From contig OY979717.1 of assembly GCA_963855995.1 (NCBI GenBank), positions 47,644,044-47,708,043 of the forward strand: a stretch of 64,000 bases of DNA. The letters are read 5' to 3'. Below the pieces are notes generated by a model, which was not told the origin of the DNA, searched no databases, and saw only the letters and a list, made by a program, of their open reading frames with translations. Positions 1 to 64,000 of this stretch are shown here, piece by piece. The position numbers and the translations under genes were made by a program. Position 1 is the stretch's first letter. Every line of letters begins with the position of its first letter. This DNA is from Muricea muricata (lineage: Eukaryota; Cnidaria; Anthozoa; Malacalcyonacea; Plexauridae).

Positions 1-212
1 ATTTTGTGTTTTGTCCTTGTCGTATAGATATGTTAGTCATTAGGGGTTAGGTGTCAAGTGGGACGTAAATCCTGTTCCTTTCTCCTGTCACATTCTTGTG
101 TTTTTGTATTTTGTATTAGTACATGTATTCTAAGTGTATCTTTAAATCATTTGTAAATTGTGGCAAATTTAATATAATAATAATATAATATAATATAATA
201 ATATAATATAAT
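1..212 (+). repeat. 3' tail of a non-LTR retrotransposon with (TAATA)n tail
   Basis: A block ending in GTGGCAAATTTAATATAATA and an AT microsatellite (about 170-212) recurs in reverse orientation at about 47,068-47,155. An identical non-coding block ending in a simple-repeat tail at two unrelated sites is what LINE 3' ends look like. No open frame is visible in the short part shown. Confidence 0.5.
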
Positions 213-2828
213 TAACAATGTAACTTTAAGAATAGAAGTGACTACTGTACAATATAGAATTTGACATTTTATTAAAACATTCATCATATCATAGATATGA
301 CATGATAAAATTTCTGTCTGTTGTTTTACATATGTATGCTTTATGCCATGTTGAGGTGAGGTTCTTACAGTAGATAGGTCCTACAAAACAAGAAAGCAGT
401 AACAAGTATATTAGTATATTGTAGTACATTTTTGCCTTTACAACACAAGGATACACATACACCTAGTAAAGAAAGCAAATGCCTTTATTCTATAAGGGTG
501 GAACTATCAAGGATTCTTAAATACTGATAAGTCAATGATATTTACAATTATAATTGCACAATTTTATTTTTACAGAGTGACCCCATTCAGCACTGGGCCC
601 CTGTATTTGGTCTTGAAATGTCTAATTTTCTATGCACATGCAGTCAACTATTGTATCTTTACAAGGCATCAATGGCTAGTACAAAACATGCAGTTTTCTG
701 GACCCTGTCACTTCTAAATTTCTTCTGATTGTTAATGTAAAGTGTGAGTTACCTTGGTGCATTTGGAAAACAAAACCTCTTATGCCATGTCCTGGATATT
801 TTCCCTATTGTGTAGCCGACTTTTTTCTCAGGTATTGGGTTTGCACATACTGGTAGGTACAACCCTAAAACAAAGCGAGCGTGTACTTTCTTTAAATCTT
901 CTGGTAGTATCTACTTTCTGCATAAGCAACTTAGCCAGAAAGAGTTGCATAAAGATGCTGCTGAGTCCTGGAAAGTCTGGCTAACATATGCAACAGCATT
1001 TAGCAAAACAAAACAAAGCTAGTAATAAAAATGCAATGCTCAAAAGAAAAAATCTATGTCAATAATCTTTTACCATTTGTATATAAGATCTAAGGGTTTG
1101 TGTGATCTAAAAACACTTTATTATCAAACAAGACAAACATCGAAGCGTGTTGCCGTGTCTGTATTAAAATCGTACGCAAAATACAAAGTATATGTTGTGT
1201 GAAACATACCTGAAAGAGGAATTCCCCTGCATTTATAGTAGATTCTTGCTCCGACAAGTAAGGCAAGCACCTTTTTTCACCGTAAGCAAATGCAGTATGA
1301 AAACATATTCAAAGAAATCAAAATATTTTAAGATTATTTCCTTTTTCTTGTTATCTCGTAAAAATTTTTTGTTAAAAACCAGGGGGGCGAAGAGCTTTGC
1401 GGGACGTACAGCATCGCATTTTAGGTCAGTGGTAGCTACCTGTAGCCGGGAACCAATCGGGAACCAATTTTGCAAATCACCGCCATCTTTTTTGCTTCAA
1501 GCATGGCGGCGCGTGCTCTCTCCAGATGTAATAATGGCAGCGATTTGCAAAATTGGTTCCCGATTGGTTCCCAGCTACAGGTAGCTACCACTGACCCAAA
1601 ATGCGATGCTATACGTCCGGCAAAGCTCTTCGCCCCCCTGGTTTTTAACAAAGAATTGTTTACGAGATAGCAAGAAAAAGGAAATAATCTTAAAATATTT
1701 TGATTTCTTTGAATATATTTTTATACTACATTTGCTTAACGGTGAAAAAAGGTGCTTGCCTTACTAGTCGGAGCAAGAATCTACTATAAATGCAGGGGAA
1801 TTCCTCTTTCAGGTATGTTTCACACAACATATACTTTGTATTTTGCGTACAATATTAATACAGATATGGCAACACGCTTCGATGTATGTCTTGTTTGATA
1901 ATAAAGTGTTTTTAGATCACACAAACCGTTAGATCTTATATACAAACGGTCAAAGATTATTGACATAGTTTTTCTTCTTCTGAGCATTGTATTTTTATTG
2001 CTGGCTTCGTTTTGTTTTGCTGAAGGCTGTTGCATTACTTGCATATGTTAACCTAACTTTCCAAGACTCAGCAGCGTCTTTATGCAACTCTTTCCGGCTA
2101 AGCTGCTTATGTAGAAAGTAGATACTACCAGAAGATTTAAAGAAAGTACACACTCGCTTTGTTTTAGGTTTGTACCTGCCAGTATGTGCAAATCCAATAC
2201 CTGAGAAAAAGTCAGCTATAGAAAAGGGAAAATATACATGGCATAAAAGGTTTTGTTTTCGCAATGCATCAAGGTAACTCACACTTTGTATTAACAACAG
2301 AAGAAATTTAGAAGTGACATGCAGGGTCCAGAAAACTGCATGTTTTCATTGTTAAGTTTTGTATTAGCCATTGATGCATTTTAAAGATACAATAGTTGAC
2401 TGCATGTGCACAGAAAATTAGACATTTCAAGACCAAATACAGGGGGCCTGTATTGAGTGGAGTCACTCTGTAAAAATAAAATTGTGTAATTATAATTGCA
2501 AATATCATTGACTTATCGATATTTAAGAATCCTTGATAGTTCCACCCTTATGGAATAAACTTAAGGCATTTGCTTTTCTTTGTGTATCCTTGTGTTGTAA
2601 AGGCAAAAATGTACTACAATATACTAATATACTTGTCAATGTTTTCTTATTTTGTAGGACCTATCTACTGTAAGAACCTCACCTCAACATAGCATAAAGC
2701 ATACATACGTAAAACAACAGAAACAGAAATTTTATTATGTCATATCTATGATATGATGAATGTTTTAATAAAATATCAAATTCTATATTGTACAGTAGTC
2801 ACTACCAATCTTAAATTACATTGTTAAT
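211..2828. repeat. 2.6-kb imperfect palindrome (foldback element)
   Basis: The sequence from 211 (ATTAACAATG) reads back as the reverse complement ending at 2828 (CATTGTTAAT). Arms of roughly 1.25 kb meet near 1,520. The arms carry scattered substitutions and small indels, so they are older than the 50-56 kb palindrome. The loop at about 1,486-1,545 contains GTGCTCTCTCCAGATGTAAT, which recurs at about 4,113-4,138. Short open frames in the arms are mirror images of each other and match no family I know. No clear target duplication was found. Confidence 0.85.
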
Positions 2829-4515
2829 GTTAAGCTAGTAATGATACATGTAAAAAGCAAAACTAAAAAAGTTCAAAACTAGTCCTGCATTAATGCTATC
2901 TTCAATTTCCAACAGATACTTTGCATGTATTTTAGACATTCTCCATTTCTCCTAGAATACAAAAACAACAGGTAAGAGTCTGCACAAACCAGGTGTCAAC
3001 TTTACAGTGTTTACTAGAAACAAAAACATAGCATTGACAAGAAAGGATGTGAAATGATACACATTGGCATCACCTAGGGGATGGTGGTTGGATATAGGAT
3101 TCATGTAATCAGCAGAAAATTGTATTAGGAAAATGATGACTTTGACTCCCCTTCCTTAAAAAGGCATAGGACCCACAAATCAGGGTGAGATGTGTGTTTT
3201 TTTGAAGACATATGTGTCAATTTGTGCCAGAGTAGAAAATGTATTTTACTGTCTGATTGCATACAGGGTGGTTAGCTTTACAAACTGTGTGTCAATATAC
3301 CTGAATAAAAGAGCTAATTTGGCAGAAATATGAGATTTTTAGAGGGTCCTGAAAAGGGTAAACTGGGAGCTAGGACTGAATTGCATATTTTTGCTGGGAA
3401 AATAGGATTCCATGCACTGGGACTTTCCACAAAACAATAGAAAATTTTGTGCACTTGGACAACGGGATTAGTAGCCTTTCAGGACCCTGTTTTTATAATT
3501 CAAAGATATGAAATATACCAGAAGGTAATTTCAACTTCCAACATTCAACTGATCCAAGTTATACATAACATAAATCTGTACGTTCAATGTCAGACTGTAG
3601 AGAATATTCAGGCGTCAAGCTTACAAATTTTATATGGAACAACATTGAACATGAAAACTGAAAAAATAAACTTAAAAGAAAGAAACTCTAATTTTCAAAT
3701 ACCTGTTAAACACAAAACTTCAAATGATTGAGGCCGGTGTTCCTCATCAAGAGCCTCATCACCTCAAAAATCTTGCAATTGTCGACATTTTGAAGACTTT
3801 ATTAATTTTCCGTTTCTGTCCAAGGCCAAGTATATAATGAATAGCTTGTACATCTTTGAATAAATCGTAAAAGTCCAAAAAAATTCATCAAAATCATTCT
3901 CATTCACAAAAAAATTACAGCGAAAAAGATCAACATCACATCCAGGGGGGTGTGAAAACTGCCGCGGGCTCAAAATTGAGCCCGGTTAGCGGTTACTACC
4001 TTTAGCCGTTGCCATAGATATAGCGTCAAATGGCGTGAGATGGCGTCAAATGGCGTGATGATTCGTCAGAAATCCGCCATGTTTTTGGCTTCAACTGCTT
4101 GACTGAAGAGAGATTGGCGTGCTCTCTCCAGATGTAATATAACTCAATGGAGGAACCATATGGCGTCAGCAAAGGCCAAAATCCGCCATGTTTTTGGCGA
4201 CACTTTTTCATGCCGAGCCGCTCCTCTAGATTAGTAAAGCTCAGTGGTTCAAAGTCGTTGCTCGTGGTAGTTAGGTAGTAAAAATGGTATGTCATGACGT
4301 CATCCTCACTGATCTCAACGATATGGTGGACTATCATGCATGGCTAACACTGATTGGCCAGATTTAAAATTTATTGTTGATTGATTAATCACGAATTCAA
4401 GTTATTCAACTGTCAGCAAATATTTAACTTTAGTTTGCTTTTTGCACTATAATATTTTGTATTTTTGCAAAAAGTTTTGGTGTGAACACCGGTTGAAATC
4501 AAAACACAAGACTAA
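2829..4515. other. No gene recognised
   Basis: Short frames only, none recognised. The part at about 4,074-4,138 repeats the loop of the upstream palindrome (CCGCCAT, then a variable stretch, then GTGCTCTCTCCAGATGTAAT). Confidence 0.5.
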
Positions 4516-6604
4516 CGCCTGTATTCAAAAAGCTCACTCACACTCACACTTGAGTGCGACTCGAATGAGGTGCGCTCAAGTAGGGTTGAAGTGTGAGTGT
4601 ATGAGAGTGGAGTATGAGTGTAAGTGTTCACTCAACAAGAGAACACTCACCCTTGAAAATATTAGTGACATTTGTATTCAAAGAGCTCACTCGAGTGTGA
4701 CTTGCTGAAGTTTAGGTTTGATGTTGATGAATGATTAACGATAGAAGGTATATAAACTAGTGAGACTGTTGTAGGCTTGTCGATGCATTCGTACGGCATA
4801 GCTAAACAATATGGCTGAAGGTACACAATATTTTTCACAATTGGAAAGTCGCTATCAACTGAATTAGCGCGAAAGCAAAAAGATCTTGTAGAAAATCAAA
4901 AAGGATGATTATAAAACCATACAACAGAAAAATAAAGCGTGGAAGCTTTATCCGAATATTCAATTCCCTGTCAGGTGTAATGGAACCTTCAAAAACGGTT
5001 ACTCTATTTGTGGCTTTATCTCTACGCCTCAATTGAAGTTTGAAGTTGCAAGCACAATCTTCAAATGTGCAATTACCACAGGCGTAAAATACAGCAGGAA
5101 TATTATGCTTTCAACAATTCTCTTTGGCAATATAGCGTCTGCTAAAATGAAAATGAAAAAGTAGTCATTGGTCGCCTTCATATACCGTACCATTATGTCA
5201 GGCATCTTAGCGTATCTGGTTTTTCAGTTTTAGGGCGTATTTTGTTCCATGCTTCATTAGTCATGTCATGTAATGTTCCCTTAAGCGAGTGATTGCCTCG
5301 GATAATCCCTTAATAATTCGACTTGCTGATGGCTGCAAAATCGCTCACAAGTCTCCGCATGCTAGCTGGAATGTACCCGTGGCGCAAAACCTGAGCGTCA
5401 ACAAAAGTTGTATATCTGCAGGAATGGGTTTTCCTCGGTCGTTGTGTGCAGATATGTATGGGCTAATTATATCCAGTAACTCTCGAAATGCAGCCTTAGT
5501 TACCCGGTAGATCGAAACTGCTCCTCGTCATGTTTCCCATAATCAAAAATATATGGTCTCCTCCTGTCTCTGTTGCTTCTTGTGACAACTAATTCTAACC
5601 TTTTTAACCACCTTTCCGCCATGTTTGAATCAAGGTGAGTCTAACTGAGTGCGGCTCAAGGGAGGTATACCTCTCACTCACACTTTACTCAAGGACCTTC
5701 CTTGAAATTGAGTGGTGTCTTTGAATAGTTGGAGTGTGAGTGTCGCATTATACTATGTGAGTGTGAGTGGACAATCATTGAGTGGTGAGTTGCACCCATT
5801 ACGTACTTTGCCTGCCGTAGGCGAGGCGGAGTTTAAGATTCGCCCCGTTTCTGTTTTTCTTTTCGGTGTCAGAAGTCGGTGCAGCGCTCATGGGTGATAC
5901 CGCTGGCACAAGCCGCGTGAGCCGACCTAAACACGGCGTTTAAACTTAATTTCTAGCGAAATATGTTAACAAAACACGTATTTTAACATGTGTGCCAGAA
6001 CATCTAAACTGCAAGAAGGTTTTAGGTGCAAAGATTCTCATGCAAAATGTTTTAAAACGACAAATTCCACCGCGAAACTTTACCTATGAGCAATGTATCG
6101 CGATCATCGCGATGAAGTTTTGAGACCGTGTTTCCTACATTTTCTGTTGTGTTTCCACTTTTTTTCCAAATTTACAAATTTCTACACAAGAATCAAACGC
6201 AAATTCTACTGAAATATCTATATACAAAACACAATTCTTAACTTAAGTCTTCAACTTAAATTAAATTTTAAAAAATGCAATCCTACTAGGACTCTGGGCA
6301 GAGTGCCTGGCAAGTCACTCAGACATTGATTTTTGGTTATCTTAGCGATTACATAAGATGCATGTGCTAGCAATGTCTTAAAATGCCTTGGAAGGTACCC
6401 TAAAAATAACTGATTTAAAAAGGAATTCGTTGCACAGAACAGAAATAAGGAATATACCACACCCCCAATTAACGCTCTAGTTACAGCCCTGCCTGGCCTT
6501 GTGATCATTTTCGTTTTGGCAGACGGAGTGAACGCCTTAGCAGGCGTCTTGTTAAGAATGAGTGTCCACTCATTGAGTGTGAGTGTGCTTTTAGAATACA
6601 GGTG
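4516..6604. mobile_element. PIF/Harbinger-like element with GAGTGT-rich inverted ends
   Basis: The left end (CGCCTGTATTC then AAAAAGCTCACTCACACTC) is mirrored at the right end (GAGTGTGAGTGTGC then GAATACAGGTG). TAA precedes the left end and TAA follows the right end, as expected for the 3-bp target duplication of PIF/Harbinger elements. Sub-terminal arrays of GAGTG/CACTC repeats occur at 4,535-4,700, 5,640-5,790 and 6,560-6,590. A decayed Harbinger nuclease lies inside on the minus strand. The flanks resemble 61,535-61,600, where no such element sits, so this appears to be an insertion into one copy of a duplicated segment. Confidence 0.7.
5267..5566 (-). pseudogene. HARBI1-like (PIF/Harbinger) transposase fragment
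   Basis: Read on the minus strand from about 5,503, the frame begins VTKAAFRELLDIISPYIS and continues with a segment containing LLLTLRFCATGTFQLACGD, then SASRIIKGLSEAITRLREHY. This is the N-terminal helix-turn-helix-like region of the Harbinger DDE nuclease; the LRF-ATG-FQ pattern is typical of HARBI1 relatives. A TGA at 5,345-5,347 interrupts the frame, and a frameshift separates it from an upstream part (RRRPYIFDYGKHDEEQ) near 5,530-5,566. The catalytic acidic residues further downstream could not be placed with confidence. It is a dead fragment inside the surrounding inverted repeats; a functional gene is very unlikely. Confidence 0.7.
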
Positions 6605-6814
6605 TAATTCTTAACACGTCTATTTCGTTTAAGCCGCCATGACAGTTCATACTTTTACTTGTTGTGTTTGAACTTACATACAGAAAGTTTCCTATCTAAT
6701 ACGACCTATTTAGAATCAGGGCAGGTGGTTCGCAACTGACGGTGATAGGGTTCCCCACAAAATCAACTCATTTTAGCTGATTGCGCGACGCAATTTCGAG
6801 AATACGCTGTTCGC

Positions 6815-7000
6815 CCTGTGTACACTATACCGGATTACATCGGAGCGTAGCGATTTTTATACCGGATTGGGCTGTTGTTTACACTACGCCACAGTAATCC
6901 GGTACGCGTAGTGAAAATCACTCCGCTAAATATACAAAAAGTAATCCGGTACGTGCCGGGGCAGTGTAAACAGAGCAATCCGGTATGCTCTGGTTCAAAA
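6815..7000. repeat. Miniature inverted-repeat element (ATCCGGTA motif)
   Basis: The segment starts GTGTACACTATACCGGATTA and ends in inverted counterparts (AATCCGGTA, CAGTGTAAACAGAGC), with several ATCCGGT motifs in both orientations. It is absent from the matching place in the copy at 61.8 kb. Confidence 0.5.
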
Positions 7001-7189
7001 TCAGCACTGACATGTATGTTTCACAGAAACAGTAGTGCATTTTATATGATGATTTTATTTTTTATATTATATGATGCTTCACATGTCTCGTTTATTTTGC
7101 TTATTAACTCTACTAATTAACCATTTCTGGTAAATACATAAGTAAGAGTGACTGTCGCTATAGAGTCTAGAGGTAAAACTGCGAAAAAT

Positions 7190-7299
7190 GAAACGGTTTA
7201 CGACTTTCATATACCTAAAATGTACATTTGGAACTGCAATCATCGAAACGGTTTACGACTTTCATATACCTAAAATGTACATTTGGAACTGCAATCTTT
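7190..7299 (+). repeat. Tandem duplication of a 55-bp unit
   Basis: GAAACGGTTTACGACTTTCA and the rest of a 55-bp unit occur twice back to back (7,190 and 7,245). The homologous place near 62,360 holds a single unit, so the tandem step happened after the segmental duplication. Confidence 0.8.
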
Positions 7300-8062
7300 A
7301 CTTCACCCAAACATTGCGCCATTTACTAGAGTTCCATTCTTTACAAAGTTCACTGATCCCAACTCACTTCCCCGCCCAAAGCATGATGGATAACTTTCTA
7401 CTCAAATTGTTCCCAGATGGTCAAACTATTCACCGACTTTAAAAAAGATTCTAATTGTAACTCGCATTAACATTGCTTAACTGACGTTATAAACGTTGTG
7501 ATTACGTTGTTAATCCCATTAACCATTTTTTCAACGCTGAAACATACAGAGAAAACCTTTTTACAACAATTCAAATCGACGTGATAAAATCAAACATGAA
7601 TGTTGAAGAAACGTTTGTAAAACAACGCTAGAATAACGTTGAAATCAATTTGTCGACGAATCAACGTATTTTTAACGTCACGTGCCCGATGGGTTAAATT
7701 TTGCAGCGGTCGAAATGAATCCAGCTCCCCTGACAGAGGCATTTGTCTCCTTATCGGTGAATTCGGTGATTAGCAAAGCATTTATAACCCCGCTATTATA
7801 CGACACTTGGGATGCGGGGATTAATAGCGTATTGACAGGTGGTTCATTATATGCCATTGTAAGGCACATTGACCGAGTTTAAGCCTCGAAGTACAAAGTT
7901 TATATAGGGTAATGCGGTTTTTATATAAAACGAAAATCGAAATCCGTCCGAAAAAACCTGGTGAATCGATTTGTTAAATGCAAGAAAAAACTCTTCACAC
8001 AGAAGAACTTTGAAGGTTCCAAATCATCCTGTGCGCACTCAAGATGTTCAGGCTAACATTTT

Positions 8063-8485
8063 TTAAAGAAGATAAAAGGTTGACCGGCCGCGGTTTAAAA
8101 TTTTAGGATTTCTTATTGGTCTCCTGTCCCTGTTTTGATCAGTGTTTCCAGTCTTTTTGTTACTCAAAGCAATATCTTTGATATCTCGCAGTCCTTCTTC
8201 CAGCAACACCTCGATACTTTTCCCACCATCTTCTCCTCCATTCTCCACAACCTCCCCTCCCTTAGTCAATTGTTTGACAACCAAGCCTTGATACTGGGTC
8301 GTCTTCACGTGATCTTCAGGTGACATATAGCTTGGTGATCCGGTGATTTAGATTTATCAGGCACGTGAATCATGAAACCAGTATGATATTGAAAGAGTAT
8401 AACCGCTGCCAAATGAAGACCTATTGCAGGCTCAGTTTCCTGTCTTAGTTGCTCTAGTAAATTCTGACGATGTTCAGCGAGAAGG
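8063..8485 (-). pseudogene. UFL1: UFL1 copy 1 terminal exon, disrupted
   Basis: The exon opens LLAEHRQNLLEQLRQ, keeps GLHLAAVILFQ and MIHVP, then loses frame where 25 bp replace 35 bp of the other copy. It resumes with SPEDHVKTTQYQGLVVKQL and a variable acidic tail. The intact equivalent is at 63,221-63,617. Confidence 0.8.
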
Positions 8486-9107
8486 CTATAAAAGAAGAAA
8501 TGTTGTTATAACTACTTATAACAAAGCATCCTGTCCAGGCGATATGCACCTACGGAAAATACTGGCACTAGTGGCAATCCATTTTCAATCAAACCTATTA
8601 AATTCCTTACAAAATATAATTTATTTTGTTTCCACATTTTTGTTAGACTAATAATTTTCTTTACTAAACTTGATTACTAATTACAAACAAGTTTCATTTT
8701 ATTTCATTCCAGATTCAAATTGCTAACGGGAATGTGCGGTCGGTATATCGCAAACACACAGGGAACAATCGTCAAACCTAATTAAAGAGCCAAAACCTTA
8801 ATCTTCTCCACTGCGAAAGTATTATTTTTGTAAATTAAATATTGAGCACGTTAGATTAACTTTCAACTTTAAACTTTTTTATAGTAAATGACGACCATCT
8901 AAACCGCGCTCCATTTTGGTATAACTAGCGGTAAAAGTATGCTATTATGGTGTATACAAACGAATAAGCTTGCAGGAAATTTACTCCAAGGAGTCTGTTC
9001 AGCAGAGAATGAAGTGGGGGATTAGTTTGTCACAATAACCAAAACTTCGAATTAGCTAAAATTATCCTCGAACTGTCGACCTTCTATTCCCTAATCTACA
9101 CCTGCTA

Positions 9108-9172
9108 TTCGCACGCACGCACGTATGCACGCACGCACGTATGCACGCGCGTATGCACGCACGTACACACAA
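9108..9172 (+). repeat. Microsatellite, CACG/TATG-type
   Basis: Alternating CACGCACGCACGTATG units, adjacent to the splice donor of a UFL1 exon (9,177). Confidence 0.85.
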
Positions 9173-9177
9173 AATAC

Positions 9178-9267
9178 CTTTCTCTCTTCTTGTCCAGTTT
9201 CTTCACCAATATTTCACAAAAGCCAGGGCCGCTGACAACATCAAAATGAGTAAAAATTCCTCCAATC
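9178..9267 (-). pseudogene. UFL1: UFL1 copy 1 exon with frameshift
   Basis: The acceptor TATACAG ends at 9,268 and the donor GTATTT starts at 9,177. The 3' half reads CEILVKKLDKKRER, a clear UFL1 match. The 5' half matches only in another frame (EEFLLIL...SAALA). One missing base in the T-run near 9,218 explains the switch. A downstream acceptor (GGAG) would fit the incoming phase better. Confidence 0.65.
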
Positions 9268-9557
9268 CTGTATAATTAAACAAGGTAGAATTTTTTATGG
9301 ATAACTCAATCGACTAGAATAGTTCCGTGTCTTAGAGTTGGCTTTACTATCCTCACAGGCCAAATGATTGTTTCTGCCTGTAGATACAACTGGATTAGCT
9401 GGTGTGGTGTTGTGCATGGTCAGCACTCTTGTCGTTCAAGCTGAGAAGCCATGAATGTTCAAGCATTGGTCGGAGCTCTACTCAAGGTCTGCGTTTATAT
9501 ATACATTAGTGAATTGTAAGACTTTCGCATCTTCTGGGATAAGGACGTTAAACACAG

Positions 9558-9790
9558 AGCAAAAAACGAACAACCTGTTCTGGCCTGATGAAAACAGCAT
9601 TAAACAATGTCTTGCTGCCCACACTGTTCAAGGTTGCCAACAATATCGTTCAACATTGTTACACCTGATTGCAGGCTAGTCCAGGCAGAACAACTTGTTC
9701 AGTATTGTTGACAACCTTGAACAATGTTGGCAGCAAAACATTGTTCAATGCTGTTTTAATCAGGTGAAAACAGGTTGTTCATTTTTTGCT
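9558..9790. repeat. 233-bp hairpin element in a UFL1 intron
   Basis: AGCAAAAAACGAACAACCTG at the left is mirrored by CAGGTTGTTCATTTTTTGCT at the right. Arms of about 110 bp are built of AACAATGTT-like words (GAACAATGTT, GTTGCCAACA). Confidence 0.8.
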
Positions 9791-9935
9791 GTATATAGGG
9801 ACCCTACCACCGTGCTTTCCCTATCAAATTGGCAATAGCCTGTTGGGTTAATCCGCTCACTCAGGAGTGATGAACACAATAATGAAGAACAACAAAAGCA
9901 GCATAGAGTGTACGGAGCTTAACAACTGTACTTAC

Positions 9936-10016
9936 CTTTCCGTTCAATGAGGCTGTTAACTTGCTTAAAACATTTTTATTTTTCTCTGGTAACTTAGAAA
10001 TTATTTTGAGTCTTGT
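9936..10016 (-). CDS. UFL1: UFL1 copy 1 exon (TRLKIISKLPEKNKNVLSKL...)
   Basis: This 81-bp exon has a strong TTTTTTTCAG acceptor and GTAAGT donor. It encodes 27 codons, phase 0 at both ends, containing ISKLPEKNKNVLSKL and ending SLNGK, matching the UFL1 stretch after the MMAV-DP block. Confidence 0.8.
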
Positions 10017-10144
10017 CTGAAAAAAAATGTCCAACTCAAATTACATACAGGCAGATCTAGATTAATCCACATCTTGTTTTTTTTATGTTTTGTACTATAT
10101 TGTCTACCAACTGTAATACTATTGAATTTGAAACCGATGCTAAC

Positions 10145-10275
10145 CTCGTGTGTTAATGTGTTGGGGTCTGTCACTGCCATCATTTGGTCAGCGGCTAAGC
10201 AATTAATGGCCAAATTTGTCATATCAGTGCACAGTGTCTTCAAAAGATGACGTGACATTATTGGTTGTACTTCGT
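10145..10275 (-). CDS. UFL1: UFL1 copy 1 exon (SRHLLKTLCTDMTNLA...)
   Basis: This 131-bp exon lies between a CCTACAG acceptor and a GTTAGC donor. It encodes SRHLLKTLCTDMTNLAINCL and ADQMMAVTDPNTLTHE. This is the most diagnostic UFL1 block in the window (family pattern HLLK-CTD-TNL...D-MMAV-DP). Confidence 0.88.
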
Positions 10276-10354
10276 CTGTAGGAAGAGAAGCAGCCTTGTT
10301 AATGAAATAATTTGAGTTTGCAGCAAGTACTGCAGTAAGCACTGCAAACTTGTA

Positions 10355-11152
10355 TGACGGCGACGCAAATTTCGATTCAGTAGACGGTCGGACACCTCCA
10401 AGATGGCCGAGCACCTCATTGATCTCGTTTCCAAGCCCATGTGTTTGATAAAACTAATAGATTTTTCTTTTTAAAATTTTAAATTATCCAGTCCCTGACC
10501 CAAACCCTAAACCTAACTCTTACAAAAATCGTATAAAAGTAAAAAAAATAAGAAAAAAAGTTTAAAAATAAAAATAACCCCTGCCAAATCTATTAGAAAT
10601 CGTGTTACGAGGCCTTTTGGGGATCAACTCAGCTTTTGCGCGAGGGCCTCGAAACCAAGCGAGATCTTCTAATCAGTGAATGCTCAAATGAGTGAATACA
10701 ATTTTCTTTTAAGTCTTTATTTCAAATAATTAACAATACAATGAGTTGGTACGGGAAAGTAGGAGTTCCATACAAGCCCTATCCAAGACTGATCACTAGG
10801 CACTAATACAGCTGGATATAATTAGGTTGAATGACGTAGGAGATTGTGAAATGTACATTAATTGATCTAACAATAAGACATTTGGACGCCTGTTCCGTTA
10901 GCTGTACAAACATTTACATGAATTTGAGTGACACAATGAATATTAAAACAGAAATAAATACATGTTTCATAACAATCGTACACCAAGACGACTGAGCTAA
11001 CAACGAGCTTGCAGGAAACCATCGAAACAATTTGTATTTATAATACAATTTCGTTTCAATGAGCCAGAGCAGGCTGGGAACGAGATCAATGAGGTGCTCG
11101 ACCATCTTGGAGGTGTCCGACCGTCTGCGGAATCGAAATAAGCGACGGCGAC
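10355..11152. repeat. Inverted-repeat element with about 75-bp arms
   Basis: GACGGTCGGACACCTCCAAG followed by ATGGCCGAGCACCTCATTGA (near 10,382-10,421) is mirrored at about 11,080-11,140. The about 630 bp between hold no recognised gene. It lies in the UFL1 intron between the 10.2-kb and 13.2-kb exons. Confidence 0.7.
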
Positions 11153-11164
11153 TGGATAAAATCT

Positions 11165-11177
11165 CCTAATTTCAGGG
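11165..11177 (+). repeat. Target-site duplication, left copy
   Basis: CCTAATTTCAGGG, identical to 12,198-12,210, directly abutting the foldback arm. Confidence 0.85.
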
Positions 11178-12197
11178 CATGTTGTAAAACGCGGAGTGGA
11201 GTGGACTTGTAAAACGCGGAGTGGAGTGGATTTGTAAAACGCGGAGTCAAAAATTTGTAAAACGCGGAGTCAAAATTTGTAAAACAAGGAGTCAAAATTT
11301 GTAAAACGCGGAGTCAAAATTTGTAAAACGCGGAGTCAAAATTTGTAAAACGCGGAGTCAAAATTTTTACAACAACTAATGTCATTCTATTATAATATAC
11401 TACTTTATATGGCTGAAGACCAGCAATGTAACTCGTCGAGGTTCCCATCCCATAATAAAAACGATGGCGACATGTCGATTTTACCAAAATGCATTGCGGT
11501 TATCAAGTATGAATAGCTGAAAAAGGATGACACGAAGCAAAGCTAATGGATTCAAATTTTAGGACAAGTAAGAAAATAACCTATTGTGTCCTGTCTGTTC
11601 TTCAAAAGGTGTTAATTTTCCTTTTTAAACGATTTCAGACGGCAATGCATTATGGAAAAATCGACATCCGCTATCTTTTTTGTTATGGCAGATTGCCTTA
11701 TAACATAACAGCGTGACACTCGTCTATCAAGATATGGGAGTCTTGCGAATGCGAATGAACCGAAGTCTGGTTTCTGTCTTGCTGGACTGGACTGCTGGGC
11801 TTGGTAGGTTAGAGGTTGGTTTGGGCTTGATATATTGGATCAATTGGTGATCGCTGGCTATGGCTAATATATGTTGGTTTGAAACCACGTTGAAGGGCGT
11901 CGCTTGTCGACGGTGTCATACCACGTTGGAAGGCGCTGGTTGTTGGTGTCACACCACGTTGGTGTCACACCACCGCGTTTTACAAATTTTTGACTCCGCG
12001 TTTTACAAATTTTTGACTCCGCGTTTTACAAATTTTTGACTCCGCGTTTTACAAATTTTGACTCCGCGTTTTACAAATTTTGACTCCGCGTTTTACAAAT
12101 TCTGACTCCGCGTTTTACAAATTTTTGACTCCGCGTTTTACAAATCCACTCCACTCCGCGTTTTACAAGTCCACTCCACTCCACGTTTTACAACATG
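11178..12197. mobile_element. Foldback element with satellite-like arms and 13-bp target duplication
   Basis: Arms begin CATGTTGTAAAACGCGGAGT and consist of tandem units TTGTAAAACGCGGAGTCAAA (about 11,180-11,365). The right arm (about 11,975-12,197) is the same array inverted. The element is flanked by the perfect 13-bp repeat CCTAATTTCAGGG at 11,165-11,177 and 12,198-12,210. The about 600-bp middle has a second, inner inverted repeat (GGCGACATGTCGATTTTACC mirrored near 11,650-11,690). Tandem repeats inside long inverted arms define foldback elements; the long target duplication suggests a Mutator-type relative, which is inference. Confidence 0.85.
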
Positions 12198-12210
12198 CCT
12201 AATTTCAGGG
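12198..12210 (+). repeat. Target-site duplication, right copy
   Basis: CCTAATTTCAGGG, identical to 11,165-11,177. Confidence 0.85.
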
Positions 12211-13159
12211 TGCAGAATGTCAGGACTGTTTGGCCGTTTGAAACGGAAGCCATTCAGATGTCAACCCGACGATTCTGTAACTGCAGCTGTCATATTATGT
12301 CATGTTTTGATGAACGTTTTATCCATGCAGTTTATTATGAAACCCATTCGTGGAGGAGAAGCTTTTACAGGTTTTCAAATGATACAAAAGCGATAAAACT
12401 CGTAAATACTAGTTTCTTACAAGTTAAACGGAATCAGTTTTGATCATTAAAGCAATCACGAAAGCTTCTTGGCACTTAAAAAGAAAGCAAACATTAATCT
12501 AGTTTTTCATATCTCTGAGGATGGTTCTGAAATAGAATTGAAACACTGCGCGTCCTCAAAGACAAGCATTGAGTCGTCAAGAAAATATTTCGTGCACTTA
12601 AATCGTGCACTCAATCCCAGTTGACTCGATAACTCAATTGGTAGAGCGGCGGCTTAAAAACACGAAGATGCGAGTTCGAATCCCGCTCGAGACAATGAAT
12701 TTTTCGTCGTTCTCTGCAGTGTCAGATTAATATAAGTCTATTGTAGTGTAGTTTTATAGACATTGCTATTCTTGTTTATGGTAATACAAAGTCTTGGAGT
12801 ATATTTAAAGTGAAGTTACAGGGTTTGAAAGTAAAGCGTATCAGAACGTATCACGAATGTTATATTAACGCTTTATCTCGCGTTTTCCCTCCACTCCTTT
12901 GATTGTCTATGATAACAGTGACGTGTCTGCAAAGCAGGATTTGATTATAAAACACAATAGAAAAAATGTGAAATTACATAGTATAGAAATTTCTCCAAAT
13001 TGTCGAATCGATTGCAAATGGTAACTTCAAAGTTTCAAAAAAACATACTACAGTACTCGTAAAGTCATTATGCCAAGTAACCGCATCCAACTAATCTATA
13101 GTATTTAATTTCTTTGATATCTTTCACGAATTGATATATAAACTATTTTCTGAACTCAC
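12211..13159. other. Intron sequence of the UFL1 copy, no other gene seen
   Basis: Apart from the tRNA-like segment, only short unrecognised frames. The stretch lies between the foldback element and the 13.2-kb exon. Confidence 0.5.
12622..12695 (+). pseudogene. tRNA-like sequence (decayed tRNA or SINE head)
   Basis: A D-arm-like AACTCAATTGGTAGAGC and a T-arm GAGTTCGAATCCCGC are spaced as in a tRNA. The flanking GACTCGA and TCGAGAC can form an acceptor stem with one mismatch. The anticodon stem (GCGGC against CACGA) does not pair and the T-stem has a mismatch, so a functional tRNA is unlikely. Confidence 0.55.
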
Positions 13160-13311
13160 CTGGAAGTTTTTCGAGATCTTTCTGAAAAAGCAGAATATTA
13201 GTATATAGTCCTGTTACTTTATCTTGCATATCTACATGAAGTTTACGTTTTTGATCTCCAGATGCAAGAAAGACCGTTCGAGCTACTTCTTGATATTTCC
13301 TCATCAATGGT
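13160..13311 (-). CDS. UFL1: UFL1 copy 1 exon (PLMRKYQEVARTVFLASG...)
   Basis: This 152-bp exon runs from a TTTTAG acceptor to a GTGAGT donor. It encodes RKYQEVARTVFLASG followed by a helical stretch ending LLFQKDLEKLP, the family's conserved segment before the central helical domain. Its last G joins AC of the 10,275 exon to form aspartate. Confidence 0.8.
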
Positions 13312-13840
13312 CTAAAACATCAACATCTATGTATTACAAAAGGGCAAATTGACGAGTTTAGGCCCTTTCCCTGACACAAGCAACTCATATAGGTTGCAAG
13401 CGTATTATACAGTCTTAACACACGCTATACGCATGTAGCAGTTAATTCCTACGCGAAATTTGCTTCGTGACGGTTGTGAATTGATTTTTCAACATTCTTC
13501 ATTAAAAGTAAATAATGTATTATGGTATAATGTGCTCTAAATCCTATCACTTTTCACATCCAGGATGGCAAAAATTACAAGAGAAAGGTAAATCTTCAAA
13601 CGATTTAAAAGATACAGTGCATGTATTCGCCCCTCTTCTGAATTTAATGTATGCCATCTTTTAACTGAAAAATGGGATGCAGGATTTTCCCATTTCCAGT
13701 AAAGTATTCTCTTATCGTATTCTTGAATTAGTACATCCATGTTGATTGCAGACTATGAATGTTTTGAAATTGAATAAAATTATACATGCATGACGGCAGC
13801 TTTAAGTTGTACCAAATTAAAGAAAAAGTACGCAGCATAC

Positions 13841-13917
13841 CTGTGTAAGTATTCAGACAATTCATCAATCAGCTCTTCTGGAGTTTCAGTAAGATGGCGA
13901 TTCAAAACTTCACCAAT
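13841..13917 (-). CDS. UFL1: UFL1 copy 1 exon (IGEVLNRHLTETPEEL...)
   Basis: This 77-bp exon lies between a TGACAG acceptor and a GTATGC donor. It encodes the helix containing PEELIDELSEYLH that precedes the PL motif in UFL1. It ends in phase 2 and joins 13,311 in frame to give the arginine of RPLMRKY. Confidence 0.75.
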
Positions 13918-14559
13918 CTGTCATCAGGAATAAACAAATATATCCTTGATATATATTTGAAATACAGCACGACTGATCAAAGACACAATAATTGGCGCCT
14001 TATAAACTGTGTGTAAATAAATACTGTTTCATGAGCTGCTTCGTAGCAGTGCCCTAGTTTAAGGTCGAAATAAAATTCAAGCTTATTTATAAAAGAATTT
14101 CCAGAAAAAAGACAATGGATTTCTATTTAAACATTATACTATAATAGTGTAAAATGTCTCGAAACACATTTTTACGATGCGGTTTAAACTGAATTACTTA
14201 ATAATACTTCTTCGTGGAACTTTACAAAAGTTTGCACATACAGTACAATATGCAACTCTATTATATGAATTAGTTTTATATTTAACAAGATGATTTACAG
14301 TAGCTGCGTATTTCTGAACGCATGCCTGTTTACTTGATTAGCAACTTTAAAAAAGAGACACATTTGATCCCAGTATTTGATGAGATATTTTTATGAAGAA
14401 ATAATTTCATGCTTATATATATAGCGTTTTAAACGAAGACCTGTTATCGAAAATCCAAGTCCTGTTTGTACCTTTACGTGGCGAAATATTCTAAACATAT
14501 AGTGTTAAGGTAAGTTACTCGAAGACAAGTTTTTATAAGCTGGATTGGCGCTATAACCC

Positions 14560-14680
14560 TGTAATATTCTAATATAGGACACGCTCGTTGGGTTGTTATG
14601 ACTATATTAATCTTTAATATCAATGGCATGCTAATATATACAAGTGACGTCACATACATGTATGACGTCAGGTTATTACA
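14560..14680 (-). repeat. 3' LTR of the Gypsy element (121 bp)
   Basis: Starts TGTAATATTCTAATATAGGA, ends GGTTATTACA. By eye it differs from the other LTR by three substitutions and a 4-bp indel. Confidence 0.9.
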
Positions 14681-14692
14681 TCCCTCCCTTGT
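14681..14692 (-). promoter_or_regulatory. Polypurine tract of the Gypsy element
   Basis: On the minus strand AAGGGAGGGA directly precedes the 3' LTR, the position of the plus-strand primer in LTR elements. Confidence 0.75.
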
Positions 14693-14833
14693 TTTGGAAG
14701 GATGTTCGTCGGGCCTTGTCCGTAAACGTAACTTGAAAGAAGGAAAACAGCAACTAAAATAAATTCAATCGTCTCAGGAGATACATATGTATATATAGAT
14801 AGAGTAATGAAACGTAGACCGTCCTAAAGATTG

Positions 14834-15720
14834 CTAGTGCTGATATTCAATGTTTAAGCGTTCTGGAGGTCTCCTATTCTGTCTCGCGGGGTAACGCCTG
14901 ATTTCCACAGGATGGTCCGGTGTGGGATTGTTGACCTTTTCATCGTCAAGAGGGTCTGCTGCATAATCTTGTTGCGTTGGGATGGTGACTTTCTTGAACT
15001 GTGAGCTGTTTCTTGTCATGTAGCTGGTTGCATTTCTTGCCGTTATCATACTACCTTTTATCTGGACGATAGTGTATGGATGTTTGTTGTACGGTGAGGA
15101 TAGTTTATGGACGAGTCTTTGACGAACAAGAACAGTGTCGCCAACTTTGAAGCTGTGTGGCCTTGCTTTGACGGCGGTATCAGCATATTCCTTCATCTTT
15201 TCCTTCTTTTTGAGATCGGTATCGGCGAATTGAGAGCGTGATGGTAACGTGGGACCAGTTCGGGTAGCTTGACGTTCATTTTTCGTCCAAAGAGGAGCTC
15301 GGCAGGGGAAACGCCAGTGGTGGAATGTGGTGTTGCATGATAGTTTCGGAGAAAGAGAAACAGTTCTTGCTTCCAATTCTTGTTTTCAAGGTGCGCAGCA
15401 CGGAGCGTTTTTTGTATTGTTCGCATGAAACGTTCCGACTCCGAATTGGCTTTTGGCCACGCAGGAGTAATTTTTCGATGGTGGAAACCCATGTGCTGTG
15501 CGAATTGGGCAAACAAGTGACTTTGGAATGGTGGTCTATTGTCAAACTTGATTTCTGCCGGAATTCCATGCGTGGATAAAATGCGGTCAAGTTTCGGGAT
15601 GACGGTGTTTGCCGACGTAAAGCGAACGATTTCAACCTCTGGATAGCGAGAGTATTCGTCGATTACCACGAAACGCATGTCACCGGAGGGAAGAGGGCCA
15701 CAGAAATCGATAGAGAGTTG
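14834..15720 (-). pseudogene. Gypsy integrase, core and C-terminal part
   Basis: The DDE core reads SIDFCGPLPSGD (first D near 15,703), KFDNRPPFQS (second D) and ANSESERFMRT (E). It is followed by the downstream GVSPAELLFGR motif of Gypsy integrases and a basic tail ending near 14,834. The second motif has R where G is usual (DNGP to DNRP). Frames change near 15,190-15,380 and 15,670. This is the part that would insert the cDNA; as read here it is broken. Confidence 0.85.
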
Positions 15721-16770
15721 TTGCCATGGAGCTGGGGTAGCTCTGTCATACGTAGGGGTTCAAAAGGATGTTGAATGGTGGTGGCCTGGCAGGCGAGGCA
15801 ATTGTCAAGTAATTTTTTCGTAAGACCATCAATTCCAGGAAACCAAATCTTTTCGCGAAGGAGCTGTTTGGTTTTGGTAAGGCCTTGATGACCTTCATAG
15901 GAGATGTGAATAGCACGTTGACGAAGGGCATGGGGGAGAATGAGACGATGAGCGCAAAGAACGAGATCATGGTCATCAGAAACACTCAGTTCTTCACGAA
16001 TATTGTAGAGAGCATGAAGGTTCTGAAAGTTGACAAGGGTACCGGGTGTCTGTAGAGTGGAGTGCCAGGAGTTGTTACGGAGAGCAGCCATAACAGCTTG
16101 TAGAGTCGGGTCAGCACGGGTGAATTGTTTCACTTCAGCAACGGTCATAGCTTTTGGGGTGGTATGAAAGGCTAAGAACGCGATATATTCTTCAGCTTGG
16201 TCGGATGCAGTGGAAGAATGGCTAGTAGCGAGAGAGTGGCGGAACAAATAATCGGCGGGGTTAGTTTTGCTAGGGGAATAGGAAGTGCTGAAATGAGATG
16301 GTTGAAGCTTGAAGGCCCAGCGTTCTAACCGGGCATTGGAGCGAGTAGCAGGATTGGTAAAAATACGTTCAAGAGGTTTATGATCGGTGATGATGGTGAA
16401 TTTGGCGCCATAGATGTACAGGTGGAAATGTTCACAAGCAAACAGGACGCCGAGGGCTTCTCGTTCTGTTTGGAAATACCGCTGTTCTACGGGAGTGAGA
16501 GAGCGACTGGCATAGGCAACCACATGATTGCCTTAGCAGAGAATGGCGCCAAGGCTAACAGGACTAGCATCGACGATGATGGTGGCCTCTTGGTGGGGGT
16601 TGAAATATGAGAGAACGGTGTCGCTGGTAAAAAGATGTTTCAGCTGATCAAACGCGTGTTGATGCTGGGATGTCCATGTCCAGGGCTGGTCGGATTTGGT
16701 AAGCGCACGGAGCGGTTCGGTGATGGTGGAATAGTTGGGAATGAATCGGGAGCTGTAGTTGGTCATACCC
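15720..16770 (-). pseudogene. Gypsy RNase H and integrase zinc-binding domain
   Basis: RNase H landmarks are IIVDASPVSLGAIL, VAYASRSLTPVEQRYFQTE and FTIITDHKPLERIF. The HHCC zinc site follows: HISYEGHQG then CLACQATT. The frame breaks near 16,525. In these elements the region is one polyprotein with RT upstream. Confidence 0.85.
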
Positions 16771-17500
16771 AGGAAACTGCGAACTTCATGAGCGGTGGTA
16801 GGGGAACTGGTGTGGCGGACGGCAGAAACTTTCTTGGGGTCTGGGAAAAAACCATTGCTGGAAAAAACGTATCCAAAGAACTCAATGCTAGATTTGTTGA
16901 ACTCGCACTTTTCTGCATTTAAGGTGGGGTTCTTAGAGCGTAAGCGTTCAAAAACGGCATGAAGCGCCTTGTCTTGTGTCGTTTGGTCTTTGCATAAAAT
17001 GATGATGTCATCACTAACATTACGAGCACCTTCGATGCCACTAAGAACTTGCTGGATGGCATCTTGAATTTGAAAGACTTCAGGGACGGATGACGTGCCA
17101 AAATTTAAACGGGTGTAACGAAGTCCGCGGTGAGTGGAAAAAACGTTATGATATAACGGCTTTCGGGCGCGAGTTCAAGTTGGTGGTAACTAGAACTCAA
17201 ATCAACTTTAGAGAAAACGGTGGCACCGTTTAGATCATGGATCAGGTCATCAATAGTGGGTGTAATATGACGTTCACGGAGAATCGCACGATTGGGTTGG
17301 CGCATGTCGACGCAGAGGCGGATCTCATCAGGGTTCTTTGGCTTTGGTGTGACAACAAGGGGGGATACCCAAGATGCTGGGCCACCAACGCTGGCGTTCA
17401 AGTTTGTCAAGTTTAGTGTCGAGCTTTTTCCGAAGGTGGAACGGGATTCGCCGATGTGGTTGCGTCACGGGGGGTACAGAAGGATCGATATGGAGATGAA
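16770..17500 (-). pseudogene. Gypsy reverse transcriptase
   Basis: Motifs in order: WVSPLVVTPKPKNPDEIRLC, FSKVDLSSSYHQLELA and, in another frame, NVSDDIIIL as the catalytic YxDD-type box near 17,005-17,020. Frameshifts at about 17,400 and 17,100 separate them. The RRIPFHLRKKL segment upstream is the usual Gypsy RT start. Confidence 0.85.
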
Positions 17501-18383
17501 CTTGAAAATCCTTCATCTTGCCAATGCCGTCAAAAAGATCTGAATATTCAGAACGTAACTGCGTGCTGCTAAGTGCGGAAGGAGCTGTGGTGGAGCTGAC
17601 AGATGTGTCGGTTTGAGCGATGACAGAGATAAGTTCTAACTCAGTTGCAGTTTTGTAGCTTAAAAGGCACCCATTTTCACCTTTGAGGACATAAATGGTA
17701 GCGGGGGTTACGCGTGTTCTCGATGCAACATGAGTAGGAAAGGTCCCAAGAACAAGTAGAGGTGAAGTACCGCCATAACTGTAGATTTTGGTGGGAGTAG
17801 GACGCAATGAGAGCTGTTTATTCTTTGGGGATTTCGTGATAACGTGATAAGCTTTTTCATCAATTACATTAATACTGGCGCCGGAATCAAACAACACTTG
17901 AAGTGGGACATTTGCAATAACAACTTTGGCCTTGGGGGTGGTTTGATAATTAACCTGGGATATAATTACTCGGAAAAGATACTCATCATCAGAGGTAGGA
18001 TATTGTTCAGCATCGGTAACGTCATGAATCTCGCGTGGAGGGGGTTGACGTGGAAAAGAGTTTGTAGGGGGTGGTTTAAAACGCGATGGAGGACGGGGGG
18101 AGCGATTGTCAGCAAACGGTGATCTGATAGGTTTAGATCGACAACAGTGGGCGAAATAGTTGATTTTTCCGAACGAATGACACTGGTAACCGTGCGCAGG
18201 ACAGCTAGCTGGACCTTGAGGATGAGGATAGGCATAACCGCAGTATTCACACGTAGATGATGGTGCAGGAAACTCTCGAGATCGGGGAGGCAGAACAGAA
18301 GGCGATTGACGGAATTGAGAGCGCTGAAACGTACGAGTATAGTTTAAAAGTTCAGGTACATTCGCAAAGGTAGACTGATTCAA
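17500..18383 (-). pseudogene. Gypsy zinc knuckle and aspartic protease region
   Basis: A cysteine-rich stretch (CEYCGY, then YQCHSFGKINYFAHC) is a degenerate zinc knuckle: a Cys is replaced by Phe and His by Tyr relative to CX2CX4HX4C. The protease active site VLFDSGASINVID lies at about 17,857-17,903. A frame change near 18,370 separates it from gag. Confidence 0.8.
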
Positions 18384-18912
18384 TACCAGAAGCCTGTTTT
18401 TCAGCTATTTCCATGGTGCGACCGAGATCAAGGAGTGCTTTGAGGGTTAAAAATGATTCACGAAGTGCGCGTCGAAGAAGGTAAGACGAGGAACAGTTGA
18501 GGATTATCTGCAATTTGATTTCTTTGTCCATAGAGGTAAACTCGTACGTTGAAGCTAATTGACGCAAACGTGTGGCGAATTGATCCAGCGTCTCATTCGG
18601 TTGTTGGCAAGCTTGACGAAAGAGGTATGTTGCGTAATCAACGTTGCGTTGTGGCGTAAAATGCTCGGTTAGACGGTCCATTGCTGCCTTGTAGTCTTTT
18701 TCGTCACCGGTATCACTTAAAGTCTCGAATATATCAAACGCTGACGAACCAATATAGTGCAAAAAGAGTGCGCGTTTGTGAGTGTCGTCTTGAATGTTCA
18801 TGGCAAGAAGAAAGTTTACAAATCGTTTTTTCCATTTAGTCCATCGTTGACCGGTTGCGGTGGGGTCGTCTTCAACATTGAACGGCGAGAATGGTGGTCA
18901 AGATGAGGCCAT
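18353..18912 (-). pseudogene. Gypsy gag
   Basis: The likely start at 18,912 is followed by an in-frame TGA at codon 5. From there the frame continues through WTKWKKRFVNFLLAMNIQDD and then DRLTEHFTPQRNV, YLFRQACQQ and DQFATRLRQLA. This is the capsid-type gag of K02A2.6-like/Mag-lineage Gypsy elements. Confidence 0.8.
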
Positions 18913-18931
18913 AGTGCCTGTTGAGACGTTT

Positions 18932-18946
18932 TGATCCTCGTCGCTA
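18932..18946 (-). promoter_or_regulatory. Primer-binding site, tRNA-Ser(GCU) type
   Basis: On the minus strand TAGCGACGAGGAT starts about 1 nt after the 5' LTR. The expected complement of the tRNA-Ser(GCU) 3' end is TGGCGACGAGGAT, so there is one mismatch. Confidence 0.75.
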
Positions 18947-18947
18947 A

Positions 18948-19064
18948 TGTAATATTCTAATATAGGACACGCTCGTTCGGTTGTTATGACTATATTAATC
19001 TTTAATATCAATGGCATGCTAATATATACGATGTCACATACATGCATGACGTCAGGTTATTACA
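18948..19064 (-). repeat. 5' LTR of the Gypsy element (117 bp)
   Basis: Pairs with 14,560-14,680. A palindromic TGACGTCA-like word is intact in the other LTR and degraded here. Confidence 0.9.
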
Positions 19065-19072
19065 AAACGTAC

Positions 19073-19116
19073 CTTGTATTGTTCACGTGTTACAGTATAA
19101 TGGTCTTCCATTGCAG
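19073..19116 (-). CDS. UFL1: UFL1 copy 1, exon before the Gypsy insertion
   Basis: The minus-strand exon reads MEDHYTVTREQYK and ends at a GTACGT donor (19,072-19,071). Codon phase is 0, matching the exon that starts at 13,917 (IGEVLNRHL). The Gypsy LTR begins 8 bp into the intron. The acceptor is either CAG ending at 19,117 or AAG ending at 19,120. Short, but phase and order support it. Confidence 0.6.
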
Positions 19117-19131
19117 CTGCTTACATATCTA

Positions 19132-20273
19132 TAGGGTGTATCAAAAAGTAGACAGTTTTGAAAGAACTCCCAAACCCGCGAAGCGCCTTAAAGCATGAAG
19201 GTTTTTTATTAATATACATTGCTTGGGTACTTACAGTGTAGAAGAATAAAGGATTATTGAGCACGAGGTTTGTACCGTGAAATATCGGACTGAGGTTTTT
19301 TAGAACTAAAAAAACGAAGTCCGATCGATATTTCACGGTACAGACCGAACAAGTGAAGTCAATAAACTGTTTATCATTTTCAGAGTAAGTGTTACATACA
19401 ACAAAGTTGAACATGATAAATTTTATTTTTTACACATAAAGGTTACACATATAAGTAAAACATTAATGTCAAGAGTAATAAATACATTGCAAGCAGTAAA
19501 AAGTGCGATTAAAATCACTGAAGAAAAGCCCGGGCCGAATACGGAAATTTACGGACCACGGTCCGAATACGAGTTTTTACTGAACGCACGTCGACCAATC
19601 AGAATGCAAGATTCTCCAAAGCCATATAATAAATAAAAATATTCTGAAGATCAAATGTTTCAAACCCAGGGGTGTTCGTATTTTGAAACACATTAAAAAT
19701 GGCTTGCGCACGAAATTTAAACGCTTAAAAGTGATTTTGAGTTGGTAGGTAGAAAATATGTTGGTTGTCTTATTGCTGCTCAAAATTTCAAGAAATTTGA
19801 TTGAGTTTAAGCTATTCAAAACGTCATGCAAAAGTATATTTTTCTGAAAAAGAATCGTTTTTCTGAAGAAATGTTCCAATTTTAATTAAATGTCCCTTGG
19901 GAGATGTATGCCAATTAGATAAATACATAAATTAATTAATTAACAATGCACAAAGTTAATTTTGCCACAAATATGGGAGTTCGTGCAACCTTTATAACAG
20001 CTTAGACTAAATTTTGTAAGCAATACAACACCCGACAAATTTTCCATCTACCAAGTCAAAATTACTTGTAAGCATCTATGCTTTGCGCCCAAGGCATATT
20101 CAACTTGTCGTAAAAGACACAACCCTCCGGGTAATGAAGTTTTAAATTTCTCATATTTTCGGTTTATTCTAGATTATAAGTACCGAAACAACCTATTTTA
20201 ATAAAAAGTACATTTAGGCGCTTCGCGAAGCAGAGAACGATTTCAGATTTGGCTACTTTCTTGATACACCCTG
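19132..20273. mobile_element. Palindromic TA-flanked element (mariner-like ends)
   Basis: Ends TAGGGTGTATCAAAAAGTAG and CTACTTTCTTGATACACCCTG are inverted and each is flanked by TA. Arms of roughly 0.5 kb mirror each other (for example CTTAAAAGTGATTTTGAGTT near 19,726 and its counterpart near 20,050-20,085). No transposase is recognisable. A relative starts at 25,511. TA duplication and GTATCAAAAA ends suggest a Tc1/mariner-type non-autonomous element. Confidence 0.7.
19268..19345. repeat. Small hairpin element inside the 19-20 kb element
   Basis: CCGTGAAATATCGGACT...TTTTTAGAACTAAAAA...AGTCCGATCGATATTTCACGG folds back on itself. A related half is at about 36,448-36,475 (CCGTGAAATATCAGACTGAA). 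Confidence 0.75.
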
Positions 20274-20663
20274 TATAACAATATTATTTATTAGCAAAAA
20301 CTCTAAAAACTATAAAATTATTATTATAGTTTACAGAAAAAACGGCTCATGATCAAAAACGTTGAGCGCCAAAAATCGCAATGAGACTGTTCCGTTTCAA
20401 GGCAACACTGGTTGTTAGGTCAGAGAAAACCAAGCTGTAATGAAATTAGCTCCCAAACACTAAACCCATTTGGAATTAAATAGATTTGACTGGCATAAAT
20501 TTGGTTCGCAAAGCAACTGTTATTTTAATTTAGTATGTAGGCACAGCAAGTTACTAGTAGACACGCCGATCAGTTATTTTAAAATAGCTTTAATTTTTAA
20601 TTAAATTTGCTTATCTAAACACAAACGTCCTACATTCCAACGTCTCAGATGGGTGCCTGCACC

Positions 20664-22919
20664 TTATTTGCAGACAGTGATCGTAGACCGCGAGCGTTTA
20701 TCATTATATCGGTGAATGTCTAAGAGCCTTGCAGTAATCCATTCTTGAAACGTCCATCCTCCGGTAGTTACGAGGTAACGAGGTTTGAGTTACCAACGAT
20801 ATCACACCACGATCAACTACATGAGAAGGAGGGCTGTACACAACGCCTTGGTATTTCGCAATTATATACTCATGGACATTTTTGAACACATTTTCCTTTA
20901 GGTTGTTTTTTTTCCGATAGCGAACTAACCAGCCTGACACGTAATCACCCATATCCGTGGCAACGTAAACATGTGATAAACCCGTGGCAATCTTTAGAGC
21001 TGCCAAAACCTATAGTAGATGAGATAGACTTGTGGAAAAATTCATGACCAATAGTTTAATAGATATACAATTTACTACATTCACCTCTCTTATACAATCA
21101 CATGCAGTTTATCTCCTCGAACTAACCTTGCCAGTGTAGGAACTGCAGTCTAAAGTACACGAAAATCACAAGTTTTTTCAATTCGCTACCTGAAACGATA
21201 AAGTAAAATTTAACGTTTCATCGGAGAGTTTTTAATTATCCCACTATCAATTTCGAAACATCGAATTTTACTCCATTCTTCCAATTAGTGAACGAAACCG
21301 CCCTCTCTATTTACTTCCACGCTTTCAGCTTTTGTTTCTGTCTGATTAATGATAGTGTACAAAAAGCTGACGTTAGTACATAATTTTTCCAAATGATTGC
21401 CCAATAATTTTGCTAACTCTAGTCCCCCAATGATTTATGACTGCCGTACATAACAAGTTGTTGAAATTGCCAGCGTTTGTAGTTGTACAAGTGTTACAGG
21501 AAATGAGGTGTCAAGACTCAACGACAAAGTTTTTAAAAGAAACACTTTCACACTATACAGACTACTCAGAGCTGGAGGAACTATCAAACTTGTTATATTT
21601 CCAGACAAACCAGCATAAACCTATAGTTTCTGCACATAGACCATTAACTTCATGTTTTCAGTTTCAATGTTGTGAAAACGATTCGAAACGATTTCGCCAC
21701 AAATGGTCGCCACATGAGTACACAGCTTCAATCTTAGACGAAAGAAAGACGTATTTGGGCGAAAGATTAATTATGTAAAACATAAATTACAAATGAATAA
21801 AATAGACAAACACAAACCTCGAGCACTAAATCCACACATAGTCGCACGTGTTGCATTGAATATGACCGAAGTATTTTCTCACCCCGAATATGAACTGCAA
21901 TATACTTATTTTCTAGTGCTTCCTGGAAACGCGTGGCTTCGTTCAATACAGCCTGTCCTGGTCTCAACGCAAATGTAACCTGGATGGCAGAAAACTGATA
22001 ATTCTCTTCACCAAACGATAGTCTTCGCCACCTTTCCCCCTCCAGACGAATATATTAAGACAATTTTCGTCTTTAACGATATCTTTTTCCAGCACTTTCC
22101 AATCAGTTATTATATCGCTGTTTACGCAAAACTGTTTTCCCGAAGTTCGTTTCATAGCTTTGTCAAGAAACTCGCATTTTGTCCAGCCATTTTTGGTGGT
22201 ATTTTTAATGATTGCCTTATAAAAACCTTCCTTCAAGCGAAGTTTGCTTTGGTAAAATCCTTAGACTGTTGCGAGTTATTAATGAAATGTATGCTTACGT
22301 GATTAGGACTTTTACGTGGACATTCCTTCTCGTATTCTTGATGGTCGATAAGGGACGCATAACCAGCAGCCGCTAACAAACGCCTCAAATATTTTACATC
22401 GTAATATGTTTCCAATGGCGACCAAGAATGAAAGGAACCAAATCTTGTTTGCTTGACAAAAGGTATAACCACTTTCCGTCCGCTTTTTCCAGCTTGCGCG
22501 CAAAGGCTGAGAAAAGCACGAGTGTTTTTTGATAACTGTTCTGTGTACTGGTTATGCACAAAAATATACTTTCTCGATGGGATTATTTTCTTGGGTTTCC
22601 AAGTATCGATCACATGAGGAAAAACCAAAGCGGTGTATTCTAAAGTAACTCGTTCTTTTTGAGTTTCATTCTCAAGAGAAATGCGTATTTGTAGATTTTG
22701 ACCGTTAGCATCTTTTATTTTTGCAAGTAATTCTTTAAAATCAAGTCCTTCGAACTCACTATAATATATTTTCTCTCGATTTTTATCGGCTTTTCTTTCT
22801 GTCGGACCTCTCAACGAAATACTTTCCAGTATATTTAGTACGTGTCAGTTTATCAGAAACCAGACAGCTATTATAATAGGAGCCTCGATGCGGAAAAAAC
22901 TCCGAAGGCTAAAACGCAT
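20664..22919 (-). pseudogene. O-fucosyltransferase-like gene, decayed copy A
   Basis: Same two coding exons as the gene at 33.3-35.7 kb: 22,919-21,818 and 21,009-about 20,664, with matching acceptors and donor. It opens MRFSLRSFF with a hydrophobic anchor (APIIIAVWFLIN). A TGA replaces codon 25, and frameshifts occur near 22,236 and 21,965. In the last exon about 14 bp are missing after GVISLV, which shifts the end out of frame. The GDP-fucose O-fucosyltransferase signatures remain: FVHNQYTEQLSKNTRAFLSL, YIAVHIRGEKILR and HVYVATD. With four independent lesions this is a pseudogene. Its intron also matches copy B, so the locus was duplicated as genomic DNA and not by retroposition. Confidence 0.85.
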
Positions 22920-24050
22920 CTTCTGTAAAATTATAAAAATAGTTAGCAAATAGATATCGTTTTCCCGTTGTCACTTATAGATACACAGTATAAGGATGAA
23001 TTGGTTATGCCGAGGCGTAAAATTCACTAATGTTCTTACCACCTTATGATCTCTAATGTGTGTTTAATGCAGCAAAACAGATGGCAGTGTGTCGAATTTA
23101 CCAGGATGAAAAGAGGCGCAAAGCTTATGGATTGAAGTTTTAACACAACTTGTTTTGAGTATTTTGCCTGCCTTTCTTGATCATAAGTAAACACATAACC
23201 TAGATAAAGCTTTTGAAGGTTAGTACTTGATTTGAGTGTTACCTAAACAAGTATAAAATACAGTTTTTACGAATTAACCAGACTGGAAAGTTTGCAAAAT
23301 GCGCAAAGGAGACAGATCGTTTACCGAAAACATGCGCATATATAAATTTTGAAAATCGCGCAGACATGTGTGTGTCAGAACCAACTTTCATCATAATTTC
23401 AATAAAGCAATGTTTAAAATAGTATCTAGATATTTTCAGTGAAATCGTTTGAACTCATTGAGTCATAGTGTCAATATTTTTCGCTGATTGTGCTGCAGTT
23501 TGCGCATATCTGCACCAGTCTTCTAAAAATGCGCATATGCAGACAGCCAAGGGTCTAAAAGTGCGCAAGGGAGAAATCCTTTGCGCAGTGCAAACTTTCC
23601 AGTCTGGCGAATTAATACTGAATAAGTCTCCCGAAAGCTAGAAAAGATTATAATTGTTTTGAATTGACAATAACAAAAATTGTGCTCAATTTTGACATCA
23701 ACAAGTACTTGTTTCGCCCAAAACATTTATATTTTTAAGAATTTGAAGCTTTGGTCAGATTGGTTAAACATTCTTTTTAAATAACGATAAGTAGAGTTTT
23801 TTGCGGTATAAGCTCAAGTTGTGCTGGGAAGTTAACTACACTGGGAAGATTTTTTGGTAGCAGTTATCTATATTATATACTACTTCGTAGAATAACTGTT
23901 AATTAATGATGACCAAGGATGGACACTGCAGGAAAAAAATTATCGTACTATAGATGCAACAACAAAATTATACTGCCTGATAAAAACATTTTTTCATGAC
24001 GTCTTGACAAGTGAACAATTAAGTAAAAATACTAAAACCGAGGCCTCACG
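22920..24050. other. Non-coding, one hAT-type MITE, no gene seen
   Basis: Contains the upstream acceptor (TTTTACAG) of copy A at about 22,923-22,930, which implies a further 5' exon not recognised, and the MITE at 23,278-23,607. Confidence 0.45.
23278..23607. mobile_element. 330-bp MITE with 8-bp target duplication (hAT type)
   Basis: Ends CCAGACTGGAAAGTTTGCA and TGCAAACTTTCCAGTCTGG are inverted. CGAATTAA occurs directly outside both ends (23,270-23,277 and 23,608-23,615). The 8-bp duplication is typical of hAT elements. The interior has no gene and is rich in TGCGCA words. Confidence 0.85.
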
Positions 24051-25025
24051 CTACCACGCGTGTGTAGCGAAGCAAAAAATATGGTTGCTAAGTTTGATCT
24101 TATTTACTGAGCAATTCACGAAAAAAAACGTTAAAACCACGAAATGTGATCTGTGCAGTTCACCCTTTATTACCTAGAACAACATCATGACTTTAAGCTG
24201 CACTTTATGCGAATATTTTCCAAATTAGTTTCTTAACATTGGCAATACATTGACTAGTTAACAATTAAGTATGAACACTAAAAACGAGGCCTTAATGATT
24301 TCTCATATCCAACGAGAACTGAATTCAATAATTATCTTATTACTTATTGTATTTATATTGAACTCAGATAAACGCTTGCCGTGTAAACAAGACGCAAGCT
24401 ACTAAAAATAGAACAGTTATTTGTATTTTACCGCATTTGGCATAAGCAGCATAAATTAATGTGACGTCATAAGGCCGATAAGCGTTTTCCATATACGAAA
24501 AAATTACGTCATATTGTCGTATATGTGTTTTCAATATTCTATGATGATGAGAATGTCATAACTCCAAATTAGACAAATACCGAACGTATATGACGATTTC
24601 CTCCATCGGTCTGAACCAATTAAGACTCTTGAATTATTTTCAAAAAAATAATAAAGCAATTTATTGCAGCTTGAACTTTTGATTTCTTGGAACAAATTAA
24701 ATTCATTCATACAGTTTCTAAAATGATGTTTAGTTGCATAATCATGGTACCAGTCGCACGGCAGCACTTTCCTTGAGAGAGTTATAACTTAAGTTTCTAG
24801 TAATGTTGACTATTAACTCTCTGGTATTCTGCACTTCGGGAGGAATAAGTGTGTATTTCCAATTTTAGGAAAAAAATTTGAAAATATCAAACCCACATGG
24901 TATAGTTCACATAGTTGCAGGTATAGTTCACAAGTTCAAATTAATTTTTTTTCGTTCTTTGCTTAACGTAAATCAGATCAAACTTAGCAACCATATTTTA
25001 TGCTTCGCTGCACACGCGTCGTAGT
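24051..25025. repeat. Inverted-repeat-flanked element, about 1 kb
   Basis: CTACCACGCGTGTGTAGCGA and the bases through AGTTTGATCTT at the left are mirrored at 24,974-25,025. The words AACAATTAAGTA and ACGAGGCCT repeat directly near 24,015 and 24,260. No gene recognised. Confidence 0.6.
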
Positions 25026-25263
25026 CTGTGTCGCGAATTTCTGGTTGAGGATTCACAGTATATATTTCCGATTTCTTAAATTTTCAAACAAAAGGACGTT
25101 TAGAAAGATAAAAACTGAAACACTGGGCTAGCTTTAACCGGCCAGGGTTAGCAGCAACCCAGCCTGTTGAAAACAAGTGGCCCCAGCTCCCATGAAAAAA
25201 ATTGACTAAATGTCCAACTACAGATCGACGTGCAGGTTGGCAATTTAATATCAATGCAAAATA

Positions 25264-25420
25264 TTAAAGCCCTGTTTAAACGGGCAATTTTGGTTTGACA
25301 ATCTTCTATAAAATTGCTTGTTGCATTGCTTGTGTAGACGATATTTTGCTTTTTGCTTAGCAGTGTGATAACACACACGGAAATTGTCTTGTAAAATTTG
25401 CTCGTGTGAACGGGGCTTAA
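25264..25420. repeat. MITE with TTAAAGCCC... / ...GGGGCTTAA ends
   Basis: TTAAAGCCCTGTTTAAACGG at the left and GTGAACGGGGCTTAA at the right are inverted ends of a 157-bp segment. The TTAA at each edge might be a piggyBac-type target. Confidence 0.5.
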
Positions 25421-27490
25421 TAAATGCTCAGAGCATGTAAGGATTGAATATAGGATTGGCTCAAAAAAACCTTTCGCAGTTGAGCCTTATAGTTGTTGGC
25501 TACATGCCTATAAGGTGTGTATCAAAAAAACTTAAAAAATCTGAAATCACTCTCTACTTCGAAAAACTCTTCAATCTTCAATTTTTATTGAAATGGATTA
25601 TTTGGCTGCTTATAATGTAAAAAATCGCAGAAAAATTAAGAAATTTTGAATTTTAAATTTTAAAAAGCGGGTGGGAGGGGAGAGGTTGTCCTTTATAACA
25701 AATTAAAAACGGCTCGCGCAAAAAACTTTAATGCTTAAAAGTAATTTTCACCTGGTAGGAGAAAAATATGTCGGGTGCTCTTTTGCTGTACATTTCACTG
25801 AGCGTAAGCCGTTCAAAACGTTGCGCAAAGCCCAATATTTTGAGCAAAATCGGCTTGGTGTATGCTTAATCTATGCAATGCCTTATTTGCATACAACTCT
25901 TGTGAGACATTTAATTAAAATTAGAACTTTTCTCTGAAAAACATGAACAATTCTTATTTGAAAAAATACAAGCTCGCGTGTTTGAACAGCAATAAAACAA
26001 TTTTTTAATTGCAATTTCTTAATTGCAACTTGCCGTGCAATTTCCACATACTGGCTGTATAAAGTTGTGTTTCGCTTATATTCTACAAATCTACTTGGAC
26101 TGCCGTCACAATAATACACCCTATATTATCTGGGATAAACTATTTATCATAAATAATAGGAATTGTCATGAAATATGCTAAAAGAAAGATGCATTCCACT
26201 ACTGTTTACATTCGTGTTCATATTGTTGTGCCATGTGTTAGATAAAACTGCACAGGCCTCGGATCGTGTGACGCGCACCTTTGATCTTGTCTATCGGAAT
26301 GCAGATTATATGTTAACTACACCGTACAACACACGGTAACGATTGAAATCCACTTTTCAAAAAATGTAGCAAAGTTTGGTTTGACGATTCTCTCCGCATA
26401 TAACTGTGTAAAGCCCCTTGCAGACGAGCAAGTTTTTTATGACAAGTTCTCATTTGGCAAGTTTTATTTGCTCGGTCGTCTGTATGCGACACTTTGCCAA
26501 TTTTTTCTGTGAGAAGTACACTTGCTCAAAAGCTAGCATGCTAAAAACTTGCCCGTCTGTACGGTTAACCACGAAAATTTGTCAAAGTAAATTGCACCCT
26601 ATTAATAGCACGTTGGCCAGCAGTGCATTGTGGACTTTGAACAAGTATCCTTGCAGCAAACAACAACGTTTAAGCTTGTCAGAAAAACTTGTCATAAAAA
26701 ATTGTTGTGCATACACACGTACACTTGGCAAAGTAAGTTTAAAAACTTCTCATAAAAAAAACTTTTCATAGAAAACATGCTCGACTATAAAGCTACATCA
26801 TGGAAATTACTTGTTTATGAGCTTTTACGTTTCATGTTGAAATTCGTCCTTTTCCGCCTGGTTACCTTGTGATTTTACTGTATGCTTTAATCGCTTTGTG
26901 TTTTTATCGAGTTTAACTCATTTTATAGAGTTTCAAAACGTTTCAGTTTATTCATATTTAAAGGCATGCATTTGTATCTTTGTACAAAGGCCTCCCTAAA
27001 ACAATCAATCTCAAGAATCTTATTATTTGGCCTTGGTCAATTTTCCGTGCATGTCATATCCTCCAAATCGATAAATCTCCAAATTAAAATTTTGTTGAGA
27101 GGAAACATCTTATCATCAGCATCATATCAGATTTGTGTTACACAATAGCGAGTACGTCAAGTTAACGGGCCTTAATGCTAGCCTTTGGTGTGCTAACTGC
27201 TACGCTACAAGCTTCGTTTGTATCCAATAAGTGTAACGATTTCAAACGGTTTAGAAATTACGTAAAACTTTGCTTACCTGAATTCTTGAAATATGCTAGA
27301 TACAATGTTCATGATAGTTGGCAATGCTTTGTGATAATTAACTATAGCTATCTTTGGAATGTTCCGGAATGCAGCTGAGAGCCTCCCTTCATTTTAAAAC
27401 GTATGCAAAGTATTTGTTTGCGACACTGAAGCACTTAATAACGTCGTCTCGCTTGATTTCGTCTGGAAAACATAGATCACGTCGAATTCA
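25360..27490 (+). repeat. Duplicated non-coding block, copy A (partner 42,480-43,510)
   Basis: Shared pieces include CGCAGTTGAG...AGTTGT (about 25,470), CTGGCTGTATAAAGTTGTG (about 26,050), GAAATTACGTAAAACTTTGC (27,252) and TCTCGCTTGATTTC (27,448). Order and orientation are the same as at 42.5-43.5 kb. Copy A is longer, partly because of the insertion at 25,511. No gene was recognised in either copy. Confidence 0.7.
25511..25990 (+). mobile_element. Partial relative of the 19-20 kb TA-flanked element
   Basis: Begins GTGTGTATCAAAAAAAC and carries CTTAAAAGTAATTTTCACCT, both matching the 19,132-20,273 element. The equivalent place in block B (about 42,590) runs straight through, so it is an insertion. 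The right end is unclear. Confidence 0.55.
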
Positions 27491-28680
27491 TAATATGAGT
27501 AGTGGTGAGCCTCTAAAAAAGCGGAATACAGAAATCAATTCTGCTAACAATGCCAATGATGTAAAAAAAGAGAATCATCAGAAAAAGCCAATCATTAGAA
27601 AGCAACAAAGGATGTATGCATGATCAAACTATACAGTTGATTTTGCCGTCGCTAGAATACAAATATGGCAAGCGCTGCATGGGATTATTCCAGCGAACAA
27701 CAGCGATCAGTGCTCATGATTCATCCTTTGGAAATGCGGCAATAATTTTATTGTCTTTCATTGTCTTGAACAGCCAATCACAACATTTTCGTGTACGTAG
27801 GTGGCGATCCCTTGCTGAGGGAAAACAAACGTAAATTTATCATCTACGTTGCGTTGTTATGGTATTATTAGATATTGATAGGACGTAGTCAAAGTGAAAC
27901 CTAACAATACCTTTGGTCTTTCATCAATGCGTCATACGGAGCTTAAAAAACACATAGTCAATCGCTGATTTCTGTAACATATATACAGCTAATTCTATAA
28001 AGGTTTGTCCTTCTAAATGCATAAACTAAAAACTATGAGTATGCAAGAGATGTTATACCATGTTATTCCTTACTTTCAACTCTAAAATATGAAAATTTCC
28101 ATAACAAATTTACTTACTACAAAGGTTATTTCGCGGCGGAAAGACCTTAGCTAGAAAAAAATGAAATTGACACAATTGTCTTTGAATTTTTTGTAAAATG
28201 TACCTAGTCATTAATAGTAGGTTGTCTATCGACAGCTCGATTCATCTAAGTATTTGAACTGGGAATTGACCGTAACAAAAAAGATGGCGGATATACATTT
28301 TCGGAAATCGTTTCAAAAAGGAAATTGACGTTAGTAGAAGGACAATCAGATAAGACGAGGTTATCGTCTTTGGTTTGTTAAAGTTTTGCGTTCTTGGATG
28401 CTTTTCTTGGCATCATTTTTCAACCTTTTCTTCTTGATGCCTGCAAAGCATTCTGGTAAAATATACATGCTGCCATCTTTTTCGTTATTGCAATTCAGCT
28501 TTGTTTTTGTACCTGCGAGTGCAGATATTGTTGTCGTGGGCGTAAAATCTCACATGATAGAAGTCTAGGTACTAGGTTGGTGCACGTAATGTAACTGTAA
28601 CTGTTAGCTAATAGCTTGTATCCAGTCAGAGCTTTCGTGCGTCCAACAGACCCAATCTTGTCTGCAAAATTTTAATTTCC
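26420..28680. other. No gene recognised
   Basis: Apart from the duplicated block, only short frames. Repeated AACTTG/CAAGTT words at 26,420-26,770 look like another decayed MITE. Confidence 0.4.
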
Positions 28681-28683
28681 AAC

Positions 28684-28983
28684 ATGGCGACTGTTTTGAG
28701 GAGTGACGTCGAGTAAGCAAGCACTGACAAAGCGAATTATTATAAAATTAATGTTCGCTTAGGGGGCGGACTCGTCTGGCATTGGTTTACTTTCTTGCCT
28801 GGAATTGATGTGCTTAGAAGCATCCTGATATCGCGAACTGGCAGTCGGTGATAAATATAAGCTCGTTAATATATTGGTGCATTAGAATGCTTTTATAGAT
28901 TTCAGGGCTGCGTTGACAAGCTTGAAAAAGAATGCCCACGGCTCACCTCTCAAATTAAAGCGAAAATAAATGTAGGGACATTG
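28684..28983 (+). CDS. Possible small two-exon gene start (weak)
   Basis: ATGGCGACTGTTTTGAGGAG opens a short exon ending at a GTAAGC donor near 28,713. A TTTCAG acceptor near 28,905 could join it in frame to a Lys-rich stretch (SLKKNAHGSPLKLKRK) that soon stops. Product unknown; it may be chance. Confidence 0.2.
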
Positions 28984-29339
28984 AAAATCAAGACATCACT
29001 TAACTTTGGATAAAGCAATGCCGGGATATCGTTAGTGTAGTTAAGGGATTGTTAAACAGTTTTTTGGATTTTTTTGAAATTACTTGGAATTTTCTGCTGT
29101 TTCTTGGGATTTTTGTATGATTTTGGGATTTTTCGATAAGTTTCTTGTTTGTGATTTCTGCGAAAGTGTACGAGATTCTTTCAAGTGGTAGTGGTAGTCT
29201 AGAAGATAAGTTAGTTAAAACAACCTCATACGATGCAGGTATGATCAAAGCTATAATCATACCCACGCTCATGAGCGTTGTATTCATGGTGCACCCTCGC
29301 GGCAAAATTGTACCTGTCAGAATATTGCATAGTTCACAC

Positions 29340-29710
29340 GAGCCAGTGCACAGACAGAAACGCCAGACTTGCTGCAAGTGGTGAATTCCCCGGCTTGCTG
29401 CAAGTTGTCAACAAGTGTCAGCCAGTCTTTTGACTTCATCAAGTTGCAGCAAATTTGCGGAAATCAGACTTGCTGCAACTTGAGATCTTCATACTTGCTG
29501 CAAGTTGTTGTAACAACTTGCATCAAGCTCGTTGATAACAAGTCTTGACAAGTCTGATGGAGCAACTTGCAGCAAGCCTGTTGAACGCAACAACGCTGAT
29601 GCAAATTGCGAAAATCAGACTTGCTGCAACTTGATATTTGCAGACTTTCTGCAAGTTGTTGAAGAAACGTGCATGAATTCGAAGCTTGTGGAGAACAAGT
29701 CGTGACAGCA
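29340..29710. repeat. Array of palindromic CTTGCTGCAAGTTG words
   Basis: CAGACTTGCTGCAA-type and AACTTGCAGCAAG-type words recur about ten times in both orientations with irregular spacing (for example 29,345, 29,388, 29,467, 29,496, 29,560, 29,616). No coding logic is apparent. Confidence 0.75.
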
Positions 29711-29719
29711 TTGATAAGC

Positions 29720-30640
29720 ATGAATCAGCCTGTAATCAAATGTAAAAATACCGAACAATGTTTTTGTTATTTTTGAAACACTTATAATCCGGTAAAATCC
29801 AAGATAATATATTGATTGGCACCTCTTCGTTATTTTTGACGTTTCTCAAACGCTAAAATTTCCCTTCTTGCCTAAAAAACTCTTGTAGTTTTTGTGCCGC
29901 TGTTTTGTTTTTGCTACTCGCCGTATATGAGCATTCAGGGTTTTGATGCGCACGTACATGGCATGCAGATAGCATGTTATTTCAGGAATGCCTGTTGCTA
30001 TGGACACGCGGAAAACATGCTGTATAGGGAATTTCGACCTGTAGATACAGTTTCCGAGCATTCTATATAAGATATCGCGGTATATATTATTTGCATGCTA
30101 ATTACACTTCCCGAAGGGTAAGTGTCTTAAATCCACCCCTTCGTCGTTCGTCAACGAGAAATCGACTTTCCATCGCGACAACGCGGGCTCAGAGTATGCG
30201 ATACTTCATGTCAACAATGTACAAAAGCCTGTACGTCTGAACCTCTATGAATTTCCTAGTTACTTGCGTTTACTTTGGGATACGTGGTCATTATGTACAT
30301 ACATAGATGTTTTTGGTATTTTCTGGTTACCTTTCACACTGGACTGAAAGAGCCAGTGTCAATGGCCTTTTTCTCTCTTCGTTTTTTTTTCGTGGTCACA
30401 ATGCTTGACTCTCCATTTTGGACAGCGGGCTCATTTTCAATATGGCGGACGTCAAGGAGTTAGCTGCAATTTTCTTGTTTCACTTATTTCTAAAGCTCTA
30501 TTTCGGGCAAATTACTGTTGTTTGCGGTAAATCTGAATAAACAGGGAACTATGGAATTTTCCTTTAATTTGGTAAGGAATTATGGATATTTCATTACATA
30601 TTTCTGTATTTCATTTTCCAGAAACTCAATTTATACATAC
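29720..30640. other. No gene established
   Basis: One short open frame starts at about 30,442 (MADVKELAAIFLFHLFLKL) with a hydrophobic N-terminus and a possible donor inside. Nothing around it supports a gene. Confidence 0.3.
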
Positions 30641-30643
30641 AGA

Positions 30644-30867
30644 TTTAAAGGTAGGTTGCAGTCCATAATGTAAACAAATGCTTGGTTTATATGTTGAACC
30701 GCTATATTTGTAAAATATGATTTACTAACTGAATGCCTGGCACTGTTCTGGTTTGCTTTGCTCATAAATGAATGTAAACCAGTGTTTAGATTCAAAAAAA
30801 ATTCAGTCGGTCCCCCTTTGTTATGAGCAGAACCAATGTGCAGAAGGGACTGTAACCTACCTTTAAA
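30644..30867. repeat. MITE, 224 bp, TTTAAAGGTAGGTT ends
   Basis: TTTAAAGGTAGGTTGCAGTC at the left and GACTGTAACCTACCTTTAAA at the right are inverted. The TTTAAA or TTAA edge is palindromic, so the target duplication cannot be read unambiguously. Confidence 0.7.
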
Positions 30868-31007
30868 TGTTGGGTTTAACACCCTACTACATTCTCTCAA
30901 ATGTTCTGCCTTGGAGTTGTGCCTTACTTGACACAGTGTTTATTTTTTAGAGTCATTTCTTGATTAGACGATGCTACAACTAATTTATAGAACTTCACAA
31001 TTCGCCC

Positions 31008-31072
31008 AATCTCGTACCCAGAGCCAATGCCAGCCTAACCCGCGAACAGGCATTGCTCTGGGTACGAGATTG
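31008..31072. mobile_element. 65-bp hairpin insertion with 9-bp target duplication
   Basis: CAATCTCGTACCCAGAGCCA and its mirror TGCTCTGGGTACGAGATTG nearly fill the segment. CAATTCGCC occurs at 30,999-31,007 and again at 31,073-31,081. Confidence 0.8.
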
Positions 31073-32099
31073 CAATTCGCCTGGTTGCAACTTTGTACTT
31101 CTGGCAAGTCAGTCAATCATGACCAACAAAGGCTTTGAACACCTTATTTTTCTACCAGAATTATAACATGAAATTTAAGGCCAGTGTGTACTGTTATGAT
31201 AAAAGCACCACAGAAGAAAAGTGCCATTGTATGAATTGTCATTTGTGCAACTGTCAATAATTAACAATGTACTATGATATTCTTTGTTGAGACTGTCAAA
31301 ACATGGTTCTCATATGGCATTATTGTATTGACTAGTTGTTATGGCAATGTTCAGTTATCGATTATGCAACAATACCTATTCTTCAAAAAAGTCATTCAGC
31401 CGAAATGTTGGACACTATGTTCAATATTCATAACAACAAGATGTTTACTACTTCATGTTTGTAATGCTACCATAGCATATTGGTGAAAACTAAATGTATT
31501 CTAATAATGAAAGCCCTAAAGGTCATATATATATATACAAGAACAATCACTTCAAATGTCTAGTTTGTGTTTTGTCTTCTCTAGTGCCTACAGTAATTCT
31601 TTTTCGTAGGTGGTTCCCAACACCGTGGTAAAATGAAACTTAACATAGCCACATATACATAGCACACTATTGGTTCCAGTAATTTGTCAAAGATGTCTTG
31701 TACACCGTGATCACATCCATTGACCAATATAGAAATTGTGTAAATAAAATAACTGCCAGTCTTGTATTGAAAACCTGTTTCACTTAAACAATTTTAACAT
31801 CTTGACACCTTCACAAATAAAATGTCTTGACAAACCAGTTAACCACTAACAAACCTAACACAACAATGAAGTATCTGTTACAATCAATCAAGGGAGACGT
31901 GACATAACTCTATCACTAATCTCAATAATATATACTTGCATAATTGAACTGCATAATTCATAAACAATACTGTATATTTGGCAAATCTTACTTCTGTGTT
32001 TTTCTGTTATGAGCATTATCCAGATTTATATTAACAGGCATTGGCAATAAAAAATTTTATTGTTTCATGTGAAAGAGCATGAAAAAGTAGGCCAATTGG

Positions 32100-32545
32100 C
32101 TGTTTACTAAATACATAAACGAGCATAGCTCAGTTATTATTCAGTCAAATTGAATAAATTTTGCACATGGATACTACATAACAAGATGCATCAAAAAATG
32201 TTTCTAATTTTGTTGCCAAGGTAACACTGCTGTCCCTGGGCCCTTGATACGAAATTTCTATAACTTGTTATATTTATCCACCTGGACATTTTTTTCGAAC
32301 AATGATCTTCCCATTCAACTTTAGGCATGCATATGTATAGCAGACAGACCTCTGGTAACATGTTGTTATAACCACTTCAAGTATACAGCTATTTTATAAA
32401 AATTCTGTGCGGGGCCTGGGGACGACAGTGTTACCATAGCAACGGCGTTAAAAATGTTTTTGGATGTATCGTGCAATGTAGTATCTGTGTACAAAAGTTT
32501 ATTAAATTTGAGTTAATAATAACTGAGCTGTGCTCATTTATGTAT
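32100..32545. repeat. Palindromic MITE-like element, about 450 bp
   Basis: Left: AATACATAAACGAGCATAGC...GGTAACACTGCTGTCCCTGG. Right: GGGACGACAGTGTTACCATA...GAGCTGTGCTCATTTATGTA. These are inverted arms of about 140 bp around a 160-bp centre. Confidence 0.7.
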
Positions 32546-32860
32546 TTATTAAAATCAGCAGTTTATATTTTGTAAAAAGGTGTTCCCCTCCAAAGACCAC
32601 AGATGCCTGCTATCCCTCCACAGGACTACAAGGTTCCTGAAAATTAAACCCAACCAGCTCCCGTGTGTGAGAAAAGCCTGAAAAGGACCCTAAGTTCCGT
32701 AATTTCTGAGAGAAGTGTGAACGCCTGAGTAGGCGTCTTGTTAAATTCAAATTCGTGAAGTTAGCTGCCTTTGAAAAAAATAATCACTTTTTATGCACAG
32801 TAAACTTTTATAAAAGTACACATGCTGTCATTTGGGATTTAATATACTTGTAAATTTATT

Positions 32861-33132
32861 TTAACAAGCACATTTTAACACGGAATACAATATATTGTTT
32901 AAGAGAAAAACTTCACCTTCATGGTTTTCTGGCTTTTCAAGTTGGGGAGCCAACGTCATTCGATTCATTTTGGAAGCACGAAACAATGCAAATGATTGCA
33001 TTAACATAAATGACATCAGATCCGTGGTAACATGAACAGCCAAGAAGACCATGAAGATAGCTTTTTCTCTATGCGTAAAACTTGCATTTCCTAAACATGT
33101 CAAATCCCCAAAAATTGTATGAGCACTTTAAA
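32861..33132 (-). CDS. Possible terminal exon of an unidentified membrane protein
   Basis: The minus-strand frame is open from an AAAG acceptor-like site near 33,132 to a stop at 32,861. It contains THREKAIFMVFLAVHVTTDL and SFMLMQSFALFRASKMN, a likely membrane helix followed by a charged tail (EKPENHEGEV). No family recognised. Residue composition looks coding, but there is no supporting neighbour exon. Confidence 0.3.
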
Positions 33133-33328
33133 AAAATTTTAATGCTGTTTAAAACGCTGTTTTTCTTAAAAAAGTAGCTTCATTAAACAAGAGATGTGCT
33201 TCTCAACATTTATTGTTCAACATTTTACCATTTGATCAGGGGCCGATGGGAAAGAGTATATTTTTCCATCATCTATTTGGCCACAAGCACTAAGTATTTC
33301 CATGTTTCAGATCATGCTTATTTCACGG

Positions 33329-33688
33329 TTATGAGCAGACAGTGATCGTAGACCACGAGCGTTTATCTTCATGTCGGTGAATATCTAAGAACCTTGCAAT
33401 AATCCATTCTTGAAACGTCCCCCTTCCGGCAGTTATGAGGTATTGGGCACGGGCGATCAAATTCATATCAACCAACGATATCACACCACGATCAACCACA
33501 TGAGAAGGAGGGCTGTAGACAACTCCTTGGGATTTCGCGATTATATGGTCATGGATATTTTTGAACACATTTCCCTCGTCGTTTGTTCCTTTATCGTAGC
33601 GGCCGAACCAGCCTGAACCGTAATCACTCATATCCGTCGCCACGTAAACATGGGACAAGCCCGTGGCAATCTTTAGAGCTGCCAAAAC
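33329..33688 (-). CDS. O-fucosyltransferase copy B, last exon
   Basis: 119 codons plus stop: VLAALKIATGLSHVYVATD, then VYSPPSHVVDRGVISLVD and a C-terminus ending TVCS. Same exon as 21,009-20,664, which has lost about 14 bp. Confidence 0.85.
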   Translation of the reverse strand, partial: VLAALKIATGLSHVYVATDMSDYGSGWFGRYDKGTNDEGNVFKNIHDHIIAKSQGVVYSPPSHVVDRGVISLVDMNLIARAQYLITAGRGTFQEWIIARFLDIHRHEDKRSWSTITVCS

Positions 33689-35725
33689 CTATAGTACGGA
33701 TGTAGAGAGAGTTAGGAACTGTATAGTTTCAAATTATAAACAAATCGACATTAGATTCGTCTCTTTTATACAATGAGTACTCTTAAATACCTCGAGGTAA
33801 CATTGGCCGTGTACGTAGTACACGAAAAGTATAAGTACTTTCATTACCTGAAAGTTGAAACGATAAAGTAAAATTCGGCGCTTCGTCTGAAAGTTTGTAA
33901 AGTTCGAATTTTAGTCCATCATTTCAGTTAGAGAAAGAACTGGCCAACTTTTTGTAACTATTATCCAGTCTCCGACTGCATTATTTACTAGCCTGCCACA
34001 TGGTCAGATTTGTTTCTATCCAGTTGATAAGAAAAATATAAAACCCAACAAAAACTGACATTGCCATTTTTATGTGACCCCTTTAAGATTATTTTTATGT
34101 AACCCCTTAAATATTAACCCCTGAGATTATTTTTACATAACCGTTAAGAATCGCGCTATGTTTACCAATGTTGAAAACCAGCGTTCGTAGTATAGAAAAG
34201 CAAAACGGAGTCAATGGCGTAGCCAACTTGATAATTGGACGGGGGGGGGGGCATATTCATATATTCGTGTTCCCAGTGTGACTTCAGTGCAGTTCGTGAA
34301 TGACGTCAAAAACTCAACAACAAAGTCTTCAAAACAAGACGCATCCAAGCTTTACTGGGCATTTGGAAGACGAATCATGAGACTTGCCATATTTCAAAGA
34401 AAACCAACATAAACAGCGTCTCTGGACAAAAACAAAATACTTCATGCATGTTTTCAGCGTAAAAAGCTTAGAAACGACGTCGCTATTAGCTAAAAACGAG
34501 TGCTATCTGTGTACATGCAGAGTTTGACTCTTAGTTGGGCAAAAATTATTTTTTACGTAAAACATTAAAATGAATACAATACATAAACACAAACCTCGAG
34601 CACCAAATCCACACATTTCTGCATGTATTGCAAAGACGATGTCCGAAGTATTTTCTCGCCTCGAATATGAACTGCAATATACTTATTACTTAGTGCTTCC
34701 TGGAAACGCTTGGCTTCGTTTAATACAGCCTGTCCCGGCCTCATTGCAAATGCAATTTGGATCGAAGAAAACTGATAATTCTTTTCACGAAACCTCGCGC
34801 GATAGTTTAAGCCATCCGTCCCCCTCCACAAGAATATATTAAGACATTTTTCGTTTTTAACGATATCTTCTTCCAGTACTTTCCAATCTCTTATTATATC
34901 GCCATTTACGCAAAACTGTTTTCCTGAAGTTCGTTTCATAGCTTTGTCAAGAAACTCACATTTTGTCCAGCCATTTTTGGTAGTGTTTATAAAGATTGCT
35001 TTATAGAAATCTTCCTTCAAGCGAAAGTTTGCTTTGGTGAAGCCCATAGAATGTTGTGACTTGTCAATGAAATGTATGCTTACGTGATTAGGACTGTCAC
35101 GTGGACATTCCTTCTCATATTCCACATCGTCGACAAGGGACGCATAACCAGCAGCAGCCAACAAACGCTTCAAATATTTTACATTGTAATAAGTTTCGAA
35201 TGGTAACCAAGATTTAGTGGAACCAAGTTTCGTTTCCTTGACAAAAGGTATAACCACTTTCCGTCCGCTTTTTCCAGCTTGCGCGCAAAGGCTGAGAAAG
35301 GCACGAGTGTTTTTCGATAACTGGTCTGTGTACTGGTTATGCACGAAAATATACCTTTTCGATGGGATTTGTTTCTGGGGTTTCGAAATATCGATTATTT
35401 GGGGAAAAACCAAATCGGTGTATTTTAAAGTAACCCGTTCTTTTGAGTCTTTCTTGTTACGAGAAATACGCACTTGTAGATTTTGACCGTTAGAATCTTT
35501 TATTTTTTTAAGTAATTCTGTAAAATCAAGTCCTTCGAACTCGCTATGATATATTTTCTCCCGACTTTTATCCGCTTTCCATTCTGTCGAACTTCTTGAT
35601 GAAGTGCGAACGAAATCTTCCTTCAGTAAACTTTCCAGTTTATTTACGTGCCTGTTTATCAGATACCAGCCAGTGAGTATAATAAGAGCGTTGATAAGGA
35701 ACACAACCCGAAGGCTGAAACGCAT
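33329..35725 (-). CDS. O-fucosyltransferase-like type II membrane protein, copy B
   Basis: Two coding exons, 35,725-34,595 and 33,688-33,329, join in phase 0 (CTCGAG/GTTTTG; donor GTTTGT, acceptor CTATAG) to 496 codons plus stop. An acceptor (TTTTACAG) 3 bp before the ATG implies an untranslated 5' exon. Residues about 7-24 are a hydrophobic anchor, then a basic stem, as in Golgi/ER glycosyltransferases. GDP-fucose O-fucosyltransferase features are FVHNQYTDQLSKNTRAFLSL, YIAVHIRGEKILR (the conserved HxR that binds the nucleotide sugar), HVYVATDMSDYGS and the C-terminal GRGTFQEWI region. The family moves fucose from GDP-fucose to Ser/Thr of proteins in the secretory pathway. The acceptor protein is unknown, and I cannot assign it to POFUT1 or POFUT2. 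No lesion seen; copy A at 20.7-22.9 kb is dead. Confidence 0.85.
34595..35725 (-). CDS. O-fucosyltransferase copy B, first coding exon
   Basis: 377 codons starting MRFSLRVVFLINALIILTGW. It carries the membrane anchor and the N-terminal half through CVDLVLE. The start at 35,725 is preferred over an upstream codon because that codon lies in the pyrimidine-rich intron end. Confidence 0.85.
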
Positions 35726-35744
35726 CTCCTGTAAAATTAGAAAA

Positions 35745-38700
35745 ATAGTCAAAAAACAGATATCATTTTGCCGTTGCCTGTTCAGTTATAGATACACAGT
35801 ATGACATCATAAAATGGTTATGCCAAAATGGTTTAATACTAAGTGTATTAACACTTGGGATCCAAAGATAGTGCAAAGTTTCAGTGGTTATAGTTCTGTA
35901 GAAGAGACTAACAGCATGCATGCACGCAAAGCATATAAACCTAAATTTCAAACGACTTCGCGCGATATTACATGTAAACAAACACTTCACTCAGGGCTAG
36001 TCGGAATGGGAGACTTTCCGAGATGCCGCCAGTAATGTAAATTATGTTCAGTGTTTATATGGTCCCGCTTCACTCCCGCCTAGGCGAGATCACGGCATCA
36101 GTTGCCGGGTCTCGTCTAAATGGGACGAAAAATTCCCATATAAACACTCAATCCCGGCTAGGCGGGATGAATTTTGACATCTGATCACGCACAATTACAC
36201 TGTATGTCAAAAACATAACGTCAAGCACTTAAATGGCTTCATACCGGCACTATTTCCTTCGTCATCGCGCCTGGGCGATTTTCCTGTCTAAACCTAGATA
36301 TATAAAAACAGCCCGTCCCGGCTAGACGGGATCATATGAACAGGTCCTCAGGCTATTTTTGGCCCGGTCGGCGCCGTCGCGTAATCTTGAAAACAATTTA
36401 CTATGTCGAATAATAAAGGATTATTGACCGAGCGTGAGGTCTCTACCGTGAAATATCAGACTGAAGTTTTTTAGTACGGAACCCGCCTGAGGCTCGTGTA
36501 TTTCCAGCTTTCCGAAAATCTTGCAGCATCCCGCGAGGATGGACCACGCTTTACATAATAACTACAGTAAAACACGCAATCTGATTGGTCAGTATCCGTG
36601 CAGCATGAGGCAATCCTGCACGTGAACTTTGAAAGTTGACATCGCTTCGTATTTTCGAGATTGTTTTACGGGTTTTAAATTGCCAGCAAAAACTCGCCAC
36701 AACTCGCGTGCATGGATGACCCTATCCTGCACGGAAAACTATTCGGTATCCCTTTATTGAAGTAATTTTATACAAACATGCAGTTTTGAATCATATACAA
36801 ACAATCGCAGCAGCTGGGAAATTTGTCTGAGCATGCGCCAGATAAGCCTGCGTGAACGCGTGGAAATTGCGTGATTTACGCGTGATATTTAAAAATCATA
36901 TAACAGACATGGTCACAAGCACTTTCAGTGGACTAAACGACCTTTTGGCGTAATTTTTAAGAGCACGCTAACAAATCAGGTGAGTAGATATAAACATGAA
37001 AGCCAAGTTCGAGCTAAATTCATGTTGAAGCAAAAGGCTGATTTTGTAAAATTCGACTCAAACTAGTCAACACTCGTACTCGAACAACAATACAAAAATG
37101 TCACTGGAATCGATCGACTAAACGCACTTAGTCAATTGAAAAATATCTTTACCATTTGTACGAAAACATTTATACAGTATCAAAGACATCATTGCACTGA
37201 CGGCCCACGTGATTGTGGATGTTTTATCACTTTCACGACCATTTCAACAACAACCGTAATTTAAAGTACTTTTCCAGTAGCGGGTTTCACAACAAACTAT
37301 TGGCCATGAGTGGAATTTATAAAACAAAAAAATTGGTTTCGAAAGGAACATAGACATACTGGAAGTAACAGGAAACAAATATCTTTTTGAAGCAAAAGCT
37401 AAATTTTTCAGTATTAAGTCAAACGTAAATTCAACTTCGCGCTTAATTCTTGGCAACCCACTCAAATGTCAAAGTTTGGAAATTTGCTTCAACAGACGAT
37501 GTCATCACTTCAAAATATGATTAACTGACAGCTATATCAGTCCTTTACTGAAATCAATGAAAAATTGTGAACAAAATTATAACTGGCTCGTCAAAGAAAC
37601 TAAATTCCGAGCACCTCTGAAACCAATCTGTATTTCGCAAATAATATGCAAATTACATTTTGTGTTCAGCCGCCAACAATATTTTTGCACAGCGGTGGCA
37701 AATTTCCCAGCTGCTAACAATCGCTCAATACCGAAGTAAAGGGGGTATAAATACGGTGAAGATTTCGATATGTAGCGCATTTTTTTGCAGGAAGCTTTGA
37801 GAAAATGTAGACAAAGCTACCACGATTCATTTGGTGTCACAGGTTTAATACTGGCATGGTCATGAATATTACTGTATGTTTTTATACGACGTAGCATAGC
37901 GAAATTATTGTGAATATATTATGTTTCTCTGTGTTTATGCTATATAGTTGATATTCTATGTTTGGTTTAGTGAGGCGAACACGAGGCAAATACCACCAGC
38001 CCAAAAACTAGTATGATATTTTGTATTTCTCAGTCGCATACGCGACGCAAAATTCCTGTCCCAAGATTCAATTTCATTGACAACTTAATGTTTTAAATTA
38101 TATTACTAGTTAAGAAAAACAGTCGAACAGCTTCCGTCTCAAGGAGTTTGTAGCCAAAAGCAAATAGGACACAAAATTAGGATGAGTAGCAGCATGCGAT
38201 GCTGAAACTTTCTCGGGTTTTTTTACAACCTTTTAGAAGAATTTGCCCGTGATTTTTTAAAGACGCGCTCAATTATTTATAATTCTTAGGGCTTAGTTGT
38301 TACAAGTAAACAAATGAAACTGAAAACCTACTGGCAACAGTTATAATCATAACCACAAGTTACTATTACAAGGAAATTTCTGCCGAACGATCTAGCATGC
38401 CATTTAATTTACAATATACCAATAAGCATCATCTTGCACACTGTCTCTATGAATTTATTTTGTCCCAAAAAATTGAATTTTCAAGGTGCCATAATTACTA
38501 CATATACTATAGAGTACAGTTTGAATGAGATTTGTCCAATCTCATGATGTTATTGTTAGTGCTAATGTTCAAACTTCTATTAAATGTCAATTGAAATCAT
38601 ACTTTAGTCTAGACTTCATGACGTCATTAAAATATGTTTTGTAACGTTTGTTGTATTTCTTTGTTGAAATTTTTCTTATTGGTGATAGTATATGGAACGG

Positions 38701-38745
38701 TTGTTTTTTGTCCAATATTTAAATGCTCCATATAGATTTAGCATA
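35745..38745. other. No gene recognised; MITE-like segments
   Basis: At about 36,055-36,340 the words TCCCGCCTAGGCG, GGCTAGGCGGGAT and GATTTTCCTGTC form a decayed inverted element. At about 36,411-36,480 a relative of the 19.27-kb hairpin appears. At 37,840-37,900 TTAATACTGGCATGGTCATG is shared with 43,083. Frames are short and unconvincing. Confidence 0.4.
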
Positions 38746-38747
38746 TA

Positions 38748-39468
38748 CAGTGCGTATCAAAAAAAAGGTAATCGAACTTTGCAGTGCTCTAGCGCGTTCA
38801 TTATACAATCGCAGGCGGAAAGACCAGGCTTTTAGCTTTCGATTGTCATCATTTTTGTGAAATTTGAAGAAAGATTGGGCAAATACCAGGGTTGCCAGAT
38901 CACTGCATTTTTGAGGCCAAATCGTCATTAGTGTAGTCAAGTAAACAAAGAAAACAAAAGCCAAGTACAAAGAAAAACAAAGAGCATTGTTGAAGATTTG
39001 GCCTCAAAAATGCAGTGATCTGGCAACCCTGGCAAATACGAACCAAATGAAAATAGCCGGTCGAAATCGCATATTTTCACCGTTGGGAGTTTATTGACAA
39101 TCTGTTGAAATTTAAACCCATTAGGGAATTAAATTACAAAATTAATTGACCAATTTTTGGTTAGGTAGTAAACTTCTGGCATTTTATTAGTGATGTTAAT
39201 TGTTTCTCGTGACAGATAAATGATTAATGAAATTTTCTTTTCTTATTCGCTGCCCTAGTAATGCTCAGAGGTGAAAATATGCGATTTCGACCGGCTATTT
39301 TCATTTGATTCGTATTTGCCCAATCTTTCTTCAAATTTCACAAAAATGATGACAATCGAAAGCTAAAAGCTTGGTCTTTCCGGCTGCGAAAGAATGATTT
39401 CTGTAGATTGTATAATGAACGCGCTAGAGCACTGCAAAGTTCGATAACTTTTTTTTTGATACACCGTG
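38748..39468. mobile_element. Palindromic TA-flanked element containing a nested MITE
   Basis: Ends CAGTGCGTATCAAAAAAAAG and ...TTTTTTTGATACACCGTG are inverted. TA flanks both sides. Arms of over 150 bp mirror each other (ACTTTGCAGTGCTCTAGCGC). The end sequence resembles that of the 19,132-20,273 element. A 145-bp MITE plus its 8-bp duplication splits the left arm. Confidence 0.85.
38887..39031. mobile_element. 145-bp hAT-type MITE, copy 1 (nested)
   Basis: Ends CAGGGTTGCCAGATCACTGC and GCAGTGATCTGGCAACCCTG. 8-bp duplication GCAAATAC at 38,879-38,886 and 39,032-39,039. Confidence 0.92.
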
Positions 39469-39578
39469 TAGTGTCCATCACTGGCCATCATTATACTGTC
39501 CAATAACTTCTTAGGGCTTATGCACATATCGATATGCGATATCTCAAACACTAGTACTGCAGACGGCAGGGTTGCCAG

Positions 39579-39719
39579 CAGGGTTGCCAGATTTCTTGAA
39601 TAATTAAGCCAAGCCATCATTAGTGCTATCACAAAAACAAAGAAAACAAAAGGCAAATACAAAGAAAAACAAAGAGCATTGTTGAAAGTTTGGCTAATTT
39701 ATGCATGCAATCTGGCAAC
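39579..39719. mobile_element. 145-bp MITE family, copy 2 (diverged)
   Basis: Starts CAGGGTTGCCAGATTTC and ends AATCTGGCAAC, with the common middle AAAGAAAAACAAAGAGCATT. An extra CAGGGTTGCC precedes it at 39,567. It abuts copy 3. Confidence 0.8.
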
Positions 39720-39859
39720 TTGCCAGATCACTGCATTTTTGAGGCCAAACCTTCAACAATGCTCTTTGTTTTTCTTTGTATTTGCCTTTTGTTTTCTTTG
39801 TTTACTTGACTACACTAATGACGATTTGGGCTCAAAAATGCAGTGATCTGGCAACCCTG
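39720..39859. mobile_element. 145-bp MITE family, copy 3 (5' end trimmed)
   Basis: Begins TTGCCAGATCACTGC, ends CTGGCAACCCTG. Orientation opposite to copy 1. Juxtaposed to copy 2, so no target duplication is readable. Confidence 0.85.
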
Positions 39860-40132
39860 GTACACGGTAGATTATTAATTTCCATTGCAAATATATTGCA
39901 ATGACTGGAAACAGGCATGTAGAGTTCAATACGTACTATTTATAACATGAGCAGCCGTGTTGTATCAGCATATACAAACTCGAGCCGAGGGCGAGAGTTG
40001 TATATCTGATACAACACAGACGCGAATGTTGTAAATCGCTTGTGAAACTCTCCAATTCTATACATCAATTTGCGAAGTAATTTTGAAAATATATTTTATA
40101 CAAGACGAGAAAATCAAAGTTAAAGTTTCTGA

Positions 40133-40277
40133 CAGGGTTGCCAGATCACTGCATTTTTGAGGCCAAATCTTCAACAATGCTCTTTGTTTTTCTTTGTACT
40201 TGCCTTTTGTTTTCTTTGTTTACTTGACTACACTAATGACGATTTGGCCTCAAAAATGCAGTGATCTGGCAACCCTG
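40133..40277. mobile_element. 145-bp hAT-type MITE, copy 4
   Basis: Complete ends as copy 1. Perfect 8-bp duplication GTTTCTGA at 40,125-40,132 and 40,278-40,285. Confidence 0.92.
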
Positions 40278-40386
40278 GTTTCTGAATTCTGTATCAGAGT
40301 ATACAGACTCCTTCACGCTCATTATCTCTTTTGTGTTTTCTTTATGAATTATTAATGAGTTTCACAATACATTGATAATGATCATG

Positions 40387-40506
40387 AATAGACCCTTTCA
40401 GCTTGCATGCAGATCATGTGATCGGAAATGGTTTTCTTTTATTGGCCATTCAGCAATCATGTGGTCTGAAATGGGTTAATTTGCATGCAAGCTGAAATGG
40501 TCTATT
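40387..40506. repeat. 120-bp hairpin MITE
   Basis: AATAGACCCTTTCAGCTTGC at the left and GCAAGCTGAAATGGTCTATT at the right are inverted ends. Confidence 0.75.
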
Positions 40507-41099
40507 GATACAGCTACTGAATGAAAAAGATGTCAACAATCTGGTAGTTACGCCAGTGTCTGTACCTGTTTATACTCTTTCACTATACCCTCAATTCAAA
40601 GCCGGCCTATGTGCATGTGTGTGATATAAGATAAGAACTAGTACTAAACCTATTCGTGTGTTAAACCTGCGCTGTTACTTCGGTTTAAGGGCTTTAAGGC
40701 CTCGTTTACTATGATCTTAGGTCTAGCATTCCGTTAAAAAATAATTACGTTTAACACTATTGTGTTTGCACCATGACGGAGTGCAAATTTCCCATTTACA
40801 CTACGACGGTACTCCTAGCACTATGTTGGTCTTCGTTAATGCATAATCGGGTCCTTATAAGAGTGTGTGCCGCGTTGTTCTCGTCTAATTGATATAAATA
40901 ACGTTTGAGGACGTGAGAGCTTTCGATTAATGATCTGGTTTCCGGTAAAAACTAGCGTCCAGACCTCAAGGACGAAAAAATTCTAGATAATACACCGGGT
41001 GCAATTTCTCAAATTAGCCGCTAGTATTGTAGGGAAAACCCGCCATTTTGAATTTTTGAGACTGCGAAGATCTTTAAGCCAGCGATAGGAAGGCGCAAT

Positions 41100-42190
41100 T
41101 CATGATAGTCTTCGGGCAATTGTATCCGTGTTACGTCCAAAAAGAAGCTCAGCGAGGGAGACTACAGTCGTAAAATGGAACATGGCACAGTAGGTGCGCA
41201 GAAAAAGAAAATTCCTGTTGCTAATTTTTCTTTTTCACGTAAGCTGGACGTAAAGTTTTACTGAGATTTCTCTCACGAGATGTTCCGAGTTCGGATACAT
41301 TGGCTTTTAAACCCGCAGGTGTGTTTTATCCGTGACGAAAACACATGTACTGTGCAAACTGAGCAAACGACTGAAACTGCAGATACTTTGGAAAGGAGGA
41401 CTTTGTCTGTTTTTATTTCGGGTAGGAATTCCATGAGCAGATAGGATGCGATCGAGCTTCTGAATGACGGAAATATGAAAGAATGATATCATTGGTTACT
41501 GGTGAGAAGGTTCTGGAACTGATCGAACGCTGGTTGTTTGGAGAACGTCCACGTACAAGGTTAGTCGTATTTGGTCAACATATAGAGGTTCAGTGATGGT
41601 AAAATAATTGGGAATAAAACGAGAACAATTAATGGTCATACCGAGCAATTGTCAGAGGTTTGGCTTTGGTGATGGTGCTGACTATCATGAGGTCTCGGGA
41701 GACTCCATTGCTCAAAAATGCGCGGCCAAAAACTCGTTACATGATTTGTTAAATTTGCACCTTTTTAAGTCAGGTTTATGACACGTAACCGTGCGAAAAT
41801 AGACTGAAGATGGCGGATGTGGGCTTGTTGATAGCGTCCAAAAATGATGCTATCACTAACGTTGCATGCACCGTCAATGTAATACCTGTTAATTTGGTAC
41901 AAATATTTTTGAAAATTTTTTTATATTGTCGGATAACGTCCTGAAAAACTATTGCCGCGAATGTAGTTTGAGTTTGGTGATCAGACGAGAGGAGAAACCC
42001 ACGGCGTTGGGCCTTTGGCCGGTTCAATACTACCTTCACGTTTATTAAGCTCGATATCTAGCTTTTTCGAAAATGAAACGGAATATACGTCGATGAGGTT
42101 GCGTGGGTGGTGAAACAGAAACATCAATGTGTAATTGTGGTTGGAAATCTTTCATCTTGCCAATACCAGTGAAGAGAACCGGTTCCACAC
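41100..42190 (-). pseudogene. Gypsy pol relic with internal deletion
   Basis: Minus-strand pieces match the 14.5-19.1 kb element: VIQKLDRILSAHGIP (integrase) near 41,450, then an abrupt join near 41,495 to the region before RNase H, then GIGKMKDFQPQLHID and TQPHRRI (RT start) near 42,090-42,165. Integrase lies next to the RNase H-RT boundary because the region between is deleted. No LTRs were found. Confidence 0.75.
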
Positions 42191-42479
42191 AATTTCTCAA
42201 ATTTCCACGAGTGTTGATATAAATGTATTTTAAAAATAAGTCACGTTCATCCCTCTCTATACCAGCTACAAAACACTTCCTTATGCAGTAAAACAAAAAA
42301 TTATTATCCTACAAATTACATAAAGATTTTTATATGGAGATTTTTATATAAGGTTTGGCTTATTATGCAAACGTATTTGAAGCCATTTAAAACGCTTGCC
42401 GTGTTGTAAATGATATATAATAAGTACGATTGTTTCTGTGAGTGGTGTACGCCACAAAATAAAAATCGTCACATAAAAA

Positions 42480-43510
42480 TTTCACATAAACTTTGTTGGT
42501 GTAAGCGGAGCTTAAATACTCGTGGTTGGCTCAGCAAAGCCTCTCGCAGTTGAGTCTTGTAGTTGTAGCCTAAGGCTATGCCTATATTATATGAGGCAAT
42601 TTCTTAATTGCAATATAACTTTTCCACATGCTGGCTGTATAAAGTTGTGAGTGTCGCTCACATTCCACTAATCTACTTAGATTGCCGTCATAATATTAAC
42701 ACACACTATATTATCAGAGATGAATAATAGGAAATAATTATGAAGTGTGAAAGAGGTGTATGTATGTAGGTGTAAGTATGATGTTGAAAGAGGCCCATAC
42801 TGTCCCTCTACTGTTTACACTCGTGTTTACATTGGTGTGCTCTGTATAAAAATGAATTGCATTGCAATTTACACAGCTCTGAGCTCTCGTGTGATAACAT
42901 TACAGCGCACAACATATATGATAACGATTGGCATTCAGTCTTCAAAAACTACTGTACAGTACTCTCCGCATCTACTATCGTGCTACATCCTGGAAGTCAT
43001 TTGTGTAAGAGCTGGGAGATATCTTTCGTCTTAAAATTCGTCTGGGTCGGTGGTTACGTTGTGAGACAGTATTTTTCACAGGTTTAATACTGGCATGGTT
43101 ATGAATATTACTGTATGTTTTAATCGCAAGGCAGTTATAATATTGCTGTACCAACTTGTTTTCAAAACGTTTCAGTTTAACCCTCTTTAGAGACATGCTA
43201 TTCACTAGTTGAGTGAACGAGGCTTCACGTTCGTTCAATGGTACATGTTAACTAAATATGCGGCAAGCTTTGTTTGTATCTAATAAGTGTAGCGATTTCA
43301 AACTGTTTAGAAATTACGTAAAACTTTGCTTACCCGAATCCTTGAAAAATACCAGATACAATGCCTGAAATAATCGTGATAGTAGGTCAATGTTGTTATA
43401 GCTATTTTTGGATTGTTCCTGCTCTCTGCATCTTAACACGTATGCAATTGCAAATTATTTGTTTTCGACACTGACGCACTTAATTATCGACGTCTCGCTT
43501 GATTTCATTT
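42480..43510 (+). repeat. Duplicated non-coding block, copy B (partner 25,360-27,490)
   Basis: See copy A. This copy lacks the insertion at 25,511 and carries TTAATACTGGCATGGTTATG at 43,085, also found at 37,845. Confidence 0.7.
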
Positions 43511-43989
43511 GGAATTATAACACAAAGGCGATACAAAGAGCAGTCATCACCGAATTGAGACTCAACTATACGACGAGGTACATTTGTCATTAAACTCTGA
43601 GAGAACTTTGTTTTGCCGCATTGCAGTTGATTACGAATAAATTTCTTTGAATTGGATCCAACTTGTATCGCCAGCTTATGCGTCGCACAGTATATTTAAT
43701 TGACTAATCAAAGTTCTTATATATAAGACAAGTCATTACCAGAGAGGAGAACTTGTTTGAAGCAGTTTAAATGTGATCCTTACTGATTCTATAGCAATAG
43801 AATTTTTGGTTAATTTGACTCTCGACTTTTTAGTTTTTACCCTCAACCCTCGACAGTGAGATAGACGCTAGAATACAGACATGTCAAGTACAGCATGGGC
43901 CGTGTGGGTCGCCACCTACCTATCAAACAGCTGCTGTGATTGGCTGATCAAGACAGTAAAAGACAATCTATACTAAACGATAGAAATTG

Positions 43990-45054
43990 CATCACTAAAG
44001 AAGGAATGTGATCATGATCACGGTTCATGTCTGCCCACTACATATATCTTCTGGCAAGGCTTTTCATCTTACAAATCTCAGGTGGGCTCCGTATACCTCA
44101 TCCACAACTTGGCTTCTTCCCTGCGGAGGTACAACGACTCTGTTTCCCTAAAAGATAAAATCATCTTGAAAGCTCAGCTCGTCTCGTCTTAATATGGAAA
44201 TAAGGTTGAAGAGCAAGATCATCCTGCTTATTAATGAAATTCAAAATTGTAGCGAGCACAGAACTTCTTGTCCACTTCTTGATCTCTTCTGCTCTTACAG
44301 GTGCATTCTCCAGAAGCCCCATTAGTAAAATTGTTTCGCCTGGCACTGGCGTCGACGTAGGTACGTCTAGAAACGGTATACGTAATCGACTGAGAGCATC
44401 AGCGTTCGCGTTTTGAGTTCCCTCTCTTCCTGAATGCCCTAGGTGTATGTGGCTAAAATTACAAATAAAATTAAAATTAAAAATACAATTTATTGCATGC
44501 GCAATAAAAAAGTCTTCCTTAGCGAAAAAAATTTGTTAATCGACTTTATTAGACATAGTTAAGGCATGCCAATCAATATATTGACTTTATGCATGGCAGT
44601 TACCTTCAGTAAAAAAGAAACGTCCGCGCGCAAAGGTCCGTCTCATTTTATTAATACGAGCGGCGGCCATTTGTGGTGTAGTCTTGCCTGGGTGAAATCC
44701 GGGCTTTGTGGTCTGTCAGTATAGTAAAATGTCAACCATACAGGTATTGGTGGAATTTTCTGACCCAAGACCATATAGCTAACGCCTCTATATCTAACTG
44801 GGAATATAACTAATCACTGCAGATGTCAACGATGTTGAAGAAAAAGCTATTGGTTGTTTAGTGTTGTCCGCCACTTGATGAGACACCAGCCCCAAACCGT
44901 AAGGTGATGCATCGCAAGTAAGTAACAGTTCCTTTTCTGGATCACAATGAACCAATGAATGGGAAGACTTCAATAACTCTTTGGATTTCGTGAATGACTC
45001 TCGGTACATCATCAGCAAAGTCTTGAAGCGATGCGTTTGTCTCCGTTTCTTCAA
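43990..45054 (-). pseudogene. Second Gypsy relic: RNase H to integrase zinc domain
   Basis: Minus-strand fragments in order: LLLTCDASPYGLG (RNase H), NANADALSRL, PGETILLMGLLENAPV, then GNRVVVPPQGRSQVVDE and a decayed H2C2 zinc region near 44,020-44,150. This is the K02A2.6-like arrangement and a different subfamily from the 14.5-kb element. Many frame breaks. Confidence 0.75.
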
Positions 45055-45340
45055 TCATGTTCAGGATATGATTAATAAAGCACAACACGGATTTCTTCAC
45101 GGTCGCTCATGTGGCACACAACTTCTAGCCACTTTACATCATATTGGACAATTGCTAGATCGTAAAAGCCTTTGACTCGGTTGATCATACTATCTTATTG
45201 AGGAAACTGAAATCTTATGGTATTTCAGACAACATGTGCAATTGGTTTGCTGATTATCTGCGTGGTCGTACTCAGCGTGTCGTTGTCGATGGTATCACCT
45301 TAGGATGGTCTGAAAATATCATCCACTCGCACCACCACAA
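45055..45340 (+). pseudogene. LINE reverse transcriptase fragment
   Basis: Plus-strand AQHGFLHGRSCGTQLLATLH, then (after a shift) KAFDSVDHTILLRKLKSYGI and DYLRGRTQRVVVDG. These are the RT fingers and palm entry of a CR1/Jockey-type LINE. It lies between two parts of the Gypsy relic, so it probably jumped into it. Confidence 0.8.
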
Positions 45341-45399
45341 AAGTGATTCACTGTAATGGGACCCCATAGGACAATCGGTTAAATTGGAAAAGCACTTAA

Positions 45400-46155
45400 C
45401 TTGTGTTACGATCGGGCTCTCTTTCTCCAATATTTAATCTCCTGCAGCTAATTTCTACCGATGAGATTTGGGCAATTCCCTTGAATTACTAATACTGGCA
45501 CGCGCAGTACCATTTCTTGCTCAACAGACACTTTTACCTGACCAATAACATTCACTTGCTCCCCCTGTATCTTTGCGGAGTCTTAAATTCGTTTCGTTTT
45601 GTTTAGCTTCAGCGCGGGTGTTTCTTTTTCAATGGTTTGTGTTATATAATTATTTCATATTATTTCTTAATTATTCTTGATAAGGATTGACGCATGCGTA
45701 CACGGGCGAAGTCGGACATGTGCGGAACAAGACTTGTCAGTTCAAGGTTGTTGAGTTTTTATAGTTGAATTAAATCGTGCATTTCACCAGTTAAATGTAT
45801 TGTTGAAGATATAACAGTTTGTACGTGTCTTCGCCGATTACACTCATCGTTGCACCCATATCTACTTCCATCTTTACCCTTTCCTCGTTTAATAAGACCT
45901 CACCAAGATATGGTTCAGCCTTTTGTTCCCCCAAGCTGTACAGTGTATATAGTTATTCTCGACTTTTTGTTCTACTTCTTCCTCTTCTTCTCTGTGTAAG
46001 TAATTGTGGGCTATCTGTGAATCCTTCTTTATCTCCTTTTGGTCTGCTTCGACACGGCCTCGCTCTGTGCTTTTTCTTGTGACACACAAACATCTCGGCA
46101 TCTTTAATTGTATTTTTTTGGGATTATATCTACCTCCACATCTTCCACAGTCCAT
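45400..46155 (-). pseudogene. Second Gypsy relic: zinc knuckle and protease
   Basis: CGRCGGRYNPKK is the first zinc-knuckle half. MEVDMGATMSVIGEDTYKL is the protease site with Met in place of the usual Thr or Ser. VPVLVIQGNCPNLIGRN is followed by TAG where Trp is expected. The RT between this and 45,054 is missing. Confidence 0.75.
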
Positions 46156-46429
46156 GGTTCCTGTTGATCTCTTTGTGCTTCATCTCCTACCTTCGATGGC
46201 GTAGCCAGGGTCATAGCAGCATGCTCCCACGGAAAATCTAGAATACCTCAAATGCGATTTTCCGTGTGAAATTTTACTTTTACTGATTTCGCCATCGCAG
46301 TAATCGACTCTTTTCGTTTCTCTTATGAAGCTTTTTCCCCTGAAGAAACTGGCTTAAAGTCTTAAAACTCATCTTAGTTACATGCATATGTATTGTTTGA
46401 TGAGTAAAGTTAAGACGTCTGAAACATAT

Positions 46430-47060
46430 GGTATATATTGTCATATTAAATTCATTCTTCTCGGAGATATATCCACAAAATCTTGAACAAGCTTTTCCGT
46501 GTGGAGCCCTTCCATTATGTCAGATTCTATTGACATAAACATAAGACTTTGTAGCCCCGTTCTTGGTTCATCGTTGATATCAACCGAAATTTTATAATCT
46601 TGAGCTTCGAAAATGCCCTTTCTGCACTGCATGACGTGAGGGGCAGCTTTAGAGCAATTTTCATCAATTGTATGGTATTACCATAACACTATGGTTCTTC
46701 ATTCAATACAGTGAACAGGTCAACAAAGGTGGCTCTTTGTTTGTCGGAGCATCGATTTCCAGGTCTTTTTTACATGCCACAGAGATTTTTTCATGCTTCT
46801 GGATCTCCCAATCGAGACTCTTGAATTGTTTTTTTGCTGACATTTGTACCGCAGTCTTGGGATTGGCATCAATTTGACGAGGAAGTTTATGCGGAGTGCG
46901 GACGATGTAGTTCTGCAGTTTCTGGTAGATAGCATCTCTTCAAACTGCTTTCCCAGAACGATTTAAATTTTGCCTCGCACCGAAGAATATTGATTGCTGC
47001 TAGTAGACCTGCGACTCTCTCGCAGTCAGATACAACGTCTACGTCTTCTGATTGCAATTT
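46430..47060 (-). pseudogene. hAT transposase relic (ZMYM1/KIAA1586-like), C-terminal part
   Basis: Minus-strand DVSDKLQSEDVDVVSDCERV, then a middle part in other frames, then LPLTSCSAERAFSKLKIIK and SLMFMSIESDIMEGL. The last is the hAT C-terminal dimerisation domain (S-AER-FS pattern). Stops and frameshifts throughout. Confidence 0.7.
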
Positions 47061-47067
47061 ATCAGAA

Positions 47068-47155
47068 ACATCTTTATATTATTATTATATTATATTAAAT
47101 TTGCCACAGTTTACAAATGATCTACAGATACACTTAAAATACATGTACTATAATC
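47068..47155 (-). repeat. Non-LTR retrotransposon 3' tail, inverted copy
   Basis: On the minus strand TAGTACATGTATTTTAAGTG, ending GTGGCAAATTTAATATAAT, matches 117-200. Confidence 0.7.
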
Positions 47156-47480
47156 TAAGTAACCCATGCATGCATTTTCCGTTGTGCTCTCAAGCATTTT
47201 TTTGCCTTAATTCAGTTCCAAACGTTTATTCCACGACACCAGTGGAGGTACTTTTAGAATTATTATTGCTTACCAGGAATCCATCATTGCTAGTTTTGAA
47301 GATATATGGCAAAGCAAATTTTCTCAAAATGTTGATAGACGTTGATCATGATAATTTACGAACAGTTCTCCTTCAAACGGATCAGAGGATCTCACTGAGG
47401 TGAGAGCTCTGCGAGTTTGCTCAATGTATTAAGAAGTCAAGCTTTTATAAAGCCTTAAGATTTAAAGACAACGTGAAATT

Positions 47481-48290
47481 ATGACTACAGCCAAGCTGCG
47501 GAAGGAAAATCAACAATTAAAACTCGACATTGCAGAATTGCAAAAGAAATTGGAGAAGGTCACTAATGAAATTTCGCAAAGAAGTGACATGATCGATCAA
47601 AATGGTCTACACGCTCGAAAGCCTTCTTTGTCACCTGGAAAAGAAAAGGGTGTGGAGTACATTTCTGACCAATATGACGAGCTCGTATCCTTTAAGAATA
47701 ATACTTTGAAGGTTCTTAAAGACATGAAGTCTCAGTTGGGAAATATAGAATCGAAATGTGATAAAATCAGCAACGCTGTCGATCAAATGGAAGAGTACAG
47801 CTATCAGTTTAACATAAAGATAGTCGGAATGCCACAACATAATGTCTCAGAATCGGCCAAGGTTACGTCAAAATTATGTCTGGATTTATTTAAAGCCATT
47901 GGAGTTGAGGATGTATCGCTACAAGATATAGATATTGCCCACCGCATTCCAGCAAGACGACAAACTGATCGTCCAAGTGCAATTATCTGTAAATTTGTTC
48001 GGCGCCTTGCTAAACAAAAAGTAATGGCCGCACGATCGAGAGTTCGTAACGTGCAGGCTAGCCAATTTGGTTTTTCCCACGATATGGATGTTGGGCATCT
48101 TAATATCTATGATCACCTTACCCCACGATTGCAACAGCTCTTGTTTGAAGCAAAGAAGTTTCAAGTAACCAACCAGTTTAAGTTTTGTTGGGTTAAGAAG
48201 AATATGGTATGTCTTCGTAAATCTGAAGGGGACAGCGTTATTAGAGTTAACAATTTGCTAGATCTTTTATCGCTTCAACGAACAGTATGA
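47481..48290 (+). CDS. LINE ORF1 protein
   Basis: 269 codons, intact. The N-terminus is a charged coiled coil (KLRKENQQLKLDIAELQKKL). The middle has a second helical repeat, and the C-terminal half is the RRM-like nucleic-acid-binding fold seen in LINE ORF1 proteins (NIKIVGMPQ, DIAHRIPAR, AIICKFVRRLAKQKVMAA). Such proteins coat the LINE RNA and aid target-primed reverse transcription. The intact frame contrasts with the damaged ORF2 that follows. Start chosen at the first ATG of the frame; nothing upstream is coding. Confidence 0.8.
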   Translation: MTTAKLRKENQQLKLDIAELQKKLEKVTNEISQRSDMIDQNGLHARKPSLSPGKEKGVEYISDQYDELVSFKNNTLKVLKDMKSQLGNIESKCDKISNAVDQMEEYSYQFNIKIVGMPQHNVSESAKVTSKLCLDLFKAIGVEDVSLQDIDIAHRIPARRQTDRPSAIICKFVRRLAKQKVMAARSRVRNVQASQFGFSHDMDVGHLNIYDHLTPRLQQLLFEAKKFQVTNQFKFCWVKKNMVCLRKSEGDSVIRVNNLLDLLSLQRTV

Positions 48291-48319
48291 CTTTAATTTA
48301 CATAAGATAAGTATTTCTT

Positions 48320-49915
48320 TTGTTGTGCTTTCGGTTATGTTTAATGGCTTATAATAACTCATTCGTTGAATCAGTTTTCCCATTTAATCATTTAGATGAT
48401 ATATCGTTTAGTGCGGCTTTATATGAAATGTCCCACGGGCCAATAATCTTTGATTTTGACCGTTTAGATACTTTAGTGTTTAACCCTGTCGAACATCTAT
48501 CCTCAGCTCATTCTCTTTCAAGTAATTTAGACCCTGATTTGAACTTTTATGCAACTTCTCCTTATACCTGTAATTATATGGTTGAAAATGAAATCAATAA
48601 GCTAGCCACAGCTAAGCGCGGGGTAATTCTGACTTCTCTTTGTTGCACCTTAACTGCCGTAGTTTGCTTGGCCATTTTTATGATTTCAAAGCATTGATTG
48701 CAAATTTGCATGAATCATTTTGTGCCATTGGAATTTCCGAAACCTGGCTTAATGATCAAACGTTTGACCTCGTTAACCTTCTTGGCTATTGTTTCATTTC
48801 CAATCATCGCTCAGGCAAAACCGGAGGTGGAGTTGGTCTTTACTTGCAAGATTATTTTCAATATAAATTACTTCAAGATTGTACCATATCTAACCCTGAC
48901 GTAATTGAGTCTGTTTGTTGAAATTTCTAACCCACATGGAAAAAATATCATTGTGGGTACTGTTTATCGGCCACCTAACCAAAATCTTGATTCTTTTATG
49001 TATGAATTTAATAAAATTCTTTCAACGATTTCTAAAGATAATAAACAGTGTTATTTCATGGGTGACTTTAACCTTGCGCAGGAATTTGTGGATTCCTCGT
49101 TTTCTCATATGTTTCTTCCTCTTATTACACGACCGACGCGCATAACTTCACATACTGCTACTTTAATTGACAACATATTTACAAATTCATTTACAAATTT
49201 ACAAAACATTCAGCGCGGAATCATTCTCAATGAAATTTCTGATCATTTACCCGTTTTTGCATTTTGTAATAATGTGTCTGTTCCTTGTAAAAAAAACGAT
49301 AAAAGCTTATAAGCGACATTTTGGAGAAGAAAATCTTATTAATTTCCATACTAGTTTGTCACAGGTGGACTGGCCAAATGTTGTGGTAGAACAGGACTAG
49401 CACAAATATTCAATTTAATGCTTTTGCATCAGAATATAACACACATTTTGAAGAGTGTTTTCCTCTTAAAAAAATTAAACTAAATCGTTCAAATAAGTCA
49501 ATGACCCCTTGGATTTCAAGAGGTTTATTAGTTTCCATTAAGAAGAAGAATGGACTCTACAAAAAATTAATTAAAAAACAACTCCCGCTTGTGAATTACA
49601 ATACAAAGCCTATAAAAACAAATTAAATCATTTAATTAGAATTACTAAGCGTTCTTACTATGAAAACAAATTTGACCAAGCGAAAGACAACTTAAAGGAA
49701 ACCTGGAGGTTAATTAATGAAGTCATTAATAAAAATAAGAAAATACATTCTCCGCTATCCTCTTTCAAATCAGGCGACAGAATAATTTCTGACCCTTTAG
49801 AAATTGCGAACGGACTTTGCAAATACTTTACAAATATTGGACCAAATCTTGCAAGAAAAATCCCGACAGTAAATGTTTTCTTTCAAAATTTTCTTGGACC
49901 TCATGTCAAAGAAAC
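48320..49915 (+). pseudogene. LINE ORF2, endonuclease and RT N-terminal part
   Basis: APE-type endonuclease motifs: LLHLNCRSLLGHFYDFKALI, IGISETWLND, IVGTVYRPPNQN, CYFMGDFN, TLIDNIFTNS and SDHLPVF. Frame breaks occur near 48,640, 48,905 and 49,310, and several stops follow in 49,380-49,900. The GDFN motif runs into a shortened segment before FVDSSFSHMF, a likely small deletion. Confidence 0.8.
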
Positions 49916-49921
49916 AATATT
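49916..49921 (+). repeat. Target-site duplication of the giant palindrome, left
   Basis: AATATT, identical to 56,507-56,512. It is itself palindromic. Confidence 0.85.
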
Positions 49922-50424
49922 AGTAGATTACCCCCCCCCCCCATCCAGCGGAAATTTCCCGCCAAATGACGTCAGCAGTTATTTTTCCGCGAAATGTCAT
50001 AAGGGTACTGTTGAATGACGTCACCGCGCGTGGTCAGCACGTGAACAGTTTATTATTGTCATGGCGCATGAACAACACGTGGACAACACACGCACATGGG
50101 ATTGATGTTGTGATCAGCACGTGAACAGTACAAATTTGGTCTCGAGGGTGATCCCAGGCACGGCATGTGTATCAGAAAAGAGAGAAATGCAGTATAGGTT
50201 TAAAAAGTATTTATTTCAACTTTTAAGTTTTACAAACTAGTGATTATATTTCAATTGATATAAACATATGAGATAATCTATGAGATTTTTAAAAGTAAAA
50301 GTTTTTTCGATACTAGTGGATAGAATATGTAAAGTTAAGTATGATAGTTTAAAAGTTTGTTCAAAAATGTTCCGACATTTTGTTGGTGGTTCTTCGTACT
50401 TGAGGATTTTAAATGCTTCCACGA

Positions 50425-50646
50425 TTAGGATCCAGATATGTTCTTTCCCGATATGCGATTTTGCTTCTTCGCAACAGTTCCACCAACTACATAATTCCCC
50501 CGTGACAGCGTGTTTTCGTTCAATTTCTTTAATTTTTTTTTTGCGATCAATTCTACAGTGATCGCAGCAGTCAGTTCCTTTGGAGTAAATTGTTCTTCGA
50601 GGTTAAAAATGTTATCAGAATACATCTGCTTAAAGAAATGTGCCAT
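50425..50646 (-). CDS. Small unknown protein, left arm
   Basis: ATG at 50,646 gives a 73-codon frame starting MAHFFKQMYSDNIFNLEEQF with a Lys-rich middle (TAAITVELIAKKKLKKLNE). A second frame directly downstream (50,422-50,237, EEPPTKCRNIFEQTFKLSYL) may belong to the same gene through an intron or a frameshift, because a decayed duplicate nearby has related pieces of both. No family recognised. Confidence 0.4.
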   Translation of the reverse strand: MAHFFKQMYSDNIFNLEEQFTPKELTAAITVELIAKKKLKKLNENTLSRGNYVVGGTVAKKQNRISGKNISGS

Positions 50647-51089
50647 TGTAGCTAGTGTCCGTACGGCTTGGAGAGCAAGTGTATTATGATAGAGTATCTT
50701 GCAATACATGTATGGGGTCAGTAAAGCGTTGCGCGTAGGAGTGAAAGTTAGGTATTTTTAGAGCGTATGTTCGCTATGCTGCTGTTTAGACATTGTCTTG
50801 CAGGGTGCCGGATATTGTAAGAGCGAACGTACGCTATTGTACAAGCGCAGTAGGTACACTATGCTAATGCTTAGATGCCTTGCTCAATGATGTTGCTAAT
50901 TTCTTACTATTTACATTGGCAAAAATTAACACACAGATTAACGATTGGAAAATTTATTTCTTAAAAGTATAAAATATACAGTATAATACAAATTGAGCAT
51001 AGCGCATGTAAATGAAGAATTAAATGCAATATAGGTTTAAAAAATATATATTTCTTTGGAGCATTACAAGAAGCTACATAGAGGGAATT

Positions 51090-51310
51090 AGTGTTTATAT
51101 TTTAGTTTATAAATACATAAAAAGATAATCGATTACATGTTTAAAAGTGTTCGTTTTTTCGATATTCGAGGAAAGCGTATGTGGGCTTAGAGTATGTAGT
51201 ACAATCCGTTGTATTTTTCTTTCAATCAACTCAACAGTTATCGCTGCTGTCAATTCGTCTCGTGTAAACTGTTCGAAATGTCATCAGAATATATCTGCTT
51301 ACAAAGATGT
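51090..51310 (-). pseudogene. Decayed duplicate of the small ORF, left arm
   Basis: Minus-strand MAHLCKQIYSDDI, then in another frame FEQFTRDELTAAITVELIER and SNIEKTNTFKHVIDYLFMYL. The last matches the follow-on frame of the 50.2-50.6 kb ORF. The duplicate has lost the middle part and frame. Confidence 0.6.
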
Positions 51311-51664
51311 GCCATTTCAGATAGATAGTTTAAGCAAGAGCTGTTTAGTCCGTACGGCTTGGGGAGCAAGTGTATTGTGATAGAGTATATTGCAATACAT
51401 GTATTGAGTCAATAGTGTGAAGTATTTTTAGAGCGAACGTTTGGCTTGCAAGTGTGTTTAGGTGTTGTTCTACAGGTGCTTGACATTGGAAGAGCATACG
51501 TACGGCTTGCAAATGTGTTCAGATATTGTTGAAGCGCAGTAGGTACGCTGTGCTGATATGTTTTGGCAACCCATATGAAATCATTCAACCATACCGTGTG
51601 TTGATTTTAGTATGTTCAACAATATCTAACATTAGGTTAACAAATGACTTCCCTAACGGTTTCT

Positions 51665-51960
51665 ACAATCTTTCCGAAGGACGCCGGGACTTCATTGCGG
51701 GACTCTTTTTAGGTGTCCCGCTTCAAGGGGCTCTCTCATGGGACACGCGGGACACTCTACGGGACTCCTTTTGAGCGTCCCGATGCGCTTTAGATGCACT
51801 GGAAATTCTGGAAGGCGTTGCTAAAGCATTTACTTTTATAATTACGGGACGTCGGGACTTTATTGCGGGACTCTTTATAGGTGTCTCGCTCAACGGGACT
51901 CTTTTAAGGGACTCCTGGACTCTCTTACGGAACACTTTTTAGGCGTCCCGATGTCCCGTT
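51665..51960. repeat. GGGAC-type repeat units downstream of the zinc-finger gene, left arm
   Basis: Two units (about 51,680-51,785 and 51,845-51,960) each run GGGACTT..ATTGCGGGACTCTTT..AGGTGTC..GGGACTC and end GCGTCCCGATG. Confidence 0.75.
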
Positions 51961-52114
51961 TTAAGCAATCGATTACCTGAATTTAATGCGACACTTTTTT
52001 AGCGTCCATTACTAAGGGACTGGTGCAGGGGGTATTAATTAAACTCAAGCATTGATCAAACCATTTATCTGTTTCAATTGTTTTATTTGAACATATGTAC
52101 TATTAACGATAATG

Positions 52115-52891
52115 TCAATGTAATTCATTTCTCGATTCATAAGATATGCAAGCGTTGTCTTGATCATCATCCTCTTCGTCAGGGAAGTGCTGTCTGTCTT
52201 CTAACATACGTTCCAAGAGAAATTTTCTCCTCCTAACAGCTGCGGCCAGGGCTTCGTCGGGATCAAACTCATCTTCGTCAACGAATGCATCTTTGGTTTT
52301 CATTATTTTTCTATGCACAGGATCTCTTTTCATTTCAGACATCCATTGCAGGCGAACTAAGTAGATATTTCCCAACTCCTTTCGAAGTTCTGGTAAAATT
52401 TCTGAAAAGGCTTGCTTCTTTGCGTCAATTTCACTAAATCCATTATTTTCAAAACTTTGTACAAGTTCATTGTGCTTTGTACGAAGTTCCGCTGCAGCTT
52501 CGTGTATTAGTACTCCCCAGGGATCGGCCTCCTCGTCTGAGTCGTTCATCTCTTCGGGACTTTCGCCTTCGTTTGATGAACTGAAAATATCTCCATTGGA
52601 TTCTGTTGACGTTTCGTCGTCGGATTCACTTCGCATCCTTTTAGGGCTCGACACTTCTTCTTCAGACTCTTCATCATGTGATACTGTTAACATACCGTCA
52701 TTCCAGTCATCCCGCATTCTTTTTCGACTCGACATGTCTTCTGACAGATTTTGATCACCAAGTGGCTTGACCTTAGAGAGATAATATCGTCTCGTTTCCC
52801 CTGAGAGTTGATGAATATCTGATAGATGGTTCGATAACTTTACGAGATTCCTTTTTCCGCAAATGGGACAATCTTTACGCCTTCGCGGCAT
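52115..52891 (-). CDS. C2H2-type zinc-finger acidic protein, left-arm copy
   Basis: 258 codons, intact. A basic start (MPRRRKD) leads into one zinc finger, CX2CX10HX4H, at residues 8-27 (CPICGKRNLVKLSNHLSDIH). Residues about 50-125 are Ser/Glu/Asp-rich with two SSRKRMR/SSPKRMR basic clusters that could be nuclear signals. Residues about 130-215 are helical (AAAELRTKHNELVQSFENN, LRKELGNIYLVRLQWM) and the tail is acidic. It is transcribed outward, away from the loop; an AATAAA lies just beyond the stop (52,082-52,087, minus). A nuclear DNA-binding role is inference from the finger. It could be a regulator or accessory protein of the element. No enzyme motif is visible. Confidence 0.75.
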   Translation of the reverse strand: MPRRRKDCPICGKRNLVKLSNHLSDIHQLSGETRRYYLSKVKPLGDQNLSEDMSSRKRMRDDWNDGMLTVSHDEESEEEVSSPKRMRSESDDETSTESNGDIFSSSNEGESPEEMNDSDEEADPWGVLIHEAAAELRTKHNELVQSFENNGFSEIDAKKQAFSEILPELRKELGNIYLVRLQWMSEMKRDPVHRKIMKTKDAFVDEDEFDPDEALAAAVRRRKFLLERMLEDRQHFPDEEDDDQDNACISYESRNELH

Positions 52892-52934
52892 GCTACTACT
52901 AACTGCGTTTGAGGACTAGTCGTACCTTCTTAAA

Positions 52935-53035
52935 AAGTGTCTCGTAAGAGAGTCCCGGAGTCCCTTAAAAGAGTCCCGATGAGCGGGACACCTATAAAGA
53001 GTCCCGCAATAAAGTCCCGACGTCCCGTAAGAGTA
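52935..53035. repeat. GGGAC-type repeat unit upstream of the zinc-finger gene, left arm
   Basis: Same unit in the opposite orientation (AAAGAGTCCCGCAATAAAGT, CCCGACGTCCCG), starting about 45 bp before the ATG at 52,891. Confidence 0.75.
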
Positions 53036-53051
53036 ATTAGAGAGTTTACGA

Positions 53052-53370
53052 TTCACAATGCGACTTGCTCAACAACGCAATGTGAATTCCTAGCCTTAAA
53101 GAAAGCGCTTAGCATTTTGATATAATAATATTTCAATGCTACTTCAAATAATCTTAAGCACTGCAACGTTTGACCCTTAGAAATGCGATTGTTGCTGAAT
53201 TGTGGAGTTTAAATAAACGGCTCTGAAAATCACAATTGGCTTCCACGTTGCTCTAAGGACGCGATAATCCTTAGTTTAATGTCGAGTTGAGAACGACAAC
53301 GCCGTTGAGAATTCCTCTCGAACAAATTTGCTTGTTTTGGAACTGCGTCGTCGATCCGCCTCGTCGCAGC
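53052..53370. promoter_or_regulatory. Single-copy loop between the palindrome arms
   Basis: 319 bp not repeated in the arms, between the start regions of two divergent identical genes. It includes AT-rich stretches (GATATAATAATATTT near 53,118) and inverted words near its edges. A bidirectional promoter is inference from position. Confidence 0.45.
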
Positions 53371-53386
53371 TCGTAAACTCTCTAAT

Positions 53387-53487
53387 TACTCTTACGGGAC
53401 GTTGGGACTTTATTGCGGGACTCTTTATAGGTGTCCCGCTCATCGGGACTCTTTTAAGGGACTCCGGGACTCTCTTACGAGACACTT
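53387..53487. repeat. GGGAC-type repeat unit upstream of the zinc-finger gene, right arm
   Basis: Mirror of 52,935-53,035, ending about 45 bp before the ATG at 53,531. Confidence 0.75.
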
Positions 53488-53530
53488 TTTAAGAAGGTAC
53501 GACTAGTCCTCAAACGCAGTTAGTAGTAGC

Positions 53531-54307
53531 ATGCCGCGAAGGCGTAAAGATTGTCCCATTTGCGGAAAAAGGAATCTCGTAAAGTTATCGAACCATCTAT
53601 CAGATATTCATCAACTCTCAGGGGAAACGAGACGATATTATCTCTCTAAGGTCAAGCCACTTGGTGATCAAAATCTGTCAGAAGACATGTCGAGTCGAAA
53701 AAGAATGCGGGATGACTGGAATGACGGTATGTTAACAGTATCACATGATGAAGAGTCTGAAGAAGAAGTGTCGAGCCCTAAAAGGATGCGAAGTGAATCC
53801 GACGACGAAACGTCAACAGAATCCAATGGAGATATTTTCAGTTCATCAAACGAAGGCGAAAGTCCCGAAGAGATGAACGACTCAGACGAGGAGGCCGATC
53901 CCTGGGGAGTACTAATACACGAAGCTGCAGCGGAACTTCGTACAAAGCACAATGAACTTGTACAAAGTTTTGAAAATAATGGATTTAGTGAAATTGACGC
54001 AAAGAAGCAAGCCTTTTCAGAAATTTTACCAGAACTTCGAAAGGAGTTGGGAAATATCTACTTAGTTCGCCTGCAATGGATGTCTGAAATGAAAAGAGAT
54101 CCTGTGCATAGAAAAATAATGAAAACCAAAGATGCATTCGTTGACGAAGATGAGTTTGATCCCGACGAAGCCCTGGCCGCAGCTGTTAGGAGGAGAAAAT
54201 TTCTCTTGGAACGTATGTTAGAAGACAGACAGCACTTCCCTGACGAAGAGGATGATGATCAAGACAACGCTTGCATATCTTATGAATCGAGAAATGAATT
54301 ACATTGA
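53531..54307 (+). CDS. C2H2-type zinc-finger acidic protein, right-arm copy
   Basis: Identical in amino acids to the left-arm copy, transcribed to the right. Stop at 54,305-54,307; AATAAA at 54,335-54,340. The two ATGs face away from each other 639 bp apart across the loop, so a shared central promoter region is likely. Keeping both copies open and identical, while neighbouring mobile genes are broken, argues for recent insertion or for arm-to-arm correction. Confidence 0.75.
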   Translation: MPRRRKDCPICGKRNLVKLSNHLSDIHQLSGETRRYYLSKVKPLGDQNLSEDMSSRKRMRDDWNDGMLTVSHDEESEEEVSSPKRMRSESDDETSTESNGDIFSSSNEGESPEEMNDSDEEADPWGVLIHEAAAELRTKHNELVQSFENNGFSEIDAKKQAFSEILPELRKELGNIYLVRLQWMSEMKRDPVHRKIMKTKDAFVDEDEFDPDEALAAAVRRRKFLLERMLEDRQHFPDEEDDDQDNACISYESRNELH

Positions 54308-54461
54308 CATTATCGTTAATAGTACATATGTTCAAATAAAACAATTGAAACAGATAAATGGTTTGATCAATGCTTGAGTTTAATTAATACCCCCTGCACC
54401 AGTCCCTTAGTAATGGACGCTAAAAAAGTGTCGCATTAAATTCAGGTAATCGATTGCTTAA

Positions 54462-54757
54462 AACGGGACATCGGGACGCCTAAAAAGTGTTCCGTAAGAG
54501 AGTCCAGGAGTCCCTTAAAAGAGTCCCGTTGAGCGAGACACCTATAAAGAGTCCCGCAATAAAGTCCCGACGTCCCGTAATTATAAAAGTAAATGCTTTA
54601 GCAACGCCTTCCAGAATTTCCAGTGCATCTAAAGCGCATCGGGACGCTCAAAAGGAGTCCCGTAGAGTGTCCCGCGTGTCCCATGAGAGAGCCCCTTGAA
54701 GCGGGACACCTAAAAAGAGTCCCGCAATGAAGTCCCGGCGTCCTTCGGAAAGATTGT
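54462..54757. repeat. GGGAC-type repeat units downstream of the zinc-finger gene, right arm
   Basis: Mirror of 51,665-51,960. Confidence 0.75.
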
Positions 54758-55111
54758 AGAAACCGTTAGGGAAGTCATTTGTTAACCTAATGTTAGATAT
54801 TGTTGAACATACTAAAATCAACACACGGTATGGTTGAATGATTTCATATGGGTTGCCAAAACATATCAGCACAGCGTACCTACTGCGCTTCAACAATATC
54901 TGAACACATTTGCAAGCCGTACGTATGCTCTTCCAATGTCAAGCACCTGTAGAACAACACCTAAACACACTTGCAAGCCAAACGTTCGCTCTAAAAATAC
55001 TTCACACTATTGACTCAATACATGTATTGCAATATACTCTATCACAATACACTTGCTCCCCAAGCCGTACGGACTAAACAGCTCTTGCTTAAACTATCTA
55101 TCTGAAATGGC

Positions 55112-55332
55112 ACATCTTTGTAAGCAGATATATTCTGATGACATTTCGAACAGTTTACACGAGACGAATTGACAGCAGCGATAACTGTTGAGTTGATTGA
55201 AAGAAAAATACAACGGATTGTACTACATACTCTAAGCCCACATACGCTTTCCTCGAATATCGAAAAAACGAACACTTTTAAACATGTAATCGATTATCTT
55301 TTTATGTATTTATAAACTAAAATATAAACACT
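55112..55332 (+). pseudogene. Decayed duplicate of the small ORF, right arm
   Basis: Mirror image of 51,090-51,310. Confidence 0.6.
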
Positions 55333-55775
55333 AATTCCCTCTATGTAGCTTCTTGTAATGCTCCAAAGAAATATATATTTTTTAAACCTATATTGCATTT
55401 AATTCTTCATTTACATGCGCTATGCTCAATTTGTATTATACTGTATATTTTATACTTTTAAGAAATAAATTTTCCAATCGTTAATCTGTGTGTTAATTTT
55501 TGCCAATGTAAATAGTAAGAAATTAGCAACATCATTGAGCAAGGCATCTAAGCATTAGCATAGTGTACCTACTGCGCTTGTACAATAGCGTACGTTCGCT
55601 CTTACAATATCCGGCACCCTGCAAGACAATGTCTAAACAGCAGCATAGCAAACGTACGCTCTAAAAATACCTAACTTTCACTCCTACGCGCAACGCTTTA
55701 CTGACCCCATACATGTATTGCAAGATACTCTATCATAATACACTTGCTCTCCAAGCCGTACGGACACTAGCTACA

Positions 55776-55997
55776 ATGGCACATTTCTTTAAGCAGATGT
55801 ATTCTGATAACATTTTTAACCTCGAAGAACAATTTACTCCAAAGGAACTGACTGCTGCGATCACTGTAGAATTGATCGCAAAAAAAAAATTAAAGAAATT
55901 GAACGAAAACACGCTGTCACGGGGGAATTATGTAGTTGGTGGAACTGTTGCGAAGAAGCAAAATCGCATATCGGGAAAGAACATATCTGGATCCTAA
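55776..55997 (+). CDS. Small unknown protein, right arm
   Basis: Mirror image of the left-arm frame, identical sequence. The follow-on frame is at 56,000-56,185 and an AATAAA at 56,207-56,212. Confidence 0.4.
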   Translation: MAHFFKQMYSDNIFNLEEQFTPKELTAAITVELIAKKKLKKLNENTLSRGNYVVGGTVAKKQNRISGKNISGS

Positions 55998-56506
55998 TCG
56001 TGGAAGCATTTAAAATCCTCAAGTACGAAGAACCACCAACAAAATGTCGGAACATTTTTGAACAAACTTTTAAACTATCATACTTAACTTTACATATTCT
56101 ATCCACTAGTATCGAAAAAACTTTTACTTTTAAAAATCTCATAGATTATCTCATATGTTTATATCAATTGAAATATAATCACTAGTTTGTAAAACTTAAA
56201 AGTTGAAATAAATACTTTTTAAACCTATACTGCATTTCTCTCTTTTCTGATACACATGCCGTGCTTGGGATCACCCTCGAGACCAAATTTGTACTGTTCA
56301 CGTGCTGATCACAACATCAATCCCATGTGCGTGTGTTGTCCACGTGTTGTTCATGCGCCATGACAATAATAAACTGTTCACGTGCTGACCACGCGCGGTG
56401 ACGTCATTCAACAGTACCCTTATGACATTTCGCGGCAAAATAACTGCTGACGTCATTTGGCGGGAAATTTCCGCTGGATGGGGGGGGGGGGGGGGGGTAA
56501 TCTACT

Positions 56507-56512
56507 AATATT
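56507..56512 (+). repeat. Target-site duplication of the giant palindrome, right
   Basis: AATATT, identical to 49,916-49,921. Confidence 0.85.
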
Positions 56513-58031
56513 TTTAAGACCAATCACTTTTTCTGAACTGTATAAAATCTGTATGTCTTTCAAAGTTGGAAAGGCACCTGGTGTTGATGGCATTCCTATG
56601 CAGCTTATTAGGGTTCTTTTCAATTTATCTCTGAACCATTAATGCGTATAATCAACCTTTCTCTTGAAAGTGGCATTTTCCCTGACAGATTAAAAACGGC
56701 TAAGGTTGTTCAATTTTATCAAACTTTTCGAAGATTTTTGAAAGGGTAATGTATAATCGACTAATTGAATTTATTGAACGGTTTGAAATGTTGTATTGTT
56801 ATCAATTTGGTTTTCGTAAAAATAATTCAACTAATTTTGCTTTAATTCATTTGACTAACAAGATAGCAACTGCTATTGATCAAAATAAAATTACAGCCGG
56901 TGTTTTGGTAGATCTGTCTAAAGCATTTGACACATCAAATCATCAAATTTTGTTTTCTAAGCTTGAACGTTATGGCATTCGTGGTGTGGCGTTACAGTGG
57001 ATTAAAAGCTACTTTGAAATTCGTGAACAATTTGTACAGTATGATGTTACCTCTTCTAAACAAATTATTCAATGTGGCGTTCCCCAAGGTTCTATATTAG
57101 GACCACTCTTTTTCATTCTATATATCAATGACCTCCCGAATGCTTTGCGATTAGCGGAACCATTACTATTTGCAGACGATACAAGTACTTACTACTCGCA
57201 CTCTGATCCACTTATGTTAGCTACTGTTTTAAATCAAGAATTGAGTAGTATTAGCCTGTGGATGAAGGCGAACAAAGTGTCGGTTAATACTATAAGAAAA
57301 CGAATTATGTTATCTTTAAACCTAAACAAAAGAAATTAAAAACTATTTCATTGATACCGCTTGTGTTTGATGGAAATCAGCTTATGCAAAAACGGGTGGT
57401 CAAGTTCCTTGGTGTTTTTATAGATGAAAATCTTTCTTGGAAATTTCACATTAACTATATCTGTAAAAAAGTCTCCAAATCCACTGGCGTAATCTATAGA
57501 TCACGTTTTTTATTGTCTATGAAAACTAAATTATCCATATATTATACCTTGATTTACCCATATTTGACCTACTGCAACGTTGTTTGGTCTTCCACCTATG
57601 TTACAAATGTGAAAAGATTATTCTTAATTCAAAAACGACTTGTTAGAGCTTTGACAAATGCTAACTCTACAGCGCATACTGCACCACTATTTTATCGACT
57701 GAATTTGCTCGATATTTATAAAATTAACTTCTTACACATTGTTAAATTCATGTATTGCTATCATCATAATTTACTTCCGTCTTCCTGTCATAATCTTTTC
57801 ATTACTAGTCGTTATATACACTCTTACAATACAAGAAATGCAAATGCATATCGATTAGCTACATACATGTCAAACAAATATAAAACGGTTTACTATTTTG
57901 TTTCAAGGACCAAAAAAATGGAATTCCCTTCCGGACAAGATGAAAAATTCAGAGACTTTAAATTGTTTCAGGAAGAGAATGCTAAAATATCTGATACAGC
58001 CATGATTTGCATTATAAAACTTGTAATATGA
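56513..58031 (+). pseudogene. LINE ORF2, reverse transcriptase and C-terminus
   Basis: RT blocks in order: [74 protein letters not shown] and the catalytic LLFADDTSTYY. The C-terminus (KFLGVFIDENLSWKFHI, YPYLTYCNVVW) continues in a second frame to 58,031. Breaks near 56,640-56,745 and 57,330. The FADD core is intact. Confidence 0.85.
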
Positions 58032-58340
58032 CTTATAAATATGTTTTAAACGTTTGACTTCCTTTATGTTTATATATGTTATGCTCATTTAAAAGGGAGC
58101 CTAAACTTACATAAGCCTTGTGGTTTCGTTTTAGGCTTCCTTGTCACCAACATGATGTATAAAATTTATTTACTCAACTATTTATTTATTTATATAATGT
58201 ATTTAACTTATTTATTTATTTAATTATTATATAACAGTTCTGTAATGTTTATATATACAGTGTATTCATGGTAATGCAGTGTATACAGTGTATTTTGTAA
58301 TGCTGGTGTCAAATCAAATTAATTCAATTCAAAAACGCCT

Positions 58341-59040
58341 AATACCTCCCATTCTTATCCATTTTAGAAGTCCAGAATCCCTCTTTTCTTCCGTTCCACG
58401 TATTCTTTGAAAAACCTTTTAACTATGACACCAAGTTCGTTTATTTTCTAACTAAAACATTCTCTTGTTGTTACGTATGCTGTTTTTGGTTAAAGAATGT
58501 CGTTTCCACTTCTAATTAAGTTAAAAACGACGTCTTATCGTGTTATCATATTTTTAAAACTAATAGCGTGGTCCGCCTGAAATATGGAACAACGCCATAT
58601 ATTTTGAGTCATGTGACTAACATCAAATATCAACATCGTAAAGATCTCCTCACAACTTTGTTTTGAAGTTCGTAACTTTTAATGAATAGTAATGCTCATT
58701 TTGAACACGTACGGCATAAATATCTTATAAAACTAATATCATGGGTCGCAGTGTAAAGATGAATAAAACAAATGGCATACAAAACTTTTTGCCAGTGTAT
58801 TTAGTTTTGATACAGCTAAGTCCTAAATATTGGGAAATTTCGGCCTTGAAATAGATGAAAAATGACCCGGTTCAGACCAAAGTGAGTTTGAGCTTCTAGG
58901 AAAGCGGAAAGAGAATATTTTAAAAAAAAATTTCCATTTTTATTAGTTGTGTACGAAACCCTTTCGGTGTGCCAAGTTTCAGGGAGATTGATTTTTTGAC
59001 GAGAAGATAAACGGACCGCTCTTAGGGAGACTGCCACTTA
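58341..59040. other. No gene recognised
   Basis: AT-rich spacer between the two LINEs. One minus-strand frame at 58,816-59,037 matches nothing I know. Confidence 0.4.
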
Positions 59041-59044
59041 AAAC

Positions 59045-61110
59045 TCAACCTGGAGGAACGTAATGCATCAACTTAGCCAAGTACAACTTATGAAGATGTC
59101 CCCTAAAACTAGAAAACGTGCTGGATGATTTAACATGAGAGGGTAGAGAGTTCCACAGTTCAACTGATCTGATAAAGAAAGAGTTTCTAAAATAGTCCTG
59201 CCTGTGTTTTAGTATAAGCTTGTAGTTGTTTTCATCATAGTTTCTGGATTTGTACCCAGGTTCGTATGTATTTATGAAGTTGTTCACATCCGTTGTTATT
59301 GCTCCATTCCTGGATTTGAATACTAAACAAAGATCAGAAATGTCTCTTCTGAACTCGAGTGGCAACATTTTGATTTTGATTAATCTGTCCGCATAATTTA
59401 GATCCTGTGGATAGTTCAGTATAAATTTTGTAGCTCTCCGCTGGACATTTTCAATTAATCTCCGATGCTTAGCAGTGTAAGGTGACCATAGGTTACACGC
59501 ATATTCTAATATGGGTCTCATGAGCGAACAATATAGAATCTTTCTAACCTTTAGATCGCTAGTATCTTTGAGTGCTTTGAGCAATCGTTTGATGAGTCCC
59601 AGAGTCTTCTTAGCTTTGGCTACGATCACTTCAATATGTTTTGACCACGTCAAATCACTAGACACAATTACTCCAAGATCTTTTACTTGTGGCAGACATT
59701 CCAGTCGATAACCATCTAGTTCATATTGAGGAAAAGTTTGAGAATATTTCCTTTCTGAAACATGTAATACCTGACATTTCGATTTATTAAATTCCATACC
59801 CCAGTCGAGACTCCATTTATGTAAGCTGTTAAGGTCAGCTTGGAGATCGTTTTTAGCGGAAGTCAATGGATTTATATAGTTTGGTGTCATCAGCAAAAAG
59901 AGCAATTGTATTTTGGAATAGGATGTAGTTTCGGATATCATTAACATAGACTAGGAACAAGAGCGGACCAAGAATCGAGCCTTGGGGAACACCTGATGTG
60001 ATAGGAATCCATTTTCAATGAACACCATCAAGAACCACTCTTTGATGTCTATCTGTGAGATAGTTTCGGAACCAAGACAGAAGAGGACCAGAAATACCAT
60101 AGTTGTTTAATTTTAGGAGCAACAAATTATGCGACACCTTGTCAGAAGCTTTCGATAGATCCAAGTAGATGATGTCAACTTCTTTTCCAGACACAACGAA
60201 GTTTAAGATGTTGTGATAAACTTCTGAAAGTTGCGTCACCGTGGATCGTTCTCGTAAAAATCCATGTTGTAAATGGTATTAGAAGGGATAGATGATGGTA
60301 GCAATGGTTGAAAACACATCGTTCCATTACCTTAGACAATATAGAAAGAAGAGAGATCGGACGGTAGTTGCATACCAATGTTGGATCGTCCTTTTGTAGA
60401 CAGGCGTCACGTTGGCGAATTTCCATTTAGTGGGCACTACACCAAGAGACAGCGATTGGTTGAACAATTTACACAAAGAAGGGGCGACCTCATTGGCAAG
60501 TTCTTCTAATAATCTTCCCGGAATACCGTCAGGGCCACCAGCTTTATTTGATTTGGAAATAAATTTCTCAACACCGCAGCAACTTCGTCTTCTGACAGTT
60601 TAATCTCGGATAACACGTCAACAGAGGTTTGAGAAGGTGTTGAAATCGAATTAGGAGGTTTAATATGACTGGGATTGAAAACAGAATGGAAAAATTCATT
60701 CAATAAATTGGCTTTCTCCCGACTGTCGGTAGTTTATATTTGACCGTTTCTTAGAAAACTTGGACTTTGATGCGATTTTGTGGAGGATTTCACATACGAC
60801 AGAATCGTTTAGGGTTTTGAAGGACTGAGTCATTAAGTGTATTGCCATATTCTTTTTTCTTTCTAGCGAGCAGTATCTTGGATTGACGACGCAATGATTT
60901 GTATTTCTCAACAACTTTTTGGTTTCTAGACTTTTTCCATTTCCTTCGTTGTACATTTTTCTTCTTTAGAAGATCTAAAAGTTCCTTATCAATCCATGGG
61001 GGGGTCATATACGCTGTGACAGAAACGTTTTGGTATGTGATCATCAACGGCAGAGAGAAATAAATTACACCATCCAGACATCTTTATCAGATGCATGACT
61101 TTAATTTTTG
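59045..61110 (-). pseudogene. Second CR1-like LINE relic (RT and C-terminus), 5' truncated
   Basis: Minus-strand order: PPWIDKELLDLLKKKNVQ, KANLFNEFFHSVFN-type region near 60,700, [60 protein letters not shown], then a shifted FADD region near 59,880-59,940. A long intact C-terminal frame runs 59,947-59,045 (VKDLGVIVSSDLTWSKHIE, RPILEYACNLWSPY, FFIRSVELWNSLP). The endonuclease is absent, so the copy is truncated at about 61,100. It lies on the strand opposite to the 47-58 kb LINE and belongs to a different subfamily. Confidence 0.85.
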
Positions 61111-61128
61111 TAGGACCTTAAGTTAACA

Positions 61129-61440
61129 TTAAAAATAGGAATAAAACAACAACATACAAAAAATATACCTGCTATGCCAAAATAAACTCAAACTCCTCGA
61201 AGTAATCCCGGCAGAAATATTTGCTTTTTTCTCATTTTCGCGGATATCTTCTAAAGTGGCAATTACTGCTTTTATAGTGTGGTGGAATGTTCTAATGCTA
61301 TCAGCACGACAGGCCCATCTGGCATCGGATAATCTCTTTAATACGTACTCTCGCTTCCTTTCTTCTTCACCACCAGCCAAATTAACCTTTCGTTGTTGTT
61401 CCAGATAAACTGCATGTCGTCTGTCGTCGAAAACGGCACT
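61129..61440 (-). pseudogene. hAT transposase fragment (ZMYM1-like)
   Basis: Minus-strand frame with YVLKRLSDARWACRADSIRT and IKAVIATLEDIREN, the LSD-RW-CR motif that precedes the dimerisation region in ZMYM1/KIAA1586-like hAT transposases. Frame changes near 61,380. Only this piece is present. Confidence 0.65.
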
Positions 61441-61775
61441 TTTTGATACCGCTTGGACTCCCAGCTTTTAATTACATTCTAACGCCAAACTCATACTCAA
61501 ATTCAATAGTTAAAATGGCGAATTTGATTTAACACCGTGTGAACACCCGTTGAAATCGCACTATACTTACGTCAAAACAGCACGTGTATTTCGTTTAAAC
61601 CGCCATGACAGTTCATACTTCTACTTGTGGTGTTTCCACTTACATACAGAAAGTTTCCTATCTAATACGACCTATTTAGAATCAGGGCAGGTGGTCGCTT
61701 CGCAACTGACGGTGATAGGGTTCCCCACAAAATCAACTCATTTTAGCTGATTGCGCGACGCAATTTCGAGAATAA

Positions 61776-63220
61776 GCTCATCAAAACGTGGACATGTTCT
61801 ATGTGCAGCCAATCTCAGCAGCAAAGCCAGGCCCTTTAGAAATTGGTACATTCTTCAAGGTCTCAAATAATGCTTCGTGTTTATTAAACTGAATCAACGC
61901 CAAATCATTATGCGCTTCAAAACTGCGGTATCGACGAGTGCCCATTGTACTTCTTCAACTCCTCATACTTAACTTGAAATATTACCCTTTGAGAAAATTA
62001 ACCCTTTGAGAATGTTACAATTTCCATATGATGTGATAAGTGAAAGGTCAGTATACGGCCAATATTTGAAATCATGTTAGATATGTTGCTATAGTCAGTA
62101 TTGCCTGGACAATTAGCATATATTCCAGGTATAAAACGAGTTCGCTCTTGACGCAGTTTAGAGAAGAATAATACCACGTGCTTTCAAACTAATTACTTCT
62201 GAGTAGTGTAGCCAGCCCAACTACATTGACTGTGAAAACAATTAATTTCCCAAAGAAATAAATTTATGACAATACAGTTGAAACCTGCAAGCTACGCCAC
62301 TGTAACCTGTTTAGCGATAGAGTCTAGAGGTAAAACTGCGAAAAATGATCACTACATCGAAACTGTTTACGACTTTCATACACCTAAAAGGCAAATGTGA
62401 ACTGCAATCTTTGCTTTACTAGACATTCTCGTTACATGTTATACAAAGTTCACTGATCCCAACTCACCTCCCGCGCAAAGGATGATGGGTAACTTTCTAC
62501 CCAAATTGTTCCCAGATGGTCAAACTATTCACCGACGTCAAAAAAGATTCAAAATGTAATTCGAAATAACATTGCTTTAATGACGTTAAAAGCGTTGTGA
62601 TTACGTTGTTAATCTCATCAACTATATTTCAACGCCGAATCGAAAAAATACTGAGAAAACCTTGCCATGACAATTCGAATCGGCGTGATAAAGTCAATCA
62701 TGAATGTTGAAGAAACGTTTGTAAAACAGCGCTAGAATAACGTTGAAATCAATTTGTCGACGAATCAACGTATTTTTAACGTCACGCGCCTGATGGGTTA
62801 AATTTTGCAGCGATTAATATAAATCCAGCTTCCCTGGCAAAGGCATTTGCCTCCTTATCGGTGAATTCGGTGATTAGCAAAGCATTTATAACCCTGCTAT
62901 TATACGATACTTGGGACGCAGGGATTAATAGAGTTTTGACAAGTGGTTCATTATATGCCATTGTAAGGCACATTGACCGAGTTTAAGCCTCGAAGTACAA
63001 AGTTTATATAGAGTGATGCGGTTTTTATATAAAACAAAAACAAAATCCGTCCGAAAAAACCGGGTGAATCGATTTTTTAAATGCAAGAAATTGAAACACG
63101 AGGAAAAACGCTTCACACAGAAGAACTTTGAAAGTTCCATATCATCCTGTGCGCACTCAACATGTTCAGGCTAATATTTTTTAAAGACGATAAAAGGTTC
63201 ACCGGCCGCGGTGTAAAATT
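61776..63220. other. 3' flank of UFL1 copy 2, no other gene established
   Basis: Contains the CAACGT-rich repeat (about 62,570-62,790). A frame at 62,782-62,973 (minus) is conserved with 7,678-7,869 between the two copies but is not recognised; its conservation may only reflect shared origin. Confidence 0.45.
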
Positions 63221-63617
63221 TCAGGATTTCTCATTGGTTGTCCTGTCCCCGTTTTGATCAGTGTTTCCAGACTTTTTGTTACTCAAAGCAATATCTTTGA
63301 TATCTCGCAGTCCTTCTTCCAGCAACACCTCGATACTTTTCCCACCATCTTCTCCTCCATTCTCCACAACCTCCCCTCCCTTAGTCAATTGTTTGACAAC
63401 CAAGCCTTGATACTGGGTCATCTTCACGTGATCTTCAGGTGACATATAGCTTGCCAAGCAAGTAATAACATGCGGTACGCATTTACCAGGAACGTGAATC
63501 ATGCAACCAGTATGATGTTGAAAGAGTATAACCGCTGCCAAATGAAGACCCATTGCAGGCTCAGCTTCCTGTCTTAGTTGCTCTAGTAAATTCTGACGAT
63601 GTTCAGCGAGAAGGCCC
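63221..63617 (-). CDS. UFL1: UFL1 terminal exon, intact copy 2 (gene continues past the window)
   Basis: Minus-strand exon from a TTCTTTTAG acceptor (63,618-63,620) to a stop at 63,221, 131 codons. Reads GLLAEHRQNLLEQLRQEAEP, GLHLAAVILFQHHTG, MIHVPGKCVPHVITCLASYM, SPEDHVKMTQYQGLVVKQL, then a variable acidic tail with LRDIKDIALSNKK. This is the UFL1 C-terminus: the HxPGxCVP and YQGLVVKQL blocks are diagnostic, and the helix near the end matches the family. Incoming phase 2 equals that of the decayed copy. Upstream exons would lie beyond 64,000. Being open, it is the likelier functional UFL1 gene of the two. Confidence 0.88.
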
Positions 63618-64000
63618 CTAAAAGAAGAAATGTTGTTATAACTACTTATAATAAAGCATTCTGACCAGGTGATGTGCAACTACGGAAAATACTGGCACTG
63701 GTTGTTAATCCATTTTCAATCAAACCTATTAAATTCCTCACGAAATATAATTTATTTTGTTTCCACATTTTTGGTAGACTCATAATTTTCTGTACTAAAC
63801 TTGATTACTAATTACAAACAAGTTTCATTTTATTTCATTCCAGATTCAAATTGCTAATGGGATTGTGCGGGTGGTATATCGCAACTACACAGGGAACAAT
63901 CGTCAAACCTAATTCAAAAGAAAAACCTTAATCTTCTCGACTGCGAAAGTATTATTTCTGTAAATTAAATATTGAGCACGTTAGATTAACTTTCAACTTT

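Follow-up and report, generated by a model that had tools for sequence, protein, structure and literature searches.

Polinton/Maverick elements are self-synthesising transposons, reportedly described by Kapitonov and Jurka in 2006 and by Pritham and colleagues in 2007; to our knowledge, their mode of replication is inferred from the polymerase and has not been seen. Two kinds of defective viral genome are also relevant, including (i) those of adenovirus, in which one end recurs as a long inverted duplication, and (ii) copy-back defective interfering genomes; in adenovirus-type protein-primed replicons, folding of the displaced strand into a hairpin or panhandle is established. MITEs and foldback elements are non-autonomous and carry inverted repeats, long ones being typical of foldback-type and P/Galileo-like transposons. 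A vertebrate Maverick survey gives terminal inverted repeats (TIRs) of 46-1,447 bp and (AGT)2//(ACT)2 as the commonest ends (PMC8097293), and an account of pAL2-1, an invertron linear plasmid of Podospora, describes terminal-protein-primed replication with snap-back or panhandle intermediates proposed (PMC1864894).

The window analysed here comprises 64,000 nucleotides of Muricea muricata DNA (contig OY979717.1), and the element under study occupies its positions 49922-56506, a total of 6,585 bp formed almost entirely by one palindrome. The left arm (49931..53051, forward strand) and the right arm (53371..56491, reverse strand) span 3,121 bp each and lie 319 nt apart, in agreement with the two 3.1-kb arms and 319-bp loop of a preliminary description. 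The termini read AGTAGATTA(C)n ... (G)nTAATCTACT, which bears out the clean AG...CT ends and the homopolymer placed there 9 bp inside each tip, with 12 C on the left and 18 G on the right. The 6-bp target duplication claimed for the element is likewise perfect, AATATT standing at 49916..49921 and at 56507..56512 (no strand assigned). The target is the reverse-transcriptase frame of a LINE, and in-silico excision of the element together with one AATATT restores an uninterrupted frame over the site.

Each arm carries a zinc-finger gene of 258 aa pointing outward (left copy, 52115..52891, reverse strand; right copy, 53531..54307, forward strand). Both ORFs are intact and encode the same protein sequence, so that the earlier claim of an identical 258-codon gene per arm holds for the proteins; the arms themselves are not identical, differing by 4-5 substitutions and by the length of the C/G run (12 versus 18). 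A second frame, ORF2, lies within the TIR (left copy, 50425..50709, reverse strand; right copy, 55713..55997, forward strand), is also found in Polinton copies with core genes, and measures 94 aa in the window element versus 156 aa in L027, L036, and L037; beyond the zinc-finger gene, the element contains no ORF longer than 94 aa. Pfam returned no family at E ≤ 1 for either protein, PHROGs gave only a weak match (E 0.013), and no relatives of the zinc-finger protein were confirmed among viral contigs. Its structure model (mean pLDDT 60.7) displays a helical C-terminal half, and Foldseek found nothing in PDB or BFVD at E ≤ 0.001, so the fold yields no function. With 6.6 kb and two intact genes, compared with the short non-coding MITEs, the element is not a MITE, in line with the earlier view that it is too structured for one.

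The arms are modular. The outer module begins with the tip AGTAGATTA on the left (49922..50875, forward strand; C run, 49931-49942), where TGACGTCA and CACGTG motifs were spotted by eye, and is mirrored on the right (55547..56506, reverse strand; G run, 56480-56497). An inner TIR-like module (50995..51530, forward strand; mirror at 54892..55427, reverse strand, with coordinates calculated from the arm positions) comprises a degenerate second copy of the TIR/ORF2 stretch, which shares ~68% identity with the outer module and ~77% with the TIR of L018/L019, elements with a single gene. Further inward, a ~107-bp direct repeat (51679..51953, forward strand) is present in two copies, 51679-51785 and 51847-51953, with an inverted copy at 52931-53030 (95%) on the opposite flank of the zinc-finger gene. 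A separate MITE-like repeat (53040..53382, forward strand), reading GAGAGTTTACGA ... TCGTAAACTCTC and flanked by TA, makes up the 319-bp loop. When the loop was searched in the genome, as the preliminary description had advised, the repeat was found standing alone at the seven loci fetched, with flanks diverging at its inverted-repeat ends; derivation of the loop from a captured host gene, or from what was left of the parent Polinton, is rejected on these grounds.

The window's own genome (453 Mb) was searched for longer relatives, and longer elements were found to carry the terminal 379 bp of the palindrome at both ends, in inverted orientation. A 15.8-kb copy (L016+L017) matches the tip at both ends, covering positions 16-379, and encodes DNA_pol_B_2 (PF03175), an rve integrase (PF00665), and a chromodomain. 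A 17.4-kb Polinton copy (L011) also has the tip at both ends, and among its ORFs are an integrase (INT) and capsid-like and ATPase-like ones. Over its outer ~0.95 kb, each arm is a Polinton terminal inverted repeat, ~96.5% identical to the L011 TIR. The ends AGTAGA...TCTACT agree with (AGT)2 over AGTAG and depart from it at the sixth base; AGTAGT is present in L016, L021, and L034. The window element showed no ORF for a Polinton core protein (pPolB, integrase, ATPase, protease, or capsid), a check that comprised the ORF list, with Pfam applied to the zinc-finger protein and ORF2 only. The L016/L017 core proteins found no match by tblastn (E ≤ 1e-8) in the twelve elements searched, L009, L010, L020, L021, L022, L029, and L032-L037, of which L034 matched the zinc-finger query only.

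Polinton TIR ends without a detected core gene identify the element as a non-autonomous Polinton derivative in palindrome form, one of the two possibilities first suggested. The other, an undescribed group, is needless for the ends, although the literature searched yielded no example of the palindrome form. As no core protein was found in the element, its movement would have to rely on the proteins of other Polintons. In L010, one arm tracks L013, a carrier of pPolB pieces, over its outer ~700 bp, and the right TIR of L032 is 99.6% identical to that of L018; both matches suggest that TIRs are exchanged between palindromes and other Polintons. Together with the shared ends, the L010/L013 match is indirectly consistent with mobilisation in trans. 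The pPolB of L016 is split over several frames and L011 and L013 retain parts only, so that none of the three provides a complete helper with precisely this type of TIR; pPolB frames of ~1,300 aa are present elsewhere in the genome.

Fourteen palindromes, the window element included, were read in this genome, a number that undercounts those with a second gene type (the protein of L033). Perfect 6-bp duplications of differing sequence flank all ten with both ends located (the window element, L009, L010, L020, L021, L022, L029, L032, L034, and L047), which answers the earlier suggestion to compare the flanks of all copies. Layouts vary: in L029 the genes point inward and the arms reach ~5 kb, L034 carries two genes per arm and tips unlike those of the window element, and L045 has arms 100% identical across 2,567 bp around a single intact gene at the centre, so twin genes are not obligatory. 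Close neighbouring gene pairs lie in opposite orientation in 20 of 21 cases (same-strand hits within 1 kb merged), and this orientation, with the L029 and L034 layouts, suggests that palindromes originated more than once. The candidates for a direct single-copy progenitor of the window palindrome, L030 (a single gene, 4,995 bp, duplication TATGCA) and L031 (a lone arm with its cut inside the loop), are relatives, and progenitor status is shown for neither.

Within an element, the arms differ by few substitutions (4-5 in the window element, 4 in L009, 14 in L010, and 1 each in L020, L021, and L022), whereas arms of different elements differ by 17-166 (15 comparisons, same six copies); the arms of an element are thus copied from one another, in the manner of LTRs. 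Comparison of the window element with L009 reveals 11 changes common to both arms and just 5+5 arm-specific ones. Homogenisation is not always complete: in L010, L032, and L037 the arms match in their inner parts and differ in their outer parts, and it is probably incomplete in the same manner in L046, where the outer ~570 bp stand at 79%.

Ordinary gene conversion between the arms of an inserted element, of the kind that acts in large chromosomal palindromes, could produce such likeness with no involvement of element replication, an explanation that we regard as unlikely yet the most serious of the rivals. It accords with the near identity of the arms in most window-type copies and with L032 and L037, where identity peaks near the centre and drops outward. 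Near-equal substitution rates in seven copies also suit it: coding positions show 282/16,290 (1.73%) and adjoining noncoding positions 530/26,809 (1.98%). Selection is not evident from these substitution rates, and dN/dS of single pairs ranges from 0.16 to 1.38. Strong purifying selection at the level of protein sequence was rejected, since a larger coding-noncoding contrast traces to one copy, L048, with different downstream DNA; what stays is the conserved frame. Against conversion, the reading frames have been maintained: both ORFs are intact in all nine window-type copies read, and of 16 coding indels none disrupts the frame, whereas 101 of 130 noncoding indels are not a multiple of 3 (21 pairwise, non-independent comparisons among seven copies). 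Changes shared by the arms therefore look filtered, as changes that became fixed before replication of the element ceased. In addition, decayed long copies show divergence between their TIRs (L016/L017, 19/1000; L011/L012, 34/931), although in such copies a long distance separates the two TIRs.

A second alternative, which we consider improbable, is that each palindrome is a head-to-head dimer formed by end joining of two copies and not by fold-back copying. The palindrome centres, which are asymmetric and contain joined repeat pieces, would fit such joining, but two independent copies should give unequal arms at birth, and the inverted ~100-bp repeats on either side of the zinc-finger gene favour fold-back priming. 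Long perfect palindromes are a known class of assembly artefact, and a read folded back across both strands would yield one; this is nevertheless very improbable and is rejected, because the arms differ at 5 sites and in the homopolymer and the 14 palindromes read are separate, each of the ten with located ends having its own duplication. Equally remote is a foldback-type or P/Galileo-like cut-and-paste transposon unrelated to Polintons, which long inverted repeats would suit and which is rejected on the 6-bp duplications and on the ends and ~0.95-kb TIR held in common with elements encoding pPolB and rve integrase.

On balance, we consider it probable that the window element is a non-autonomous satellite Polinton/Maverick in palindrome form, mobilised in trans, of fold-back origin, and with arms rewritten at each round. 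The palindrome would be an element whose terminal inverted repeat expanded to occupy everything, retaining one zinc-finger frame per arm as well as the Polinton ends, which integration with a 6-bp duplication requires in cis and which, by analogy, the start of replication would require too. Its recurrent origin may most simply be fold-back (snap-back) strand copying at the short inverted repeats that adjoin the zinc-finger gene, after which elements would spread as palindromes. Both arms would then be rewritten off one template in each round, most simply if the displaced single strand folded into a full-length hairpin or panhandle, a route proposed by analogy that would have every new insertion begin with identical arms. 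The zinc-finger protein may take part, with helper recruitment, interference, and packaging as possible roles.

More tentatively, and with slightly less than even confidence, palindromic Polinton satellites might be recurrent genomic hyperparasites, the integrated and gene-bearing counterparts of fold-back defective virus genomes, multiplying as self-templating hairpins. If both arms derived from one strand, arm divergence would date insertions as LTR divergence does, the arms could serve as an insertion clock, and the family would be direct evidence, drawn from a eukaryote genome, that Polintons replicate by the hairpin/panhandle route. All-terminal-repeat elements with jointly rewritten arms would turn Polinton replication into a testable pattern, and suggest that one Polinton lineage repeatedly shed gene-bearing palindromic satellites, in parallel with the defective genomes of protein-primed viruses.

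Compared with the known systems, the palindromes resemble MITEs and foldback elements in being non-autonomous and in their inverted repeats, but the size, intact genes, and Polinton ends of the window element set it apart, the MITE-like part being the loop. According to the same account, pAL2-1 shares the snap-back/panhandle proposal and an association with long inverted repeats; it is, however, a mitochondrial plasmid, and its inverted repeats are mtDNA around the inserted plasmid (PMC1864894). With Polintons/Mavericks the palindromes have in common 6-bp target duplications, AGT-type ends, terminal inverted repeats, and the ~0.95-kb TIR of copies carrying pPolB and integrase, whereas they differ in that core genes (pPolB, integrase, ATPase, protease, capsid) were not found in them, in an inverted repeat that fills nearly the whole element, with arms of up to ~5 kb, and in the twin zinc-finger genes. 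The adenovirus and copy-back defective genomes are likewise all-terminal-repeat palindromes with origin-bearing ends retained, and they depend on a helper, as the palindromes described here probably do; unlike those genomes, the palindromes are chromosomal, flanked by target duplications, inherited, and gene-bearing, with their reading frames kept.

The palindromic element W (window 49922–56506; 6,585 bp) displays two arms of 3,121 nt each (49931–53051 and 53371–56491) separated by 319 nt, as delineated by a repeat search that reproduces the palindrome of the preliminary description. The left tip reads AGTAGATTA followed by a C run, the right end being its mirror image, and the arms differ from each other by five substitutions and by the length of the C/G run (12 versus 18 bases). 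The perfect 6-bp target duplication reported for W is present as AATATT on either side; rejoining the flanks with a single AATATT yields a continuous reverse-transcriptase frame over the site, indicating that W inserted in a LINE, to which 47481–48290 and 56749–58031 belong, with an upstream ORF matching Baculo_FP_2nd (PF25298) and an RVT_1 match at 56749–57339. ORF and protein comparison confirmed the twin 258-codon genes, oriented outward and encoding an identical zinc-finger protein; no Polinton core gene was seen in W, in line with the preliminary description, the zinc-finger gene being the sole ORF above 94 aa. Elsewhere in the window, 22233–22814 and 34565–35752 (minus) comprise two ORFs of clearly similar sequence (e.g., ...LLAAAGYASL...YEKECPR...), probably duplicated host genes.

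The terminal 379 bp of W have at least 49 matches in the genome holding the window (G000; 453 Mb, 74 contigs), a lower bound with 40 of 276 candidates scored, and many of these matches are paired in inverted orientation at distances of 4 to 17 kb. Twenty stretches around terminal matches, and then 20 more, were fetched (L009–L048). In the longer non-palindromic copy L016+L017, 15.8 kb tip to tip, DNA_pol_B_2 (PF03175) is matched by two ORFs (E 2.1e-24 and 4.4e-13), and a further ORF matches both rve (PF00665, E 1.1e-10) and a chromodomain (PF00385, E 7.6e-12). A second, L011+L012 (17.4 kb), contains ORFs homologous to the L017 integrase and to further L017 ORFs, together with a 704-aa ORF that is read as a putative LINE insertion. 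The remaining ORFs of the long copies are putatively capsid, protease and ATPase, labels that follow the usual gene content of Polintons; Pfam returned no capsid or protease matches and only weak AAA matches for the long-copy ORFs. The outer ~0.95 kb of the W arm, reaching arm position ~954, aligns with the terminal inverted repeats (TIRs) of both copies, with about 96.5% identity to that of L011. The suggestion that W is a Polinton derivative is therefore upheld, by longer same-end copies with pPolB/integrase matches and by the TIR alignment.

Searched against L009–L037, a set to which W and L038–L048 do not belong, L016/L017 proteins matched only L011, L012, L013, L014, L016, L017, L023, L024 and L034, of which L014 and L034 matched the zinc-finger query alone and L023 only partially (39%); the remaining palindromes in this set gave no match to the core proteins. 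DNA_pol_B_2 has at least 178 matches across G000, with 82 of 505 candidates scored. Several of them fall in open frames close to 1,300 aa, and eight of the places listed share a frame length of 1,301 aa, a pattern pointing to a further Polinton family that was recently active in G000. ORF2, a small gene common to palindromes and long copies (42 homologues), occurs at both element ends, including those of the core-gene-bearing L016/L017, because it sits inside the TIR; it encodes 94 aa in W (50425–50709 and 55713–55997) versus 156 aa in L027, L036 and L037.

Comparison of the 6-bp flanks, the check proposed in the preliminary description, disclosed perfect duplications of differing sequence at all ten palindromes with both ends located, including, besides W, L009 (GAGGAG), L010 (GTGGCT), L020 (CACATT), L021 (AATGTT), L022 (GTCAAA), L029 (GTGGTA), L032 (AACCAG), L034 (GACGCC) and L047 (CTTAGC), a tally leaving out L033, L037, L046 and L048, whose ends lie beyond view or were missed by the motif scan. 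Non-palindromic relatives with both ends seen display perfect duplications in seven of nine cases (L011/12, L013, L018, L019, L027, L028 and L030), the flanks of L014/15 and L016/17 agreeing at five of six bases; L027 and L028 have the same flanks and may represent a single insertion later duplicated. Vertebrate Mavericks, according to PMC8097293, show 6-bp duplications, TIRs of 46–1,447 bp and (AGT)2//(ACT)2 as the commonest ends. IS3EU, with duplications usually of 6 bp, is disfavoured as an identity for W, whose ends are unlike the TA ends described in PMC10045372.

Fourteen palindromes were read (W, L009, L010, L020, L021, L022, L029, L032, L033, L034, L037, L046, L047 and L048). The W zinc-finger protein has at least 165 matches in G000 (147 of 996 candidates scored); 150 listed matches correspond to 140 genes after joining same-strand matches within 1 kb. 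Neighbours within 6 kb among these listed matches comprise 20 opposite pairs (19 divergent, one convergent), only part of them read as DNA, some unequal in identity and one with a 4.2-kb gap, versus one same-orientation pair. In L045, the arms are 100% identical across 2,567 bp, up to the stretch edge, with a single intact gene at the centre.

The same MITE-like repeat occupies the centre of nine palindromes (W, L009, L010, L020, L021, L022, L037, L047 and L048), which are thus probably descendants of one ancestral palindrome. This repeat, the loop of W, measures ~343 bp with 12-bp inverted ends adjoining TA, and has at least 44 matches in G000 (40 of 111 candidates scored); at seven loci outside the listed zinc-finger matches the surrounding sequences cease to be alike where the repeat ends, the candidate duplication being TA or 3 bp. 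L010 and L020 retain a short unpaired spacer beside it, and the W centre lacks 290 bp that L009 has. Three copies in the same orientation, at ~2.27-kb spacing (G000:C6:11648521, 11650794 and 11653064), suggest a tandem array containing the repeat.

Other palindromes are differently built. L029 (10,089 bp) comprises arms of about 5 kb with seven substitutions over ~4,986 bp, compared piecewise, inward genes and a spacer of ~106 bp without the central repeat. In each arm of L034 (5,448 bp; arm identity 99.5%) a gene of 329/334 aa accompanies one of 127 aa, and the L034 tips have no match to W tips at E ≤ 1e-10, only ~50 bp matching L018, L019 and L032. The gene of L032 and L033 has a zinc finger unlike that of W and a related C-terminal half. 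We infer at least three separate events of palindrome formation. Single-gene relatives between Polinton-type ends also occur (L018, L019, L027, L028 and L030); in the first four, a zinc finger of another type accompanies a related C-terminal half, an apparent N-terminal domain swap.

The arms are homogenised within elements. Over the first 3.0–3.3 kb, arms differ by 4 substitutions in W, 4 in L009, 14 in L010 and 1 each in L020, L021 and L022, and between these six elements by 17–166 (15 comparisons); at 11 sites the two arms of W share one state and the two arms of L009 another, versus 5 and 5 arm-specific sites. L047 and L048 show 5 differences in 3,285 and 2 in 3,701, respectively, and the TIRs of the long decayed copies are more divergent (19 of 1000 in L016/L017; 34 of 931 in L011/L012). 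Some copies depart from such a simple pattern. All 14 differences in L010 fall within the outer 1 kb, where one arm (left tip) follows, over its outermost ~700 bp, the right-tip TIR of L013, a deleted Polinton with pPolB pieces, including a 38-bp insertion. The L032 right TIR is 99.6% identical to the L018 TIR; in L032 and L037 the inner ~1.1–1.7 kb are nearly identical between arms and the outer arms strongly different, and the outer ~570-bp stretches of L046 are 79% alike. Because of these matches and unequal outer arms, palindromes and other Polintons seem to exchange TIRs. The first ~120 bp of L021, AGTAG excepted, are unlike those of its relatives, equally on both arms; the tip looks symmetrically replaced.

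The zinc-finger protein has 189 homologues at E ≤ 1e-3 and no Pfam match; its N-terminus shows a C-x2-C...H-x4-H pattern, read by eye, and its C-terminal half is predicted to be helical. Both ORFs are intact in W, L009, L010, L020, L021 and L022 (258–260 aa), and in L037, L047 and L048 (258 aa). Across eight copies (28 pairs), coding sequence shows 366 substitutions in 21,720 positions and 19 indels, and noncoding sequence 1,911 in 35,529 and 212 indels, most noncoding substitutions coming from the seven L048 pairs; with L048 left out (21 pairs), the values are nearly equal, 282 in 16,290 (1.73%) versus 530 in 26,809 (1.98%). None of the 16 coding indels in these 21 pairs breaks the frame, versus 101 of 130 noncoding indels that are not multiples of 3; the reading frame is thus kept. 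Pairwise dN/dS ranges from 0.16 to 1.38, and purifying selection on the protein sequence is weak or unproven.

A mechanism may be proposed in which (i) palindromes would arise by fold-back at ~100-bp inverted repeats on both sides of the zinc-finger gene, (ii) they would be mobilised in trans, (iii) terminal repeats would be exchanged between elements, and (iv) the arms would be homogenised via a hairpin/panhandle in protein-primed replication. Hairpin/panhandle intermediates are known in adenovirus-type replicons. Snap-back and panhandle intermediates are also spoken of for invertron plasmids in PMC1864894. A literature search, with Repbase and subscription journals outside its scope, found no report of palindromic Polintons, and the accessible part of PMC6431247 adds nothing further on palindromes.
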